Position numbers and translations under genes: made by a program. Positions 1 through 64,000 of a stretch of 64,000 nt of DNA are shown here, piece after piece; within the stretch, counting starts at the first letter, position 1; each line of letters begins with the position of its first letter. The notes beneath the pieces were generated by a model, which had not been told where the DNA came from, searched no databases, and saw only the letters and a list, made by a program, of their open reading frames with translations. This DNA is from Qipengyuania sp. ABI-127-1 (GTDB lineage: Bacteria; Pseudomonadota; Alphaproteobacteria; Sphingomonadales; Sphingomonadaceae). Location: contig JALJCR010000004.1 of assembly GCA_022953095.1 (NCBI GenBank), positions 1 to 64,000 of the forward strand, given 5' to 3'.

Positions 1-115
1 CGAACGGGTTCATGCTCATCTTGACGTTGGCAAGATCAACGCCAGACCCATCCGCCTTCACGCGCGGCTTGACGTTGTAATCGATCACCCGCTTCACGGG
101 GACGAGGATTTTCAT
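1..115 (-). CDS. etfB: Electron transfer flavoprotein beta subunit, N-terminal part (truncated by window edge)
   Basis: The minus strand reads [20 protein letters not shown] and then continues to the window edge, giving 38 residues. This is the very conserved start of EtfB, the AMP-binding subunit of the EtfAB heterodimer. EtfAB carries electrons from acyl-CoA dehydrogenases to ETF-quinone oxidoreductase. The ATG at 115 is the only sensible start, because the family begins MK(I/V)LV(P/A)VKRV. The rest of the gene, and probably etfA, lies to the left of the window. A palindrome about 50 bp upstream (163-180) may be its operator. Confidence 0.93.
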
Positions 116-162
116 GCAATACCTTCCTCTCGACTTGAAACCTGTGCCGCCCGCCTAGCTTG

Positions 163-180
163 CGTTTACGTAAACGTCAA
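163..180. promoter_or_regulatory. Palindromic operator candidate upstream of etfB (LiuR-like)
   Basis: CGTTTACGTAAACG at 163-176 is a perfect 14-bp palindrome. Bases 165-180 read TTTACGTAAACGTCAA, which resembles sites described for LiuR, the MerR-family regulator of branched-chain amino acid and fatty acid catabolism; etfBA is a known target of that regulator in other proteobacteria. On the minus strand a TTGACG box overlaps the site, as expected for a MerR-type promoter of etfB. Assignment to LiuR is inference, since no regulator gene is present here. Confidence 0.45.
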
Positions 181-316
181 GCAAGGCGGTGTGCCGGAAC
201 GTGACACTTGGCCGATCCCTCGCGCGGCGCGCGGGACAGGTCAAGCGGCGGATGGCTCAGTCTTTACTATGGTTGGCGCGAGGCATAGTTTCACGCCACG
301 AGACAGGAGGTGTCCC

Positions 317-826
317 ATGCGCGTTTGGCCCCTAATCGCAAGCCTTTCGGGGCTGATTTCCAATCCGCTACTGGCGCAGGAGACACGCACCGCGCCCGAT
401 GGCCATGTGCCGCCTCCGGCGACGCTGGAGCAGATGGGCTGGCTGGTCGGTCACTGGGCGGGCGAAGGCATCGGTGGTCAGCCTGCCTACGAAAGCTGGC
501 TCCCGCCAACAGGCGGAACGATGGTCGGCACCTTCGTCCAGCAAGCCGATGCGGAGACGATTCGCTTCACCGAACATCTCTACCTGATGGAGGAAGAGGG
601 CACGCTGGTCCTGCGCCTCAAGCACTTCAATGCCGACCTGACCGGATGGGAGGAGAAGGACGACATGCTCACCTTCCGCCTCATCGCCATGGAGCCATGC
701 GCGGCCTATTTCCGCTCCCTGACCTTGCGCTGCGACGGCGAGAACGGGTTGCTCGCCGCCGTGCGCATGAAGAGCAATGGCAGCGAGATCAACGAACTGA
801 TTTTCCGCTTCGAGCGGACGAACTGA
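317..826 (+). CDS. DUF6265-type secreted protein
   Basis: A protein of 169 residues. The start at 317 follows a perfect AGGAGG at 305-310 with six bases of spacing, and the product then begins MRVWPLIASLSGLISNPLLA, a cleavable signal peptide. The longer in-frame reading from 191 is rejected for this reason. The mature part contains the LEQMGWLVGHWAGEG block and repeating beta-strand segments typical of the DUF6265 family, lipocalin-like periplasmic proteins of unknown role. It ends 19 bp from the end of the convergent sucC gene. Function is not known. Confidence 0.8.
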   Translation: MRVWPLIASLSGLISNPLLAQETRTAPDGHVPPPATLEQMGWLVGHWAGEGIGGQPAYESWLPPTGGTMVGTFVQQADAETIRFTEHLYLMEEEGTLVLRLKHFNADLTGWEEKDDMLTFRLIAMEPCAAYFRSLTLRCDGENGLLAAVRMKSNGSEINELIFRFERTN

Positions 827-845
827 GCCGAAGCGTGGCGGCCGG

Positions 846-2045
<1,200 letters not shown>

Positions 2046-2164
2046 GTCGAAGCGTCGTCCTTCGCGTGATGCGCGTGGGGGAGTTGGGTGTCGCGTGGGC
2101 CATAAGCATGTCTGGGCGCGCTTGAAAAGACCGACTTTCCGGTACATTGGCGACCCGAGCACCC

Positions 2165-2932
2165 ATGATCGACAGCAAGCGCCTGGAATCCATCGTCTCC
2201 GAAGCGGGACGGATCGCCTTCGGCCTGTGGCCGGGGGCGGGGAACGCCTTGGATTCATGGGAGAAGAAACCCGGAGACCCGGTTTGCGAGGCGGACCTAG
2301 CGGTCGATGCCTTTCTCAAGCGAGAGCTGGGGGCGCTGCTCCCCTCGGCCGGATGGCTGTCCGAGGAAACCGCCGACGATTCGTCTCGTCTCGATCATGA
2401 CCTGATCTGGTTGGTCGATCCCGTGGACGGGACGCGCGATTTCATTCGCGGACGAACCGGCTGGGCGGTGTCCGTCGCGCTGATCAGCGCTGGTCGGCCG
2501 CTCATCGGTACGCTGTGCGCGCCGGCGCGAGGGGAAGTCTGGCAGGCCGTTGCCGGACAGGGGGCGTTTCGCAACGGCAAGAGGCTTCATGCCAGCACGC
2601 GGCGGGAATTTCCCGGATCGCGCGTGCCTGCCTTTGCTCTGCCCAAGACCGATGGCGATCTGATCACCGTCGACCAGCCCAACTCGATAGCGCTGCGTAT
2701 TGCCATGGTGGCCGCCGACGAGGCCGACCTTGTCGCCACCGTGCGCTGGGGTTTCGAATGGGATATTGCCGCGGCCGGAATGATCGCGCGCGAGGCGGGG
2801 GCCGCGGTTAGCGACGCCTATGGCAACAAGCTGGATTACAACAAGCGCGACCCGCGTGCTTTCGGAGTCCTGGTCAGCGCGCCCGATATCCATGGAGCAG
2901 CGGTCGAGCGCTTGGCGAAGCGGATTGGGTAG
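2165..2932 (+). CDS. Inositol monophosphatase family protein, CysQ-like 3'(2'),5'-bisphosphate nucleotidase
   Basis: A 255-residue Mg2+-dependent phosphatase. Visible family motifs are SEETADD near residue 70 (metal-binding Glu), [12 protein letters not shown] near residue 85 (the DPxDGT metal/phosphate signature) and [15 protein letters not shown] near residue 200. The pattern is closest to CysQ proteins, which remove PAP formed during sulfate assimilation, but activity on other sugar or inositol phosphates cannot be excluded. MIDSKRLES at 2165 is preferred over the ATG at 2147 because the family begins this way. It is divergent from sucC. Confidence 0.8.
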
Positions 2933-2975
2933 GCTGATATGAGGTGCGCCACCGACCTCCGTCGATAGCTCGCGG

Positions 2976-3064
2976 CTGCACCGGCCCCCCATAAGTTACC
3001 GTGCCGTGGGTGGCCGGGTGGGGGAGTGGGCCGGTGCAGAACGGTCAGGACGGAGGTCCTGACC
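2976..3064. repeat. REP-like palindromic element plus adjacent hairpin
   Basis: Arms CTGCACCGGCCC (2976-2987) and GGGCCGGTGCAG (3028-3039) are perfect complements of 12 bp around a 40-nt loop. The right half, containing GCCGTGGGTGGCCGGGTG, is shared with the element at 14465-14539 although the arms there have another sequence. A second hairpin, GGTCAGGAC (3043-3051) with GTCCTGACC (3056-3064), follows directly and may end the transcript of the CysQ-like gene, although no T-run follows it. Confidence 0.65.
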
Positions 3065-3070
3065 CCACGC

Positions 3071-3097
3071 AAAAAGGGCCGACCCGAAGGCCGACCC
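3071..3097 (-). terminator. Rho-independent terminator of the OmpA-like lipoprotein gene
   Basis: On the minus strand GGGTCGGCC-TTCG-GGTCGGCCC is followed by TTTTT. The stem closes with two G-U pairs over a stable UUCG tetraloop. It lies 34 bp downstream of the stop codon at 3131. Confidence 0.85.
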
Positions 3098-3130
3098 CGA
3101 ATGGTTGCGGATATTGCGAAGGGCGGGCGT

Positions 3131-3826
3131 CTAGTACCCCTGTCCCTGCGCTGCCTGCACATCCTGCTCGTCGAAAGGAATGATCTTGATCTCGACGCGC
3201 CGGTTGAGCGGTTCGTTCACGCCATCGGCGGTCTGAACCTTGAGCCGCGTTTCGCCGAAACCCATCCAGCGAATGCGCGAAGAGCTGACCCCGCGCGAGA
3301 TCAGATAGTTGGACACCGCTTGCGCCCGCTGTTCGGATAGGCGCTGGTTCGACTGCGCCGAACCGACCGTGTCGGTATGGCCGTACACATCGATCAGGCT
3401 GTTGGGATATTGCGTGAGGCTGCTCGCCACGCGATCGAGCAGGTCGCGGAAGCCCGGCGAGATCGTGTAGCTGCCGGTGGCAAAGGTCACGCCGTCGGGC
3501 AGGTTGACGAGGATCGCTTCCCCACCATCGGTTTCCGAAACGTCGACACCGGATCCGGCGGTCTGTTCTTTCAGTTCCTTGATCTGCTGGTCCATCTTGT
3601 AACCGACCGCGCCGCCGGCAACGCCGCCTGCGGCCGCGCCGATGATGCGCCCGGTCTTGCCGCCGATCACCCCGCCAAGCAGGCCCCCGACGATGGCGCC
3701 CCCGGCCCCGCCGAGAACGGTGCGCGAGACTTTTCTCTCGCCGGTGTTGGGATCGGTGACACAGGCCGAAACGGTCATAAGCGATACGGCGGCCAGGCTG
3801 GCGGTAAGAATGCGCGACTTTTTCAT
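3131..3826 (-). CDS. OmpA family lipoprotein with glycine-zipper segment
   Basis: A 231-residue protein. The N-terminus MKKSRILTASLAAVSLMTVS ends in a lipobox with the lipidated Cys at residue 22. Residues of about 38-80 form a glycine zipper (repeated GGxxGGxxGG). The C-terminal 120 residues are an OmpA peptidoglycan-binding domain with the signature VYGHTDTVGSAQSNQRLSEQRA. The protein presumably anchors the outer membrane to the cell wall. A longer reading from 3913 is rejected because the signal peptide begins at 3826, preceded by GGGGA. A clear terminator follows. Confidence 0.9.
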   Translation of the reverse strand: MKKSRILTASLAAVSLMTVSACVTDPNTGERKVSRTVLGGAGGAIVGGLLGGVIGGKTGRIIGAAAGGVAGGAVGYKMDQQIKELKEQTAGSGVDVSETDGGEAILVNLPDGVTFATGSYTISPGFRDLLDRVASSLTQYPNSLIDVYGHTDTVGSAQSNQRLSEQRAQAVSNYLISRGVSSSRIRWMGFGETRLKVQTADGVNEPLNRRVEIKIIPFDEQDVQAAQGQGY

Positions 3827-3973
3827 ATGATATTCCCCATCATGTGTAGCTCCAGGCCCGAATAAGGGGGCCGAGGCCGGGCGAACGGTACCGGACGCGC
3901 CCACCCGCGTCACATCTGCCCAAACCGCTCAGTCACCGCAGCGTTCCAGCGCAATTGCAGATAAGTCGCACAG

Positions 3974-3998
3974 CCCGCTGGCACGAGGCGGGTTTTGT
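3974..3998 (+). promoter_or_regulatory. Small hairpin with T-run upstream of the CNNM/CBS gene
   Basis: CCCGC (3974-3978) pairs with GCGGG (3988-3992), followed by TTTT. It resembles a weak intrinsic terminator in the divergent promoter region, 16 bp before the GTG at 4014. It could be an attenuator or chance. Confidence 0.25.
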
Positions 3999-4013
3999 GC
4001 TAGCCCCCGCCCT

Positions 4014-5333
4014 GTGACACCCTTTCCTTGGACCGACCTGCTGATCATTGCCGGGCTGATCGTGCTGAATGGCGTTTTCGCCATGAGTGAACTGGCCATC
4101 GTCTCTGCCCGTACCGCCCGCCTCAGGGCGGCGGCGCAGCAGGGGAACGGCGGCGCCAAGATTGCGCTGGAACTGGCAGCGGAGCCGGGCAAGTTCCTTT
4201 CCACGGTCCAAATCGGAATCACATTGATCGGGATCGTTGCCGGGGCTTATTCGGGCTCGAGCCTTGGCGGCCCCGTGGGCGAGCGTCTCGCCGCTATCGG
4301 TTTCCCGACCGGCTGGGCGCAGGAGGCGGGCTTCGCCGCGGTCATAGCCGTGACGACCTATCTCAGCCTCGTGGTCGGCGAGCTGGTGCCCAAACAGGTC
4401 GCGCTGCGCGCTGCGGTGCCGATCGCGATTGTCATGGCACGGCCCATGGAGATGTTGGCGCGAATCGCCGCTCCGGTGGTGTGGTTGCTGGATATATCCT
4501 CTGGCGCACTCATCCGTCTGCTTGGCGTAAGGCCGGCGGGTCAGAGCGCGGTGACCGCCGAAGAACTCCATATGCTGTTCGCCGAGGCGACACGCTCGGG
4601 TGTGATCGAACATGAACAACATCAGATGTTGCAGGGTGTCGTCCGCCTCGCCCAGCGGCCCGTGCGTGAATTGATGACGCCGCGTACCGAGGTCGATTGG
4701 ATCGATATCGAAGCCGATCAAGATGCGATTCGCGCTGTGCTCGATGAAAGCCCTCATTCGCTGCTGCCGGTGGCGGAAGGGTCGCCCGACAAGATTTTGG
4801 GCGTGGTCAAGGTGCGCGAGATCCTGACCCGGCTGGTGGCGAAGCAGGCGGTCGATCTGCAGTCGTTGATGATCAAGGCGGAGGTCGTGCCCGACCAGCT
4901 CGATGCCGTGGACGCTCTACGGGTTCTGCAGCAGGCAGAGGTCGCGATGGCCATGGTCCACGACGAATACGGGCATCTCGACGGGATCGTCACGCCGGTC
5001 GACCTGCTGACCGCGCTGGTCGGCGATTTTGTCAGCGATCAGGATCCGGGCGAAGCGCCGGGTATCGTCGAACGTGAGGATGGCAGCCTTCTGGTCGCGG
5101 GTTCGCTTTCCGCCGACGTTCTCGCGGATCGGCTGGCGATCGAATATGGCGAGGACCGCGAATTTGGCACGGCTGCCGGTTTTGCCTTGCACGTCCTGAA
5201 GCGCCTTCCCGGCGAAGGCGATTATTTCACCGATCAGGGCTGGCGTTTCGAGGTGATCGATATGGATGGCCGACGTATCGACAAGCTGCTGGTGAGCCGC
5301 GAGAGCAATGCCGTTCCAACGGCAGAGGGCTAA
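4014..5333 (+). CDS. Hemolysin/CorC-type CNNM-CBS membrane transporter
   Basis: A 439-residue protein in the HlyC/CorC (TlyC) family. The N-terminal CNNM (DUF21) domain has membrane segments near residues 8-30, 60-85, 98-125 and 135-160. A CBS-domain pair follows, including MTPRTEVDWID near residue 222, and a C-terminal CorC/HlyC domain ends the protein. Relatives are implicated in Mg2+/Co2+ efflux; the hemolysin name is historical. GTG at 4014 is used because the family motif NGVFAMSELAIVSAR must lie near residue 20 and no upstream ATG is in frame. No strong ribosome site is visible. Confidence 0.85.
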   Translation: MTPFPWTDLLIIAGLIVLNGVFAMSELAIVSARTARLRAAAQQGNGGAKIALELAAEPGKFLSTVQIGITLIGIVAGAYSGSSLGGPVGERLAAIGFPTGWAQEAGFAAVIAVTTYLSLVVGELVPKQVALRAAVPIAIVMARPMEMLARIAAPVVWLLDISSGALIRLLGVRPAGQSAVTAEELHMLFAEATRSGVIEHEQHQMLQGVVRLAQRPVRELMTPRTEVDWIDIEADQDAIRAVLDESPHSLLPVAEGSPDKILGVVKVREILTRLVAKQAVDLQSLMIKAEVVPDQLDAVDALRVLQQAEVAMAMVHDEYGHLDGIVTPVDLLTALVGDFVSDQDPGEAPGIVEREDGSLLVAGSLSADVLADRLAIEYGEDREFGTAAGFALHVLKRLPGEGDYFTDQGWRFEVIDMDGRRIDKLLVSRESNAVPTAEG

Positions 5334-5342
5334 AGAAGAGAG

Positions 5343-5580
5343 GTTTTTGTTTGGCCTCAAGCACCGGCGGGCCTGTCCGGGTCCTTAGGCTATCCTCGTT
5401 CACGCGACCTGGCGGTCGCATTTGCCTCGCCTACGGTTCGGAACTTTCGCCAACATCAGGATTCGCACCAGGTCCGGGCCGGGGGAGGCCCGGCAAGGCC
5501 ACGTGGCCGCACCGCAGCGGGTGCAGCTTGCTGCATGTCGAGCGAGGACGAACCCGCGGAGGCGGGTTCGCAAAACAAAA
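5343..5580. repeat. Long dispersed intergenic repeat, copy 1
   Basis: This 238-bp block fills nearly the whole gap between the convergent genes ending at 5333 and 5585. It is flanked by AT-rich ends, GTTTTTGTTTGG and GCAAAACAAAAG, that are roughly inverted copies of each other. Inside are several GC hairpins, for example GAACCCGC/GCGGGTTC at 5550-5569. It matches 14933-15191 in inverted orientation: the 24 bases at 5512-5535 are identical to the complement of 14977-15000, and TTAGGCTATCCTCG is also shared. Confidence 0.85.
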
Positions 5581-5584
5581 GCCC

Positions 5585-5995
5585 TTACCCGGGGATCACC
5601 GCACTCGCGCTCGCACCGTCGCCTTCGGGCGCGGCAATGATGTCGCGGGTCACGCTGCCCTTGGCGACAGTCGCGGTATCCGGGTCACCCACAGCGCTGC
5701 GGATTCCAGGTGCCGCGGTTCCTGCGCGTTCGAGCAGGCTCGTCTCCACGTCGCTGCGTGCCTGCGGGCCGCCAAAGAGCGCTTCGAGAGTCTGCTGTGC
5801 CGCGCTGCCTTCGGCCGGGCGCGGGGCGCCGGGCTGCGGGGGAACGAGGTTGAATTCGGGCGGCACCACCAAGGGAGCCTGGCGCTGGACGGCGAATTCG
5901 TCGGGCCGGTCACGGTTGAGCAGGCCCCCGCCACCGCAGGCTGCGGTCATGGCGCCGAGGCCGGCGATCAGGGCGATACGGGCGTATTGGGTCAT
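5585..5995 (-). CDS. DUF3035 lipoprotein, BamF-like
   Basis: A 136-residue lipoprotein. The signal MTQYARIALIAGLGAMTAAC places the lipidated Cys at residue 20, followed by a proline-rich low-complexity chain with a VPPEFNLVPPQPGAP block. This matches the DUF3035 family, whose Caulobacter member BamF is a subunit of the beta-barrel assembly machine. The start overlaps the lspA stop by ATGA, so it is translationally coupled to the signal peptidase that would process it. It is the last gene of the long minus-strand operon. Confidence 0.75.
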   Translation of the reverse strand: MTQYARIALIAGLGAMTAACGGGGLLNRDRPDEFAVQRQAPLVVPPEFNLVPPQPGAPRPAEGSAAQQTLEALFGGPQARSDVETSLLERAGTAAPGIRSAVGDPDTATVAKGSVTRDIIAAPEGDGASASAVIPG

Positions 5996-6543
5996 TGCTT
6001 GCTCTCCGCGGCGTCGGCCGCCTTGTTGTTCATGAGGCCATCGACCTCTTGTTCATCCTTGTCGCGCATGAAGAAGGCCCGCGCAAGGACGATGACTACG
6101 CCGATGGTGATAGCCGCATCGGCGACGTTGAAAATGAGGAAGGGGCGAAAATCCCCGAAATGCAGATCGGCGAAATCGACGACATAGCCGAACGCGTAGC
6201 GGTCCTTGATATTGCCCAGCGCCCCGCCGAGGATCAGCGACAGCGCGAGGATATCGCCGAGCAGTTTTTCGCGCAGCATCCACACCGTCACGACCAGCGC
6301 GATCAGTGCGGTGACGAGGACCAGGCCCCAGCGCATTTCGGGGCTGGTCGCCTCGAACATACCCAGCGACACGCCGAAATTGCGCGTGAAGCGCAGGTCG
6401 AAGATCGGCAGAAGTTCCATGGCGTCGCCGACCCGGTCGATACCGAGCACTTTGGTGACGTAATTCTTGCTCCACTGATCGGCGGCAAAGATCGCCAGCG
6501 CGACCACACAGCCGATCAGGCGGTTCTTCATCACGGCGTTCAT
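5992..6543 (-). CDS. lspA: Lipoprotein signal peptidase
   Basis: A 183-residue membrane aspartyl protease that cleaves prolipoproteins after lipidation. Four hydrophobic helices are visible. The catalytic aspartates are D123 in GYVVDF and D142 in FNVADAAI, close to the E. coli positions. The ATG at 6543 overlaps the ileS stop (ATGA), and the family start MKNRL follows four residues later, so an alternative start at 6531 is possible. The ileS-lspA order is widespread in bacteria. Confidence 0.95.
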   Translation of the reverse strand: MNAVMKNRLIGCVVALAIFAADQWSKNYVTKVLGIDRVGDAMELLPIFDLRFTRNFGVSLGMFEATSPEMRWGLVLVTALIALVVTVWMLREKLLGDILALSLILGGALGNIKDRYAFGYVVDFADLHFGDFRPFLIFNVADAAITIGVVIVLARAFFMRDKDEQEVDGLMNNKAADAAESKQ

Positions 6544-9500
6544 CGGGCGGCATCCCATTGGGCGACGACGGGCTGACAGCGATCGCACAGATCGCCGTCT
6601 TCCTCGACCGATGGCAGTAGGCGCCAGCAGCGCCCGCACTTGCTTTCGTTTGTCCGTGTGACCGTCACCGTGTCGCTATCGCTGCGGGTGACTGACGCGG
6701 TGATGAACAGTTCCGCGAGATCGGCATCGCTGAAGCCTTCGGGCACCGCCGCGGCGGGCACGACCACGTCGGCCTCCAGCCCCGAGCGGATCACCTTGTC
6801 GCGCCGCAGTGGCTCGATCGCTTCCATCACGTCTTCACGCAATTCGCGCAGCTTGTCCCACCGGGCGCCATCTGCGCCGACCCCGGGAACCTGTGGCCAT
6901 TCAAGCAGGTGGACGCTGCCACCGTCGGGATAGCGGGTCGACCACACTTCCTCGGCAGTGAACACCAGCACCGGCGCGGCATAGCGGACCAGCGCGTGGA
7001 ACAGCAGGTCGAGCACGGTGCGATAGGCATTGCGCTTCACGCTGTCCGGCCCGTCGCAATAGAGCACGTCCTTGCGGATATCGAAGTAGAAGGCCGACAG
7101 GTCCTCGTTGCAGAAATCGACCAGCAGCCGCGTATAGGCGGTGAAGTCGTAATTCTCCGCCGCCTGGCGCAGCTTTCCGTCGAGATCGGCGAGCAGGGCG
7201 AGGACGTAGAGCTCCAGTTCGGGCACTTCGCCGACATCGCTCATATCGCCGACAAATCCGTCAAGCGCGCCGAGCAGATAGCGGAAGGTGTTGCGCAGCT
7301 TCCGGTACTGGTCGCCCGTACCTTTGAGGATCTCGTCGCCGATGCGGTGATCCTCGGTCGAATCGACGCTCAGTGCCCACAGGCGGATGATGTCCGCCCC
7401 GTACTGTTCCATGACCTTGAGCGGATCGATCGTGTTACCGAGGCTCTTGGACATCTTGCGCCCGTCGCTGGCCATGGTGAAGCCATGCGTCAGCACCTGG
7501 TCGTAGGGCGCCCGGCCGCGCGTGGCGCAGCTTTCGAGCAGCGAGGACTGGAACCAGCCGCGATGCTGGTCGCTGCCCTCGAGATAGAGATCGGCGGGCC
7601 ATTTGAGCGCAGGCCAGCGCCCGCTTTCCAGCGTAAAAGCGTGGGTGCAGCCCGAATCGAACCAGACGTCGAGAATGTCGGTGACCATCTCGAACTCGTC
7701 CGGATCGTGCTCGGGGCCGAGGAATTCGGCCTTGCGCGCCTCGTCCCAGGCATCGACGCCGTCTTCGCGCACCGCGACGACGACGCGGGCGTTGACGTCC
7801 GGGTCTTGCAAATAGGAACCGTCAGGCCGCACGAACAGCGTGATCGGCACGCCCCAGGCGCGCTGGCGCGAGAGCACCCAGTCGGGGCGGCCTTCGACCA
7901 TCGAGCCGATCCGGCGGCGCCCCTTCTCGGGCACGAAGCGCACGCGCTCGATTTCGGACATGGCGCGTTCCCTCAACGTCGTCCCAGCTTTCGCTGGGAC
8001 GACGTCTAACGGCTTGTCCATCGGCACGAACCATTGGGGTGTGCAGCGATAGATTACCTTGGCTTTCGAGCGCCACGAATGCGGGTAGGAGTGTTCGTAA
8101 TCGGCACTCGCCGATAGCAGCGCGCCCGCTTCGCGCAGATCCGAACAGATCGGGCCTTCGGGCGCATTGAACGGCTTGTTGATGACGCTGCGCCGACGCT
8201 CGTCCTCGCCGCCGAGCCACGGCCAGTCGTCGCGATAGCGCCCATCGGCCATGACCGCGAAGACCGGCTCGATCCCATGCTCGCGGCAGAGCAGGAAGTC
8301 GTCCTCGCCATGGTCGGGCGACATGTGGACGAGACCGGTGCCGCTATCGGTGGTGACGAAATCGCCCGGCAGGAAGGGTCGCGGCTTGGCGTAGAATGCG
8401 AGCGCCTTTTCCCACGCCGCGACCTGACTACCGTCGTCGCCCCGGACTTGATCCGGGGTGGTGCTGCCTTCCGCTGCCATCGCAGAAGAGAAGCCTTGGC
8501 CCGGATCAAGTCCGGGCTGACGGGAGAGGAGGAGGTCGTAGATGGGATGACGCGCGACGGTCCCGGCGAGGTCGGAGCCTCGCAGTTTGCCGCGAACGCC
8601 ATACTCCAAACCATACTTCGGCTGAGTAAGATTCGCAGGATTCTCCCGCATTAGCTGGTTGAGAAGCCTTCCCTTAAGTTGTTCAGCTAGCTCTGCCGCC
8701 ACTAGGACGGTCTTGCCGCTCCACGGATGGTCCAATGGTGTCGATTTTGTATGCTGAGCATCGACGTCTTCGAGCGCGTTGAACGCGACAAACTCGAGCC
8801 TAACATACTCAACCTCCGGACCGTATGCGATCGCCTGGTTCACCGGGATCGTCCAAGGCGTCGTCGTCCACACTACCGCATGCGCGCCGACCAGCTCCTC
8901 GATCGGGCTCTCAGTGATCTCGAACGCTACGTCGATCTGCGGGCTGTCGGTCAGGTCCTCGTATTCGACCTCGGCCTCGGCCAGCGCGGTTTCTTCCACC
9001 GGGCTCCACATTACCGGCTTCGAGCCGCGATAGAGATTGCCTGCTTCGGCGAATTTCATCAGCTCGGCAACGATGGTCGCCTCGCTTTCGAACTGCATCG
9101 TCAGATAGGGATTGTCCCAGTCGCCCATGATGCCGAGGCGCTTCAACTGCTCGCGCTGCACATCGACCCATTTCTGGGCGTAGGCGCGGCATTCGGCGCG
9201 GAATTCCTTCGGCTGGACCTCGTTCTTGCTGCGCTTTTTCTTGCGGTATTGCTCCTCGACCTTCCATTCGATCGGCAGGCCGTGGCAATCCCAGCCGGGG
9301 ACATAGGGCGCGTCCTTGCCCATCAGGTTCTGCGTGCGGCAGACCATGTCCTTGAGCGTGTGGTTGAGCGCGTGCCCGATATGCATGTCGCCATTGGCGT
9401 AGGGCGGGCCGTCATGCAGGATGAATTTCTCGCGCCCGGCGCGCGCTTCGCGCAGTTGGCGGTAAAGCCCTTCCTCTTCCCAGCGCGCGGCAATCTTCGG

Positions 9501-9584
9501 CTCCTTTGCGGGGAGGCCGGCCTTCATGGGAAAATCGGTCTTGGGCAGGAAGACCGTGTCTCTGTAATCGCGCTTCTCGGACAT
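6540..9584 (-). CDS. ileS: Isoleucyl-tRNA synthetase, enlarged by in-frame palindromic inserts
   Basis: A 1014-residue class I synthetase that charges tRNA-Ile. HIGH is at residues 68-71 and KMSKS at 710-714. The CP1 editing domain contains GTGLVHMSPDHGEDD, and a C-terminal zinc knuckle uses Cys 983, 986, 1000 and 1003. It is some 75 residues longer than E. coli IleS (938). Part of the excess is explained by two palindromic elements in frame, at about residues 356-383 and 527-537. The stretch at about residues 255-330 is visibly more AT-rich than its surroundings. The enzyme should still be functional, since the frame and all motifs are intact. Confidence 0.96.
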   Translation of the reverse strand: MSEKRDYRDTVFLPKTDFPMKAGLPAKEPKIAARWEEEGLYRQLREARAGREKFILHDGPPYANGDMHIGHALNHTLKDMVCRTQNLMGKDAPYVPGWDCHGLPIEWKVEEQYRKKKRSKNEVQPKEFRAECRAYAQKWVDVQREQLKRLGIMGDWDNPYLTMQFESEATIVAELMKFAEAGNLYRGSKPVMWSPVEETALAEAEVEYEDLTDSPQIDVAFEITESPIEELVGAHAVVWTTTPWTIPVNQAIAYGPEVEYVRLEFVAFNALEDVDAQHTKSTPLDHPWSGKTVLVAAELAEQLKGRLLNQLMRENPANLTQPKYGLEYGVRGKLRGSDLAGTVARHPIYDLLLSRQPGLDPGQGFSSAMAAEGSTTPDQVRGDDGSQVAAWEKALAFYAKPRPFLPGDFVTTDSGTGLVHMSPDHGEDDFLLCREHGIEPVFAVMADGRYRDDWPWLGGEDERRRSVINKPFNAPEGPICSDLREAGALLSASADYEHSYPHSWRSKAKVIYRCTPQWFVPMDKPLDVVPAKAGTTLRERAMSEIERVRFVPEKGRRRIGSMVEGRPDWVLSRQRAWGVPITLFVRPDGSYLQDPDVNARVVVAVREDGVDAWDEARKAEFLGPEHDPDEFEMVTDILDVWFDSGCTHAFTLESGRWPALKWPADLYLEGSDQHRGWFQSSLLESCATRGRAPYDQVLTHGFTMASDGRKMSKSLGNTIDPLKVMEQYGADIIRLWALSVDSTEDHRIGDEILKGTGDQYRKLRNTFRYLLGALDGFVGDMSDVGEVPELELYVLALLADLDGKLRQAAENYDFTAYTRLLVDFCNEDLSAFYFDIRKDVLYCDGPDSVKRNAYRTVLDLLFHALVRYAAPVLVFTAEEVWSTRYPDGGSVHLLEWPQVPGVGADGARWDKLRELREDVMEAIEPLRRDKVIRSGLEADVVVPAAAVPEGFSDADLAELFITASVTRSDSDTVTVTRTNESKCGRCWRLLPSVEEDGDLCDRCQPVVAQWDAAR
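7976..8005. repeat. Palindromic element inside ileS (VVPAKAGT type)
   Basis: CGTCGTCCCAGC (7977-7988) and GCTGGGACGACG (7993-8004) are perfect inverted repeats around TTTC, with one further A-T pair outside. In the ileS frame the element encodes DVVPAKAGTT, inserted where other IleS proteins run directly into LRERA. Peptides of the V(V/I)PAKAG(T/I) kind are the usual translation of a dispersed palindromic repeat of alphaproteobacteria. Confidence 0.8.
8441..8516. repeat. Inverted repeat pair inside ileS (PGLDPG type)
   Basis: CCCGGACTTGATCCGGG (8441-8457) and CCCGGATCAAGTCCGGG (8500-8516) are exact complements of 17 bp, separated by 42 nt. In frame they encode PGLDPGQG at one end and TPDQVRGDDG at the other, typical read-through peptides of dispersed repeats in sphingomonads. 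The element lies in the CP1 editing domain region of ileS. Confidence 0.8.
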
Positions 9585-9631
9585 AGAGGCGAGCCGCTAA
9601 CCGAATTGGGGCGCGGTGGAAAGAGTTTCGG

Positions 9632-10558
9632 TCAGCCGAGCAGCCGCCTGGCCTCGTCGCAATCCTTTTCCATCTGGGCAATCAGCCCCTCGAGCGAATC
9701 GAACTTCGCCTCGCCGCGCAGGAAGTGGTGGAAGGCGACTTCGATTTCCTGCCCGTAGAGATCGCCGGAGAAATCGAAGAAATAGGGCTCGAGCAATTCC
9801 TTGGGCGGGTCGAATTGCGGGCGCACGCCGATATTGGCCGCGCCCTTCAGTTCCTGCCCGGTCGACAGGATGCGCCCGGTCACGGCGTAGACGCCGTATT
9901 TCGGGCGCAGATATTGTTCGACCGGCAGGTTCGCCGTGGGATAGCCGATTTCGCGCCCGCGCTTGTCGCCGTGCTGAACCACGCCGCGAATGGCGAAGGG
10001 GCGGGTAAGCAGGCGCGCAGCCTCCTGCGGATCGCCCTCGCGCAGCGCATCGCGCACCCGGCTGGAGGATACGGGCTTTCCGCCATCCATCACCGGCGGC
10101 ACTGCGCGCGCCTCGATCCCGACATCCCTGCCGAGGCTCACCAGGTTGTCGAAATTGCCGCCCCGCGCCTTGCCGAAGGTGAAATCCTCGCCGGTAACGA
10201 CGCCCGCGACGCCGAGATGATCGCCGAGCAGCCTGCCCACGAAATCCTCTGCCGTGGTCCCGGCCAGTTCGCCGTCGAAATGGAACACCAGCATCGCGGT
10301 CGCCCCGGCGGCGATATAGTGTTCCTGCCGCTGTTCGAGCGTCGTCAGCCGGAAAGGCGGTGCATCGGGTTTGAAATGGCGCACCGGATGCGGATCGAAT
10401 GTCGCGATGATCGAGGGACGGCCTTCCGCGCGCGCCCAGCGAATCGCCTCGCCCGCCACGGCCTGGTGGCCGAGGTGAAAGCCGTCGAAATTGCCCAATG
10501 CGATGATCGCGCCACGCAGGCTCTCGGGCAGCGGTTCGCGGTGATCGAGCCATCTCAT
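9632..10558 (-). CDS. ribF: Bifunctional riboflavin kinase / FAD synthetase
   Basis: A 308-residue protein that converts riboflavin to FMN and FAD. The N-terminal FAD synthetase domain (about 1-180) contains LGNFDGFHLGH and a SSSRVRDALREG motif. The C-terminal riboflavin kinase domain (about 185-305) contains GREIGYPTANL and GVYAV. The start overlaps the dipeptidase stop by ATGA. ileS follows after 47 bp, an adjacency (ribF-ileS-lspA) conserved across proteobacteria. Confidence 0.95.
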   Translation of the reverse strand: MRWLDHREPLPESLRGAIIALGNFDGFHLGHQAVAGEAIRWARAEGRPSIIATFDPHPVRHFKPDAPPFRLTTLEQRQEHYIAAGATAMLVFHFDGELAGTTAEDFVGRLLGDHLGVAGVVTGEDFTFGKARGGNFDNLVSLGRDVGIEARAVPPVMDGGKPVSSSRVRDALREGDPQEAARLLTRPFAIRGVVQHGDKRGREIGYPTANLPVEQYLRPKYGVYAVTGRILSTGQELKGAANIGVRPQFDPPKELLEPYFFDFSGDLYGQEIEVAFHHFLRGEAKFDSLEGLIAQMEKDCDEARRLLG

Positions 10559-11733
10559 CGCGTGGTCTCCTGCGGCACCAGCCCTTCACCGATCACCCGC
10601 AGCGCATTGCCACCCATCGCCGCGCGAATCTCGTCCTCGGTGAAACCCTCGTCGAGCAGCGCCTGCGTAACCTGGGTCAGTTGCGAGGTATCGAAGCGCA
10701 CGGTGACCGCGCCGTCATAGTCGCTGCCCAGCGCCACATGTTCGATCCCGACTAGGTCGCGAATATGTTTCATCGCCCTGGCGGTGGCGCGCGGCGAGGT
10801 GTCGCACACCGCGCCTTCCCAATAGCCGACACCGATGATCCCGCCGGTCGCCGCGACCCCGCGAATTTCTGCGTCGGTGAGGTTGCGGTTTTCCTGGCAG
10901 GTCGCCTGCACGCCGCCATGGCTGGAGACCACCGGCCGCTGCGCCATGGCGAGTACCTCGGCGACGCATTGGTGGCTGCAATGGGCGATATCGACGATCA
11001 TCCCCATGCGCTCCATCCGGCGGATCACATCGCGCCCCATCGGTGTGAGGCCGCCCTTTTCGATCCCGTGCATCGACCCGGCCAGTTCGTTGTCGAAGAA
11101 ATGAGTGAGCCCCGCCATGCGCATGCCTGCCGCATAAAGCCGGTCGAGATTGTCGGGATTGCCTTGGAGGCTTTGCAGGCCTTCGGCGCTGAACAGGGCG
11201 CCGACCGGCTTGGAGGCGTCCTTACGTGCCGCCATCAGGCGATCGAGGTCCGCCGGGGTCCAGACCTGATAGATTTCTTCGCGCCCGGCCTCGAATGCCC
11301 GCTCCAGTTTCTCGGCATGCCATAGCGAGCGTTCGAGCAGGCTACCCCAGGTTCGCACCGGCTGCATCTGGCCGATCGCCAGCAGCGTAATGTTGTCGCT
11401 GTCGGCGGAATTCGAATCGTAGTTCTGCCCTCGCGGGGTTTTAGTCACGCTGGAGAAGACCTGCAGCGCGACATTGCCTTCGCGCAGCCGCGGCAGGTCG
11501 ACATGGCCGCGCTCCGCCCGGTCGAGGATATCGCGCTTCCAAAGCAATGTATCGGCATGGAGGTCGACGATTTCGAGGCTGGCGTGCAACGCCCTCGCCT
11601 CGTCCGAGATTTCGATCAGCGGCTTGCCATCGATCTTGTTCATGTCCCGCTCGGCCATTCCCGGTACGAGCAGGAAGAACCCGGCGAGCGCGACGAGGAT
11701 CAGGCCGAGGATGCCCATGAGCAGCTTGCGCAT
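10555..11733 (-). CDS. Membrane-anchored dipeptidase, renal dipeptidase (M19) family
   Basis: A 392-residue protein. One N-terminal hydrophobic helix (about 3-26) without a clear cleavage site suggests a periplasm-facing membrane anchor. The zinc-site signature IVDLHADTLLW lies near residue 55. Later metal-ligand regions are GLTHFFDN, IVDIAHCSHQC, PVVSSHGG and LGSDYDGA. Family members hydrolyse dipeptides, often of D/L configuration. ATG at 11733 shares its A with the folA stop (TGATG), which favours it over the GTG one codon upstream. Confidence 0.87.
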   Translation of the reverse strand: MRKLLMGILGLILVALAGFFLLVPGMAERDMNKIDGKPLIEISDEARALHASLEIVDLHADTLLWKRDILDRAERGHVDLPRLREGNVALQVFSSVTKTPRGQNYDSNSADSDNITLLAIGQMQPVRTWGSLLERSLWHAEKLERAFEAGREEIYQVWTPADLDRLMAARKDASKPVGALFSAEGLQSLQGNPDNLDRLYAAGMRMAGLTHFFDNELAGSMHGIEKGGLTPMGRDVIRRMERMGMIVDIAHCSHQCVAEVLAMAQRPVVSSHGGVQATCQENRNLTDAEIRGVAATGGIIGVGYWEGAVCDTSPRATARAMKHIRDLVGIEHVALGSDYDGAVTVRFDTSQLTQVTQALLDEGFTEDEIRAAMGGNALRVIGEGLVPQETTR

Positions 11734-12227
11734 CACGCCGCGCGCTCCAGCGTGACGAAGCTATAGGCAGGCAGGTCGCCTTCGCTTGCGAAATCCTCGC
11801 GGCCGATCACGTTCCATTCGGGACCGAGCGGTTTCATGAAAGTGTCGCCTTCGAATTCCGCGTGAATTTCGGTCAGCTCGATACGGTCGGCATGTTCCCT
11901 GAACACGTCGTATATCGCAGCGCCGCCGATGACGGCCACGTCGCCGTCTCCTGCGACAGACAGCGCCTCTTCGACTGAACGCACAATTTCCGCGCCCGTC
12001 GAATCCCAGCGCTCGCGGCGGGTCAGTACGATATGACGGCGGCCCGGCAGCAGGCCCGGCAGGCTCTCGAAGGTCTTGCGGCCCATGATCATCGGCAGGC
12101 CTTGGTTCTCTTGGCCCATGGTCAGCGCCTTGAAGCGCTTCAGATCGGCGGGCAGGTGCCATGGCAGCACGCCGTCTTTGCCGATGCAGCCATTGGCCGC
12201 GCGGGCATAGATCAGGAACAGGCTCAC
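11733..12227 (-). CDS. folA: Dihydrofolate reductase
   Basis: A 164-residue enzyme that regenerates tetrahydrofolate using NADPH. Visible blocks are GCIGKDGVLPWHLPADLKRF near residues 13-32, IMGRKTFESLPG near residue 48 and VIGGAAIYDVF near residue 98. The start overlaps the purK stop by ATGA. thyA, often its neighbour, is not in the window. Its place behind purEK couples folate supply to purine synthesis. Confidence 0.95.
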   Translation of the reverse strand: MSLFLIYARAANGCIGKDGVLPWHLPADLKRFKALTMGQENQGLPMIMGRKTFESLPGLLPGRRHIVLTRRERWDSTGAEIVRSVEEALSVAGDGDVAVIGGAAIYDVFREHADRIELTEIHAEFEGDTFMKPLGPEWNVIGREDFASEGDLPAYSFVTLERAA

Positions 12228-13279
12228 CGTTCGAGCCGGGTCACATGGCCCATCTTGCGTCCCTCGCGGACCTCGGCCTTGCCGTAATCGTGCAGGTGCG
12301 TGTCGACCGCGGCCAGCTGTTCTTGCGCCGTCTTGATGTCGGCGCCGATGATGTTCGTCATGGTGACGGATCTGGCGATGGTCGCCGTATCGCCCAGCGG
12401 TAGGCCAGCGACCGCGCGAATGTGGTTCTCGAACTGGCTGGTGACCGCGCCCTCGATCGTCCAGTGGCCCGAATTGTGCACGCGCGGGGCCATCTCGTTG
12501 AAGATCGGCCCTTCATGCGTGGCGAAGAATTCAAGCGTCAGCACGCCGACATATTTCAGCGCATCGGCGACCTGGCGGGCCAGCTCGCGCGCTTCGTCCA
12601 CCTGGGCTTCGATGATGTCGCCCGCGGGCAGGGTGGAAGCGGCCAGAATGCCATTTTCATGCGTGTTGCGCGCCGAATCCCAAAACCGGATTTCGCCATC
12701 CTGTCCGCGCACGACTATGATCGAGAATTCGGCCTCGAACTCGACGAAACCTTCGTAGATCAGCGGGACGTCGGGCAGATGCAGGCCCTGTGCATCGCGG
12801 TCCGATCCGATCCGCCACTGGCCCTTGCCGTCATAGCCGTCCCGCCGGGTCTTGAGGATGCCGGGCGCGCCCAGCCGATCGACCGCCGCCTCGAGATCGC
12901 TGCGCGAATCGACCCGTGCATAAGCGGCGGGTCGGCCGCCAAGCCCTTCCACGAAGCGCTTCTCGGCGAGGCGATCCTGGGCCGTTTCGAGCGCGCGTGG
13001 ATGCGGAAAAATGCGTCCTTCCGGCATAGCATTGGCCGTGGCGACGGGTACGTTCTCGAATTCCCAGGTGACTACGTCGCACTGCGCGGCAAAGGCGGCA
13101 AGGGCTGCTGTTTCGTTCCACTTGTTCACGAACAGATCGTCGCACACCTGATTGACGACATTGTCGCCTTCGGGCGCGTAGGCGATGCAGCGATAGCCCA
13201 ATTGTGCGGCGCTCACGGCCATCATTCGGCCAAGTTGCCCACCGCCGAGGATACCGATTGTCGAACCGCGCTTCAGCAT
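12224..13279 (-). CDS. purK: N5-carboxyaminoimidazole ribonucleotide synthase
   Basis: A 351-residue ATP-grasp enzyme that carboxylates AIR to N5-CAIR in purine synthesis. It starts [20 protein letters not shown], the family start, so the longer reading to 13327 is rejected. The ATP-grasp core includes ILKTRRDGYDGKGQWRI near residue 150, and FNEMAPRVHNSGHWT near residue 265 is diagnostic of PurK. ATG overlaps the purE stop (ATGA), and its own stop overlaps folA the same way. Confidence 0.96.
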   Translation of the reverse strand: MLKRGSTIGILGGGQLGRMMAVSAAQLGYRCIAYAPEGDNVVNQVCDDLFVNKWNETAALAAFAAQCDVVTWEFENVPVATANAMPEGRIFPHPRALETAQDRLAEKRFVEGLGGRPAAYARVDSRSDLEAAVDRLGAPGILKTRRDGYDGKGQWRIGSDRDAQGLHLPDVPLIYEGFVEFEAEFSIIVVRGQDGEIRFWDSARNTHENGILAASTLPAGDIIEAQVDEARELARQVADALKYVGVLTLEFFATHEGPIFNEMAPRVHNSGHWTIEGAVTSQFENHIRAVAGLPLGDTATIARSVTMTNIIGADIKTAQEQLAAVDTHLHDYGKAEVREGRKMGHVTRLER

Positions 13280-13761
13280 CAGTCGACGGGGCGCTCGGTC
13301 ACGGCTGCGCTGCGCGCCGCGCGCCAATCCTGCAGGCGCTGCGAAAGCGCGGAGTCGTGATTGGCGAGGATCGCGGCGGCAAGCAGGCCCGCATTGGTCG
13401 CGCCCGCCTTGCCGATAGCCAGTGTTCCAACCGGTACGCCGGCGGGCATCTGGACGATCGAAAGCAGGCTGTCCTCGCCCGACAAGGCCCTTGACTGTAC
13501 GGGCACGCCAAGCACCGGAACATGGGTCAGCGCGGCGATCATGCCGGGCAAATGCGCGGCGCCACCCGCGCCTGCAATAATTACCTCGAAGCCCGCATCT
13601 GCCGCGCCCTTGGCGAAATCATACATGCGATCCGGCGTTCGATGGGCCGAGACGATACGCACATCGCTTTCGACACCCAGCTCTTCGAGCACCTCGGCGG
13701 CGCAGGTCATGGTGTCCCAATCGGACTGGCTGCCCATGACGATGGCGACCTTGGCGTTCAT
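13279..13761 (-). CDS. purE: N5-carboxyaminoimidazole ribonucleotide mutase
   Basis: A 160-residue class I PurE that converts N5-CAIR to CAIR, the step after PurK. It contains MGSQSDW near the N-terminus, [10 protein letters not shown] near residue 40 and the [12 protein letters not shown] loop. The start at 13761 is preferred because AAAGGA lies about eight bases upstream. An alternative ATG at 13770 would overlap the gpmA stop but has no room for a ribosome site. Confidence 0.95.
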
Positions 13762-13762
13762 C

Positions 13763-14449
13763 TCAGGCATCCTTTAGATAGTAGCGGTCGCCCGACACCT
13801 GCATGCCGTCGAATTCATAGACGATCGGTTGGCCGGTCGGAATTTCGAGACCGGTAATCTCGTCGTCCGAAATGTTCGACAGATGCTTCACCAGCGCGCG
13901 CAAGGAATTGCCATGGGCGGAGATGATGACCGTTTCGCCCTTGCCGAGTTGCGGCAGGATCGCGCTTTCCCAATAGGGCAGCACGCGCTCGATGGTGAGC
14001 TTGAGGCTTTCGGTGCGCGGCACGTCGATCCCCGCATAGCGCGGGTCGTTCGACAGATCGAATTCGCTGCCCGGCTCGAGCTCGGGTGGGGGCACGTCGA
14101 AGCTACGGCGCCAGACATGGACCTGTTCGTCGCCATGCTTCTCCCGTGTCTGCTGCTTGTCGAGGCCGGTCAGCCCGCCATAGTGGCGCTCGTTCAAATG
14201 CCAGTCGCGCGTGACCGGGATCCACAGGCGGTCGCAGGCTTCGAGCGCGATGTTGAGCGTCTTGATTGCACGCTTCTGGACGCTGGTGAACGCAGTGGTG
14301 GGCAGCACGCCCTTGGCTTTCATCAGCTCGCCTGCCTCGCGCGCTTCGGCCACACCCTTTTCCGTGAGGTCGACATCCCACCAGCCGGTGAAGCGGTTGG
14401 CGAGATTCCACTCGCTCTGGCCGTGGCGGACAAGGATGAGTTTCGACAT
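13763..14449 (-). CDS. gpmA: 2,3-bisphosphoglycerate-dependent phosphoglycerate mutase
   Basis: A 228-residue enzyme that interconverts 3- and 2-phosphoglycerate. The phosphohistidine motif [10 protein letters not shown] places the catalytic His at residue 9. [13 protein letters not shown] and the second active-site His in [11 protein letters not shown] are present. The start [10 protein letters not shown] at 14449 is the family start; the longer reading from 14542 runs through a palindromic repeat and is rejected. This is probably the first gene of the nine-gene operon ending at 5585. Confidence 0.96.
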
Positions 14450-14464
14450 ATCTGCTCCCGTTTC

Positions 14465-14557
14465 CGGTTCCAGCCCACTCCCCCGGCACCCACGGCAAGA
14501 TACTGTCCGGGTGGCCGGGTGGGGAGTGGGCTGGAACCGCATCCCCGCGTAAGCGGG
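14465..14557. repeat. REP-like palindromic element upstream of gpmA
   Basis: CGGTTCCAGCCCACTCCCC (14465-14483) and its exact complement (14521-14539) form 19-bp arms around a 37-nt loop. The complement of the left half carries TTGCCGTGGGTG and matches the element at 2976-3039. A short hairpin CCCGC-GTAA-GCGGG (14544-14557) abuts it, resembling another dispersed palindromic repeat. It sits in the leader of the gpmA operon. Confidence 0.7.
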
Positions 14558-14577
14558 ACAACAATGAGCAAGGCGCG

Positions 14578-14721
14578 TTAGCTGGCCGTATCGTCCTTGG
14601 AAAGGCCTTGCTCGTCCGATTCGCGCATTTCCCGCCCCTGCGCCTTGCGGCGGCGCAGGTTCTCACGAAGTTTCGCAGCGAGCCGCTCCTCGCGTGTCAT
14701 CTTGTCATTTCGGGCGTTCAT
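14578..14721 (-). CDS. Small basic protein of unknown function
   Basis: A 47-residue protein starting [20 protein letters not shown]. It is highly charged, with an Arg/Lys-rich central helix and an acidic tail, and has no membrane segment. AAAAGGAA lies upstream of the ATG at 14721. The longer frame that reads back to 15027 passes through the tRNA-Thr gene and a repeat, so it is not real. Small proteins of this appearance are common in sphingomonads; I cannot assign a role. Confidence 0.6.
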
Positions 14722-14835
14722 GGCGCATTCCTTTTGCGAAAATCGGCTCCAGCCGCAAGCGAAGGTTGACTTATGCGCCGCGTCTGCCATTAGCGCGCGC
14801 CTCCACCCCGCTGGCATTTCCGGCGGGCACGACGT

Positions 14836-14910
14836 GCTGCTGTAGCTCAGTGGTAGAGCGCACCCTTGGTAAGGGTGAGGCCGGGAGTTCAATCCTCCCC
14901 AGCAGCACCA
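14836..14910 (+). tRNA. tRNA-Thr (GGT)
   Basis: Acceptor arms GCTGCTG and CAGCAGC, D-arm GCTC/GAGC, anticodon arm CACCC/GGGTG around TTGGTAA (anticodon GGT, reading ACC and ACT), and T-arm GGGAG-TTCAATC-CTCCC. The CCA end is encoded (14908-14910). No variable-arm insertion. Confidence 0.97.
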
Positions 14911-14928
14911 TTTTTCGAAGAAAAATGG
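14908..14928 (+). terminator. Hairpin overlapping the CCA end of tRNA-Thr
   Basis: CCATTTTTC (14908-14916) and GAAAAATGG (14920-14928) are perfect 9-bp arms around GAA. The left arm includes the encoded CCA of the tRNA. It probably acts in termination or 3'-end processing, although the T-run lies in the stem rather than after it. Confidence 0.4.
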
Positions 14929-14932
14929 ATTC

Positions 14933-15191
14933 CTTGTTTTTCGCACCGACATCCGTCGGCGCGTCCTCGCTATGCGTGCAGCAAGCTGCACCCGCTGCGG
15001 GGCGGCCGCTTGACCTTGCCGGGCCATCTCGGCCCGGATCGCGGGCGTCCCTCAGGGTTTGCAATAGTCTCCGAGCCGTCAGGCGAGGCTAGCGCGACTG
15101 CGCCCCCGCAGCGACGCGCCCGAAGGGCGTGTGAGCGAGGATAGCCTAAGGCCGCGGGCGCGGCCGTCGGCGCCTGAGGCTCAACAAAAAC
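14933..15191. repeat. Long dispersed intergenic repeat, copy 2 (inverted relative to copy 1)
   Basis: A 259-bp GC-rich block bounded by TTGTTTTTCGC and CAACAAAAACC, filling the gap between tRNA-Thr (+) and the SDR gene (-). Its complement aligns with 5343-5580 over the AT-rich ends, the TTAGGCTATCCTCG segment, the GGCCCGGCAAGG segment and a 24-base identical stretch (14977-15000). Spurious small frames through it resemble junk proteins often predicted in this bacterial group. Confidence 0.85.
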
Positions 15192-15208
15192 CGAATGCGC
15201 TGCGGGAC

Positions 15209-16105
15209 CTAGGTCGATCTATCCGCCTTATCCTTGGCATTCGTGCCCTTGATCATCGCGCGCATCGCTTCCCACTGCTCGTCGCCCATGTCCTTGAGCG
15301 CGGTGTAGAAGTTGCCGCCATGCGTCTGGAAACCGCCGCCGTCGATGGCGATCGTCTGGCCGTTTACCCAAGCCGCACCCGGCCCCATCAGAAAGACGGC
15401 GAGATTGGCGATTTCGTGCATTTCGCCATGGCGGCCCATCGGGTTCATATCATCGTGAGAATTGCCGCCCCTCCCGCCGGGCGAAAGGCGCGCGCTCATC
15501 CCGTCGGTGGGGAATAGACCCGGCGCGATGGCATTGAAGCGCAAGCCATAGCGGCCCCATTCCACCGCGAGGCTCTGCGTCATCGCATTCAGGCCCGCTT
15601 TGCTCATGGCGCTCGGCACCACGAAGGGGCCGCCGTTCCATATCCACGTGGTCAGGATGGAGAGGAAGCTGGCCTTGCGGCCTTCTTCGATCAGCCGCTT
15701 GCCCACATCGAGCGTGACGTAGAAGCTGCCGCGGAAGACGATGTCGCTGATGGCATTGAAGCCATTGACCGAAAGATCCTCGGTCCGGCTGATGAAGTTG
15801 CCTGCGGCATTGTTGACCACACCGGTAAGCGGCCCACTGTCCCAGATCGCATCGACCATGGCATGGATCGCATCGGGATCGCGGATGTCGCAGGCATGTC
15901 CGACGATCTTTCCGCCGTGCCTCTCGCCGAGTTCCTTGGCCGCCTCGTCGAGCTTGCCCTGACGCCGCCCGCAAATATGCACTTCGGCGCCGAGTTTGAG
16001 GAAGGCTTCCGCCATTTCCTTGCCAAGTCCGGTGCCGCCGCCGGTGACGAGGATGCGCTCGCCCTCCATCAGGCCCTCGCGAAACATCAGCCTTGAAGTA
16101 TCCAT
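15209..16105 (-). CDS. SDR oxidoreductase, 2,4-dienoyl-CoA reductase-like
   Basis: A 298-residue Rossmann enzyme. The NAD(P) site TGGGTGLGKEMAEAF lies near residue 20, with CGRRQGKLDEAA after it and NNAAGNF near residue 100. Instead of the classical YxxxK catalytic pair it has VVPSAMSKAGLNAM, as in DECR-type 2,4-dienoyl-CoA reductases, where the tyrosine lies elsewhere. It likely reduces dienoyl-CoA intermediates in unsaturated fatty acid oxidation, but the exact substrate is inference. GGAGA precedes the ATG. The gene ends at the boundary of the long repeat. Confidence 0.8.
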   Translation of the reverse strand: MDTSRLMFREGLMEGERILVTGGGTGLGKEMAEAFLKLGAEVHICGRRQGKLDEAAKELGERHGGKIVGHACDIRDPDAIHAMVDAIWDSGPLTGVVNNAAGNFISRTEDLSVNGFNAISDIVFRGSFYVTLDVGKRLIEEGRKASFLSILTTWIWNGGPFVVPSAMSKAGLNAMTQSLAVEWGRYGLRFNAIAPGLFPTDGMSARLSPGGRGGNSHDDMNPMGRHGEMHEIANLAVFLMGPGAAWVNGQTIAIDGGGFQTHGGNFYTALKDMGDEQWEAMRAMIKGTNAKDKADRST

Positions 16106-16195
16106 CGCTATCTCCTCTGCCCGGGCAGAGTCCTACTCGAATGTCTGCGCGATACCCAATTGAATCGCCTGGCTGTATTGCCTAGCTAGAACGCC

Positions 16196-16663
16196 ATGGA
16201 CGACGCCGACGACCTCACCCAGCTCGACCCCGCTTACAAATCGATGCTGCGATTGCAGTTGGCGATTGCCGCGCTTGTCCTGCTTGTCGCGGCGACGATT
16301 GCCGAGGTGGCGATTCCCGGCTGGACCGGTGCGGTGTGGATCCCCGCCCTATGCGTGGCTGCCTATGCGCTTATCCGCGTCCCTCTCCGGCGCTATCATG
16401 CGACCGGCTTCTCGCTGGCGGATGAACGCCTGCGGGTCGTGCGCGGCATCTTTTTCCGCACCGACACTGTGGTTCCATTCGGTCGGGTGCAGCATATCGA
16501 CGTCGGCCAGGGACCGCTCGAGCGGGCTTTCGGTATCGCCACACTGACCGTGCATACTGCGGGCACGCACAACGCCTCGGTGTCTCTGCCGGGATTGAGG
16601 CATGAGGACGCGACTGCCATGCGCGAGAATATCCGTGCGGCCATCCGGCGCGACACGCGGTGA
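16196..16663 (+). CDS. PH-domain membrane protein, YdbS-like
   Basis: A 155-residue protein with two membrane helices (about 18-40 and 43-62), then one bacterial PH domain (bPH_2, DUF304). The diagnostic segment is RVVRGIFFRTDTVVPFGRVQHIDVGQGPLERAFGIA, described here by its ends at residues of about 77-113. The stop overlaps the next gene's GTG (GTGA). A small YdbS-like protein followed by a large YdbT-like one is a conserved pair. In Bacillus, YdbST is linked to resistance to a bacteriocin; the role here is unknown. Confidence 0.8.
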   Translation: MDDADDLTQLDPAYKSMLRLQLAIAALVLLVAATIAEVAIPGWTGAVWIPALCVAAYALIRVPLRRYHATGFSLADERLRVVRGIFFRTDTVVPFGRVQHIDVGQGPLERAFGIATLTVHTAGTHNASVSLPGLRHEDATAMRENIRAAIRRDTR

Positions 16664-18192
16664 GCGGAAACACAGACGATACACCGCGCCGGACCGATCC
16701 GCGCACCTTTGCGGTCCGCGCGGTCTCATTGCTGTCGCAGCTCGTCATCCCGATCATGATCGGCGGCTTCGCCATTCTCGATGAAGGCGAATTCGATGAC
16801 ATGATCCTGTTCTTCCTGCCGCTGGTCCTTGCAGTGGTGGGAGCGAATATCCTGTTCGCATATCTGCGATGGAGCAGGCTGACCTATTCGGTGGGCGAAG
16901 CGGATATAAGGGTCGACAGCGGCGTATTGTCGCGCGCCGCCCGTTCGGTTCCTTACGAGCGTATCCAGGATGTCAGCCTCGAGCAGAAACTGGTCCCACG
17001 CCTGTTCGGTCTGGTCGAGGTCAAGTTTGAGACTGGCGCGGGCGGCGGAGACGATCTCGCGCTGGCCTATCTTCCGGAAAGCGAGGGCGAGCGTCTGCGC
17101 GAACTGGTGCGCACCCGCCGCGAAGGTGCCGTGCTGGAGCAATCCGATGACGAGGTGCCCGCTTCGACTGAAGAGAGCCGGTTGCTCTTCGCCATGTCGC
17201 CCCGGCGCGTCGTCACCTTCGGCCTGTTCGAGTTCTCGCTTGCGGTCGTGGCCGTCGTCGGCGGCTTCGCAAGTCAGATCGACTTCCTGCTGCCGTTCGA
17301 AATCTGGGACTGGAGAGCCTGGCGCGAACAGTTGGCCGGTCCGGGACAATGGCTGGCAGGACTCGGTTTTCTTGCGCAGGTCATCGGCGGTCTGTTCGCG
17401 GTCGGCTCGCTCCTGCTCGTCGGCGTGGTGACGGGCGTGATCCGGACTGTGATGCGCGAATGGGATTTCCGGCTTGAACGGACCGACAAGGGGCTGCGGC
17501 GGCGACGCGGACTGGTGACGCGGACCGATCTCGTCATGCCGGTGCACCGCGTGCAGGCGCTGCGGGTACGGACGGGATTCGTCCGCCGCCTGTTCGGCTG
17601 GCATGCGCTGAAGCTTGTGAGCCTTGCGGGTGACAGCGGCTCGGCCAATCACGAGGCGGTGCCCTTCGCGCAGATGCAGGAAATCGCACCGGTGGTCGCG
17701 GAGACCGGCTTTTCGCTGCCTGGCCACACTCTCGATTGGCACCGCGCAATGCCGACTTATCGGATCGACAATTTCCTAGTCGGTTTCGCCATCACACTCG
17801 TGACTTCTGCCGTCGTGCTTGCTTTGGGCCGATTCGACGTTGCGCTGCTGCTTGTGTTCATAGGTGGTGGCTGGATGGCGCTTCAGGAATACCTTGCCTG
17901 GCGCTGGGGCCGCCATGCGATCGATGCCGGGCAGCTTTACACACGCCGCGGCTGGTTCGCGCCGGATGTCGCCATCGCCTCGCGCGGCAAGCTCCAATCG
18001 GTCGAGATTGTCCGTAATCCGCTGGCGCGAATGCGCGGCTATGCCGACCTGCGGTTTGGTCTGGCAGGCGGACGCTTGCGCATTCGCGGGCTTCCGCTCG
18101 TGGAAGCCCGCCAGATACGCGATGCCGTGCTCGACAGTATGACCGAGCAGGATTTTTCCGAGATCGTCGAGGGCCAGACCGTGCGCGCCTAG
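16660..18192 (+). CDS. PH-domain membrane protein, YdbT-like
   Basis: A 510-residue membrane protein with three membrane-flanked bPH_2 (DUF304) modules, at about 65-145, 270-350 and 410-500. Typical motifs are SVPYERIQDVSLEQKLVPRL, VMPVHRVQALRVRTGFVRRL and the related third copy near GKLQSVEIVRNPLARM. Paired helices precede each module. The GTG start overlaps the YdbS-like stop, so the pair is translationally coupled. It converges on the GNAT gene, sharing CTAG at the two stop codons. Confidence 0.82.
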   Translation: MSGNTDDTPRRTDPRTFAVRAVSLLSQLVIPIMIGGFAILDEGEFDDMILFFLPLVLAVVGANILFAYLRWSRLTYSVGEADIRVDSGVLSRAARSVPYERIQDVSLEQKLVPRLFGLVEVKFETGAGGGDDLALAYLPESEGERLRELVRTRREGAVLEQSDDEVPASTEESRLLFAMSPRRVVTFGLFEFSLAVVAVVGGFASQIDFLLPFEIWDWRAWREQLAGPGQWLAGLGFLAQVIGGLFAVGSLLLVGVVTGVIRTVMREWDFRLERTDKGLRRRRGLVTRTDLVMPVHRVQALRVRTGFVRRLFGWHALKLVSLAGDSGSANHEAVPFAQMQEIAPVVAETGFSLPGHTLDWHRAMPTYRIDNFLVGFAITLVTSAVVLALGRFDVALLLVFIGGGWMALQEYLAWRWGRHAIDAGQLYTRRGWFAPDVAIASRGKLQSVEIVRNPLARMRGYADLRFGLAGGRLRIRGLPLVEARQIRDAVLDSMTEQDFSEIVEGQTVRA

Positions 18193-18199
18193 GCGCGCA
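18182..18199. repeat. Perfect 18-bp palindrome at a convergent stop/stop overlap
   Basis: TGCGCGCCTAGGCGCGCA is its own complement. Its central CTAG supplies TAG to both the plus-strand gene (18190-18192) and the minus-strand gene (18189-18191). Both proteins consequently end in Arg-Ala. Confidence 0.7.
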
Positions 18200-18485
18200 G
18201 ATCCGCCCATTCAGGATGGCGCTCGAACTGCGCGGCTACATAGGAGCAGCTCGGGATAATGGTGAACCCTTCCCGGCGGGCATCCTCGATCAGGGCGTCC
18301 ACCAGCCGGGCGGCGATTCCATGGCCGCGCATATGCGATGGCACGATCGTATGCTGCGCGTCCCGCGCCCCATCGCGCAAGGTCCAGGTCAGCTTCCCAG
18401 CCTCTGTACCGCTTGCGCCGGTCGCGAGATAGGCTCCGCTACCCGCAGAGTTTTGCCTTTCGATTTCGATCCGCTCCACTTTCAT
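18189..18485 (-). CDS. GNAT-type N-acetyltransferase domain protein, YidJ/YjdJ-like
   Basis: A 98-residue single-domain protein. The acetyl-CoA loop region is HTIVPSHMRGHGIAARLVDA near residues 45-64. The ending SYVAAQFERHPEWADL is characteristic of small YidJ/YjdJ-type GNAT proteins, which have a reduced acetyltransferase fold. The substrate is unknown. ATG at 18485 is preceded by GAAAGG; longer readings reach into the promoter of the divergent threonine aldolase gene. Confidence 0.8.
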   Translation of the reverse strand: MKVERIEIERQNSAGSGAYLATGASGTEAGKLTWTLRDGARDAQHTIVPSHMRGHGIAARLVDALIEDARREGFTIIPSCSYVAAQFERHPEWADLRA

Positions 18486-18540
18486 CCTTTCGAACTTTCC
18501 CTTCTGTGCAAGCAATGCTCCGGCAGTTAAGGGCGTTCCG

Positions 18541-19536
18541 ATGCAATTCCTGTCCGACAATGCCGCTGCGGTCCACCCAAGTGTGTGGGAAGCCCTCAAA
18601 GCCGCGGATTCGCCCGATTCGCCTTATGATGACGATGCGCTGAGCGCCGCGCTCGACGAGCGTTTTGCACAGGTGTTCGGCAAGCCCTGTACCGTGCTGT
18701 GGGCGGCGACGGGGACGGCGGCGAATTGCCTGGCGCTGGCGACGATGGTCCAGCCGCATGGCGCGGTCGTGTGTCACGAAGAAGCGCATATCGAAGTCGA
18801 CGAGGGCGGTGCGCCGGGCTTCTTCCTTCACGGCGCCAAGCTGATACTGTGCGAGGGGGCCGGGGCCAAGCTTTCCCCTCGGGCGATCCGCGATGCGATC
18901 GATCCGATCCGCAACGATGTGCATCAAGTCCAGCCCCATGCCATTTCGATCACCCAGGCGAGCGAGTACGGTTGCAGCTACCGGCCGGCAGAAGTGGAGG
19001 CGATTGCTGCGCTGACAACCGAACGCGGGCTGGGCCTGCATATGGACGGCGCGCGGTTCGCGAATGCAGTCGCTTTCCTCGATTGCGCGCCTGCCGCTGC
19101 GGCGGGGCCGGTCGACGCGCTCAGCTTCGGGTTCATCAAGAATGGCGGGCTCGGGGCGGAAGCGATCGTCTTTTTCGAGCAGAACCTGGCGGATGTCGCA
19201 CGGTATCGGCGCAAACGCGCCGGGCATCTTCAGTCGAAGGGGCGCTTTCTGGCGGCGCAGCTACACGCAATGCTCGAAGGCGACGTCTGGCTGCACAATG
19301 CGCGTCACGCCAATGCCGCCGCGCAGGAGATCGCGCAGGCCTGTGACGGACGCCTGATGCATCCGGTGGAGGCCAATGAACTCTTCATGCGCTGCACGCT
19401 CGCAGAGCGGGACGCGCTGCGTGAGCGGGGCTTTGGCTTTTATGACTGGGGTGAAGGCGCCGCGCGCTTCGTCACCGCTTGGAACACGCGTGACGAGGAT
19501 GCGCTATCGCTCGCCAAGGCGATAGCGAGCTTATGA
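18541..19536 (+). CDS. ltaE: Low-specificity L-threonine aldolase family protein
   Basis: A 331-residue PLP enzyme of fold type I that cleaves threonine or allo-threonine to glycine and acetaldehyde. Key blocks are NAAAVHPSVWEALKAAD at the N-terminus, HEEAHIEVDEGGAPGF near residue 80, MDGARFANA near residue 168 (Asp contacting the PLP nitrogen) and SFGFIKNGGLGAEA near residue 200, with the Schiff-base Lys. The stop overlaps the next start (ATGA). Related beta-eliminating lyases cannot be fully excluded. Confidence 0.87.
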   Translation: MQFLSDNAAAVHPSVWEALKAADSPDSPYDDDALSAALDERFAQVFGKPCTVLWAATGTAANCLALATMVQPHGAVVCHEEAHIEVDEGGAPGFFLHGAKLILCEGAGAKLSPRAIRDAIDPIRNDVHQVQPHAISITQASEYGCSYRPAEVEAIAALTTERGLGLHMDGARFANAVAFLDCAPAAAAGPVDALSFGFIKNGGLGAEAIVFFEQNLADVARYRRKRAGHLQSKGRFLAAQLHAMLEGDVWLHNARHANAAAQEIAQACDGRLMHPVEANELFMRCTLAERDALRERGFGFYDWGEGAARFVTAWNTRDEDALSLAKAIASL

Positions 19537-20477
19537 ATCCGCCGGCCGAGGCAGAAAGCCTCTTCACCCCGCGCAATTTCGCAGCCTTTCTGCTGGTCAG
19601 CCTGATCTGGGGCGGAACCTGGCTGGTCATCCGCGATCAGATAGCGAGTGTTCCGGCGAGCTGGTCGATCTCCTATCGTTTTCTCGTGGCTTCTTTCGGG
19701 ATGTTCGCACTTGCCGCGATGCGGCGGGAACCGCTGCGCCTAGCGCCTGGCGGGCTGCGCTGGGCGGTCATGCTCGGCCTGTTCCAGTTCACGCTCAATT
19801 TCGGCTTCGTCTACAATGCGGAAAGCTACATTACCTCCGGCCTCGTCGCGGTGATGTTCGCCCTATTGGTCGTGCCCAATGCAGTGCTGGGGCGCATTCT
19901 GCTCGGCCAGAGGATTACCGGCGCTTTCGTGCTCGGATCGGCGATCGCGGCGCTTGGCGTCGCTTTACTGTTCGCGCATGAATGGCGCTCATCCCCCGCC
20001 ACGCTCGAAGAGGTCCTGCTGGGCGCGGGATTGACTGTCGGCGGAATTCTCTCGGCGAGCATCGCCAACATCACGCAGGCGATGGACGGCGCGAAGAAGC
20101 AACCCTTCCTGGCGCTGCTCGCGTGGTCGATGGCAATCGGCGTGGCAATCAACACCGTCTATGCCTTCGCGATGGACGGCCCACCGCAATTCGACATGCG
20201 ACCCTCCTATTCGCTCGGCATTCTCTATCTCGGGCTGGCCGGTTCGGTCGTCACCTTCCCGCTCTATTACGGCCTCGTGCGCAAGGTCGGGGCGGGACAG
20301 GCCGCCTACAGTTCGGTGATCGTTCCGATCGTGGCGATGGTGCTCTCCACCCTGTTCGAGGGGTTTCAGTGGGGCGCGCTACCGGCTGCCGGGGCGATCA
20401 TCACCCTGATCGGCATGGTCGTCGCGATGCGCGGACGTGCCAGCGCCCCGCCAAGACGCGCTACGCCCGAACCGTAA
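19533..20477 (+). CDS. EamA/DMT family transporter
   Basis: A 314-residue membrane protein with ten predicted helices in two EamA repeats. The first repeat carries LIWGGTWLVIRDQIASVPASW, split here as LIWGGTWLVIRDQ and the following residues. The second ends LAGSVVTFPLYYGLVRKVG...AAYSSVIVPIVAMVLS. Members export amino acids or metabolites; the substrate cannot be told from sequence. It is coupled to threonine aldolase by overlap, so an amino-acid-related substrate is a reasonable guess. Its end overlaps the convergent gene by 17 bp. Confidence 0.85.
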   Translation: MNPPAEAESLFTPRNFAAFLLVSLIWGGTWLVIRDQIASVPASWSISYRFLVASFGMFALAAMRREPLRLAPGGLRWAVMLGLFQFTLNFGFVYNAESYITSGLVAVMFALLVVPNAVLGRILLGQRITGAFVLGSAIAALGVALLFAHEWRSSPATLEEVLLGAGLTVGGILSASIANITQAMDGAKKQPFLALLAWSMAIGVAINTVYAFAMDGPPQFDMRPSYSLGILYLGLAGSVVTFPLYYGLVRKVGAGQAAYSSVIVPIVAMVLSTLFEGFQWGALPAAGAIITLIGMVVAMRGRASAPPRRATPEP

Positions 20478-21246
20478 GCGCGGCCAGCCCCTCGCGAAAT
20501 GTAGGATATCTCGGCTCCCAGCCGAGGACGCGCTTCGCCTTGCCATTCGCGACCCGGCGATTCTCCGCGTAAAAGCCGCGCGCCATGGGCGACAGTTTCG
20601 CCTCTTCGATGGTCTGGAGCGGGGGAGGGGTGACGCTCAGCAACCGACAGGCCTCCTCGATTACGGCATTCTGGCTGGTCGGGAGATCGTCGGCGAGGTT
20701 GTAGGCGCCTGGCAGCGCATCGCTCTCGATCGCTGCAACGACGCCGGACACTATATCGTCGACATGCACGCGGCTGAAGACCTGGCCGGGCAGGTCGATC
20801 CGATGGGCGTTCCCGCCTTGCACCCGGTCGAGCGCGCTGCGACCTGGGCCATAAATGCCGGGAAGGCGGAACACCCGTGCCCCTGCTTCGAGCCAGCGCG
20901 CATCGCAATCCGCACGCGCAGTGCGCCGCCCGCCACCGGTAGGCGATGCCTCGTCGACCCACGCCCCCTGTGCGTCGCCATAGACGCCGGTCGAGGACAG
21001 ATAAGCGAGCCATTTGTCCGTCACCGCATTGCCATAGCGGTCGAGTACGGGGTCGCTCCCATCGGAAGGCGGGACCGAACTCAGCACGTGGCTTGCCCGC
21101 GACACCGCCGCGACCACCGATTCACTGTCCGAGAAATCGATGTTTCCCGCGCTTCCCGTGGCATCGACATGCCAGCCGCGGGCGCGCATCTCTTGCGCAA
21201 AACGTCCCGCCGTGTAGCCGAGACCGAAGATGAACAATCGGGCCAT
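20461..21246 (-). CDS. NAD(P)-binding SDR/epimerase-like protein (YeeZ-like)
   Basis: A 261-residue Rossmann protein starting MARLFIFGLGYTAGRFA, a GxGYxA nucleotide site. It contains YLSSTGVYGD near residue 82, FRLPGIYGPGRSALD near residue 125 and VHVDDIV near residue 160, as in atypical extended SDRs such as YeeZ. The catalytic context resembles nucleoside-sugar epimerases, but the substrate is unknown. The 3' end overlaps the transporter gene. Confidence 0.75.
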   Translation of the reverse strand: MARLFIFGLGYTAGRFAQEMRARGWHVDATGSAGNIDFSDSESVVAAVSRASHVLSSVPPSDGSDPVLDRYGNAVTDKWLAYLSSTGVYGDAQGAWVDEASPTGGGRRTARADCDARWLEAGARVFRLPGIYGPGRSALDRVQGGNAHRIDLPGQVFSRVHVDDIVSGVVAAIESDALPGAYNLADDLPTSQNAVIEEACRLLSVTPPPLQTIEEAKLSPMARGFYAENRRVANGKAKRVLGWEPRYPTFREGLAALTVRA

Positions 21247-21288
21247 CGGAGCGTATTAGCCGGTGATCCCGCAATTGACAGGAAAAGC

Positions 21289-23946
21289 ATGGATATCGCG
21301 CGCACCCCCTCCAATCCCGACGGAAATCCGGAAATGGCCGACGCTGCCGTCAACCCCAAGGATCCGCCCGAAATCCGGCGCGAGGATTATCGGCCCTTTC
21401 CCTGGATCGTGTCGGAGACGCGGCTCGACTTCGACCTCGGCATCGACTGCACCCGGGTTCGTTCCACCCTCACGATCGCGCGCAATGCCAAGGCCAACCG
21501 TTCGGCGACCATCCGGCTCAATGGCGACGGGATCGAGGCAACCAGCGTCACCGTCGATGGCGAACCGACGCAAAGTTGGGTGATGGATGGGGATGATCTC
21601 ATCTTGACACTTCCGGGGGACGCCCACGAGATTGGTATCGAAACCGAAATCGACCCGAGCGCCAACTCGCAGCTCATGGGGCTCTATGCGTCGGGCGGCA
21701 TGTTGTGCACGCAGTGCGAGGCCGAGGGCTTTCGCCGGATCACCTTCTTTCCCGATCGGCCCGACGTGTTGAGCACTTACAGCGTGCGGATGAGCGGCTC
21801 CAAGGCCCGGTTTCCGGTGCTGCTGTGTAACGGGAACCGGGTGGCGACCGGCGAGGAGGGTGATACCCATTGGGCCGAGTGGCACGATCCCTGGCCCAAG
21901 CCGTCCTATCTCTTCGCACTGGTGGCGGGCGATCTCGTCGCGCGCAGCGACAGCTTCACCACGATGGGCTGCCGCGAGGTAGAGTTGAATGTCTGGGTGC
22001 GCGAAGGCGACCTCGAGCGCACCGAACACGCCATGGAAAGTCTCAAACGCTCGATGAAGTGGGACGAGGAGATGTTCGGGCGCGAATACGATCTCGACCT
22101 GTTCAACATCGTCGCCGTGAGCGACTTCAACATGGGGGCGATGGAGAACAAGGGCCTCAATATCTTCAACACCAAATACGTCCTCGCCGACCCCGAAACC
22201 GCCACCGATGGCGATTATGACGGGGTCGAAGGCGTTATCGGCCATGAATACTTTCACAATTGGTCGGGCAATCGCATTACCTGCCGGGACTGGTTCCAGC
22301 TCAGCCTGAAAGAAGGCTTCACCGTGCTGCGCGACCAGTTGTTCAGCGCCGATATGGGGAGCGAGCCGGTCAAGCGGATCGAGGACGTGCGGATTCTGCG
22401 CGGGGTGCAATTTCCGGAAGATTCGGGGCCGCTGGCACATCCGATCCGGCCCGACTCCTACCGCGAGATCAGCAATTTCTACACCGCGACCGTTTATAAC
22501 AAGGGCGCCGAGGTGATCCGCATGATGCGCACCATGGCCGGCGAGGAGCGCTTCCGCAAAGGGACCGATCTCTACTTCGACCGCTACGATGGAGAGGCGG
22601 CGACTTGCGAGGACTTCGTCAGTTCGATCGAGGACGGCACGGCACTGGACCTCACTCGGTTCCGCCGCTGGTATTCGCAGGCCGGAACGCCCAGGGTCGG
22701 TGTGACGCTGGAGCACGAGGGCGAAACGGCCAGGCTCACGCTGACGCAGACCGTTCCCGCCACCCCCGGCCAGAGCGAAAAGCAGCCCATGCCCATCCCG
22801 CTCAAGCTCGCTCTGTTCGATCGTGCGAGCGGCACCCATAGGGGGGAAGAGCTTGTGATTCTCGACGAGGATCGCGCCGAGGTGACTTTCGATGGCTTTA
22901 CCGAAAAGCCGATCCTGTCGATCAACCGGACGTTCTCGGCGCCGGTGACGATCGAGCGGGACGTATCGCGCGAAGAGCTGGTTTTTCTTGCGGAAAAGGA
23001 TGACGATCCCTTCGCCCGTTACGAGGCGATGCAGGAACTAATGACCGGGCATCTCGTCGCGGATGTGACGGACGACCTTGATGACGATGCGCGCGAGGCG
23101 GCGTGCGAGGATATCGCGCGCGCCATGCGGTCGGTATTGGAGGACGATCAGCTCGACGATCTGATGCGCGGCGAGCTCTTGATTATGCCGGGTGCGACAT
23201 ATGTCGCCGAACAGATGCTGGTGGCGGACCCGGGGCGCATTCATGCCCGGCGCGAGGCGCTCAAAGCCGATCTCGGAACGCGGCTGGAGGGTCCTTTGCA
23301 GGAATTATACGCCCGCACGGAAAACACGCCGTTCTCGCTCGATGCCGGGGCAAAGGGAGCGCGCAAGGTCAAGACCCTGGCGCTCGCCTATATCGCCGCC
23401 AGCGATCCCGCCAAGGCGGTCGAGCTGGCAGCCCACCAATACGATCGTGCGGACAACATGACCGACCGGCAGGGCGCATTGATGGTGCTGGCCGGGCTCG
23501 ATAGCGCCGAGCGTACCGGCAAATTGCTCGATTTTTACAATCGCTACCAGAATAATGCGCTGGTGATCGACAAATGGTTCGCGATACAGGCAGGCTCGTT
23601 GCATCCCCGGGCGATCGAGCATGTGAAGGCACTGCGCGACCATCCCGATTTCACGCTGAAGAATCCGAATCGCGTGCGCTCGCTCTATATGGCCTTCGCC
23701 GCCAATCCTGCCGCCTTCCATGCCGAGGACGGGGAGGGCTACGCGATGATCGCCGATCTCATTCTCGAACTCGACCCGATCAATGCGCAGACGGCTGCTC
23801 GCTTCGTCCCGCCGCTGGGACGCTGGCGGCGGATCGAGGAAAAACGCGCGATACTGATGCGCGAGGCGCTCGAACGGATCGCCACCGCGCCCAAGCTGTC
23901 GCGCGACACGTTCGAACAGGTCGCCCGTTCTCTCGGGCGGGGCTGA
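21289..23946 (+). CDS. pepN: Aminopeptidase N
   Basis: An 885-residue M1 zinc metallopeptidase that removes N-terminal residues from peptides. The substrate-binding GAMEN is near residue 283. The zinc motif HEYFH spans residues 319-323, with the third ligand E342 in LKEGF. The rest matches bacterial PepN of about 870-890 residues, with C-terminal helical repeats. ATG at 21289 follows AGGAAAAGC. A second in-frame ATG at 21334 (MADAAVN) is possible. The frame open from 20437 upstream is a shadow of the opposite strand. Confidence 0.95.
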   Translation: MDIARTPSNPDGNPEMADAAVNPKDPPEIRREDYRPFPWIVSETRLDFDLGIDCTRVRSTLTIARNAKANRSATIRLNGDGIEATSVTVDGEPTQSWVMDGDDLILTLPGDAHEIGIETEIDPSANSQLMGLYASGGMLCTQCEAEGFRRITFFPDRPDVLSTYSVRMSGSKARFPVLLCNGNRVATGEEGDTHWAEWHDPWPKPSYLFALVAGDLVARSDSFTTMGCREVELNVWVREGDLERTEHAMESLKRSMKWDEEMFGREYDLDLFNIVAVSDFNMGAMENKGLNIFNTKYVLADPETATDGDYDGVEGVIGHEYFHNWSGNRITCRDWFQLSLKEGFTVLRDQLFSADMGSEPVKRIEDVRILRGVQFPEDSGPLAHPIRPDSYREISNFYTATVYNKGAEVIRMMRTMAGEERFRKGTDLYFDRYDGEAATCEDFVSSIEDGTALDLTRFRRWYSQAGTPRVGVTLEHEGETARLTLTQTVPATPGQSEKQPMPIPLKLALFDRASGTHRGEELVILDEDRAEVTFDGFTEKPILSINRTFSAPVTIERDVSREELVFLAEKDDDPFARYEAMQELMTGHLVADVTDDLDDDAREAACEDIARAMRSVLEDDQLDDLMRGELLIMPGATYVAEQMLVADPGRIHARREALKADLGTRLEGPLQELYARTENTPFSLDAGAKGARKVKTLALAYIAASDPAKAVELAAHQYDRADNMTDRQGALMVLAGLDSAERTGKLLDFYNRYQNNALVIDKWFAIQAGSLHPRAIEHVKALRDHPDFTLKNPNRVRSLYMAFAANPAAFHAEDGEGYAMIADLILELDPINAQTAARFVPPLGRWRRIEEKRAILMREALERIATAPKLSRDTFEQVARSLGRG

Positions 23947-24609
23947 ATGGCGGAGATACTGAAAGCAGGCCTGCTGCAGGCGATCCCGCACGGGTTCTCG
24001 ACCGCTGTCGGGCTCGATGTCGGCGAGATTCTTCCGGGCGCGCCGCTGGTGCGGCTCAAACAGGTGCATTCCAATAGAGTGCATCGCGCAGCCGAATCAT
24101 GGCCGGATCGGCCAGAAGGCGATGCCTTGTGCACGGATCGGCCCGGCCTTGTGCTCGGCATTGTCACCGCCGACTGCGCGCCGGTGCTGTTCGCCGATCC
24201 CGAGGCAGGGGTTGTGGGCGCGGCGCATGCCGGCTGGCGCGGGGCGCGATCGGGCGTTCTGGAGAATACGGTCGAGGCGATGATCTCGCTTGGTGCGCGC
24301 CGTGCCCTGATCCGCGCGGCGATCGGTCCGACTATCGCGCAGGCAAGTTACGAGGTCGATCGCCAATTCCGCGAACAATTCAGGGCCGGGGACGAACAGT
24401 TCTTCGCAGTCGGCCGCCCAGGCCGCTACCAGTTCGATCTGCCTGCCTATGTAGCGCACCGCTTGCAGGCTGCGGGTGTCCTCAGGATAGAGGACCTCGC
24501 CGAGGACACCTATACGCAGCCCGACCGATTCTTCTCGTTCCGCCGCGCTACCCATCGCGCGGAAGCGGACGAGGGGCGGCAGCTCAGCGTCATTGCTGTG
24601 CCCGCCTGA
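23947..24609 (+). CDS. YfiH/LACC1-family purine nucleoside phosphorylase-like protein, shortened N-terminus
   Basis: A 220-residue protein of the PF02578 family, once called polyphenol oxidase and now known as purine nucleoside phosphorylase/adenosine deaminase-type enzymes. Zinc ligands are present: H41 in KQVHSNRV, C77 in TADCAPVLF and H94 in AAHAGWRG. Relative to usual members of about 250 residues, the RRGGVS...LN...N-R segment after PHGF is missing, so PHGFSTAVGL runs quickly into QVHS. The ATG directly follows the pepN stop codon. Confidence 0.85.
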   Translation: MAEILKAGLLQAIPHGFSTAVGLDVGEILPGAPLVRLKQVHSNRVHRAAESWPDRPEGDALCTDRPGLVLGIVTADCAPVLFADPEAGVVGAAHAGWRGARSGVLENTVEAMISLGARRALIRAAIGPTIAQASYEVDRQFREQFRAGDEQFFAVGRPGRYQFDLPAYVAHRLQAAGVLRIEDLAEDTYTQPDRFFSFRRATHRAEADEGRQLSVIAVPA

Positions 24610-24696
24610 GTCTCCGCCACGCAATGCGCATGGGCCGACAGGCACTCCTGCATAGGGGCGCCAATTCCCGGGCTCTTGCATGCCAGTGCACAATGC

Positions 24697-24718
24697 TTGC
24701 CAAAATGGCGGTTGGCAA
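24697..24718. promoter_or_regulatory. Inverted repeat upstream of petA
   Basis: TTGCCAA (24697-24703) and TTGGCAA (24712-24718) are perfect 7-bp arms with an 8-nt spacer, in the 282-bp gap before petA. It may be an operator or a weak terminator of the preceding gene. No T-run follows. Confidence 0.3.
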
Positions 24719-24891
24719 CCTGTCGCATAGCGGCTAGAGGCGCCTCCAAACCGGGCACGTTGGGGGCTTTCGCGCGCGTATTATTCTGTCGGGCGCTCCG
24801 GCCTTTATCGCTGACCGGGATGGATTCGCACATCGCGTCGAACCCCGAGAGGGCGGAGGCGCACTACCAAAGCAGGCAAGGCAAAGCGCTG

Positions 24892-25464
24892 ATGGCAGAC
24901 ACGGCTGCAACCGCAACACACGAAACGGCAGGCGAGACTCAAGATGGTATCCGCCGCCGCGATTTTCTAGACATCGCTGCGGTCAGTGCCGCCGGTATCG
25001 GTGGTCTGGCAGTGGTCTATCCGCTGGTCAGTCAAATGGCGCCTTCGAAGGACGTTCTGGCTGCCAGCACGACCGAGGTCGACGTCTCGGCGGTCGAGCC
25101 GGGGCAGGCGATCAAGGCGGTGTTCCGCAAGCAGCCCCTGTTCATCCGTCGTTTGACCGCGCAGGAAATCGCCGAAGCCAATGCGCGCCCGGTTTCGTCG
25201 CTGCGCGATCCCGAAACACTGGCCGACCGTACCAAGGAAGGCCGCGAGGACATGCTGGTCACCATGGGGGTCTGCACCCACCTGGGCTGTGTGCCGCTGG
25301 GCGCGGCCGAAGGCGAGGTGAAGGGCGAGTTCGGCGGTTATTTCTGCCCTTGCCACGGTTCGCATTACGACACCGCCGGTCGCATCATCAAAGGTCCGGC
25401 GCCGACCAATCTCGAAGTGCCGGAATACGAGTTCACCTCGGACACCGTCATCCAGGTCGGCTGA
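24892..25464 (+). CDS. petA: Ubiquinol-cytochrome c reductase Rieske iron-sulfur subunit
   Basis: A 190-residue subunit of the bc1 complex. [18 protein letters not shown] at about 21-38 is a Tat-type signal anchor. The [2Fe-2S] cluster is held by C128 and H130 in CTHLGC and by C152 and H155 in [10 protein letters not shown]133 and C154 form the usual disulfide. The start is uncertain. MADTAAT at 24892 gives the normal family length; an in-frame ATG at 24820 would add 24 residues. First gene of petABC. Confidence 0.94.
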
Positions 25465-25487
25465 GCTTAGAGAGAAGAGACGAAACG

Positions 25488-26783
25488 ATGAGCTTTCCCT
25501 GGGCCAAGGAATACACCCCGACCAATCCGGTCATGAAGTTCTTCGACGAGAAGCTGCCCTTGCCGCGTCTTGTCTACGACGCGGTCGGCGCGGGCTATCC
25601 GGTTCCGCGCAACCTGTCCTATTTCTGGAATTTCGGCGTTCTCGCTGGATTTTTCCTGGTGGTACAGATTGTCACCGGCGTCGTCCTGGCGATGCACTAT
25701 GCAGCTAACGCGCAGGTTGCCTTCGCCACGACCGAACACATCATGCGCGACGTCAACTGGGGCTGGCTGATGCGCTATGCCCATGCCAATGGCGCGAGCT
25801 TCTTCTTCATCGTCGTTTATCTCCATATCTTCCGCGGCTTTTTCTACAGTTCGTACAAGGCCCCGCGCGAGATGATCTGGCTGCTCGGCGTCGTGATCTT
25901 CCTGCTCATGATGGCGACCGCCTTCATGGGGTATGTCCTTCCCTGGGGGCAGATGAGCTTCTGGGGTGCCAAGGTGATTACCGGGCTGTTCGGCGCGATC
26001 CCGTTGGTCGGCGAGCCGATCCAGATCTGGCTGCTCGGCGGCTTCGCCCCCGACAACGCTGCCCTGAACCGGTTCTTCAGCCTGCACTTCCTGCTGCCCT
26101 TCGTCATCGCCGCCGTCGTGATCCTGCACGTCTGGGCGCTGCACATCCCGGGGTCGTCGAACCCGACCGGGGTCGAAGTGAAGCAGGAAAGCGATACGCT
26201 GCCCTTCCACCCTTACTATACGGCGAAGGACGGCTTCGGTCTCGGCGTCGCGCTGCTGCTGTTCTTCGCGATGGTGTTCTTCCTGCCCAACGCGCTGGGT
26301 CACCCCGACAACTACATCGAGGCGAACCCGCTCTCGACCCCGGCGCACATCGTACCCGAATGGTATTTCTGGCCGTTCTACGCGATCCTGCGTGCCTTCA
26401 CGGTCGACTTCCTGTTCATCCCCGCCAAGCTGCTCGGCGTGATCGCGATGTTCGGGTCGATCCTGATCTGGTTCTTCCTGCCCTGGCTCGACAAGTCGCC
26501 GGTGCGCAGTGGCCATTACCGGCCGCTGTTCCGCAAGTTCTTCTGGTTCGGCCTTATTCCCGCGATGATCGTTCTGTTCATCTGCGGCGGTGCCCCGGCG
26601 GAAGAGCCCTATGTGATGCTCAGCCAAGTCGCGACGGCTTACTACTTCCTGCACTTCCTGGTGATCCTCCCGATCGTCAGCCAGATCGAGAAGCCCGAAC
26701 CGCTGCCCTATTCGATCACCGAAGCCGTGCTTGGCGAAGACAAGCAGGCAGTGCTCGGCGAAAACGCAAAACCGGCCGTCTAA
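25488..26783 (+). CDS. petB: Cytochrome b subunit of the bc1 complex
   Basis: A 431-residue membrane protein carrying hemes bL and bH and the two quinone sites. The heme-ligand regions [11 protein letters not shown] and [20 protein letters not shown] are present, as are the Qo-site motif [14 protein letters not shown] and the loop [28 protein letters not shown] precedes the ATG at 25488, 23 bp after petA. The antisense frame covering this gene is a GC-bias shadow. Confidence 0.97.
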
Positions 26784-26801
26784 GCGAGAACGAGATAGAA
26801 A

Positions 26802-27653
26802 ATGACCAAACTTCTCAGCGTCCGCCTCGTCGCCATTCTCGTCGGCCTCGGCTTCGCCCTGATCGCACTCTACTCCTTCGTCGTCGGGGCCTATGCCGCG
26901 ATCACGGAGGAAGCCGCCGGACACGTTCCGTATGAAAAGCCGGAAGATATCGCCTATTCTTTTGACGGGCCGTTCGGCAAATGGGACATCCAGCAGCTTC
27001 AGCGCGGCTTCAAGGTCTATGACGAAGTCTGCGCCGCCTGCCACAGCCTCAAATATGTCGCTTTTCGCGACCTTGAGCAGATCGGGTATGACGAAGGCCA
27101 GGTGAAAGCCTTTGCTGCGTCGAAGCAGGTGCCGGGTATCGACCCGAACACCGGCGAGGCGACCACGCGCCCCGGCCTTCCGACCGATTATTTCCCGTCG
27201 CCCTATCCGAACAATGTCGCGGCGGCTGCAGCGAACAATAACGCCATCCCGCCCGACCTTTCCTTGATGACCAAGGCGCGCGGAGACGGCACGAACTATG
27301 TGGCATCGCTGCTGGCCGGCTATGCCGAACCTTCGGCCGAACTGCTCGAAGAGCATCCCGAGGCCGCCCCGGGGCCGGGCCTTTATCACAACCCCTATTT
27401 CCCCAATCTAAACCTCGCCATGGCACCGCCGCTGACCACCGCCGGTCAGGTGACTTATGACGACGGCACCGAGGCGACCGTGCAGCAGATGTCCGAGGAC
27501 GTCGCGGCCTTTCTGACCTGGACCGCCGAGCCGACTCTGGTGGCGCGCAAGCAGACCGGCTGGCCGGTGCTGATCTTCCTGCTCTTCGCCACCGTGCTTG
27601 CCTATATGTCCAAGAAGCAGATCTGGGCTGCCGCAAAGCGCAAGGGCGACTGA
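26802..27653 (+). CDS. petC: Cytochrome c1
   Basis: A 283-residue periplasm-facing subunit of the bc1 complex. An N-terminal helix (about 8-30) exports the domain. The heme is attached at CAACH, residues 77-81, and the likely Met ligand lies in NLAMAPPL. A C-terminal helix (about 253-270) anchors it before the basic tail KKQIWAAAKRKGD. It lies 18 bp after petB, and a strong hairpin follows, ending the petABC operon. Confidence 0.96.
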   Translation: MTKLLSVRLVAILVGLGFALIALYSFVVGAYAAITEEAAGHVPYEKPEDIAYSFDGPFGKWDIQQLQRGFKVYDEVCAACHSLKYVAFRDLEQIGYDEGQVKAFAASKQVPGIDPNTGEATTRPGLPTDYFPSPYPNNVAAAAANNNAIPPDLSLMTKARGDGTNYVASLLAGYAEPSAELLEEHPEAAPGPGLYHNPYFPNLNLAMAPPLTTAGQVTYDDGTEATVQQMSEDVAAFLTWTAEPTLVARKQTGWPVLIFLLFATVLAYMSKKQIWAAAKRKGD

Positions 27654-27676
27654 TCCCTCGGTCGACACGAATGACC

Positions 27677-27713
27677 AGCGCCCCTTGCGTCACATCGATG
27701 CAAGGGGCGCTTT
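27677..27713 (+). terminator. Terminator of petABC
   Basis: AGCGCCCCTTGC (27677-27688) and GCAAGGGGCGCT (27700-27711) form a perfect 12-bp stem with an 11-nt loop, ending in TTT. It lies 23 bp after the petC stop and 20 bp before apt. Confidence 0.8.
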
Positions 27714-27732
27714 CGATTCCGGGAGAGACGAC

Positions 27733-28263
27733 ATGACGCCTGCCGACCTGAAGGCCTTGGTCAGGACCATCCCCGACTTTCCGAAAAAGGGCATCCAGTT
27801 TCGCGACATTACGACTCTGCTCGGTAACGGGCGGGGGTTTGCCGCGTCGGTCGAATGGCTGGCGGATGAGGTACGCGGGGCCGAGGCCATCGCCGGAATG
27901 GAGGCACGCGGGTTCATCTTCGGAGCAGCAGTTTCTGCGCGCCTCGGTCTGCCCTTCCTGCCGATCCGCAAATCCGGCAAGCTGCCCTGTCAGGTGATTG
28001 GCGTGGATTACGAGCTCGAATACGGACTTGACCGTCTCGAGATGGACCCCCAATCCGTTACCGATGGACAGCAGGTGGCGATCGTCGACGATTTGCTCGC
28101 GACGGGGGGTACCGCTCTGGCTGCGACCGCCCTGCTTCGCAAGGCGGGTGCCCGGGTCAGCCGGGCGGCGTTCGTGATCGGCCTTCCCGATCTCGGTGGA
28201 AGCAAGCGCCTCGCCGATGAAGCAGTGGATGTCCGTGCCTTGATGGAATTCGAGGGCGATTGA
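27733..28263 (+). CDS. apt: Adenine phosphoribosyltransferase
   Basis: A 176-residue purine salvage enzyme making AMP from adenine and PRPP. It starts MTPADLKALVRTIPDFPKKG, the conserved family start. The PRPP-binding loop is VAIVDDLLATGGTA near residue 115, and EARGFIFGAAVS near residue 57 is also typical. GGGAGAGA precedes ATG 27733. A longer frame from 27598 lies inside petC and is rejected. Confidence 0.95.
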   Translation: MTPADLKALVRTIPDFPKKGIQFRDITTLLGNGRGFAASVEWLADEVRGAEAIAGMEARGFIFGAAVSARLGLPFLPIRKSGKLPCQVIGVDYELEYGLDRLEMDPQSVTDGQQVAIVDDLLATGGTALAATALLRKAGARVSRAAFVIGLPDLGGSKRLADEAVDVRALMEFEGD

Positions 28264-28356
28264 GCCATCCGATCCGGGGCTGGATATATTCGCCGCTTCG
28301 GGCATTTATAGAACTCGCGCCTTGAGCAGCGGATCGTCGCTCAGTCGGGGAGGGGC

Positions 28357-30210
28357 ATGGAACAGTCTTTAGTCATCGCAATGGTCGGCATATTGGGCAT
28401 CGGCGCCCAATGGGTGGCCTGGCGCACCGGATGGCCGGCCATCGTTCTGATGTTGGCCGCAGGCTTCCTGGCCGGGCCGGTCCTCGGCCTGTTCGATCCC
28501 GAACATGCCTTTGGCGACCTGCTCGACCCGATGATTGCCATCGGTGTCGCCCTGATCCTGTTCGAAGGCGGCCTTAGCCTCGATTTTCGGGAGTTACGCC
28601 ATGCCGGCGACGGCGTCTGGCGTCTGGTGCTGCTCGGCGGGCCGATTGCCTGGGTGCTCGGCGCCTTCGCGGCTCACTCCATCGGCGGACTCGAATGGCC
28701 GGTGGCGATCCTGTTCGCAGGGATACTGGTGGTCACGGGGCCGACCGTCGTCATGCCGCTGCTGCGCCAGTCCTCGGTCAAGGCCCGACCGGCGGCAATT
28801 CTCAAATGGGAGGCGATCGTCAACGATCCCATCGGCGCGCTGTTCGCAGTCGTCTCCTACGAATACTTCCGCAAGGTCGCCGAAGCGCCGGGCTCGGGCC
28901 TGATAGAGGTCGTCCCGCCCCTGGTCATAGCGGCGATTATCGCCGGTCTGATCGGATATGTCGCCGCTGCCGCCATCGCCTGGGCCTTTCCGCGCGGGGC
29001 CATCCCAGAATACCTGAAAGTTCCCGTCCTCCTGACTTCGGTCATCGTGGTGTTCGTGCTCTCCAACCAGATCGAACATGAAGCCGGTCTGGTCGCGGTC
29101 ACGGTCATGGGCATCGCTCTGGCGAATATGAACATCACGTCGATTCGGAGCATCCATCCGTTCAAGCAGAATATCGCCGTCCTGCTGATTTCGGGCATTT
29201 TCATTCTGTTGTCGGCCAGCCTCGAGTTCGAGGAACTGGCCTACCTCAACTGGAATTTCGGGCTGTTCCTGCTCGCTCTGCTCTTTCTCGTGCGCCCGGC
29301 AACCATTCTGCTCAGTCTGCTAGGCAGCTCTGTCCCGTGGAACGAGCGGTTGTTCCTCGCCTGGATCGCCCCGCGCGGTATCGTTCTTGTCGCAATCTCG
29401 GGTCTGTTTGCCCTGCGCCTTGAGGACATCGGGTACGATGGCACGGCCTTGATCGGCCTGAGCTTCGCAGTGGTGGTGGCAACGATCGTCGCCCATGGAT
29501 TCACGATTGACCTTGTCGCACGCCTGCTCGACCTCAAGGGCAGCAAACGGCCCGGCGTCATCATCGTAGGAAGCACGCCGTGGACGATCTCGCTCGCGCT
29601 GATGATGAAGGAACTGAAATCGCCGGTCATGATCGTCGACCCCAGTTGGCAACGCCTGGCCCTCGCGCGTCAGAAAGGTCTGCCCTTCTATCACGGCGAA
29701 ATTCTCAACGAGGCGACCGAGCACAATCTCGATCTGACCCCCTATGCGGTGCTGGTCGCCGCGACCGAGAACGAGGCCTATAACGCGCTGGTCTGCAACG
29801 AGTTCGCTTATGAAATTGGGCGCGATACGGTATTTCAGCTCGGCGACGCGGTCGACGACGACGACCGACATGCCCTGCCCAGCAGCATCCGCGGCCGCGC
29901 ACTTTTTGAAACCGGATTCGGTGTGGAGGACGTCAACGAACGGCTCGCGCGGGGTTGGGTCTTCCGCAAAACGAAGCTGTCGGAAGAGTTCGATTTCGAG
30001 GCCGCGCAAGAACGTCTGCCCGATGCAGCCTCGATGCTATTGCTGGTCCGCGAAAACGGCACACTCCGCTTCTTCACCCATGCGGCGCGGCCCGAACCAA
30101 GGGCGGGGGACATCATCGTCAGTTTCGCCCCGCCACAGGAACGCAGCGCCCAGGACGCTGCGGCGAAACGCGAACGCAAGCGCAATAAGGCCGCCGAACA
30201 GGGGACGTGA
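28357..30210 (+). CDS. Cation:proton antiporter (CPA family) with RCK/TrkA-N domain
   Basis: A 617-residue protein. About twelve membrane helices occupy residues 1-385 and carry Na+/H+ exchanger features (GLSLDFRELRHAGDG, KWEAIVNDPIGALFAV, WIAPRGIVLVAISGLFAL). A cytoplasmic nucleotide-binding domain starting GVIIVGSTPWTISLALMM near residue 398 resembles TrkA-N, and a C-terminal segment rich in Arg/Lys ends the chain. It probably exchanges Na+ or K+ for protons under nucleotide or redox control. GGGGAGGGGC is the ribosome site. Confidence 0.87.
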   Translation: MEQSLVIAMVGILGIGAQWVAWRTGWPAIVLMLAAGFLAGPVLGLFDPEHAFGDLLDPMIAIGVALILFEGGLSLDFRELRHAGDGVWRLVLLGGPIAWVLGAFAAHSIGGLEWPVAILFAGILVVTGPTVVMPLLRQSSVKARPAAILKWEAIVNDPIGALFAVVSYEYFRKVAEAPGSGLIEVVPPLVIAAIIAGLIGYVAAAAIAWAFPRGAIPEYLKVPVLLTSVIVVFVLSNQIEHEAGLVAVTVMGIALANMNITSIRSIHPFKQNIAVLLISGIFILLSASLEFEELAYLNWNFGLFLLALLFLVRPATILLSLLGSSVPWNERLFLAWIAPRGIVLVAISGLFALRLEDIGYDGTALIGLSFAVVVATIVAHGFTIDLVARLLDLKGSKRPGVIIVGSTPWTISLALMMKELKSPVMIVDPSWQRLALARQKGLPFYHGEILNEATEHNLDLTPYAVLVAATENEAYNALVCNEFAYEIGRDTVFQLGDAVDDDDRHALPSSIRGRALFETGFGVEDVNERLARGWVFRKTKLSEEFDFEAAQERLPDAASMLLLVRENGTLRFFTHAARPEPRAGDIIVSFAPPQERSAQDAAAKRERKRNKAAEQGT

Positions 30211-30211
30211 T

Positions 30212-30835
30212 ATGAACCACCGGCTGACAATCATCTTCGCAATTGCCGCGGCATCGCTCGTTCTTTCGGCTTGCAGTGACCAGCGCCCGGCGGAGACCGA
30301 CGCCGGAGATTCGGCGGATACTGGCGAGAAGCGTTCCATCTTCAGGCCCGAATTCCAGGTCGAGCCAATCGAAAGCCTGGACACGCTCGGCACGCTGGAA
30401 ACCCGGGTTCTGTTTCCGGACGGGGCCGAACTGACCGAGGATGCTCTCGCGGAACTGGCGACGGTTCTGGCGTCGCCTCAGATGGCCGAGGGCGGAGAGA
30501 TCATTCTGCGGGGTCACAGCGACAGCGGAGGTAGCGATGACGGCAATCTGCGCGCCTCGCAGGCACGGGCGGAAGCGGTGCGCGACTGGCTGGTCGATAA
30601 CGGGATCGATAGCGAAAGGATCACGGTCATTGCATTCGGCGAGCAGAACCCCGCTGCTCCCAATGCCTTGCCCGACGGCTCGCCCAATGAAGAGGGGCGG
30701 GCCGCCAATCGCCGTGTGGAAATAGAAGTGCGCGGCGAAGAACAGCCCGTTCAGGGCAAACAGCCCACATTCGCCGAAAGCCTTGCTGCAGCCGGGGAAG
30801 AGGGTTCGGAAGAAGACCTAGAGACCGAAGAATAG
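30212..30835 (+). CDS. OmpA family lipoprotein
   Basis: A 207-residue lipoprotein with the lipidated Cys at residue 21 (LVLSAC). The OmpA domain (about 60-175) carries GHSDSGGSDDGNLRASQARA and RAANRRVEIEV, the peptidoglycan-binding signature. A Glu-rich C-terminal tail follows. It starts one base after the antiporter stop, so both are co-transcribed. It is not closely similar to the lipoprotein at 3131-3826, lacking the glycine zipper. Confidence 0.87.
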   Translation: MNHRLTIIFAIAAASLVLSACSDQRPAETDAGDSADTGEKRSIFRPEFQVEPIESLDTLGTLETRVLFPDGAELTEDALAELATVLASPQMAEGGEIILRGHSDSGGSDDGNLRASQARAEAVRDWLVDNGIDSERITVIAFGEQNPAAPNALPDGSPNEEGRAANRRVEIEVRGEEQPVQGKQPTFAESLAAAGEEGSEEDLETEE

Positions 30836-30881
30836 CGTGTTGACGCCGACGTGCCTTCGATGGCATTGGCGCATCGCCCGA

Positions 30882-30955
30882 GCGGGTATAGCATAGTGGT
30901 AATGCTCCAGCCTTCCAAGCTGGCTAGAGGGGTTCGATTCCCCTTACCCGCTCCA
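30882..30955 (+). tRNA. tRNA-Gly (TCC)
   Basis: The acceptor arms pair GCGGGTA with TACCCGC, the anticodon arm is CCAGC/GCTGG around CTTCCAA (anticodon TCC, reading GGA and GGG), and the T-arm is GGGGT-TCGATTC-CCCTT, with a wobble. The CCA end is encoded at 30953-30955. Confidence 0.96.
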
Positions 30956-30977
30956 AATTTCCCCGCTCCAAATTTCC
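30948..30977 (+). repeat. 15-bp tandem duplication of the tRNA-Gly 3' end
   Basis: CCGCTCCAAATTTCC occurs at 30948-30962, including the last tRNA bases, and again at 30963-30977. It resembles an attachment-site duplication, but no integrase or foreign DNA lies near; replication slippage is simpler. Confidence 0.8.
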
Positions 30978-31188
30978 TACCATAAACGAACGGAGCGGTG
31001 CGCAGGGGTGCATGGCACTATCGGTAGCGGAGGCCGGGTGAAGCGGAAGCCTTCCCTAGACAGCGCCCCGCACTCGGCCCTTGCGAAGCGAAGGGTGCCT
31101 GCCCGGAGGCCCGCCTCTGCATCGACGTTCCAACGGACCCGCGTTTATCCTTGGTAGGCATTGCCCGAGCGGCGGCCTGCAACCGGTT

Positions 31189-32046
31189 TCAGTCGACCGC
31201 CATATTGTCGATCAGGCGCGTTCCGCCGATCCGGGCGGCAACGAAGAGCCGGGTTCCAGGAGCTGCAGCGGTGGCGGGCACAAGGTTGTCACCGTGCCGC
31301 AATTCGGCGTAATCCACTGTATCGAAGCCGAAATCGATCAAACGCCGGGCAAGGTCGGCCAGAACCGCCTTTGCTGCCTGTCCTCTTGAAAGCCGGGTAA
31401 TTGCCTCGTGCATGGCGTGTGGCAGGGCGGCCGCGATATTGCGCTGTTCCGTCGAAAGATAGGCGTTGCGACTGCTCATCGCGAGCCCGTCCGCCTCGCG
31501 TATGATGGGTACGCCGTAAATCGCATCGACATGTGGCGATGTAAGATCGAGATCGCGTGCCATCCGGCGAATAACCGCGAGCTGCTGCCAGTCCTTCTCG
31601 CCGAAAAAGGCCATGTCGGGACGCACCTGATTGAAGAGCTTGCATACGACGGTCGCGACACCGTCGAAATGGCCCGGCCGGTCGGCGCCGCACAAGCCAT
31701 CGCTCACTCCCCCAACCGATATGTTGGTCGCATAGCCATCGGGATATACCTCACTCGGCGGCGGCGCCCAGAGCAGGGCAACCCCTTCCTTGTCGAGCAG
31801 CTCCGAATCGCGCGCAAGCTGCCGGGGATAGGCATCGAGATCTTCGTTCGCGCCGAACTGACGCGGATTGACGAAAATCGACACGGCGACATGCTCCGCA
31901 AGTCTATGGGCCTCGCGCACCAGCGTCAGATGCCCTTCGTGCAAGGCGCCCATGGTCGGTACCAGCGCCAGAGATCCGGTCTTGCGCAAGGCGGCGGTGG
32001 CGCCGCGCAATTCGTTCAATGTCGTGATCGTGTCCAGCGCTCGCAC
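31189..32046 (-). CDS. panC: Pantothenate synthetase
   Basis: A 285-residue enzyme joining pantoate and beta-alanine in coenzyme A synthesis. It has ALVPTMGALHEGHLTL (HxGH-type ATP site) near residue 30, SIFVNPRQFGANEDL near residue 58, FFGEKDWQQLAVI near residue 145 and MSSRNAYLS (KMSKS equivalent) near residue 185. The start is set to GTG 32046: the longer reading to 32100 would translate the terminator of the upstream gene, and the family length is about 283. Confidence 0.92.
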   Translation of the reverse strand: MRALDTITTLNELRGATAALRKTGSLALVPTMGALHEGHLTLVREAHRLAEHVAVSIFVNPRQFGANEDLDAYPRQLARDSELLDKEGVALLWAPPPSEVYPDGYATNISVGGVSDGLCGADRPGHFDGVATVVCKLFNQVRPDMAFFGEKDWQQLAVIRRMARDLDLTSPHVDAIYGVPIIREADGLAMSSRNAYLSTEQRNIAAALPHAMHEAITRLSRGQAAKAVLADLARRLIDFGFDTVDYAELRHGDNLVPATAAAPGTRLFVAARIGGTRLIDNMAVD

Positions 32047-32056
32047 TCCGTCAACG

Positions 32057-32088
32057 AAAAGGGCGGGGCGATCTGTGCCGCCCCGCCC
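32057..32088 (-). terminator. Terminator between the CsgG-like gene and panC
   Basis: GGGCGGGGCG (32061-32070) and CGCCCCGCCC (32079-32088) are perfect 10-bp arms with an 8-nt loop. On the minus strand the stem is followed by TTTT. It ends only about 10 bases before the panC GTG. Confidence 0.85.
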
Positions 32089-32112
32089 CGCTTCTTGCAA
32101 GCCGTCCGAATA

Positions 32113-32886
32113 TCAGCGCGCTTCGGGCGCCGCGGCGGCGGCATCGACCGGCAGGCCGCCCAGCTGCGTCACCAGATCGGTATAGGCGTTGAGATAGGCG
32201 AGCACGATGATCTGGCCGATCGCCGTGTTCTCATAGCTACCAAAGCCGCCCGCTGCACCGCCGCCCCCGCCGAACAGGCCGCCACCGGCCGCCCAGCCGA
32301 GATCCTTCTTGCGGAAATATCCCTCGACCAGGGCTTCTTCCACCGTGGTACGGGCATTCACCAGCGAAAGGACAACATTCGCTTCGCCTTTCTTGACCCG
32401 GATACCACCGGCGATCGCGCCTGCGGTCCGCCCGAACAGTCCGCCGACGACGCCGCCCAACAGCCCGCCGCCGCCGCCCGAATTGCTGTTCGCACTGACT
32501 ATGTCAGGCTGAAGGAAGTAATCCGCCGTCCGGACCTGGCCCAAGCCCACATTCTGCCCATCCTGCAGCTCGCCCTGTTCCTGGAGCGCCCGTTCCATCG
32601 CCCGGCTGCGCATCGCGCGCCCGCGACTGACCATGGTGAAGCAACCCGAACGCTGGACGAATACCCGGATGATTTGTTCGGGACTGCCGAGATTAAGTTC
32701 GCGCCACCATTTGTCATCCGGCTCGACCACCGCGATGGTGCCGAGGTTTTGGGTGCAGCGCGGAATTTCCATTGTCGCGCGGTCTTGCGCCTTGCGGCCC
32801 GATGAGCGGCCTTGTGCGAGCACCGGCTCGGCCGCCATGCCTGTCATGGAAAGTACGGCCAACGCTGTGAAAAATACCTTTTTCAT
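32113..32886 (-). CDS. CsgG/HfaB family secretion-related protein
   Basis: A 257-residue exported protein. The signal peptide MKKVFFTALAVLSMTGMAAE runs to cleavage near VLAQ. The CsgG-like core has IPRCTQNLGTIAVVEPD, GCFTMVSRGRAMRSRAMERA and ADYFLQPDIVS. A glycine-rich segment (GGGGGLLGGVVGGLFGR) and another near residue 205 interrupt it. CsgG forms the curli export pore and HfaB is a holdfast anchor component. No lipobox Cys is evident, so pore function here is uncertain. GGGGGATCC precedes the ATG. Confidence 0.72.
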   Translation of the reverse strand: MKKVFFTALAVLSMTGMAAEPVLAQGRSSGRKAQDRATMEIPRCTQNLGTIAVVEPDDKWWRELNLGSPEQIIRVFVQRSGCFTMVSRGRAMRSRAMERALQEQGELQDGQNVGLGQVRTADYFLQPDIVSANSNSGGGGGLLGGVVGGLFGRTAGAIAGGIRVKKGEANVVLSLVNARTTVEEALVEGYFRKKDLGWAAGGGLFGGGGGAAGGFGSYENTAIGQIIVLAYLNAYTDLVTQLGGLPVDAAAAAPEAR

Positions 32887-33112
32887 TATCCGGGATCCCC
32901 CTCTGTGAACATTTCGCGGCGGTCGACCTGCTGTCGTTTCTCGCCGGTCAAATGCGACCCGGATGAGCAGCACAATATCAAAAGTTGCAATGCAGGCTAG
33001 TATACATCCGCCATTGTGGGAAAAACCAACGTGCTCCCCATGGCCTTGCGTTGCCGCGGAGCAGCGGGTTGGATAGGGACGAGCGCAGCATGATTTACAC
33101 CGTCACATACCA

Positions 33113-33922
33113 ATGATGCCCCAACCGCACAGGATCGTGTTCGCCAATGAGAAAGGCGGAACGGGTAAATCCACCACGGCCGTGCATGTCGCCGTGGCGC
33201 TTGCCTATCGTGGTGCGAATGTCGCCGCGTTCGATCTCGATCATCGACAGCGAACCATGTGCCGCTATTTCGAAAACCGCGCGGAAACGATGCAGCGGCG
33301 CGGCATCGATCTGCCCACTGCCCGATGCCATGTCGTCGAAGGCATGGACGAAGCTGCGATGGAGCGATTTGTCGAGGAGCGGACCGTCGGTGCGGACTTC
33401 GTGGTGATCGATACACCCGGCCGTGACGATCCATTGGCTCGCCATGCCGCGACGACGGCCGATACGCTGGTGACGCCGATGAATGACAGCTTCGTCGATT
33501 TCGATCTCATCGGACAGGTGGAAGGGGAAAGCTTCAAAGTCCGCAAACTGTCCTTCTATGCCGAGCTGATCTGGGAGGCGCGCATCAAGCGTAGCCGGAC
33601 ATCGATTGAGCAGAACCGCGCGCAGATGGATTGGGTCGTGGTGCGCAACCGCACCGGTTACACCGAGGCGCGCAATATGGGGCGGATCAACCAGGCCCTG
33701 GCCGAAATGTCCAAGAGAGTCGGGTTCCGCGTGGCGAAAGGCCTGTCGGAGCGCGTCATTTATCGCGAACTTTTCCCCTCGGGTCTTACTCTGCTGGACA
33801 AGGGGCATTTGGGCGATTTGGGAACCAGCCACCTCGTGGCGCGGCAGGAGCTGCGCGGCCTGATCGCCAGCTTGCGCCTGCCGGACAGCATTGCCGAAAT
33901 CGTGCCGGAAGCCGCGCAGTGA
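33113..33922 (+). CDS. mipZ: MipZ-like ParA family ATPase
   Basis: A 269-residue P-loop ATPase. The deviant Walker A is ANEKGGTGKSTTA (about residues 11-23), with signature Lys 14, and VVIDTPGRDDPLA is the Walker B/switch region. The alphaproteobacterial insert YAELIWEARIKRSR and the later NRTGYTEARNMGRI and SERVIYRELFPSGLTLLD fit MipZ, which forms a gradient from the ParB-bound pole and places the FtsZ ring at midcell. No parB is adjacent. Its stop overlaps the next start (GTGA). Confidence 0.9.
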   Translation: MMPQPHRIVFANEKGGTGKSTTAVHVAVALAYRGANVAAFDLDHRQRTMCRYFENRAETMQRRGIDLPTARCHVVEGMDEAAMERFVEERTVGADFVVIDTPGRDDPLARHAATTADTLVTPMNDSFVDFDLIGQVEGESFKVRKLSFYAELIWEARIKRSRTSIEQNRAQMDWVVVRNRTGYTEARNMGRINQALAEMSKRVGFRVAKGLSERVIYRELFPSGLTLLDKGHLGDLGTSHLVARQELRGLIASLRLPDSIAEIVPEAAQ

Positions 33923-34221
33923 TCCGTCTGCTTGCCCTCGTCTTCCTGGTTTCGGTGGCCTGTCGCCTGATCTTCGGCAAATGGCCATGGGAGTATTTGA
34001 GGGCACACAGCGCAGCCGATCGCTCGCTCGCGCGTGCGCGCGCCATTCTCGACGTTTCCCGAAATGCGACCGCCGAGGAAATTCGCGCGGCGCACCGTCG
34101 CATTGCTACAATAAATCACCCGGATAGAGGGGGTAGCACCGCCACTTTGCAAGAGGCAAACGCGGCGCGTGATCTCTTGCTCGACCATCTTTCCCGTATT
34201 CGAACGGAGCGTTCCGAATGA
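33919..34221 (+). CDS. Membrane-anchored J-domain protein (TIM14-like)
   Basis: A 100-residue protein with one N-terminal helix (about 2-18) and a C-terminal minimal J domain. It has RARAILDVSRNATAEEIRAA, then HRR and the diagnostic HPD in NHPDRGGS. This is the arrangement of TIM14/DjlA-type co-chaperones that recruit DnaK to a membrane site. The GTG start overlaps the mipZ stop, and its own end overlaps the phosphohexomutase ATG by four bases. The three genes are therefore coupled. Confidence 0.8.
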   Translation: MIRLLALVFLVSVACRLIFGKWPWEYLRAHSAADRSLARARAILDVSRNATAEEIRAAHRRIATINHPDRGGSTATLQEANAARDLLLDHLSRIRTERSE

Positions 34222-35621
34222 GCCACAGATTTCACTCCACTATTTTGCGCGAATACGACATCCGGGGCATTATCGGGGAAACCCTTGGGGCGGAGGATGC
34301 GCGCGCGATCGGCCGCGGTTTCGGTTCCATGCTCGCCGAGGCGGGCGGCAAGAAGGTCGCGGTTGGCTATGACGGTCGGGTCAGCTCGCCCATGCTCGAA
34401 CATGCCTTGATCGAGGGCCTGACCGCTTCGGGCATCGATGTGGCCCGGGTCGGCATGGGGGCGACGCCCATGCTCTATTATGCCGAGGCCTCAGCCGAGG
34501 ATATTGATGGCGGCATCCAGATAACTGGCAGCCACAATCCCGCCAATTACAATGGCTTCAAGATGGTGTTTCAGGGTCGCCCCTTCTTCGGCGCGGATAT
34601 CCAGGAACTCGGCCGCCGCGCCGCCGCAGGGGAATGGATCGATGGTGCGGGCGAAGTCGAGGAACGCGACGTCTTCGATGCGTATATCGACCGGATGCTC
34701 GAAGCGCTGGATGGCATCGATACCGCGGTGCTTGATCGCCTCAAGGTCGGTTGGGACGCGGGCAATGGCGCTGCGGGGCCGGCGCTCGAAAGGCTCGCCG
34801 CGCGCCTTCCCGGTGAACACCACCTGCTCTACACCGATGTCGACGGTGACTTTCCCAATCATCATCCTGATCCTACGGTCGAAGAGAATCTGGAAGATCT
34901 GCGCGCGCTCGTCGCGGAGAAGTCGCTCGACTTCGGAGTGGCCTTCGACGGCGATGGCGATCGGATCGGCGCCATCGACGGTGAAGGGCGCGTGATATGG
35001 GGCGATCAGCTCCTGATGGTCTATGCCGAAGATTTGCTCGCGCGCCGCAAAGGTGTCACGATCATCGCGGACGTCAAGGCCAGTCGCGCCCTGTTCGACC
35101 ATGTGGCGGCGCATGGCGGCAAACCGCTGATGTGGAAGACCGGCCACTCGCTAATTAAGTCCAAAATGAAGGAAACGGGATCGCCGCTGGCCGGGGAGAT
35201 GAGCGGCCACGTGTTCTTCGCCGACGAATATTATGGGTATGACGACGCGCTCTATGCCGGTGTCCGCCTGATTGCTGCCGCCGCGCGGATCGGCAAGTCG
35301 GTGACCGAGCTGCGCGGTGCCATGCCGCCGATGGTCAACACGCCCGAGATGCGGTTTCAGGTCGACGAAAGCCGCAAGTTCACCGCGATCGAGGAGATCG
35401 CCGCACGCATCGCTGCCAGCGATGCGGTTGCGGACACGACCGACGGAGTGCGCGTGACGACCGACGATGGATGGTGGCTGCTGCGTGCCTCGAACACGCA
35501 GGATGTCCTGGTCGCGCGCGCGGAAAGCGAAAGCCAGGAAGGCCTAGACCGCTTGGTCGCGCAGATCGACGAGCAGCTTGCCGCCTCGGGCCTCGAGCGC
35601 GGCGAAAGCGTCGGACACTGA
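34218..35621 (+). CDS. Phosphomannomutase/phosphoglucomutase
   Basis: A 467-residue alpha-D-phosphohexomutase. It begins FHSTILREYDIRGIIGETL, as in AlgC/ManB-type enzymes. The phosphoserine loop is ITGSHNPANYNGFKM near residue 100. The metal loop AFDGDGDRIGAID lies near residue 240, the sugar-binding loop GEMSGHVFFADEYYG near residue 325, and RASNTQDVLVARAE binds phosphate near the C-terminus. It interconverts mannose- or glucose-6- and 1-phosphates for polysaccharide and sugar-nucleotide synthesis. Confidence 0.93.
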   Translation: MSHRFHSTILREYDIRGIIGETLGAEDARAIGRGFGSMLAEAGGKKVAVGYDGRVSSPMLEHALIEGLTASGIDVARVGMGATPMLYYAEASAEDIDGGIQITGSHNPANYNGFKMVFQGRPFFGADIQELGRRAAAGEWIDGAGEVEERDVFDAYIDRMLEALDGIDTAVLDRLKVGWDAGNGAAGPALERLAARLPGEHHLLYTDVDGDFPNHHPDPTVEENLEDLRALVAEKSLDFGVAFDGDGDRIGAIDGEGRVIWGDQLLMVYAEDLLARRKGVTIIADVKASRALFDHVAAHGGKPLMWKTGHSLIKSKMKETGSPLAGEMSGHVFFADEYYGYDDALYAGVRLIAAAARIGKSVTELRGAMPPMVNTPEMRFQVDESRKFTAIEEIAARIAASDAVADTTDGVRVTTDDGWWLLRASNTQDVLVARAESESQEGLDRLVAQIDEQLAASGLERGESVGH

Positions 35622-35641
35622 ATTTGTAAGGGAGGGTTCGC

Positions 35642-36463
35642 ATGATGAAGAAATGGATGCTGGCGATAGCTGCGCCGCTGGCCCTGATTGGCCAGCCCGC
35701 TGTGGCTGACGAGAAAGAGGACGCCAAGGCCCACAAGCAGGCCGAGGCGATCGCCATGATAGCCCAGATGTTCCCGGCCGAGCCACTGACTCCAGAGCAG
35801 CAGGCCCGCCTGCCGCTTGCCGCTTCGCTGATCGAGCAAATCATGCCCGATGGCACGATGGACGAGATTATGGGTTCGATGTTCGACGGTATGCTTGGTC
35901 CGATCATGGACTTTGCCGATCAGGCAGGTCCAAGCCTTTCGACCTTCATCGGATATGACGAGACCGAGCTCGAATTGGATGACGAGGCAGTGGCCGAGAT
36001 TGCCGCCATCATCGATCCCGAGTGGCGCGAACGCCAGCGTCGGACGATGGACCTGACGAAGGTTATGATGGGCCAGATGATGACCGCTATGGAGCCGACG
36101 ATGAAACGAGGCATGGCGGAGGCATACGCTGCCAATTTCACGCAAGCCGAACTCGAGGGCATTTTTGCATTCTTCTCGACCGAAATCGGCGCGACCTATG
36201 CGCGTAAGTCCTACCAGCTTACGTCTGACCCGCGCATCATGCACGCCGCGATGAGCGAACTTCCCAAGATGGTCGCGACTTTCGAGGAGATGGGCCAGAA
36301 CATGAAGGCGGAGATGGCGGACCTTCCGGAAAAGAAAGACTTTGAGGCGCTGGGCGCTACCGAACGTCAGCGGATACTCTCCCTCACCGGCCTCACCGAA
36401 GAAGACCTGCGAGTGGGCATGCGACAGGTCGAGCAGCAGGATGCGGAGGACGCGCCGTTCTGA
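35642..36463 (+). CDS. DUF2059-like exported protein
   Basis: A 273-residue protein with signal peptide MMKKWMLAIAAPLALIGQPA, cleaved near AVA. The mature chain is helical, acidic and rich in Met. The segment FTQAELEGIFAFFSTEIGATYARKS near residue 160, listed by its ends here, is the hallmark of DUF2059 proteins. The function is unknown. GGGAGGG is the ribosome site. It lies 20 bp after the phosphohexomutase gene and may share its transcript. Confidence 0.72.
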   Translation: MMKKWMLAIAAPLALIGQPAVADEKEDAKAHKQAEAIAMIAQMFPAEPLTPEQQARLPLAASLIEQIMPDGTMDEIMGSMFDGMLGPIMDFADQAGPSLSTFIGYDETELELDDEAVAEIAAIIDPEWRERQRRTMDLTKVMMGQMMTAMEPTMKRGMAEAYAANFTQAELEGIFAFFSTEIGATYARKSYQLTSDPRIMHAAMSELPKMVATFEEMGQNMKAEMADLPEKKDFEALGATERQRILSLTGLTEEDLRVGMRQVEQQDAEDAPF

Positions 36464-36472
36464 ATAGGGGAG

Positions 36473-36620
36473 GTGAGCCGGTTTTACTGCCTCGCCCTGG
36501 GCCGAACTCGGTATCGCAGAGACCAAGAGCAGGGATGAAACCCGTGCGGCGTATGTGACGCGGAAGGCCGAATTCGACCGCTCGGAGGATGCGCCCATGA
36601 CCCTGTTCGTCGGCCTCTAG
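36473..36620 (+). pseudogene. Possible frameshifted fragment of a J-domain-like gene
   Basis: From 36477 to the TAG at 36618-36620 the frame reads without a stop and includes SPWAELGIAETKSRDETRAA and EFDRSEDAPMTLFVGL, a sequence that looks coding and J-domain-like. No ATG or GTG begins that frame. A GTG at 36473 reads MSRF in another frame, and removing one T from TTTT at 36482-36485 would join the two as MSRFTASPW. It may be a decayed gene, a programmed shift or a sequencing slip. Confidence 0.35.
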
Positions 36621-36655
36621 CGGGAACCGCGCGGGTTGCGCTACGCTGACCTTCC

Positions 36656-39139
36656 ATGGCCGCGGTTCCTCCCGAAATCGAAGACTGGTTCGCCGGGCGC
36701 GGCTGGCATGTGCGCCGCCATCAGCTCGACATGCTGGCGGCGAGCGATGCCGGTCGACATGCCTTGCTGGTCGCGGATACCGGGGCGGGCAAGACGCTTG
36801 CGGGTTTTTTGCCGACGCTGGCCGACTTCACGCCCTCGCGCCTGGATGGTACAGAGCCGCCCGAAGGCCTTCACACGCTCTACGTCTCGCCGCTGAAGGC
36901 CCTGGCGCATGACGTGCAGCGCAACCTCCTGACGCCGATCGAGGAGATCGGTCTTCCCATACGGGTGGAGACTCGCAGCGGCGACACGCCTTCGGATCGC
37001 AAGAAGCGCCAACGCATGCGTCCGCCGCATGTATTGCTGACCACGCCTGAGAGCCTTTCCCTGCTGCTCTCCTATCCCGACAGTTTCGAACTGTTTCACG
37101 GGCTCAAACGGATAGTCATCGACGAGGTCCATGCCTTTGCCACCGGCAAGCGCGGCGATCTGCTGGCTCTGGCGCTGTCCAGATTGCAGGCCATCGCGCC
37201 GCGGATGCAGCGTGCGGCATTGTCCGCAACACTCGCCAACCCGCAAGGCTTTCGCGAATGGCTTGCTCCGCTGTCTACGGGCGAACAAGGTGAGGTCGAT
37301 GCCGTGGAGCTGGTCGAGGGCGAAGCGGGCGCGGCAGCCGAGGTCGAGATCCTGCTACCAGACGAAGAGCGCGTGCCATGGGGCGGCCACGCGGCGATCT
37401 GGGCAATTCCGCAGCTTTACGAACGGATCAGGACCAACCGCACCACCCTGATCTTCACGAATACGCGCTTTCTGGCCGAGTATGTTTTTCAGAACCTGTG
37501 GGATGTGAACGAAGACAATCTGCCGATCGGGGTTCACCATGGTAGTCTGAGCAAGGAGGCGCGGCGCAAGGTCGAGGCGGCGATGGCACGGGGCGAGTTG
37601 CGGGCGCTCGTGGCAACGGCCAGTCTCGACCTCGGTGTCGACTGGGGCGATATCGATCTCGTGGTTCAGATGGGTGCGCCCAAGGGGTCCTCGCGGCTCC
37701 TTCAGCGTATCGGCCGCGCCAACCATCGGCTCGATCAGCCCAGCCGAGCTCTACTGGTTCCCGGCAATCGTTTCGAATTCCTCGAGGCCACCGCCGCCAA
37801 GGAAGCGGTGGATGAAGGCAAACGGGATGGCGAGGAATTTCGTCCGGGCGGGCTCGACGTGTTGGCACAGCACGTCATGGCTTGCGCCTGCGCGGCACCG
37901 TTCCAGGAAGATGAGCTGCTGGCGGAGATTCGCACGAACCTGTCTTATGCCTGGGTCGATCGTGAGGTGTGGCAGCGAGTGCTCACCTTCGTCGCGACCG
38001 GCGGCTATGCGCTCAAGGCCTACGAGAAGTTCAAGCGGATCGTCCGTGATCGGGACGGTGTGTGGCGGCTCACCCACCCCGAACAAGCACAGCGACATCG
38101 GATGAATGCCGGGATCATTGTCGATTCCGAAATGCTCGAAGTGCGGATCCATGCGGGCCGAGGGCGGGGAGGGCGCAGCCTCGGCAAGGTGGAGGAACGG
38201 TTTGCAGCCTCGCTCAGCCCGGGGGACACATTCGCCTTCGCGGGCATGAGCCTCGAGGTTGTCAAACTTCAGGACATGGAAGTCGTGGTCACGGCAGCCA
38301 AAACCAGTGCCATGATTCCCAGCTATGGCGGGGCGCGCATGCCGCTCACCACGCATCTGGCCGAACGGGTGCGCGAAATGCTGGTCGACCGTACCGGCTG
38401 GGGCCGCTTCCCCGACGATGTGCGAGAATGGCTGGAAGTGCAGGACTGGCGTTCGCAAATGCCAGGGCCGGGGCAACTGCTGGTGGAAAGCTTCCCCCAC
38501 GCCAAACGGCATTATAGCGTCTACTACACGTTCGAGGGGTGGAACGCGAACCAGAGCCTCGGCATGCTCATTACGCGGCGGATGGAGGATAGGGGCCTTC
38601 TGCCCGGCGGTTTCGTGGCCAACGATTATTCACTCGCGGTGTGGGGCCTCAAGCCGGTGACCGACCCGGCGCCGCTTCTGTCTCCCGACATTCTGCAGGA
38701 TGAGTTCATCGATTGGGTCCAGAGTTCGCACCTCTTGCGCCGCGCATTTCGCGAAGTCGCAGTGATCGGCGGTCTGGTCGAACGGCAGCATCCCGGAAAG
38801 CGCAAAACCGGCAAGCAGGTAACCTTCTCCACCGACCTCATTTACGACGTCCTCCGCAAATACGAACCCGATCACGTCCTGTTGGAGGCGGCATGGGCCG
38901 ATGCGCGCGCGCGCCTGACCGATGTCGGCCGTCTGGGCGACCTGCTCGACCGATCCGAGGAACAATTGGTGCATGTCCAACTCGACCGGGTCAGTCCGCT
39001 CGCCGTGCCGGTCATGGTCATGATCGGCCGCGAGGCGACTCCTCAAGGGGCGGTGGACGACGAATTGCTACTCGAGGCGGAGAGTCTCGCAGGCGCTGCG
39101 ATGCGCATGGAAATCTTGCCTGGCACCGACGCCGAGTGA
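36656..39139 (+). CDS. Ligase-associated DEXH-box helicase (Lhr-like)
   Basis: An 827-residue superfamily 2 helicase. Motif I is ADTGAGKT near residue 40 and motif II is DEVH near residue 160. Motif III is SATLANP, and motif VI is QRIGRANHRLDQPSRA near residue 345. The Lhr-core C-terminal region follows, ending with the KTGKQVTFSTDLIYDVLRKYEPDH type of block described for ligase-associated helicases. These normally sit with an ATP-dependent DNA ligase, an exonuclease and the PdeM phosphoesterase in repair operons; none of those are present here. Confidence 0.9.
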   Translation: MAAVPPEIEDWFAGRGWHVRRHQLDMLAASDAGRHALLVADTGAGKTLAGFLPTLADFTPSRLDGTEPPEGLHTLYVSPLKALAHDVQRNLLTPIEEIGLPIRVETRSGDTPSDRKKRQRMRPPHVLLTTPESLSLLLSYPDSFELFHGLKRIVIDEVHAFATGKRGDLLALALSRLQAIAPRMQRAALSATLANPQGFREWLAPLSTGEQGEVDAVELVEGEAGAAAEVEILLPDEERVPWGGHAAIWAIPQLYERIRTNRTTLIFTNTRFLAEYVFQNLWDVNEDNLPIGVHHGSLSKEARRKVEAAMARGELRALVATASLDLGVDWGDIDLVVQMGAPKGSSRLLQRIGRANHRLDQPSRALLVPGNRFEFLEATAAKEAVDEGKRDGEEFRPGGLDVLAQHVMACACAAPFQEDELLAEIRTNLSYAWVDREVWQRVLTFVATGGYALKAYEKFKRIVRDRDGVWRLTHPEQAQRHRMNAGIIVDSEMLEVRIHAGRGRGGRSLGKVEERFAASLSPGDTFAFAGMSLEVVKLQDMEVVVTAAKTSAMIPSYGGARMPLTTHLAERVREMLVDRTGWGRFPDDVREWLEVQDWRSQMPGPGQLLVESFPHAKRHYSVYYTFEGWNANQSLGMLITRRMEDRGLLPGGFVANDYSLAVWGLKPVTDPAPLLSPDILQDEFIDWVQSSHLLRRAFREVAVIGGLVERQHPGKRKTGKQVTFSTDLIYDVLRKYEPDHVLLEAAWADARARLTDVGRLGDLLDRSEEQLVHVQLDRVSPLAVPVMVMIGREATPQGAVDDELLLEAESLAGAAMRMEILPGTDAE

Positions 39140-39142
39140 ACG

Positions 39143-39177
39143 AAAAAAGGGGCGGATTTCTCCGCCCCCTCTCTTTT
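39143..39177. terminator. Bidirectional terminator between the helicase and exbD genes
   Basis: GGGGCGGA (39149-39156) pairs with TCCGCCCC over TTTC. The plus strand then reads CTCTCTTTTG and the minus strand TTTTTTCG, so it can end both convergent transcripts. Confidence 0.88.
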
Positions 39178-39200
39178 GTCCGATTGTGCCGAGAAACGCC

Positions 39201-39638
39201 TTAACCGGCCTTCCCGAACGTCCGGTAGCGTTCGTTTCCGACGAAGCCGAACTTGGTCACACCGCTGGCCTTGATCAGTTGCAGGACCTTGGCGGCCAGA
39301 TCGTAGCTGGCTTGCGCCTCGGGCTCGAACTGCAGCTCGGGCTCGGGGTTGATGGCCTTCGACTGCTCGAGCAGCGTACGCAACTGACCCATGTCGACCG
39401 CATTCCCGTTCCACAGGATCGCGTTGTCCACCGTGAGCACGAGCTTGTTCTTCTCAGGCTCGACGACGACATCGGGCGGTGTCGGGTTAGGCTGCGGAAG
39501 GTCAATGTTGACCGCATGGGTCGCGACCGGAATGGTGATGATGAACATGATGAGGAGAACGAGCAGGACGTCGATAAGCGGCGTCATGTTCATTTCCATC
39601 ATCGGCGCGCCATCATCCTTGCCGCCTGACATTGCCAT
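39201..39638 (-). CDS. exbD: ExbD/TolR family biopolymer transport protein (second copy)
   Basis: A 145-residue inner-membrane protein. A cytoplasmic N-terminus precedes NMTPLIDVLLVLLIMFIIT, with the essential membrane Asp at residue 23. The periplasmic domain follows and ends VTKFGFVGNERYRTFGKAG. It works with ExbB to turn proton flow into TonB movement. It is the last gene of the tonB-exbB-exbD-exbD operon, 39 bp after the other exbD. Confidence 0.92.
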   Translation of the reverse strand: MAMSGGKDDGAPMMEMNMTPLIDVLLVLLIMFIITIPVATHAVNIDLPQPNPTPPDVVVEPEKNKLVLTVDNAILWNGNAVDMGQLRTLLEQSKAINPEPELQFEPEAQASYDLAAKVLQLIKASGVTKFGFVGNERYRTFGKAG

Positions 39639-39677
39639 AGTGGGTTACTCCCTAATGTGCTTTGCCGAACCGCGCGA

Positions 39678-40208
39678 TCACGCGTTGGGATCGACCGGGT
39701 TCGAGATGAAGCCGACGGTGGGGTAGCCCGCCGCCTGGACGTTGTAGATCGCACCGGCCACGCAGGACCAGGGAGCGTTCACGTCACCGCGGATGTGCAC
39801 CTGCGGAATCTTCTCCGGGTCTTCCATGATCGCCTCGGGGCCTCCGGCGCGCTGCACGATGGCGTCGAGACGCTCGAAAGCCTGATCGTACAGTTCTTCG
39901 GAGGTGACCGGCGCGATATTGTTGAAATAGACGCGGCAGTCGCCGTTACGCGATGCACCCTGGAAACCGGGCTCGCCAGCGCTGACGCCATTGTCGTCGG
40001 TGGTGCTGACGGTGAGGAGGAGGTTTTCAACCTTGTCCTTGGACTCGAGCGATTCGAAGACCGGGACTTCCAGCTTCTCGATAGTCTGGATCGCGACCGG
40101 AACCGCGATAAGGAAGATGATCAGAAGCACCAGCATCACGTCCACGAGTGGCGTGGTGTTGATGTCCGACATGGGCGTCTCGCCGCCACCTCCTGTCGAA
40201 ATCGCCAT
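39678..40208 (-). CDS. exbD: ExbD/TolR family biopolymer transport protein (first copy)
   Basis: A 176-residue paralogue of the next gene. [20 protein letters not shown] carries the essential Asp in a single helix. The periplasmic part is longer than usual, with an insert of about 30 residues ([20 protein letters not shown]) before CRVYFNN. Two different ExbD proteins beside one ExbB are also found in Xanthomonas and sphingomonads, where the second is needed only for some substrates. Confidence 0.92.
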
Positions 40209-40291
40209 GGTTCAGTTCCTAACGTTCGAAATTCTTGGGTTCGATGCGGAGAAATCGGGGACGGCCGAAGGCTGCCCCCGATCCCGATCGC

Positions 40292-41089
40292 TTACTTCTT
40301 GACCGTGGTGGTCGTCGCAGCCGGCTTGGCGGCCGGAGCGGTACGGGCGGCCTTGCCGGCTGCCTGCGTCGAGGTCGCGGTCATGTAGGTCGGCTTGACC
40401 GAACCGTTCGAGTTGATGTTGGCCAGAAGGTCGTTTGAGAAGGCGTGCATCAGCTCGGCGATGCGCTTGTTGCGGCTCTGGAGCCAGTTGTAGGCAAACA
40501 CGGCCGGAACCGCGACCAACAGACCAATTGCGGTCATGATCAGCGCCTCACCGACCGGACCGGCGACCTTGTCGATCGAAGCCGAACCGGCGATGCCGAT
40601 GTTGATCAGGGCGCGGTAGATGCCGATAACCGTGCCGAGCAGGCCGACGAACGGTGCGGTTGCCCCGACCGTTGCGAGAAACGGCAGGCCGCCTGCGAGC
40701 TTCGAGTTGATCGTGTCTTCCGAACGCTGCAGCGAACCGTGCATCCAGTCGTGCGCTTCGAGCTTGTCGGTCATCTTGGCATGCTGGTTCTCGGCGAGGA
40801 TCGCATCATCGACGAGCTGACGCCATGCGCTGTTCTTGTCGAGCTTCGTTGCGCCGTCTTTGAGCGAGCCGGCTTTCCAGAACTGCGTGCGCACGGCCTT
40901 GTACTGGGCCAGCACCTTGCGCTGTTCGAACAGCTTGGTGAACAGGATGTAGAACGAGCCGACCGACATGATCACCATCACGCCGAGAATGAACCAGGCG
41001 ACGAAGCCGCCCTGTTCCATGGCTTCCATGAAACCGAAAGAGCTTTGCGGAGCTGCATCTGCGGCAGCTGCAAGAAGTTCGAAGGTCAT
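40292..41089 (-). CDS. exbB: MotA/TolQ/ExbB proton channel protein
   Basis: A 265-residue inner-membrane channel subunit with three helices (about 30-52, 155-180, 195-215). The signature FLATVGATAPFVGLLGTVIG begins the second helix, and EALIMTAIGLLVAVPAVFAYN lies in the third. An Ala/Thr/Lys-rich tail ends the chain. Together with the two ExbD proteins it energises TonB. It lies 58 bp downstream of tonB. Confidence 0.95.
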   Translation of the reverse strand: MTFELLAAAADAAPQSSFGFMEAMEQGGFVAWFILGVMVIMSVGSFYILFTKLFEQRKVLAQYKAVRTQFWKAGSLKDGATKLDKNSAWRQLVDDAILAENQHAKMTDKLEAHDWMHGSLQRSEDTINSKLAGGLPFLATVGATAPFVGLLGTVIGIYRALINIGIAGSASIDKVAGPVGEALIMTAIGLLVAVPAVFAYNWLQSRNKRIAELMHAFSNDLLANINSNGSVKPTYMTATSTQAAGKAARTAPAAKPAATTTTVKK

Positions 41090-41146
41090 AACGAGTGGTC
41101 CTTTTGAGTATTCCGTGGTCCGCCTGCCGCAGCAGGCCCTGGAGAG

Positions 41147-41806
41147 TTAGTTCAGCTGGTAGACGATGGTGGTCGACCAGGTATCCGAAATCGCATTGCC
41201 TGCGGCATCCTGCGCAGGGTTGAACCGCGCATAGCGGGTCATCCCGTCACAAGCGGCCGAATCGAGGTCGCTCGATCCGCTAGAGCGTGTCACGCTGCAG
41301 GAAGATACGCGACCATTGGCCCCGATCTGAACTGTCACACCGACAGAACCTTCGGTACCTTCCCGCTCCGCGCGGCGAGGATAGTTGCTCTGAATGCGAC
41401 GAGCCCAGCCACTCTGGCCCTTGGGAGTCGCGCTGCGGGCCTTCGACGGCGGTGGAGGCGGCGCCGGCGGTGCGGGCGGCGGGATGACGAGCCGCGGCGG
41501 AGCCGGCGGTGGAATCGTCGTCTGCGTCCGGATCGGAGGCGGAGCCGGCGCGATATTGATCGGCGGCGGCGGTGCGACCGGCGGCGGCGGCGTGTCGGGC
41601 ACGTTCTCCGGCGGCGGCGGCGGCGGCTCTTCCTCGGGGGGCGGTGGTTCCTCGATATCGATCGTGGTCACGCGCTCGACCACCTGCTGTACCGCATTAT
41701 ATGCGAGGCCGGTGATGAGAGCGTAACCGAGAGCGACATGAATGAGGGCAACAATGATGATCGCGACGATGCGATTGCCGCTCATCTGTTGGTCAGCATA
41801 AGCCAT
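41147..41806 (-). CDS. tonB: TonB energy transducer
   Basis: A 219-residue protein. One N-terminal helix (about 12-34) anchors it. A very long proline-rich spacer (about 52-122, with EEPPPPPPENVPD and repeated APPP) crosses the periplasm. The C-terminal TonB domain contains SNYPRRAEREGTEGSVGVTV and ends SDTWSTTIVYQLN. It transmits inner-membrane energy to outer-membrane receptors. First gene of the cluster, divergent from the gene at 42163. Confidence 0.95.
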   Translation of the reverse strand: MAYADQQMSGNRIVAIIIVALIHVALGYALITGLAYNAVQQVVERVTTIDIEEPPPPEEEPPPPPPENVPDTPPPPVAPPPPINIAPAPPPIRTQTTIPPPAPPRLVIPPPAPPAPPPPPSKARSATPKGQSGWARRIQSNYPRRAEREGTEGSVGVTVQIGANGRVSSCSVTRSSGSSDLDSAACDGMTRYARFNPAQDAAGNAISDTWSTTIVYQLN

Positions 41807-42162
41807 TCGGTTGCATCACTCCATCGGTCGCCCCGGTTAACCCGGGGCCATTTGACACCCACTTGCGACCCGCCCGATTGGCGTGACATGGGGCATCGTT
41901 AACGCATTCGCACCGCTCGGGCCACGGAAGGCTCAGCGGCGAAGGTGCACGAAAGTTCCCAATTAGAACCCGGACACCTCTCCCCAAGCAACAATGTATC
42001 ATCTACTCGGGTCCGGCCCGACCCTTTAGCTACGATGCCCTTTCACCGCAAATCCTTTATCGGTTAACCGGGGATTCAGTGCCGTGTGCGGAGGAACCTT
42101 GGCGAGTGGTCATCGGTTGACCGAATTGCCTCCCGCATACGCAAGCAGAAGTAGCCATCATC
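41807..42162. other. Divergent intergenic region between tonB and a secreted-protein gene
   Basis: 356 bp without a supportable gene. It holds a small hairpin CCCCGG-TTAAC-CCGGGG (41831-41847) near the tonB start and one GATTC site (GANTC type) near 42073. It must contain promoters for both directions, but I cannot point to convincing -35/-10 boxes. Confidence 0.6.
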
Positions 42163-43005
42163 ATGCAAATCACACGATATTCAGCGAAATCTCTGCTCGC
42201 CTGCGCCGCCCTGATATCGGTATCGGTGCCGGGTATGGCGCAGGATCACGCGGAAGCCGACGAGCTATCCTATGCCGATATCGTTGACCTCGCCGATGGC
42301 GCTCCGCTGGTCTTGCGCGCGCAGATTCGCCGACAAGCTACGGTGGAGCCCGAGCGGTCGCCGGGTCTCCTGCCGGGATTCGTCCGACTCTATGTAGAGG
42401 CGCGGACCTCCGCGCTGATCGCGGGAAATGTGCCGGTCGGCGAGTCGCTGCGCTATCTGGTCGATGTCCCGCTGGATGAGCGGGGTAGGGCGCCCAAGCT
42501 GAAGAAGCAGGAGGTGATCCTGTTCGCGCGTCCTGTCCCGGATCGACCCGACCAAATTCAGCTTGTCGATCCGCGAGCCCAGTTTTCCTATAGTGAGGCA
42601 TTCGAAGCGCGGCTGCGGCCGGTTCTGTCCGCGCTCCTCTCACCGGATGCGCCTCCGCGCGTGACTGGCATCCGCGATGCCCTCGCGGTCGAGGGTACCC
42701 TGGCCGGTGAATCCGAAACCCAGCTTTTCCTCGACACCGAAAACGACGGGCCGGTTTCGGTCACCATCGTGCGGCGCCCGGGGCAGGCTCCACGCTGGGG
42801 TGTCTCGTGGACCGAGATAGTCGATCAGTCGGCACGCGCTCCGCAGCGTGACACGCTCGAATGGTATAGGCTTGCCTGTTCGCTGCCCGATACGTTGCCC
42901 GGCAATGCCAACCTGTCGCGCGACCCGCGTTCGCGTGCGCTTGCCAGCGTGGACTATACACTGGTTCGCGAGGCGTTGGGGCCTTGCCCCCGCACCCGCG
43001 ACTGA
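42163..43005 (+). CDS. Exported protein of unknown function
   Basis: A 280-residue protein starting MQITRYSAKSLLACAALISV, a signal peptide with a likely cleavage after GMAQ. The mature chain has LSYADIVDLADGAPLVLRAQ near residue 33, mixed beta segments and several Pro/Arg-rich loops. It contains two cysteines near the C-terminus (ACSLPD, GPCPRTRD) that could form a disulfide. No membrane segment or catalytic motif is recognised. It appears to be a periplasmic protein; 70 bp separate it from hom. Confidence 0.65.
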   Translation: MQITRYSAKSLLACAALISVSVPGMAQDHAEADELSYADIVDLADGAPLVLRAQIRRQATVEPERSPGLLPGFVRLYVEARTSALIAGNVPVGESLRYLVDVPLDERGRAPKLKKQEVILFARPVPDRPDQIQLVDPRAQFSYSEAFEARLRPVLSALLSPDAPPRVTGIRDALAVEGTLAGESETQLFLDTENDGPVSVTIVRRPGQAPRWGVSWTEIVDQSARAPQRDTLEWYRLACSLPDTLPGNANLSRDPRSRALASVDYTLVREALGPCPRTRD

Positions 43006-43075
43006 CAGGCGGCGCTTCACCTTCCACAAGACAAACTGGTTCCCCCCACGCCTGCGGCTGGGCTAGGCGAGCGCC

Positions 43076-44383
43076 ATGGCTGAACCTCTCCGCATTGCCC
43101 TTGCCGGGCTCGGCACCGTCGGAATCGGTGTGATTGAATTGCTCGAAACCAACCGGTCGACCATCGAAAGCCGTGCCGGTCGGGAACTCCAGATCGTTGC
43201 AATCAATGCACGGGACCGTTCACGCGATCGCGGTATCGACCTGTCCTCTTATATCTGGGTCGACGACATGCAGGCCATGGCCGAGCGCGGCGATGTCGAT
43301 GTCGTGCTCGAACTGGTCGGTGGATCGGACGGTCCCGCACTCACACTGGCGCGGGCGGCACTCGATGCCGGCAAAGGGTTCGTCACCGCGAACAAGGCGA
43401 TGATCGCGCATCATGGGCTCGCATTGGCGGAACAGGCTGCCCTGCGCGGTGTGCCGCTCAAGTTCGAAGCGGCGGTTGCTGGCGGCATTCCGGTGGTGAA
43501 GGGCTTGCGCGAAGGCGCCGCAGCCAATCGGATCGAGCGAATCTATGGTATTTTGAACGGCACCTGTAACTACATCCTGTCCGAGATGGAGCGCACCGGT
43601 GCCGATTTCGGCGACATGCTGCGCGCGGCGCAGGAAAAGGGGTATGCCGAGGCGGATCCTACCTTCGATATCGAAGGAGTCGATGCCGCGCACAAGCTGG
43701 CGATTCTCGCTGGGATCAGTTTTGGCGCTCGCGTGGATTTCGATCATGTCGCGGCTACGGGTATTGGTGAAGTTCGCGCAGCCGACATCACCCAGGCAGG
43801 ATCGCTTGGCTATGTCATCCGGCTGGTCGGTATCGCCTCGCTCGACCGAAGCGAAAAGCAGCCTACGCTTCTCCAGCGCGTTCGCCCCTGTCTGGTCGGG
43901 CGCGGCCATCCCCTGGCAGCGGTCGCCGGGCCGACCAATGCGGTTGTCGCCGAGGGAAATTTCGTCGGACGCCTGTTGTTCCAAGGGGCCGGCGCCGGGG
44001 CCGGGCCTACCGCGAGCGCCGTGGTTGCCGATCTCATCGATATTGCGCGAGGCGATAGCGGAGCTCCGTTCTCGGTCCCGGTGGAGCAGCTCGAACAATT
44101 CGCTCCTGCCGATCCGGGCAATCGCGTGGGCCGCGACTACATCCGTTTCACCGTGAACGACCGACCCGGCGTGCTCGCCGAAATCACCGCCGCCATGCGC
44201 GATGCGGAGGTTTCGATCGAAAGCCTTATCCAGCGTGGCCGCGACCATGAGGGCGGGGAGGTTCTGGTGGCCATGGTCACGCATGAGGGACCCGAGCGCT
44301 GCGTGGCCAAGGCGCTCGAGCTGCTCGATGGTTCGCCTAGCCTGACGGCTCCACCTTTGGTGATGCCGATTCTGAAGGACTGA
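43076..44383 (+). CDS. hom: Homoserine dehydrogenase
   Basis: A 435-residue enzyme that reduces aspartate semialdehyde to homoserine for threonine and methionine. The Rossmann start RIALAGLGTVGIGVIELLE is followed by VTANKAMIAHHG near residue 103, GILNGTCNYILSEME near residue 160 and YAEADPTFDIEGVDAAHKLA near residue 190, with the catalytic Lys. A C-terminal ACT domain (about 350-430) probably mediates threonine inhibition. The last 47 bp overlap the convergent gene. Confidence 0.95.
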   Translation: MAEPLRIALAGLGTVGIGVIELLETNRSTIESRAGRELQIVAINARDRSRDRGIDLSSYIWVDDMQAMAERGDVDVVLELVGGSDGPALTLARAALDAGKGFVTANKAMIAHHGLALAEQAALRGVPLKFEAAVAGGIPVVKGLREGAAANRIERIYGILNGTCNYILSEMERTGADFGDMLRAAQEKGYAEADPTFDIEGVDAAHKLAILAGISFGARVDFDHVAATGIGEVRAADITQAGSLGYVIRLVGIASLDRSEKQPTLLQRVRPCLVGRGHPLAAVAGPTNAVVAEGNFVGRLLFQGAGAGAGPTASAVVADLIDIARGDSGAPFSVPVEQLEQFAPADPGNRVGRDYIRFTVNDRPGVLAEITAAMRDAEVSIESLIQRGRDHEGGEVLVAMVTHEGPERCVAKALELLDGSPSLTAPPLVMPILKD

Positions 44384-44933
44384 TGTCGCTGCCTCGGTCC
44401 GTTGTCGGTACGGGCGGCAGGCCGAGGTCGACCTCTTTGCGTTGCTGCTGGGCGGGGGCGGCATTGCCGAGCGGTGCAAGACCGCGGGCCATGCGATCAG
44501 CATCCGATCCGGGTGGGGCTTCCGGCAGAGCCGAAAAATCGACGATATAGGCCGGCGGGGGCGGACAGGGGTTCAGGCCGATCCCGCATACGCCGCCGAC
44601 GGTTGCAGGTCCTCTGAAAATCCCCGCACCTGCGACGTCGGGTGCCCGGATATCGCCCTTGTTCATGGTTTCCTCGGCAAAGCGCTGCCGGGCGCGCTCG
44701 GCGTCGAATCCGTACTCGGCATTGTCGCGGCGCTTGCGGCAGACGATGATTTCTCCCGATATGGTCGCGGCTTCCTGTTCCGCGCTGCAATCCTCCAGCG
44801 GGCCTTCGAAATCGCGCTGCGGGATCAGGATGTCGATACGTTCGGGCGGCCCGGGGCCTTCCTGCGCGGCCCCGGCGCCTGACAGTGTGACCGCGCCGAT
44901 TGTAGTAATTGCCACCCACCAGCGTCTCGACAA
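44337..44933 (-). CDS. Exported Pro-rich protein of unknown function
   Basis: A 198-residue protein with a short signal peptide (MSRRWWVAITTIGAVTLSGA, cleaved near GAGAAQ). The start is TTG at 44933, supported by AGGGAG seven bases upstream. The mature chain contains CSAEQEAATISGEIIVCRKR, a Cys-framed segment of a type frequent in exported sphingomonad proteins, and a second Cys pair in GVCGIGLNPCPPPP. The C-terminus is disordered and rich in Pro/Ser. No function can be named. Confidence 0.65.
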   Translation of the reverse strand: MSRRWWVAITTIGAVTLSGAGAAQEGPGPPERIDILIPQRDFEGPLEDCSAEQEAATISGEIIVCRKRRDNAEYGFDAERARQRFAEETMNKGDIRAPDVAGAGIFRGPATVGGVCGIGLNPCPPPPAYIVDFSALPEAPPGSDADRMARGLAPLGNAAPAQQQRKEVDLGLPPVPTTDRGSDISPSESASPKVEPSG

Positions 44934-45023
44934 TGCAAGGCTCCCTGTCTATCCGCGCCCCGCAAACGAATTCTCGCGTCGGCAATCCGTCGCGCCAAAC
45001 TCACGTGAGGGAATGAACCGATA

Positions 45024-45998
45024 ATGAACTCGCCTGCCGACAATCCGCTCGACCGCGTTCTGGTGCTGGAAATGGTCCGTGTGACCGAAGCCGCGGCGGT
45101 CGCCGCGTCCAAGCTCATCGGCCGGGGCGACGAAAAGGCCGCCGACGCCGCTGCGGTCGAAGCCATGCGCAAGGCCTTCGATACGCTCTATATGGACGGC
45201 ACGGTGGTGATCGGCGAGGGCGAGCGCGACGAGGCACCAATGCTGTTCATTGGCGAAAAGGTCGGCGGCGCGCCGGGCCGCGGCCCCAAGATCGACATCG
45301 CTCTCGATCCGCTCGAAGGCACCACCATCACCGCCAAGGCCGGCCCCAATGCGCTGGCAGTTCTTGCGGCGGCGGAAGAGGGCTGCCTGCTCAACGCTCC
45401 CGATGTCTACATGGACAAGCTGGCGGTCGGCCCGGGCTATCCCGAAGGCATTATCGATCTGGCCAAAACGCCGACCGAGAACGTCAAGGCGGTCGCCGAA
45501 GCGAAGGGCGTGGAGCCTTCCGACATCATCGTCTGCGTTCTCGACCGCCCACGCCATGCGGATCTGATTGCCGAATTGCGCGGCCTTGGATGCGGCGTGG
45601 TCCTGATCGGCGATGGCGATGTGGCGGGCGTGATCGCCGTGACCGACGAAGATACGACGATCGACATGTATATGGGCCAGGGCGGCGCCCCCGAAGGTGT
45701 CCTCGCTGCTGCAGCGCTGCGCTGCGTCGGCGGACAGTTCAACGGACGCCTTGTGTTCCGCAACGACGATGAGAAGGCGCGTGCCGCCAAATGGGGCATC
45801 GAGGATCTCGATCGTATCTATATCCGTGACGATCTGGTGAAGGGCGACTGCATCTTCGCCGCTACCGGGGTGACTTCCGGCTCCCTGCTCGAAGGCGTAA
45901 AATATCTGCGCGGTGGCCGCATGACGACGGAAAGCGTGGTGATGCGTGCGTCGAGCGGCACCGTGCGCTGGATCAAAGGTGAACACCACACGAAGTAA
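45024..45998 (+). CDS. glpX: Class II fructose-1,6-bisphosphatase
   Basis: A 324-residue enzyme of gluconeogenesis. The N-terminus VLVLEMVRVTEAAAVAASKL, MDGTVVIGEGERDEAPML near residue 55 and DIALDPLEGTTI near residue 92 (DPxEGT metal site) identify GlpX. FAATGVTSGSLLEGVKY near residue 275 completes the family pattern. In sphingomonads glpX often follows hom, and a functional link is not implied. Confidence 0.95.
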   Translation: MNSPADNPLDRVLVLEMVRVTEAAAVAASKLIGRGDEKAADAAAVEAMRKAFDTLYMDGTVVIGEGERDEAPMLFIGEKVGGAPGRGPKIDIALDPLEGTTITAKAGPNALAVLAAAEEGCLLNAPDVYMDKLAVGPGYPEGIIDLAKTPTENVKAVAEAKGVEPSDIIVCVLDRPRHADLIAELRGLGCGVVLIGDGDVAGVIAVTDEDTTIDMYMGQGGAPEGVLAAAALRCVGGQFNGRLVFRNDDEKARAAKWGIEDLDRIYIRDDLVKGDCIFAATGVTSGSLLEGVKYLRGGRMTTESVVMRASSGTVRWIKGEHHTK

Positions 45999-46008
45999 TA
46001 TTAGTGCC

Positions 46009-46038
46009 GTGTGCTGGTCGCGAGTGTCGGCAGCACAC
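46009..46038. terminator. Hairpin after glpX
   Basis: GTGTGCTG (46009-46016) and CAGCACAC (46031-46038) form an 8-bp stem; TGCCG and CGGCA can extend or compete with it. No T-run follows, so it is only a possible terminator of glpX. Confidence 0.4.
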
Positions 46039-46134
46039 ATGGGCTAAAGACTCTTCAAAACCCTCACCGCCGTGTTGCAATCCCATGACGCTCGGCTAGG
46101 CGGGGCGCACTGCTAGCTCCCAAGGATTCGCCGC

Positions 46135-47070
46135 ATGAAGATCATGGCCGCCAATTCGAACCTGCCGCTTGCTCGCGCGATTGCAGGCTATCTCGAAATG
46201 CCCCTCGTCGATGCGCAGGTGCGCCGCTTCGCCGACGAGGAAATTTTCGTCGAAATTCACGAAAACGTGCGCGGCGAAGATGTTTTCGTGGTCCAGTCGA
46301 CCAGCTATCCGGCGAACGACAACCTGATGGAACTGCTGATCTGTATCGATGCTCTGAAACGCGCATCGGCGCGCCGGATCACGGCGGTTGTTCCCTATTT
46401 CGGCTATGCCCGTCAGGATCGCAAACCCGGCCCGCGTACGCCGATCTCGGCCAAGCTGGTGGCCAATCTGATCACCGAAGCAGGCGCCGACCGGGTCCTT
46501 GCAGTGGACCTGCATGCGGGGCAGATCCAGGGTTTCTTCGACATCCCGACCGACAACCTCTTCGCCGCGCCGGTCATGGCGGCGGACATTCAGGCGCGCT
46601 ACGGCGATCAGGATCTGATGGTCGTCAGCCCCGACGTCGGCGGCGTGGTGCGTGCCCGTGCGCTGGCCAAACGGCTCGACAACGCCCCGCTGGCCATCGT
46701 CGACAAACGCCGCGACCGCCCGGGCGAGAGCGAAGTGATGAACATTATCGGCGACGTGTCGGGCCGCCACTGCATCATGATCGACGACATCGTCGATTCG
46801 GGCGGTACGCTGTGCAATGCGGCGCAGGCGCTGCTCGACCAGGGCGCAGCATCTGTCGCCGCCTATATAACCCACGGCGTCCTTTCGGGCGGCGCGGTGG
46901 CACGCGTCGATGGCTCTGCGCTGAAAGAACTGGTCATCACCGATTCGATCCGTCCGACCGATGCCGCCAAGGATTCCGACCGCATCCGCATCCTCACCAT
47001 CGCCCCGCTTATCGGCGAGGCGGTGCGCCGGATCGCCGACGAAAGTTCGGTCAGCTCGCTGTTCGACTGA
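46135..47070 (+). CDS. prs: Ribose-phosphate pyrophosphokinase
   Basis: A 311-residue class I PRPP synthase. It contains [20 protein letters not shown] near residue 30, [20 protein letters not shown] near residue 95 (catalytic loop) and the PRPP signature [18 protein letters not shown] near residue 212. The N-terminus [20 protein letters not shown] is typical of alphaproteobacteria. It supplies PRPP for purine, pyrimidine, His and NAD synthesis. hisN follows after one base. Confidence 0.96.
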
Positions 47071-47071
47071 T

Positions 47072-47845
47072 ATGGCGAGCGCGGCCGATCTCGTCCTCGC
47101 CAACCGCCTGGCCGAGGCGGCGGGCGAAGCGATTCGACCACTGTTTCGCGGCGAATGGTCGCAGGAACAGAAGTCCGATCGCAGCTTCGTGACCGAGGCT
47201 GATCGTGCGGCCGAGGCTGCCATGCGGGCGATCATCGAGGCAGAACGTGGCGACGATGGCATTATCGGCGAGGAATACGGCACGCGCAATGAAGGCGCCG
47301 GGCGGCAATGGGTGCTCGACCCGATCGACGGGACCACCAGCTTTATCGCCGGACGGCCGATCTTCGGCACGCTGATCGCGTTGATGCAGGACGGCTGGCC
47401 GGTGCTGGGCGTAATCGATCAGCCCATCGCCAAAGAGCGGTGGGTGGGCCGCATTGGAGAAGGCACGACGTTCAATGGCAAGCCGGTGCGGGCCGCGGCC
47501 TGCAAAGAGCTGTCCGACGCAGTGCTGGCCACCACCACCCCGCACCAGTTTGCAGGCGATGATGTCGATGCCTTCATGGGCGTCGTCAAATCGGTGGCCG
47601 AACGCAAGATCATCTATGGCGGCGATTGCTACAATTACGCGCTGGTCGCATCGGGCCATGTCGATGTAGTCGTCGAGGCGGGCCTCAAGCTCCACGATTT
47701 CGCGGCTCTGGTTCCTGTGGTCGAGGGTGCGGGCGGCGTGATGAGCGACTGGCAGGGCAATCCCCTGGATGCGAACAGCGATGGCCGCGTGATCGCTTTG
47801 GGGGATTCCGCGCGACTGGAGGACGTGCTCGAAGCGATGGGGTGA
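47072..47845 (+). CDS. hisN: Inositol monophosphatase family protein, likely histidinol-phosphatase HisN
   Basis: A 257-residue Mg2+ phosphatase. DGIIGEEYGTRN gives the first metal Glu, WVLDPIDGTTSFIAGRPIFG the DPIDGT motif, and YGGDCYNYALVASGHVDVVVE the substrate-end region. The last two are typical of HisN, which dephosphorylates histidinol phosphate. ATG 47072 lies one base after the prs stop; PRPP from Prs is the precursor of histidine, which supports the assignment. It is not closely similar to the CysQ-like gene at 2165. Confidence 0.87.
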   Translation: MASAADLVLANRLAEAAGEAIRPLFRGEWSQEQKSDRSFVTEADRAAEAAMRAIIEAERGDDGIIGEEYGTRNEGAGRQWVLDPIDGTTSFIAGRPIFGTLIALMQDGWPVLGVIDQPIAKERWVGRIGEGTTFNGKPVRAAACKELSDAVLATTTPHQFAGDDVDAFMGVVKSVAERKIIYGGDCYNYALVASGHVDVVVEAGLKLHDFAALVPVVEGAGGVMSDWQGNPLDANSDGRVIALGDSARLEDVLEAMG

Positions 47846-47888
47846 GGTAAAGGCGGATGAAAAGATCGCCGCTGGGAGGAGACGGGGT

Positions 47889-48320
47889 ATGAGCGAGATC
47901 GAGATCAGCGCATCGGATCGTGCGAAGCTATTGTCGTTTAGCGAAGACGAGCTCATGGCGAACATTGCGCTTCACGATGCATCTGCGGCCGCGCAATTTG
48001 GGATTGCCGGTGTCGCAAATGGTGTCTTCGCTACGAAGGCGGAGATGATGGGGGAGATGCACGCTGCGGGCCTGTGGGGCGACGTGGTGGCAAAGGGAAA
48101 GGCGATCTTTCGCAAGCTGTGGAACGAGGCGAAAAATCTCGTATGCGGCACATACGACCAACTTGCGAAGAGCGGGGATCTCGAGAAGGTTCTCACTCTA
48201 CTCGCCGGATTGCTTGTCACTCAACTGGGGTGGCCCAATCCGCTGGCACTGCTAGTCGTCAAAGCGGCAATGAAGCACGGACTCGAGCAGATGTGCAGCA
48301 TCTCTGCCATGCCTGTCTGA
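47889..48320 (+). CDS. Unrecognised small protein with hydrophobic C-terminal segment
   Basis: A 143-residue protein with a strong ribosome site (GGGAGGAG) before ATG 47889. The N-terminal 45 residues are acidic and helical, and the middle is basic (KGKAIFRKLWNEAKNLVCGT). The C-terminal segment LLAGLLVTQLGWPNPLALLV (about 107-126) is hydrophobic and broken by a WPNP turn, followed by KHGLEQMC. Codons are visibly more AT-rich than in hisN and the SDR beside it. No family was recognised; it could be an accessory or conflict-type protein. Confidence 0.6.
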   Translation: MSEIEISASDRAKLLSFSEDELMANIALHDASAAAQFGIAGVANGVFATKAEMMGEMHAAGLWGDVVAKGKAIFRKLWNEAKNLVCGTYDQLAKSGDLEKVLTLLAGLLVTQLGWPNPLALLVVKAAMKHGLEQMCSISAMPV

Positions 48321-48327
48321 TGCGCCG

Positions 48328-49077
48328 GTGCCTTGTGTGACCGACACGCTTGAAGGGCGGATCGCGCTGGTTACCGGAGCGGCGCGCGGGCTCGGCTTCG
48401 AAATTGCTCGGCGACTGATCGAAGGCGGCGCGACCGTCTGGCTCAACGGCCGCGACCCGGTTCCGCTGGAAGAGGCGGCAAAGCGGATCGGCGATGGCGC
48501 GCGGCCGCTGCCCTTCGATATTTCCGACGATGCCGCGACCGAAGAGGCCTTCGCCCGGCTGGCAGAGGACGGACTCGACATCCTTGTCAACAATGTCGGC
48601 CAGCGCGACCGGCGCCCCCTCGACCAGCTCCAGCGCGACGACATGGCGGCGATGCTTGCCACCAACCTCGTCGCGCCGTTCGACCTTGCGCGGCGTGCCG
48701 TGCCGTTGATGCAGGCACGCGGATATGGCCGGATCGTCAACATCACCTCCATCGCCGCCGACATTGCGCGCGGCGACGTGCTCTACACTGCCAGCAAGGG
48801 CGGGCTGGCGGCGCTGACCCGCGCGCTTGCCGCCGAACTCGGATATGCCGGTATTACCGTGAACGCCGTCGCGCCGGGCTATTTCGCGACCGAAGCGAAT
48901 ACGGAGATGGTCGCCGATCCCGATATCGCGCAGCACCTCGCACGCCGCACCTCGCTCGGTCGCTGGGGAGCGCCGAACGAAATCGTCGGCGCGGTGGCCT
49001 TCCTCTCCTCACCCGAGGCAAGTTACATCACCGGCCACACGCTGGCGGTCGATGGGGGTTATCTGGCCCACTTCTGA
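48328..49077 (+). CDS. SDR family oxidoreductase (gluconate 5-dehydrogenase-like)
   Basis: A 249-residue classical short-chain dehydrogenase. The cofactor loop is TGAARGLGFEIARRL near residue 17, NNVG near residue 87, catalytic Ser in NITSIAADIARG near residue 140, and the YTASKGGLAALTRALAAE motif holds Tyr and Lys. The end SYITGHTLAVDGGYLAHF is typical. The substrate is unknown. GTG at 48328 is used; a second GTG three codons later is equally possible. Confidence 0.85.
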   Translation: MPCVTDTLEGRIALVTGAARGLGFEIARRLIEGGATVWLNGRDPVPLEEAAKRIGDGARPLPFDISDDAATEEAFARLAEDGLDILVNNVGQRDRRPLDQLQRDDMAAMLATNLVAPFDLARRAVPLMQARGYGRIVNITSIAADIARGDVLYTASKGGLAALTRALAAELGYAGITVNAVAPGYFATEANTEMVADPDIAQHLARRTSLGRWGAPNEIVGAVAFLSSPEASYITGHTLAVDGGYLAHF

Positions 49078-49195
49078 CTTGCTTTTGCGCGCAGAACCGC
49101 TAGATGCGCGCCCTTCACCGACACGTGATTCACCGCCGGTCTGGCCGTAAGGGCTGCCAGGGCTGGCGCGACGTGTCTCTGTCAAGGAGATGAAA

Positions 49196-49399
49196 ATGCC
49201 CAAGCTGAAGACCAAAAGCGGTGTGAAGAAACGCTTCAAGATCACCGCCACCGGTAAGGTCAAGCACGGTGTTGCGGGCAAGCGCCACCGCCTGATCAGC
49301 CACAATGCGAAGTATATTCGCCAGAACCGCGGCACCACCGTCCTGTCGGAAGCCGACAGCAAGACGGTGAAGAAGTGGGCGCCCTACGGCCTCGACTGA
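49196..49399 (+). CDS. rpmI: 50S ribosomal protein L35
   Basis: A 67-residue basic protein starting [20 protein letters not shown], the invariant L35 start. AAGGAG at 49184-49189 is correctly spaced for ATG 49196 and abuts the in-frame ATG at 49190, which is therefore rejected. rplT follows after 23 bp. In E. coli this operon is repressed by L20; the 118-bp leader before it shows no structure I can assign with confidence. Confidence 0.97.
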
Positions 49400-49422
49400 G
49401 CGCGAATTAAGGAGAATACGAA

Positions 49423-49782
49423 ATGCCTCGCATCAAACGCGGCGTCACCACGCGCCAGAAGCACAAGCGTCTATTGGATCAGGCGAAGGGCTATCGCGGC
49501 CGTCGCAAGAACACGATCCGCATCGCCCGCCAGGCGGTCGAAAAGGCGGGCCAGTACGCCTATCGCGACCGCAAGGTTAAGAAGCGCAACTTCCGCGCGC
49601 TGTGGATCCAGCGCATCAATGCTGCGGTTCGCGCGGAAGGCCTGACCTATTCGCAGTTCATGCACGGCACCAAACTCGCCGGGATCGAACTCGACCGCAA
49701 GGTGATGGCCGATCTCGCCATGAACGAAGCGGCTGCCTTCAAGGCAATCATCGAGCAGGCCAAGAAGGCACTGCCCGCCTAA
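49423..49782 (+). CDS. rplT: 50S ribosomal protein L20
   Basis: A 119-residue protein starting [20 protein letters not shown], with [20 protein letters not shown] next, all invariant L20 sequence. It binds 23S rRNA early in 50S assembly. AAGGAG precedes the ATG. A strong terminator follows, so it is separated from pheST, with which it is contiguous in many bacteria. Confidence 0.98.
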
Positions 49783-49806
49783 TCGCGCAATCTGCGGCTC
49801 ATTCCA

Positions 49807-49837
49807 AAGGGCGCTCCGCGAGGAGCGCCCTTTTTTG
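49807..49837 (+). terminator. Terminator of rpmI-rplT
   Basis: GGGCGCTCC (49809-49817) pairs with GGAGCGCCC (49822-49830) over GCGA, followed by TTTTTTG. A textbook intrinsic terminator 24 bp after the rplT stop. Confidence 0.93.
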
Positions 49838-49901
49838 TTTCGTAAGCGCTTGTCGTCGCTCCACAACTAGGTATATTCCCCTACATGCTGGGAGGGGGCG
49901 A

Positions 49902-50771
49902 TTGATCGATCAGAACTGTATTGATGTGCGGTTTTTCGCACCGCCGGATGATCTGGCGCGATGCTTCACGATGATTTACCGGCTTGAAGTGAGCCTGCCC
50001 GAAGGCGAGGTACTCGAAGACTGGCTCCAGCCCGAATGGTCCAATCTGCGTTTCTTCGCCGAAAATCCACCGAAGGCCGAATTTCCTGAAGGACCCAGCG
50101 TGTCCGGCGCCCGGTTTCTGGCAACCGGCCCGACTTCCTGCCCAACACATTTTCTGCTCGGCAGAACGCGCATGTGGGGCGTGGGCCTGTTCCCGCAAGG
50201 TTGGGCGCGCTTCGTGGGCGCGCACGCCGCCGATCACGCCAATACGCTTGTCGATGGCGAAGCGAGTCCGCATTTCTCGCGTCTTGCACCGCTGTGCGAG
50301 GTAATGTGCTCGCGCGAGCACTCGGACGAGGAGCAATTTGCATTCCTTACGGATTTCTTCCGCAAGCTTGCCAGCCCTCCGCGCGACAGTGCGCGGATCC
50401 AGAAGGTGCACGAGATCATGATCGATCCGCGCCTGCTCTATGTCGATGAATTCGCCCAGCGTAGCGGCATGTCCAAGCGAACGCTTGAACGTCTGTGTGC
50501 CCGTCATTTCGGATTTTCTCCGCGCCTGCTGCTGAGGCGGCAGCGGCTGATGCGCAGCCTTGCGGCCTTCATGCTTGAACCGCGGACGAGTTGGTCGGCC
50601 GTGATCGATGGTCACTATCATGACCAGTCGCATTTCGTGCATGAATTCCACGCTTTCATGCGCTGCTCGCCCAGCGAATATGCGGCAAAACCACATCCGG
50701 TGATGGCTGCATTCATGGCGGATCGCAAACGGGTTTGGGGGTCGCCGGCGCAAACCCTGGTTTCACCATGA
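49902..50771 (+). CDS. AraC-type transcriptional regulator, paralogue A
   Basis: A 289-residue protein. The N-terminal half is a sensor-like region with LEDWLQPEWSNLRFFAE near residue 39. The C-terminal helix-turn-helix pair has YVDEFAQRSGMSKRTLERLC near residue 182, then FGFSPRLLLRRQRLMRSLAAF and HYHDQSHFVHEFHAFMRCSP, the AraC signature. TTG at 49902 is chosen because GGAGG at 49891-49895 is ideally placed. The targets are unknown. It is a tandem paralogue of the next gene. Confidence 0.85.
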   Translation: MIDQNCIDVRFFAPPDDLARCFTMIYRLEVSLPEGEVLEDWLQPEWSNLRFFAENPPKAEFPEGPSVSGARFLATGPTSCPTHFLLGRTRMWGVGLFPQGWARFVGAHAADHANTLVDGEASPHFSRLAPLCEVMCSREHSDEEQFAFLTDFFRKLASPPRDSARIQKVHEIMIDPRLLYVDEFAQRSGMSKRTLERLCARHFGFSPRLLLRRQRLMRSLAAFMLEPRTSWSAVIDGHYHDQSHFVHEFHAFMRCSPSEYAAKPHPVMAAFMADRKRVWGSPAQTLVSP

Positions 50772-50879
50772 GCAGGATCATAACATACTTCAGGCCTGCA
50801 ATGGTGACAGGATGAACGATCTGTTCCCGAAGTCCGCCAATCAGGGTGCTGCGCGCCTCGCCCTCGGGGTGATACGATA

Positions 50880-51797
50880 ATGACGATCGGGGGCGCATCT
50901 CCAGCGATTGCCTTGCGATTTTTCCTCCCGCCGGAGCATCTTCGCCCCTTCGTCACGACGCTTTATCATCTTGAGATCTCGGGCGGCGGCGAAGACGATG
51001 TGGTGGAGGATTGGCTACATCCCGAATGGGCCAATTTGCGCCTGATTCCCCAACGCACGATCGAGGCGGGAATGGGAGGCGGGCCGCTCGAACGCGTACC
51101 GCGGGCGGTTATGGCGGGGCCTACCAGCGTGACCACTCATTTCCGGGCCACCAGGGGGCGGTCGTGGGGCATTGGCTTCCTGCCGCTCGGCTGGGCTCGG
51201 CTGACCGATGCTCCGGCGAGGGCCTATGCCGACCGCTACGCCGATGTGGAAACCGATCCTGCTCTCGAGCGTCTGCGCAAACTGTGTGCCTGCGTCCTCG
51301 ATGGAGATGGCGATCTCGTCGCCGAGCGCGACGCCATGGTCGGCGAGCTGGATGCGTTGCTGGCGGAGCCTGCCGCGGGTGAGGGCGCGCGTGAGGCAAG
51401 ATTGCTGCGGATCGAAGAGGCGATTACCGATCCGCGGTTCCATAGCGTGACCGAACTCGCACAGACACTCGGCATGAGCACACGCACGATGGAGCGGTTT
51501 TGCAGCAGGATGTTCGGTTTCGGCCCGCAATTGTTGCTGCGCCGCCAGCGATTCGTCCGCAGCCTCGCCAAGTTCATGCTCGACCCATCGCTCAAATGGA
51601 TCGACACGCTCGATACCCATTATCACGACCAAGCCCATTTCGTTCGCGATTTCAGGCGGTTCATGATGATGTCGCCCAGCGAATATGCCAGCTTGCCGCA
51701 TCCGGTACTGATGGCCGCGGCCCATGCTCGTGCGGCCATTGCGGGCGAAGCGATGCAGGTTCTACACAAGCCTTCTCGGCCACTCGGCGGCGAATGA
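50880..51797 (+). CDS. AraC-type transcriptional regulator, paralogue B
   Basis: A 305-residue protein with the same layout as its neighbour: VVEDWLHPEWANLRLIPQRT near residue 41, then the DNA-binding domain with VTELAQTLGMSTRTMERFCS near residue 190, FGFGPQLLLRRQRFVRSLAKF and HYHDQAHFVRDFRRFMMMSPSEY. The two genes share collinear motifs across their whole lengths, so they arose by tandem duplication, but have diverged substantially. Ligand and targets are unknown. Confidence 0.85.
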   Translation: MTIGGASPAIALRFFLPPEHLRPFVTTLYHLEISGGGEDDVVEDWLHPEWANLRLIPQRTIEAGMGGGPLERVPRAVMAGPTSVTTHFRATRGRSWGIGFLPLGWARLTDAPARAYADRYADVETDPALERLRKLCACVLDGDGDLVAERDAMVGELDALLAEPAAGEGAREARLLRIEEAITDPRFHSVTELAQTLGMSTRTMERFCSRMFGFGPQLLLRRQRFVRSLAKFMLDPSLKWIDTLDTHYHDQAHFVRDFRRFMMMSPSEYASLPHPVLMAAAHARAAIAGEAMQVLHKPSRPLGGE

Positions 51798-51807
51798 CCG
51801 ACACGTG

Positions 51808-51879
51808 CCGCAAGAAGGGTTCCTGCAGCGCATCTTCCTGCGCCGCCAGCGTGCCTTGCGAAGTTTCGCACGCTCCCCG
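51808..51879 (+). pseudogene. Possible remnant of a third AraC-type paralogue
   Basis: Just after paralogue B, in another frame, the bases encode EGFLQRIFLRRQRALRSFAR. This parallels FGFSPRLLLRRQRLMRSLAA of paralogue A and FGFGPQLLLRRQRFVRSLAK of paralogue B. No start or flanking AraC sequence remains. It may be a decayed third copy in the 263-bp gap before pheS. Confidence 0.45.
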
Positions 51880-52060
51880 CTCGTGATCCGACGAGATACG
51901 GGATCGATCCTCGAAACTCCTGTCGCTGTGACCGGGCGCATTTCCTTGGTCCATTCGCCCGCATCTCGAGCGAGCGGCCCGGCCAATCGGGGCTTGGGAT
52001 GCGGCGCCTAAGCGGCTAGAGGGCGCGGGCATACCTTCCCGACACATCAAGCCAGACAGA

Positions 52061-53161
52061 ATGACCGACCTCGAACACCTCAAGACCGATGCGCTGACGC
52101 GGATCGAAAATGCGCCCGATGCCGCGGCCCTCGAAGCGCTGCGGATCGAATTCCTCGGCAAGCAGGGCTCGATCTCCGGGCTGATGAAAACGCTCGGCAA
52201 GATGACTCCGGAGGAGAGGCAGATACAGGGGCCGCTGCTGAACGGGTTGCGGACCGAAACCGCCGACGCCATCGCCGCGCGAAAGGCAGTGATCGAGGAC
52301 GCCGAACTCGAAGCGCGGCTTGCAACCGAAAGCCTCGACCTGACCCTCCCCGCGCCCGAAGCGCCGAAAGGATCGGTCCACCCGGTCAGCCAGGTGATGG
52401 ATGAACTGGCGGAAATCTTCGCCGACCTCGGCTTCTCGGTCGCGACCGGTCCCGAAATCGAGGATGAGTGGCACAATTTCACCGCGCTCAACATGGCCGA
52501 GACGCATCCTGCCCGGGCGATGCACGACACGTTCTATTTCCCGGACGTCGACAGCGACGGGCGGCGCATGCTGCTCAGGACGCACACCTCGCCGGTGCAA
52601 ATTCGTTCGATGGTCAAGCAGGGCGCACCGATCCGCATCATCGCGCCGGGCCGCGTCTATCGTAGCGACAGCGACGCCACGCACACGCCGATGTTCCACC
52701 AGGTCGAAGGCCTCGTCATCGATCGCGACATTCACTTGGGCCATCTCAAGTGGACACTCGAAACTTTCCTCAAGGCCTTCTTCGAGCGCGAGGACATCGT
52801 ACTGCGCCTGCGCCCCAGCTATTTCCCATTTACCGAGCCTTCGGTGGAGGTCGATGTCGGCTGGCAGGATGTGAACGGCCGCCGCGTGCTTGGCGGTGAC
52901 GGTGATGCGCCGGGCCACGGCTGGATGGAACTGCTCGGGAGCGGCATGGTCAATGCCCGCGTGATCGAGTTCGCCGGGCTCGACGCGCAGGAATGGCAGG
53001 GCTTCGCATTCGGCGTGGGCGTCGATCGCCTCGCCATGCTCAAATACGGGATGGACGACTTGCGCGCCTTCTTCGATGGCGACCAGCGCTGGCTCGACCA
53101 CTACGGCTTCTCGCCCTTCGACCAGCCGACCCTTTCCGCAGGCGTGGGAGCGAAAGCATGA
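52061..53161 (+). CDS. pheS: Phenylalanyl-tRNA synthetase alpha subunit
   Basis: A 366-residue class II synthetase subunit. The N-terminal coiled coil (about 1-90) binds tRNA. Motif 1 is [19 protein letters not shown] near residue 107, motif 2 lies around [14 protein letters not shown] near residue 170 with [10 protein letters not shown], and motif 3 is [20 protein letters not shown] at the end. ATG 52061 gives the normal length. The stop overlaps the pheT start (ATGA). Confidence 0.97.
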
Positions 53162-55548
53162 AGTTCTCGCTCGAATGGCTGAAATACTTCCTCGACACCG
53201 ATGCGAGCGCGGCGGAGGTCGCGGCCGCGCTCAACCGCATCGGGCACGAGGTCGAGGGGATTGAGGACCCGGCAGACAAGCTCGCCGGTTTTCGCGTCGC
53301 GCATGTGCTCACCGCTGCCCCGCATCCCGATGCCGATAAACTGCAGGTCCTCACCGTCGATACGGGTGAGGGCGACCCGCTGCAGGTCGTCTGCGGCGCG
53401 CCTAACGCACGTGCGGGCATGAAGGGCGTGCTGGGCCTGCCCGGAGCGGTCGTCCCGGCCAACGGCATGGAATTGCGCAAGAGCGCGATCCGCGGTGTCG
53501 AATCCAATGGCATGATGTGTTCGGTGCGCGAGCTCGAACTGGGCGAGGAACACGATGGCATCATCGAGCTGCCCGAAGATGCGCCGGTCGGTCAGACATT
53601 CGCCGATTACCACGACGCCTCGCCCGTCTTCGACGTAGCGATCACGCCGAACCGCCCCGATTGCATGGGCGTTCAGGGCATCGCGCGCGACCTCGCGGCG
53701 GCGGGCCTTGGGGCCTACAAGCCGGTCGAAGCTTCGGCCCTCGAGGCTTCGGGTCCATGCCCGGTCGAAATCCGCACCGACGATCCGGAAGGCTGCCCGG
53801 CGTTCTATGGCCGCGTTATTCGCGGGGTCGACAACACCGGCACGAGCCCGGAATGGATGCAGCGCCGCCTGATTGCTGCGGGCCAGCGCGTGATCTCCCC
53901 GCTGGTCGATGCGACCAATTACCTCATGCTCGCCTTCGGGCGTCCGGCGCATGTCTATGACCTTTCCAAGCTCTCGGGCGCAGTCGTCGCTCGCCGCGCG
54001 AAGAACGGCGAGACGGTCGAGGCATTGAACGAGAAAACCTACACGCTCGACGACACGATGACCGTGATCGCCGACGATAACGATGTACACGATATTGCCG
54101 GGATCATGGGCGGAGAGCATTCGGGTGCGACCGAAGCGACGACCGATGTGCTGCTCGAGATCGCCTATTTCGATCCCGAGCGGATCGGCGTGACGGGCCG
54201 CAAGCTCGGCCTCGCTTCGGACGCGCGCACGCGCTTCGAACGCGGTGTGGATCCGGCCTTCCTCGATGATGGACTCGCGATCCTGACCAACCTCATCATG
54301 AAGACCTGCGGCGGCGAGCCGACTGAGGCGGTGCGTTCTGGTACGCCGCCGACAGACGCACGGACGGTCACGTTCGACCCCGACCTGACCGAGCGTCTTG
54401 GCGGTCTGGCAGTTCCCCATGACGAGCAGCGCGCCATCCTCACCTCGCTAGACTTCGCGGTGGGCGACGACTGGACGGTCATCTGTCCGCCGCGCCGCCA
54501 CGATATCGAGGGTCCGGCCGATCTGGTCGAGGAAGTGGTGCGTATCCACGGCATCGACGAGGTCGAAAGCGAGCCGCTCCCGCGTCGTCCTGGTGTCGCG
54601 CTGCCCACCGCAACCCCGTTGCAGCAAGCCGAGCGCAAGCTGCGCCGCGCTGCCGCTGCACGCGGATTGAACGAGGCGATCACCTGGTCCTTCCTGCCCA
54701 CATCCGAAGCCGAGCATTTTGCCGATAGTGCGCAGCTCTGGGTGCTCGACAACCCGATCAGCGAAGACATGAAGGCGATGCGCCCCTCGCTCATCCCCGG
54801 TCTGCTTTCCGCGGCAAAGCGCAATGCCGATCGCGGGGCGGACAGTACTCGCCTGTTCGAGATCGGACGGCGTTATCTTCACGGGTCTGGCGGGGCGAGC
54901 GACGAGAAGCCGACGCTCGGCGTGGTGCTTGCAGGCGACAAGACTTCGCGCGGCTGGCACAGCGGCAAGGCGCAGAGCTTCGATGCCTATGACGCCAAGG
55001 CCGAGGCCGTCGCGCTGCTCGAAGCCGCCGGTGCGCCGGTCGCAAACCTCATGGTGATGGGCGAGGCGGGCGAGCAGTTCCACCCCGGCCAGTCGGCCAC
55101 GCTGCGCCTCGGCCCCAAGAACGTGCTGGCTCGCTTCGGCGCGCTGCATCCCAAGACGCTCAAGGCCTTCGACGTCGATGGCCCGGTAATGGCGGTCGAG
55201 ATCCTCCTCGATTCGGTCCCGGCGAAAAAGGGGGCTGGCTTCGCGCGCGCCCACTACGCGCCGCCCGCGCTTCAGTCTCTCACGCGCGATTTCGCCTTCC
55301 TCGTCCCCGCCGATCTTGCGGCGGGCGACCTGGTGAAGGCGGTGCGTGGCGCAGACAAGAAGGCGATCGTCGAGGCGCGCGTGTTCGACGTGTTCGAAGG
55401 ACAGGGCGTGCCCGAAGGCAAGAAGTCGGTCGCCGTCGAAGTCACCCTCCAGCCGGGCGAGAAGAGCTTCACCGACGCCGAGATCAAGGCGATCTCGGAC
55501 AAGGTGGTCGCGAGCGCCGCCAAGCAGGGCGCGGAGTTGCGCGGATGA
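53158..55548 (+). CDS. pheT: Phenylalanyl-tRNA synthetase beta subunit
   Basis: A 796-residue subunit that completes the (alpha-beta)2 enzyme and edits Tyr-tRNA-Phe. It starts [20 protein letters not shown]. The EMAP/tRNA-binding domain spans about 40-150, B3/B4 editing region about 210-390, B5 about 400-470, the catalytic-like core about 480-690 and the anticodon-binding FDX-ACB domain is at the C-terminus ([13 protein letters not shown]). Coupled to pheS at its start and to an SDR gene at its stop. Confidence 0.97.
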
Positions 55549-56297
55549 GCCGGACCGCGTTCGTCACCGGAGCAACCGCAGGCATTGGCGAAGCGACCGT
55601 GCGCACGCTGGTGGCGAGCGGCTGGCGCTGCGTGGCAACCGGGCGGCGCAAGGAGCGGCTCGACGCGCTGGTGGAGGAGCTTGGCGCGGATAAGGTCCAT
55701 GCCGCCTGTTTCGATGTCCGCGACGCCGAAGCCATGGACGCGGCGATTACCGCATTGCCCGAAGCGTTCGCGGGCATCGATCTGCTGGTGAACAACGCCG
55801 GCCTCGCGCAGGGACTGTCGCCCGCGCAGGAAGCCAGCCTCGACGACTGGCAGACCATGATCGACACCAATGTAACGGCCATGGTGGTGCTCACCCGCAA
55901 GCTGCTGCCCACGCTGATCGAGCGCAAGGGCGCGATTATCGCCATCGGCTCGGTCGCGGGCAGCTACATCTACCCCGGCGGCAATGTCTATGCGGGATCC
56001 AAGGCCTTCGTGAACCACTTCACGCTCGCTTTGCGCGCTGATCTGCATGGCACGGGCGTGCGAGTGACCAGCATCGAGCCGGGTATGGTCGAAACCGAAT
56101 TCACGCTGGTGCGAACCGGCAGCCAGGACGCCAGCGACGACCTCTATCGCGGCGCCGACCCGATGACGGGGCAAGACATCGCCGATACGATCCGTTGGAT
56201 CGCGGAACTGCCCCCCCACCTGAACATCAACCGCATCGAGCTGATGCCGGTAAGCCAGGATTTTGCCGGTTTCAGGGTGGCGCGGGAACACCACTAA
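55545..56297 (+). CDS. SDR family oxidoreductase (YdfG-like)
   Basis: A 250-residue short-chain dehydrogenase: TGATAGIGEATVRTL near residue 8, NNAGLAQGLSPAQEA near residue 83, the catalytic Ser in AIGSVAGSYIYPGG near residue 134, and YAGSKAFVNHFTLALRADL with Tyr and Lys. The C-terminal part PPHLNINRIELMPVSQ matches YdfG, which oxidises L-allo-threonine and 3-hydroxy acids. Its ATG overlaps the pheT stop, so expression is tied to the synthetase. Confidence 0.87.
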   Translation: MSRTAFVTGATAGIGEATVRTLVASGWRCVATGRRKERLDALVEELGADKVHAACFDVRDAEAMDAAITALPEAFAGIDLLVNNAGLAQGLSPAQEASLDDWQTMIDTNVTAMVVLTRKLLPTLIERKGAIIAIGSVAGSYIYPGGNVYAGSKAFVNHFTLALRADLHGTGVRVTSIEPGMVETEFTLVRTGSQDASDDLYRGADPMTGQDIADTIRWIAELPPHLNINRIELMPVSQDFAGFRVAREHH

Positions 56298-56307
56298 CCC
56301 ATCAACG

Positions 56308-56388
56308 CCCGCCTCCGTTCGTGTCGAGCGAAGTCGAGACACGGATGGCCTGGACGCATCTCGACTTCGCTCGATGCGAACGGGCGGG
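56308..56388. repeat. REP-like inverted repeat pair upstream of prfC
   Basis: TCGAGCGAAGTCGAGA (56324-56339) and TCTCGACTTCGCTCGA (56359-56374) are perfect 16-bp arms. Imperfect pairing of CCCGCC..CGTTCG with CGAACGGGCGGG extends them to about 30 bp. The right edge is 14 bp before the prfC ATG, so the hairpin lies in the leader. Sequences with the core TCGACTTCGCTCGA are a common dispersed repeat of sphingomonads. Confidence 0.8.
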
Positions 56389-56402
56389 TAGGAAAAGAGA
56401 AT

Positions 56403-57923
56403 ATGTCAGACCGCCGCACCTTTGCCATCATCTCGCACCCCGACGCGGGCAAGACCACGCTCACCGAGAAGCTGCTGCTGACCGGCGGCGCGATCCACTT
56501 GGCCGGCGAGGTCAAGGCACGCGGGCAGGCGCGGCGAGCACGGTCGGACTGGATGAAGATCGAGCAGCAGCGCGGCATTTCGGTGACCAGCTCGGTCATG
56601 ACTTTCGAGCGCGAGGGCATCACGTTCAACCTGCTCGACACGCCGGGGCACGAGGACTTTTCCGAAGATACCTATCGCACGCTGACCGCAGTCGATAGCG
56701 CCATCATGGTGATCGACGCGGCCAAGGGGATCGAGCCGCAGACGAGGAAGCTGTTCGAGGTCTGCCGCCTGCGTTCGGTGCCGATCATCACCTTCGTCAA
56801 CAAGGTCGACCGCGAAGGGCGCCCGGTCTTCGAACTGCTCGACGAGATCGCCGACATGCTGGCCCTCGACGTGAGCCCGCAAGCCTATCCGGTCGGCATG
56901 GGCGGCGAGTTCGAAGGCGTGCTCGATTTCGCCAGCGGCTGTGTGGCGCGGCCCGAAGGCCCGTCGAAGGAGTTCACCGGCACGCGCGATTGCGACCCCG
57001 CGATCCCCGAGCGTTTCGCGGAGGAGATCGAGCTGGCGCAGATCGGCTATCCCGAGTTCGACCTCGACGCATATCGGGGTGGAGACCTCACCCCGGTCTA
57101 TTTCGGCTCGGCGCTCAAGAATTTCGGGGTTACCGAGCTGATCGAAGCGATCGCGAAGTATGCCCCGCCACCCCGCCCTCAGCCCGCGGGCGAGGAGCAG
57201 ATTGCGCCGGACCATGATGAAGTGACGGGCTTCATCTTCAAGGTCCAGGCGAACATGGACCCCAACCACCGCGACCGCATCGCCTTCATGCGGCAGGTTT
57301 CTGGCACCTTCAAACGCGGCATGAAGCTGACGCCTTCGGGGCTGGGCAAGCCGGTCGCGATCCATTCGCCGATCCTGTTCTTCGCGCAGGACCGCGAGGT
57401 TGCCGACACTGCCGAGCCGGGGGACATCATCGGCATTCCGAACCATGGCACGCTGCGCGTGGGCGATACGCTGTCCGAAAAGAACGCGATCCGATTCACC
57501 GGGCTGCCCAATTTCGCGCCCGAAATCCTGCGCCGTGTGGCGCTGGTCGATCCGACCAAGACCAAGCAGCTTAGAAAGGCGCTCGACGACCTAAGCGAAG
57601 AGGGCGTGATACAGGTTTTCTATCCCGAGATCGGCGGCCAGTGGATTATCGGCGTGGTCGGTCAGCTCCAGCTCGACGTGCTGATCAGCCGCCTGTCCGC
57701 CGAATACAAGGTCGAGGCCCGGCTCGAAGCCTCGCCCTTCGCCACCGCCCGCTGGATCAAGGGCGACGAGAAGGCAATGAACGAGTTCGAGAAATTCAAC
57801 CTGTCCAACCTCGCCAAGGATCGCGACGGCGATCTGGTGTTCATGGCCAAGAGCCCGTGGGACGTGAACTACCAGCAGGAAAAGAACCCCGACCTCACCT
57901 TCTCGGCGACGAAGGAGCGGTAG
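56403..57923 (+). CDS. prfC: Peptide chain release factor 3
   Basis: A 506-residue translational GTPase that recycles RF1/RF2 after termination. The P-loop is SHPDAGKTTLTEKLL (residues of about 11-25), switch regions QQRGISVTSSVMTF and DTPGHEDFSEDTYRTL, and NKVD near residue 141 specifies guanine. Domains II and III follow, with LFFAQDREVADTAEPGDIIG and GVVGQLQLDVLISRL. AGGAAAAG precedes the ATG. Slightly shorter than the E. coli protein (529), without a missing motif. Confidence 0.95.
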   Translation: MSDRRTFAIISHPDAGKTTLTEKLLLTGGAIHLAGEVKARGQARRARSDWMKIEQQRGISVTSSVMTFEREGITFNLLDTPGHEDFSEDTYRTLTAVDSAIMVIDAAKGIEPQTRKLFEVCRLRSVPIITFVNKVDREGRPVFELLDEIADMLALDVSPQAYPVGMGGEFEGVLDFASGCVARPEGPSKEFTGTRDCDPAIPERFAEEIELAQIGYPEFDLDAYRGGDLTPVYFGSALKNFGVTELIEAIAKYAPPPRPQPAGEEQIAPDHDEVTGFIFKVQANMDPNHRDRIAFMRQVSGTFKRGMKLTPSGLGKPVAIHSPILFFAQDREVADTAEPGDIIGIPNHGTLRVGDTLSEKNAIRFTGLPNFAPEILRRVALVDPTKTKQLRKALDDLSEEGVIQVFYPEIGGQWIIGVVGQLQLDVLISRLSAEYKVEARLEASPFATARWIKGDEKAMNEFEKFNLSNLAKDRDGDLVFMAKSPWDVNYQQEKNPDLTFSATKER

Positions 57924-57960
57924 GCTTGCGACAGGCGCACCAAGGCGGCATTGCAGCGCC

Positions 57961-58833
57961 ATGACGCTTCACGCCGGACCGACTTCGCAGACCTTCATTT
58001 CGCAGCGGCTCAGGCTGCACTATCTCGACTGGGGCAATCGCGGGAAGCCGCCGCTCGTGCTCGTCCATGGGGGGCGCGACCATGCGCGCAGCTGGGATTG
58101 GGTCGCCGAACAATTGCGCGACGATTGGCATGTGGTGGCGATGGACCACCGTGGCCACGGCGATTCCGACTGGGTCAGCGACGGTAATTATTCCGCCAAC
58201 GACATGGTCTACGATCTTGCACAGCTGGTCCACCAGCTCGGTGTAGGGCCGGTGACGATCGTCAGCCATTCGATGGGCGGCAATGTTTCGTTGCGCTATG
58301 CCGGGACCTTCCCCGAGATGGTCACCAAGATCGTCGCGATCGAAGGGCTCGGCCCCAGCCCCAAGCGGCAGGCGGAGATGCGTGCGAAGAGCTATCCCGA
58401 GCGGCTCAACGAATGGATCGGCAAGAAGCGCGCCGCTTCGGGCCGGATCCCGCGCAAATATGAGAGCATCGAATCCGCCTTCGCGCGGATGATTGAGGAA
58501 AACAGCTACCTCACCGAGAGCCAAGCGCGGCACCTCACCATCCACGGTGTGAACCGTAACGAAGACGGGACCTATAGCTGGAAGTTCGATCCGCACCTCA
58601 ATGTCTGGGCAGTCGAGGACATCGCCGACCAGTTTCTCCACCAGACTTGGGCCGCGATCACCGCGCCCACGCTATTGCTTTATGGCGCGGACAGTTGGGC
58701 CTCGAATCCGCAAGGTGACGGCCGGCTCGACCATTTCTCCAATGCCGAGGTGATCGAATTCGAGAATGCGGGTCACTGGCTGCACCACGACCAGTTCGAC
58801 CGGTTCATGAAGACGATACGGGATTTCCTCTGA
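57961..58833 (+). CDS. Alpha/beta hydrolase
   Basis: A 290-residue protein with the alpha/beta-hydrolase fold. The oxyanion region LVLVHGGRDHARSWDWVA lies near residue 31, and MDHRGHGDSDW follows. The nucleophile elbow is SHSMGGN, Ser near residue 104, the Asp is likely in YGADSW near residue 243, and the His is in ENAGHWLHHDQ near residue 266. The substrate is unknown. The stop shares its A with the ATG of the next gene (TGATG). Confidence 0.86.
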   Translation: MTLHAGPTSQTFISQRLRLHYLDWGNRGKPPLVLVHGGRDHARSWDWVAEQLRDDWHVVAMDHRGHGDSDWVSDGNYSANDMVYDLAQLVHQLGVGPVTIVSHSMGGNVSLRYAGTFPEMVTKIVAIEGLGPSPKRQAEMRAKSYPERLNEWIGKKRAASGRIPRKYESIESAFARMIEENSYLTESQARHLTIHGVNRNEDGTYSWKFDPHLNVWAVEDIADQFLHQTWAAITAPTLLLYGADSWASNPQGDGRLDHFSNAEVIEFENAGHWLHHDQFDRFMKTIRDFL

Positions 58834-59390
58834 TGGCGGAATTCTTCGACCGGATTGCCGATGACCATATCGCCATGCTGGCAAAGCAGCCGGTCTTCTT
58901 CGTCGCCACCGCGGCGAAGGACGGACGGATCAATCTGAGCCCGAAGGGTTATGACACGTTCCGCGTGCTCGGACCGAACCGCGTAGCTTATCTGGATGTC
59001 GCCGGATCGGGGAATGAAACGCATGCTCATCTCTCAGTGGATGGGCGCATCACGATCATGGTTTGCAACTTCGAACAACCCGCTCTTATCCTGCGGCTGT
59101 ACGGGACGGGCAAACCGGTCTTGCCGCAGGATCGCGGTTGGGAAGAGCTAGCGGCGCATTACAACCTGCTGCCTGGCACAAGGCAGATTTTCGATATCGC
59201 AGTGGACAGCGTGCAGACCAGTTGTGGCTGGGGTGTACCGTTCATGCAATTCGAGCGGGAGCGGGATACGCTGGTCAAATACTATGCGGGGCGCGATCCG
59301 GAGGCATTCGTGGCCAGGCGGCGGTTACGCGATCGCAGTATCGACGGCATCCCCACCAGGCCGACCGACCGCTACTTTGCTGGCGATTGA
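58833..59390 (+). CDS. Pyridoxamine 5'-phosphate oxidase family protein
   Basis: A 185-residue flavin-binding split-barrel protein. VFFVATAAKDGRINLSPKGY near residue 22 and VAYLDVAGSGNETHAHLSVDGRITIM are typical of the PNPOx-like family, together with SCGWGVPFMQFERERDTL near residue 130. Such proteins bind FMN, F420 or heme, and the cofactor here is not evident. Coupled to the hydrolase upstream. Confidence 0.85.
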   Translation: MAEFFDRIADDHIAMLAKQPVFFVATAAKDGRINLSPKGYDTFRVLGPNRVAYLDVAGSGNETHAHLSVDGRITIMVCNFEQPALILRLYGTGKPVLPQDRGWEELAAHYNLLPGTRQIFDIAVDSVQTSCGWGVPFMQFERERDTLVKYYAGRDPEAFVARRRLRDRSIDGIPTRPTDRYFAGD

Positions 59391-59396
59391 CCGCGC

Positions 59397-60098
59397 GTGC
59401 GCCTGACTTTCGCCAGTTACAACATCCACAAGGCAGTCGGGCTGGACCGCAAGCGCGATCCCGAGCGCATTCTCAGCGTGCTGCACGAGATCGATGCCGA
59501 TATCATCGCGTTGCAAGAGGCGGATCGCCGTATCGGGCAGCGCGCCAGCGTGCTCCCGCGCGCCGAGATCGACGATACCCATTGGCGCGTCGTCGAAGTG
59601 GCCAAGCGACCGCGCAGCATTGGCTGGCATGGCAATGCGCTGCTGGTGCGGCGCGACATGGATGTCTTGGACGGTGAAGCGCTCGATCTGCCGACGCTCG
59701 AACCGCGCGGCGCGGCCTGCGGCGAGCTAATGGTCGAGGGACACCGGCTGCGTGTCATCGGCACGCATCTCGACCTGTCGGGCCTGCGCCGCCGCGACCA
59801 GATCCGGTCGCTGCTCGAATTCTGCAATGGCTGCGAACGCGATCTGCCGACCGTCATTATGGGCGATTTCAATCAGTGGGGGAGGCGCACCGGGGCCATG
59901 CGCGAATTTGCCGAAGGCTGGCATGTTGTCACGCCCGGTCGAAGCTATCCCAGCCGCCAGCCCGTTGCCACGCTCGACCGGATCGTGGCCAGCAGCCACT
60001 GGGACTGCGTCGAGGCGCAGGTCCATCACACCGGTCTGTCGGCGGTGGCATCGGACCACCTGCCCGTAATTGCCACGCTGGAATTGAATAAAAAATAG
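59397..60098 (+). CDS. Endonuclease/exonuclease/phosphatase (EEP) family protein
   Basis: A 233-residue EEP-fold protein. FASYNIHKAVGLDRKRDPER opens the chain, followed by IIALQEADRR (metal Glu), IGTHLDLSGLRRRDQI, VIMGDFNQWGRR near residue 157 and ASDHLPVIATLEL (catalytic Asp-His) at the end. Relatives hydrolyse phosphodiesters of nucleic acids or lipids; the substrate is not known. The GTG start at 59397 is six bases after the previous stop. Confidence 0.85.
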   Translation: MRLTFASYNIHKAVGLDRKRDPERILSVLHEIDADIIALQEADRRIGQRASVLPRAEIDDTHWRVVEVAKRPRSIGWHGNALLVRRDMDVLDGEALDLPTLEPRGAACGELMVEGHRLRVIGTHLDLSGLRRRDQIRSLLEFCNGCERDLPTVIMGDFNQWGRRTGAMREFAEGWHVVTPGRSYPSRQPVATLDRIVASSHWDCVEAQVHHTGLSAVASDHLPVIATLELNKK

Positions 60099-60122
60099 GC
60101 AATAGCCTAATTATTAGGCAAT
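60096..60122. promoter_or_regulatory. Clustered TAGGC/GCCTA inverted repeats, possible activator site for glnK-amtB
   Basis: Three boxes occur in 25 bp: TAGGC-AATA-GCCTA (60096-60109), then GCCTAAT-T-ATTAGGC (60105-60119), a perfect inverted repeat. Its centre is about 63 bp upstream of the -24 element of the sigma-54 promoter, a plausible position for an enhancer-binding protein. The sequence does not match the classical NtrC site, so the binder is unknown. Confidence 0.4.
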
Positions 60123-60172
60123 ATTTGGTGTGGGCGGCGCGCTTCTCAGGTCGAATCGTGCCGAAAAGCGGT

Positions 60173-60189
60173 TTGGCACGTACTTTGCT
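60173..60189 (+). promoter_or_regulatory. Sigma-54 promoter of glnK-amtB
   Basis: TTGGCACG-TAC-TTTGCT matches the -24/-12 consensus YTGGCACG-N4-TTGCW, with GG (60175-60176) and GC (60187-60188) separated by exactly ten bases. Transcription should start near 60200, leaving a leader of about 40 nt before the glnK GTG. This predicts activation by NtrC-type proteins under nitrogen limitation. Confidence 0.88.
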
Positions 60190-60240
60190 GCATGTGCGAA
60201 CGCCGGTGACGGACCGGCGGACCACACAGGGGGTGAAGGC

Positions 60241-60579
60241 GTGAAATTCATCATCGCTGTCATCAAGCCATTCAAGCTGGACGAGGTGCGCGAAGCGCTC
60301 GGCAGTATCGGAGTGGCTGGGATGACCGTTACCGAAGTCAAGGGATTCGGCCGCCAGAAGGGCCAGACCGAAATCTATCGCGGCGCCGAATACTCGACCA
60401 ACATGCTGCCCAAGGTGAAGCTCGAGATCGCCGCGAGCGACGACCTCGCTCCGCAGGTGGTCGAGACGATCCAGCAGGCGGCCAGCACCGAAGCGATCGG
60501 CGACGGCAAGATCTTCGTATTCGACCTCGCCAGCGCCACGCGCATTCGCACCGGCGAAACCGGCGACACCGCGCTCTGA
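60241..60579 (+). CDS. glnK: Nitrogen regulatory protein P-II (GlnK)
   Basis: A 112-residue trimeric signal protein sensing ATP/ADP and 2-oxoglutarate. The T-loop is GFGRQKGQTEIYRGAEYSTN with the uridylylation Tyr in the RGAEY region. GDGKIFVFDLASATRIRTGE near residue 88 is the second PII signature. The start is GTG at 60241, giving MKFIIAVIKPFKLDEVREAL and the standard length, with GGGGGTGAAGG before it. It presumably blocks the adjacent AmtB channel when nitrogen is plentiful. Confidence 0.95.
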   Translation: MKFIIAVIKPFKLDEVREALGSIGVAGMTVTEVKGFGRQKGQTEIYRGAEYSTNMLPKVKLEIAASDDLAPQVVETIQQAASTEAIGDGKIFVFDLASATRIRTGETGDTAL

Positions 60580-60596
60580 CGGACAGGATGGGACCC

Positions 60597-61919
60597 ATGA
60601 TGTTTCGAACACTCTCTCGTAGCGCCGCCCTCGGCCTTGCGCTGCTCACGCCCGCCGCGGCATTCGCGCAGGAGGCCGCCGAAGCCGCTGCCGCAGTGCC
60701 CAACCCCGGCAACAATGCCTGGATGATGACCGCCACCGTGCTGGTCATGCTGATGATCCTGCCGGGCCTCGCCCTGTTCTATGGCGGCCTGACCCGCTCG
60801 AAGAATATGCTTTCCACCATGACCCAAATCGGCGCGACCGCCTCGTTGGCGATGCTGGTATGGGTGATGTGGGGCTATTCGACCGCCTTCGGGCCGGAAG
60901 GGAACGCCTTCTTCAGCTGGGGCAATCTGTTCCTGTCGCAGACCGATGCTGCGAGCACGGCGGCGACCTTCACCGACGAAGTCATCAGCGAATTCGTCTT
61001 CATCAGTTTCCAGATGACTTTCGCCGCGATTACCGCCGCGCTGATCCTCGGCGCGACGGCGGAACGCATGAAGTTCAACGCGGTCATGCTGTTCGTCCCG
61101 CTCTGGCTGACCGTAGTCTACTTCCCCATCGCCCACATGGTCTGGGCGGGCGGCGGCCTGTTGTTCGAAGACGGCGCGCTCGACTTCGCCGGAGGCACGG
61201 TGGTGCACATCAATGCCGGTGTCTCGGGCCTCGTGCTCGCCTACCTCCTCGGCAAGCGTCGCGGCTATCCGGCAGAGCCCATGCCCCCGCATAGCCTGAC
61301 GCTGACCATGGTCGGCACGGGCCTGTTGTGGGTCGGCTGGTTCGGCTTCAACGCGGGCAGCGCGCTCGAAGCGGATGCTTCGGCCGGTCTCGCCATGATC
61401 AACACCTTCGTCGCCACGGCAGCCGGCGCGCTGACCTGGATGGTCATCGAACGCGCAGCGGGCCACAAGGGCAGCGCGCTGGGCTTCTGCTCGGGTGTCA
61501 TCGCTGGCCTCGTCGCGGTCACTCCGGCAGCGGGCAATAGCGGGCCGTTCGGTGCGATCCTGCTCGGCATCATCAGCGCGGCGATCTGCTACCTCTTCGT
61601 CGCCAAGGTGAAGGCCAAGCTCGGCTATGACGACAGCCTCGACGCCTTCGGCATCCACGGCATCGGCGGCATTGTCGGCGCAGTCGGTACGGCGGTCGTC
61701 TACCAGCCCTTCCTCGCCGGACCCGGCGACGGCTCGGTTGCGCTCGGCGCGCAGCTCTGGGTCCAGATATTCAGTGTCCTCGTGACCATCGTCTGGGCCG
61801 GCATCGGCACACTGGTTGTGGGCATGATCGTCAAGGCGCTGATCGGCCTGAGAGTCACCGAAGAAGCCGAAGTCGACGGGCTCGACATCTCCGAACACGG
61901 AGAGCGTGCTTACAATTAA
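60597..61919 (+). CDS. amtB: Ammonium transporter
   Basis: A 440-residue channel with a cleavable signal peptide (to about AFAQEAAEA) and eleven membrane helices. Typical motifs are LALFYGGLTRSKNMLSTM near residue 58, VHINAGVSGLVLAYLLG near residue 203 with the pore His, WFGFNAGSALEADASAG near residue 245 and FGIHGIGGIVGAVGTAV near residue 350 with the second pore His. ATG at 60597 is preferred, since AGGA lies nine bases upstream; the ATG at 60588 overlaps that site. Cotranscribed with glnK. Confidence 0.95.
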   Translation: MMFRTLSRSAALGLALLTPAAAFAQEAAEAAAAVPNPGNNAWMMTATVLVMLMILPGLALFYGGLTRSKNMLSTMTQIGATASLAMLVWVMWGYSTAFGPEGNAFFSWGNLFLSQTDAASTAATFTDEVISEFVFISFQMTFAAITAALILGATAERMKFNAVMLFVPLWLTVVYFPIAHMVWAGGGLLFEDGALDFAGGTVVHINAGVSGLVLAYLLGKRRGYPAEPMPPHSLTLTMVGTGLLWVGWFGFNAGSALEADASAGLAMINTFVATAAGALTWMVIERAAGHKGSALGFCSGVIAGLVAVTPAAGNSGPFGAILLGIISAAICYLFVAKVKAKLGYDDSLDAFGIHGIGGIVGAVGTAVVYQPFLAGPGDGSVALGAQLWVQIFSVLVTIVWAGIGTLVVGMIVKALIGLRVTEEAEVDGLDISEHGERAYN

Positions 61920-62002
61920 CCAGTTCGGCGGGGGCGCCGTTCTCTCCTCTTTTCTCCGGTGCCCCCGCCCAACCATGTTCCTCCTGCGAACACCGACTTT
62001 GC

Positions 62003-62034
62003 CGGGCCGGAGATTCGTCTCCGGCCCCTTTTTT
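62003..62034 (+). terminator. Terminator of glnK-amtB
   Basis: GGGCCGGAGA (62004-62013) and TCTCCGGCCC (62018-62027) pair over TTCG, followed by CTTTTTT. A strong intrinsic terminator about 85 bp after the amtB stop. Confidence 0.92.
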
Positions 62035-62067
62035 GTCGATCTTCCAGGCGCGCGTGCGTGCGGTGGA

Positions 62068-63654
62068 CTAGCCAGCCAGCGCTGCGGTCACGAAATCGGC
62101 GCAGCGTTCGCCGATCATGATGCTGGGTGCGTTGGTGTTGCCGGAAACCAGTCGCGGCATCACGCTGGCATCGGCGATGTAGAGCCCATCGATTCCGCGC
62201 GCCTTGAGCGTCGGATCGACCACCGCATCCTCGTCCGCGCCCATGCGGCACGTGCCGACCGGGTGGTACACCGTATCAGCCCGATTGCGGATCAGCTCGT
62301 CGAGCTGAGCATCGTCGTCGAGGTCGATCGGATAGCGGTCTTGCGGATCGTATTTCGCCAGGCTGGGCGAACTGGCGATGCGATGCGACAGGCGCACGCC
62401 CGCGCGCAGAGTCGCGATATCGCGCTCGTCGTCGAGAAAGTTGGGATCGATCCGCGGCGCCATGCGCGCATCCGGCCCGTTGAGGCGGACGGTACCCCGG
62501 CTTTCGGGGCGGAGCACGCAGGCATGGAGAGAAAAGCCGTGGCCCTTCACTTTCGTGCGACCGTGATCCTCGAGCATGGCAGGTACGAAGTGCCACTGGA
62601 CATCGGGCGCCGGCGCATCGGGCATGACCGCCCAGAATCCCCCGGCCTCGGCATAGGGCGTCGTCATGATCCCTGTGCGTTTGCGACGATGTTCGATAAT
62701 CGCCTTGGCCATGCGTACGGTGCCTGCGAAACTGTCTCCGATCAGCTCTTTGTTGGCGGTCTGCCAGCTCGAAACATAGTCGATATGGTCCTGCAGATCG
62801 TTGCCCACGGCCTGCTTGTCTTCCACTACGTCGATCCCGTGTTCGCGAAGATGCGCGGCCGGGCCGATGCCCGATAGCATCAGGATCTGCGGCGAATTGA
62901 AAGCGCCTGCCGAAAGGACCACCGCGCCGCGGGCCTTCACCGTGCGCTGCTTCTCGCCAACGCTATAGGTGACTCCCGTGACCCGTCCGTCCTCGATCTC
63001 GAGCCGCTGCACGCTCACGCCGATGCGCACGTCGAGATTGCGCATGGCCCGCTTCGGTTCGATATAGGCCCGCGCTGCCGACCAGCGCTCGCCGTCTTTT
63101 TGCGTCACCTGGTAAAGGCCGAAGCCTTCCTGCTTGGCGCCGTTGAAATCATTATTGCGCGGCAATTGCAGTTGGGCTGCCGCTTCCACGAAGGCGAGGC
63201 TGCCGGGGTTGGGCCAGTTCTGGTCGCTGACCCATAAGGGGCCATCGTCGCCGTGATACGCATCGCTTCCGCGCACATTGTGCTCGGCCCGTTTGAAATA
63301 GGGCAACACGTCGTCATAGCTCCACCCGGTGCAGCCGAGCTTGGCCCAATTGTCGTAATCCCACTTGTGGCCGCGAATGTAGATCATCGCATTGATCGCC
63401 GACGATCCCCCCAGCCCGCGACCGCGTGGCTGATAGCCGATCCGGCCATTGAGCCCTTTTTGCGGGACCGTTTCGAAGCGATAGTTCGAGGAGTCGCGCA
63501 GGAAGGGCATGAACCCCGGGGTTTTGACCAAGACTGTGTTGTTACGGGGGCCGGCCTCCAGCAGGCATACGCTTTTGCCGCTCTCGGCCAACCGTCCGGC
63601 GACGGCGCTGCCTGCGCTCCCGCCACCGATCACGATGACATCGAATTCGTCCAT
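62068..63654 (-). CDS. GMC family FAD-dependent alcohol/choline dehydrogenase-like oxidoreductase
   Basis: A 528-residue flavoprotein. The FAD site DVIVIGGGSAGSAVAGRLAE begins at residue 5. GMC signature 1 is RGRGLGGSSAINAMIYIRGH near residue 80, and signature 2 is GAFNSPQILMLSGIGP near residue 250. The active-site His lies in TVYHPVGTCRMG near residue 468. It resembles choline dehydrogenase and AlkJ alcohol dehydrogenases, and the neighbouring lipid-type gene suggests an alcohol substrate, which is inference. ATG 63654 is preceded by GGAGATATC; the longer frame to 63798 is rejected. Confidence 0.88.
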   Translation of the reverse strand: MDEFDVIVIGGGSAGSAVAGRLAESGKSVCLLEAGPRNNTVLVKTPGFMPFLRDSSNYRFETVPQKGLNGRIGYQPRGRGLGGSSAINAMIYIRGHKWDYDNWAKLGCTGWSYDDVLPYFKRAEHNVRGSDAYHGDDGPLWVSDQNWPNPGSLAFVEAAAQLQLPRNNDFNGAKQEGFGLYQVTQKDGERWSAARAYIEPKRAMRNLDVRIGVSVQRLEIEDGRVTGVTYSVGEKQRTVKARGAVVLSAGAFNSPQILMLSGIGPAAHLREHGIDVVEDKQAVGNDLQDHIDYVSSWQTANKELIGDSFAGTVRMAKAIIEHRRKRTGIMTTPYAEAGGFWAVMPDAPAPDVQWHFVPAMLEDHGRTKVKGHGFSLHACVLRPESRGTVRLNGPDARMAPRIDPNFLDDERDIATLRAGVRLSHRIASSPSLAKYDPQDRYPIDLDDDAQLDELIRNRADTVYHPVGTCRMGADEDAVVDPTLKARGIDGLYIADASVMPRLVSGNTNAPSIMIGERCADFVTAALAG

Positions 63655-63679
63655 GATATCTCCTCTCTCGCTGGAGAGG

Positions 63680-64000
63680 TTAGGCAGCCTCCGCCTCGCC
63701 TGCAATCCGGTTTTCGTATGAAACGGATTTTTCTTCGGCTCCCTGGCGTTCGAGCCAGCCTTCGCGAATCTGGTCGGATGTCTCGCGGCTGCCATCATGC
63801 GTCCAGCCGGGTTCGCGCAGCAGGTAGGACAGCTTGTGCTTCCACGGCGCGCGCCACATATCCTGGGCTATGCCGATCCATTCGTGGAACACGGCCCACA
63901 GCAGGTTGAAGCTGCCGAGCTGCTTGACGATGCCGTAGCGGATCGTCTCGTCCTCCGCTTCGGGCTCGAACGTGCCGAACATCTTGTCCCAGACGATGAA
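63680..64000 (-). CDS. Sterol desaturase/fatty acid hydroxylase family protein, C-terminal part (truncated by window edge)
   Basis: The frame is open from the window edge to the stop at 63680. It begins FIVWDKMFGTFEPEAEDETI, which matches the segment after the last His box of sterol desaturase family (PF04116) enzymes, usually written WDxxFGTF. These are membrane di-iron hydroxylases acting on lipids. The following GIAQDMWRAPWKHKLSYLLR and a Glu-rich end are a tail typical of bacterial members. The catalytic His boxes lie outside the window. 25 bp separate it from the GMC gene, which probably shares its transcript. Confidence 0.75.
   Translation of the reverse strand, partial: FIVWDKMFGTFEPEAEDETIRYGIVKQLGSFNLLWAVFHEWIGIAQDMWRAPWKHKLSYLLREPGWTHDGSRETSDQIREGWLERQGAEEKSVSYENRIAGEAEAA

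Follow-up and report, generated by a model that had tools for sequence, protein, structure and literature searches.

The intergenic repeat that separates a CorC-type gene from a small converging gene in this Qipengyuania genome is best read as belonging to a family of composite palindromic repeats that is specific to its lineage, a mosaic of the BIME/REPIN kind whose maintenance would take place at the level of the DNA, and we give this reading as a whole a probability of about 0.57. The elements are dimers of arms mostly of unlike type with T-rich ends, they are dispersed between genes, their stems covary, and they sit in persistent places (slots) in which the arms may change. What would be new is this family, as a variant of that kind of mosaic palindromic repeat; no earlier description of it was found in the open-access literature searched, mostly at the level of listings.

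The window, by which we mean the whole stretch of 64,000 nucleotides that was analysed, holds two complete and homologous elements on opposite strands: copy 1 (5342-5580, plus strand), with arm B on the left and arm A on the right, and copy 2 (14934-15192, minus strand), with arm A on the left and arm B on the right. Matches of 80-82% in inverted orientation join 5342-5410 to 15124-15192 and 5487-5578 to 14934-15025, and a search of the whole own genome with copy 1 retrieved copy 2 at E 1.9e-29 and 71% identity. Alignment and genome search thereby confirmed the repeat of about 240 bp and its second copy that had been described in an earlier note on this DNA, and the AT-rich inverted ends claimed there were found in the copies as T-rich and A-rich inverted ends. 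Copy 1 lies 8 nt from the stop (5333) of the CorC-type gene (4014-5333, plus strand) and 4 nt from the stop (5585) of the small gene on its other side (5585-5995, minus strand). The left end of copy 2 lies 23 nt from the end (14910) of a tRNA-Thr gene (GGT; 14836-14910, plus strand) and its right end 16 nt from the stop (15209) of the converging SDR-type dehydrogenase gene (15209-16105, minus strand). Both gaps are therefore convergent, as the note had it; its stop codon on either side applies to copy 1 but not to the left of copy 2, where the neighbour is a tRNA. The names of the window genes (CorC-type, SDR-type dehydrogenase and the like) are putative assignments to families. The block between the copies (5585-14910) runs from the small protein gene through lspA and ileS, the isoleucyl-tRNA synthetase gene (6540-9584, minus strand), to tRNA-Thr, and it is inverted in related genomes. 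The gap between tRNA-Thr and copy 2 also contains an AT-rich 9-bp hairpin (14908-14928) with a T-rich tail that continues into the end of the element. Elsewhere in the window, an inverted repeat of 25 nt that is 92% complementary, with a spacing of 19 nt (56315-56383), is dissimilar to the element.

At the structural level, a complete element is a composite palindrome of about 250 bp (median 252.5 bp, n=52) made of two hairpin arms of about 100 nt, set head to head between T-rich inverted ends. From its outer end, each arm consists of a T-run, hairpin H1, TCCTCG, hairpin H2, GCTGCGG, hairpin H3, CTTGC and usually a fourth hairpin, and the arm types A to E are distinguished mainly by H2. The T-run is conserved over about 12 nt and has the consensus TTTTTTGTTTTT in 139 arms, its final T often being replaced by G; at the left end of copy 1 this terminal inverted repeat reads GGTTTTTGTTT (5342-5352, plus strand). 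H1 is a stem of 9 bp with a loop that is usually NTCC. A covariance model of arm A (R1; 92 positions, 4 helices) matches arm A of copy 1, with its T-run, H1, TCCTCGCT, H2, GCTGCGG and H3 (5488-5580, minus strand), at E 8.2e-20, and arm A of copy 2 (14932-15024, plus strand) at E 2.8e-19; arm B of copy 2 (15083-15196, minus strand) was placed by its sequence and matches the arm-A model weakly (E 0.11). H1 of copy 1 (5549-5570, minus strand) is a covarying 9-bp stem with the NTCC loop on the arm strand. Across 24 arm-A sequences, 97.4% of the cells are paired and changes on both sides of a pair number 44 versus 12.9 in shuffles, and pairing drops to 32-44% when the partners are slid by 1-3 columns. 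One of the five covariation measures, the number of pair types, did not exceed shuffles (13 versus 13.2), and no compensatory changes were seen in the TCCTCGC/GCGGG helix of these 24 sequences. Both copies fold better than shuffled sequences as RNA (z -2.57 for copy 1 and -3.84 for copy 2), and copy 1 also as DNA (z -2.24). The several internal hairpins noticed earlier were correctly described. In the fold of copy 1, TCCTCG pairs with CGAGGA of the other arm and the T-run pairs with the A-run. Regarding known RNA families, only tRNAs reach the Rfam gathering score in the window, and six element loci gave, besides tRNA, only sub-threshold matches at E<=1, of which a single one touches an element (BcKCsr2 in locus L060, 20.5 bits versus the 40 needed).

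The distribution of the family is lineage-specific. BLAST with copy 1 found it in 33 of the 37 genomes of the genus, its own included, and in 0 of 24 from other families, while R1 recognised arms in 60 of 199 genomes and 36 of 96 genera of the bacterial family at E<=0.01, a threshold at which about two chance matches are expected; with at most 21 candidates scored per genome, the copy numbers are minimum values. Within the own genome, the copy 1 query gave 8 matches at E<=0.001, itself counted, and R1 gave at least 17 at E<=10 and at least 11 at E<=0.01. The whole-genome search proposed in the earlier note has thus returned many more copies, at positions that are not random, and the note's condition for refutation did not hold. 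Two of the R1 matches in the own genome sit in copies of a region that was recognised by eye as rRNA-tRNA (L007 and L008); these are half-elements of the same sequence in two copies of the rRNA-tRNA(Met) region. In a collection of named genomes, a degenerate arm-A pattern matched 70 stretches, which belong to Qipengyuania, Erythrobacter, Actirhodobacter or 'Erythrobacteraceae'. Copy 1 had no match among plasmid and phage records. Arm A was found in eight viral contigs, seven of which are gene transfer agent clusters; in the eighth, a putative phage (L135), it lies in frame within a primase-like ORF (5274-7097, minus strand), and in 24 of 25 genomes the alignment with relatives of this ORF covers only the part upstream of the arm (query residues 3-373 at most).

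With respect to genes, none of those called was seen to overlap an arm in an overlap scan. The 63 arm-A places counted comprise 24 convergent, 30 tandem and 9 divergent ones, with convergent exceeding divergent (P 0.014), a count that covers loci L060-L129 with tRNAs included, keeps the 63 of 72 places flanked by features on both sides (9 incomplete ones dropped), and relies on gene calls from a codon-usage script, which is a non-standard caller. A Fisher test on convergent gaps was set aside, because the loci had been picked for the presence of an element, which itself lengthens the gap. With 30 tandem and 9 divergent places, the family is not confined to the convergent gaps proposed earlier. 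Arms begin a median of 6 nt after an upstream feature that points at them, and within 25 nt in 35 of 42 cases; after a feature that points away, the median is 71 nt and 0 of 21 begin within 25 nt. Arms lacking a nearby inverted partner are common (36 versus 31 that have one). Arms for which a loose motif test gave no partner lie in the sense of the gene 21 times versus 7.

The proximity to 3' ends, the convergent excess and the gene-sense bias of partnerless arms favour a different explanation, namely that of a host RNA element in which the arm, as a structured module of the 3' untranslated region, would end transcripts or protect their 3' ends, and the double arm would serve two converging genes. 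Further points on this side come from 16 loci with the gene transfer agent's major capsid gene: four of them (in G005, G002, G023 and G008) carry arms on either side of the gene, upstream as well as downstream, and in most of the remaining loci these gaps hold ordinary T-run hairpins (L267 was left unassigned; L060 and L066 were likewise examined at this gene). In addition, the T-run of a terminator-like hairpin runs on into an arm in L032/L262 and in L252. At odds with such an RNA element, 9 of the 63 places are divergent, a terminator scan of 4800-15800 gave 7 sites versus 7.2 in shuffles with none inside either copy, and the anatomy of an intrinsic terminator, a hairpin followed by a T-run, is absent from both copies. 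A wobble test that was expected to favour RNA also came out against it: selection on the RNA of the upstream gene should leave more G-U than A-C mispairs on that strand, and the opposite was observed in 71 distinct H1 stems (G-U 10 versus A-C 27 on the arm strand, counts that ignore relatedness). Because the A-C excess would fit the other strand and the counts are phylogenetically dependent, they are no proof of a role as DNA, and they speak rather against the simple 3'-UTR idea than for such a role. Taken together, we regard the RNA element as unlikely, and a role at transcript 3' ends as possible from the sequences compared. Of the transcript ending suggested in the earlier note, the anatomical hints persist (arms close to 3' ends and terminator-like hairpins before some of them), whereas terminator anatomy and wobble asymmetry give it no support. 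As for the gene transfer agent itself, the near relative G005 retains the cluster, several of whose gaps hold elements (L247, 1979-13085), a search of the own genome for the major capsid gene gave nothing at E<=1e-30, and one own-genome arm (L009) adjoins an ORF that by eye resembles the gene transfer agent small terminase.

Same-type arm pairs make up 3 of 60 elements versus 16.8 expected, and no shuffle of 5000 gave so low a number. The deficit is also seen in elements located through their neighbouring genes and not through arm A, with types taken from a motif classifier (2 of 24 versus 5.9 expected, P 0.034). Two elements, in L208 and L215, are C+C and represent the 2 same-type cases among the 52 full elements, and no A+A or B+B pair was seen among the classified elements. 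Two arms of one type would together make a long and almost perfect palindrome, whose avoidance is the natural candidate reason. The first base of the H1 loop is predominantly A in some genomes and predominantly C in others, and it agrees with the majority of its genome in 72 of 82 arms versus 55.7 expected, a value reached by no shuffle of 5000, in a test restricted to genomes with two or more arms that ignores how the genomes are related. Mixed loop bases occur in the own genome, G000 (3:2), and in JAIGNN (2:2). The whole H1 shows no such concerted evolution, its similarity within genomes being not above expectation (P 0.25), and at orthologous places 4.5 of its 22 positions differ (92 pairs) versus 5.6 elsewhere in other genomes. 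A loop that tends to be uniform, on a stem that is free, points to something that would read the loop and its flank, and not the stem.

The places occupied by the elements have been more durable than their contents. Among the 40 genomes with corC, the region beyond the end of this gene was read in 30 loci. The gene converges with the small gene in 24 of them, 16 of which have arms that vary in type and order, and it faces tRNA-Thr in five and something else in one. In the remaining 8 of the 24 the gap measures 3-58 bp, including one (L201) that is a bare H1 hairpin; element-free slots are thus common in the genus, which again counts against a host RNA element. Five slots are common to the own genome and G005, with element identities of 0.69 to 0.95 and flank identities mostly of 0.92 to 0.96 (one 0.78). 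In three of them the element has diverged beyond the flanks and in two it has not (LytTR-nadC, 0.951; C1:1470k, 0.932). At one slot the outer hairpins have been retained, and the alignment of the inner part is better when it is inverted (135/183 matches) than when it is kept straight (104/190), shuffles reaching 87 at most. In the SDR-side gap the order of the arms is C..B in G002 and B..C in its sister genome G035. No clean pair of an empty and a filled slot was found whose flanks match: in the L251 slot, where G005 has an element, G000 carries a different palindrome with a T-rich end (L278, C1:1233983-1234185). Slots therefore persist across species while their arms may be swapped or inverted.

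The two slots of the window are also the sites of a larger rearrangement. The orientation of the 9.4-kb block was compared in 13 genomes that retain corC as well as the SDR gene. The order of the window is present in six (G000, G005, G261, G016, G014 and G018), five have the block inverted with both ends read (G003, G035, G030, G015 and G002), in G007 the inversion was read at the SDR end only, and G025 was left unassigned. Both breakpoints of the flip lie in the two element gaps, and breakpoints and elements thus coincide. Arms are present at both breakpoints in G000, G005, G261, G002 and G035. In G018, G003 and G015 the gaps are too short for an element at both breakpoints; the flipped block is accordingly found lacking elements at one or both breakpoints in G003, G015 and also G030, and the window order lacking any element in G018. 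The elements would be the cause of the flip in our reading, although they may not have been, given that element-free genomes exist in both orders. In a tree of five proteins the window-order genomes split from the rest with a support of 0.999, and a single change of order is needed among the decided genomes. Two changes are needed if a deeper clade, in which corC faces the small gene and there is no SDR gene, counts as window order, the deciding branch having a support of 0.73. Among outgroups, the block adjoins the SDR gene in 0 of 15 loci from other genera. The role in chromosome architecture put forward earlier has in this way gained one concrete case, a block between the copies that is inverted in relatives.

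On the basis of these observations, a mechanism can be proposed in which the hairpins would be maintained as DNA, in single-stranded or cruciform state during replication, and arms would be copied or converted between slots by recombination. A putative helper factor might read the loop and the flanking motif and not the stem. Survival mainly at the 3' ends of genes may reflect that the least harm is done there, the joining of unlike arms would avoid a long perfect palindrome, and the inverted repeats could act as recombination partners through which the 9.4-kb block was flipped in relatives; the 3' ends of transcripts would be affected, if at all, only secondarily. The gene-sense bias of the partnerless arms counts against a purely DNA-level element, which need not be oriented in this manner. 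A more specific version, possible but rather unlikely, is a hairpin-cassette system with fixed slots, in which the outer hairpins would stay and the inner ones would be exchanged and inverted. Loop base and TCCTCG flank would be recognised, regardless of the stem, by a non-Y1 factor specific to the lineage, like arms in one slot would be purged, and pairs of slots would flip the blocks between them. Neither the search for PF01797 in 20 element-bearing genomes nor that for an autonomous copy in loci of at least 5 kb identified a transposase or other handling factor.

The DNA-level reading matters in several respects. An unlike-partner rule in arms of about 100 nt, in the absence of a RAYT, makes palindrome avoidance directly testable. 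A loop that tends to be uniform per genome on a stem that does not points to a putative hairpin-reading factor. Moreover, the two copies form a natural inverted-repeat pair, and the 9.4-kb block between them exists in both orientations within one genus.

Several known repeat systems resemble the family in part. MITE-like repeats such as ERIC, Correia and RUP share with it, in the part of PMC2229807 that treats them, a length of about 100-250 bp, inverted ends, strong hairpins and a mostly intergenic location, and it differs from them, within the scope of that account, in its two exchangeable arms and in having no detected target duplication and, among loci of at least 5 kb, no convincing autonomous partner. 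A classical non-autonomous MITE, moved by a DDE-type transposase recognising the T-rich inverted ends, would explain the conservation of these ends in 139 arms, the dispersal of the copies and their length of about 250 bp. We nevertheless consider it improbable, since flanking direct repeats of at least 6 nt occur in 2 of 52 elements versus 2.2 expected, no convincing autonomous copy was found among loci of at least 5 kb (one pair lies 2141 bp apart around phage-like ORFs, in L135), arms without an inverted partner are common and cut-and-paste does not predict the swapping of arms. The nonautonomous element suggested in the earlier note fits the dispersal and the T-rich ends, but neither a target duplication nor, in 20 element-bearing genomes, a transposase of the PF01797 type was found.

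CIRs are intergenic units of about 110 bp with two hairpin arms and a linker, known from Caulobacter and other alphaproteobacteria (PMC2229807, in the part cited). A CIR-type, methylation-linked repeat that marks chromosome state through GANTC sites would suit an intergenic, long, hairpin-rich alphaproteobacterial element, and copy 1 does have one GATTC. Against it, copy 2 has no GANTC and only 7 of 52 full elements contain one versus about 53% expected from base composition, and the T-rich terminal inverted repeats set the element apart from CIRs as outlined there. As GANTC is not conserved, CIR membership was rejected and the methylation-linked reading is very improbable.

The closest likeness is to REPs, BIMEs and REPINs, which in the sections of PMC3733652 cited here are extragenic palindromes forming head-to-head dimers in tandem and convergent gaps close to 3' ends, with heterodimers preferred in many families and stem families that differ by complementary changes. 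According to the same sections, the REPs of Sphingomonas wittichii lie no more than 20 bp from 3' ends, the heterodimer preference has no obvious explanation (section 14), CGTC REPs have no dedicated transposase, and E. litoralis and S. alaskensis have REPs within tRNA synthetase genes (section 15); an Erythrobacter figures in the RepRanger table of REP counts (PMC12306157). The window itself has a CGTC-type REP palindrome inside ileS (7977-8004; 8-bp stem, 4-nt loop). A REP as portrayed in the cited sections is a single palindrome of 20-40 bp set apart by a GTAG or CGTC tag, whereas the arms of the element measure about 100 nt with three to four hairpins and have neither tag at the required end: H1 is preceded by the T-run and followed by TCCTCG, and the sole occurrence of the letters CGTC is on the 3' side, where the last stem pair combines with TC. 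The Y1 (RAYT/IS200-type) transposase, PF01797, was found in 0 of 20 element-bearing genomes and in 3 of 13 without an element match, and an origin from RAYT/IS200 was rejected for the present-day genomes searched. Unlike REPs, BIMEs and REPINs, the element has T-rich ends and arm modules that are swapped and inverted in place; with BIMEs it shares the combination of its arm types A to E, head to head and in alternating orientation, as mosaics between genes.
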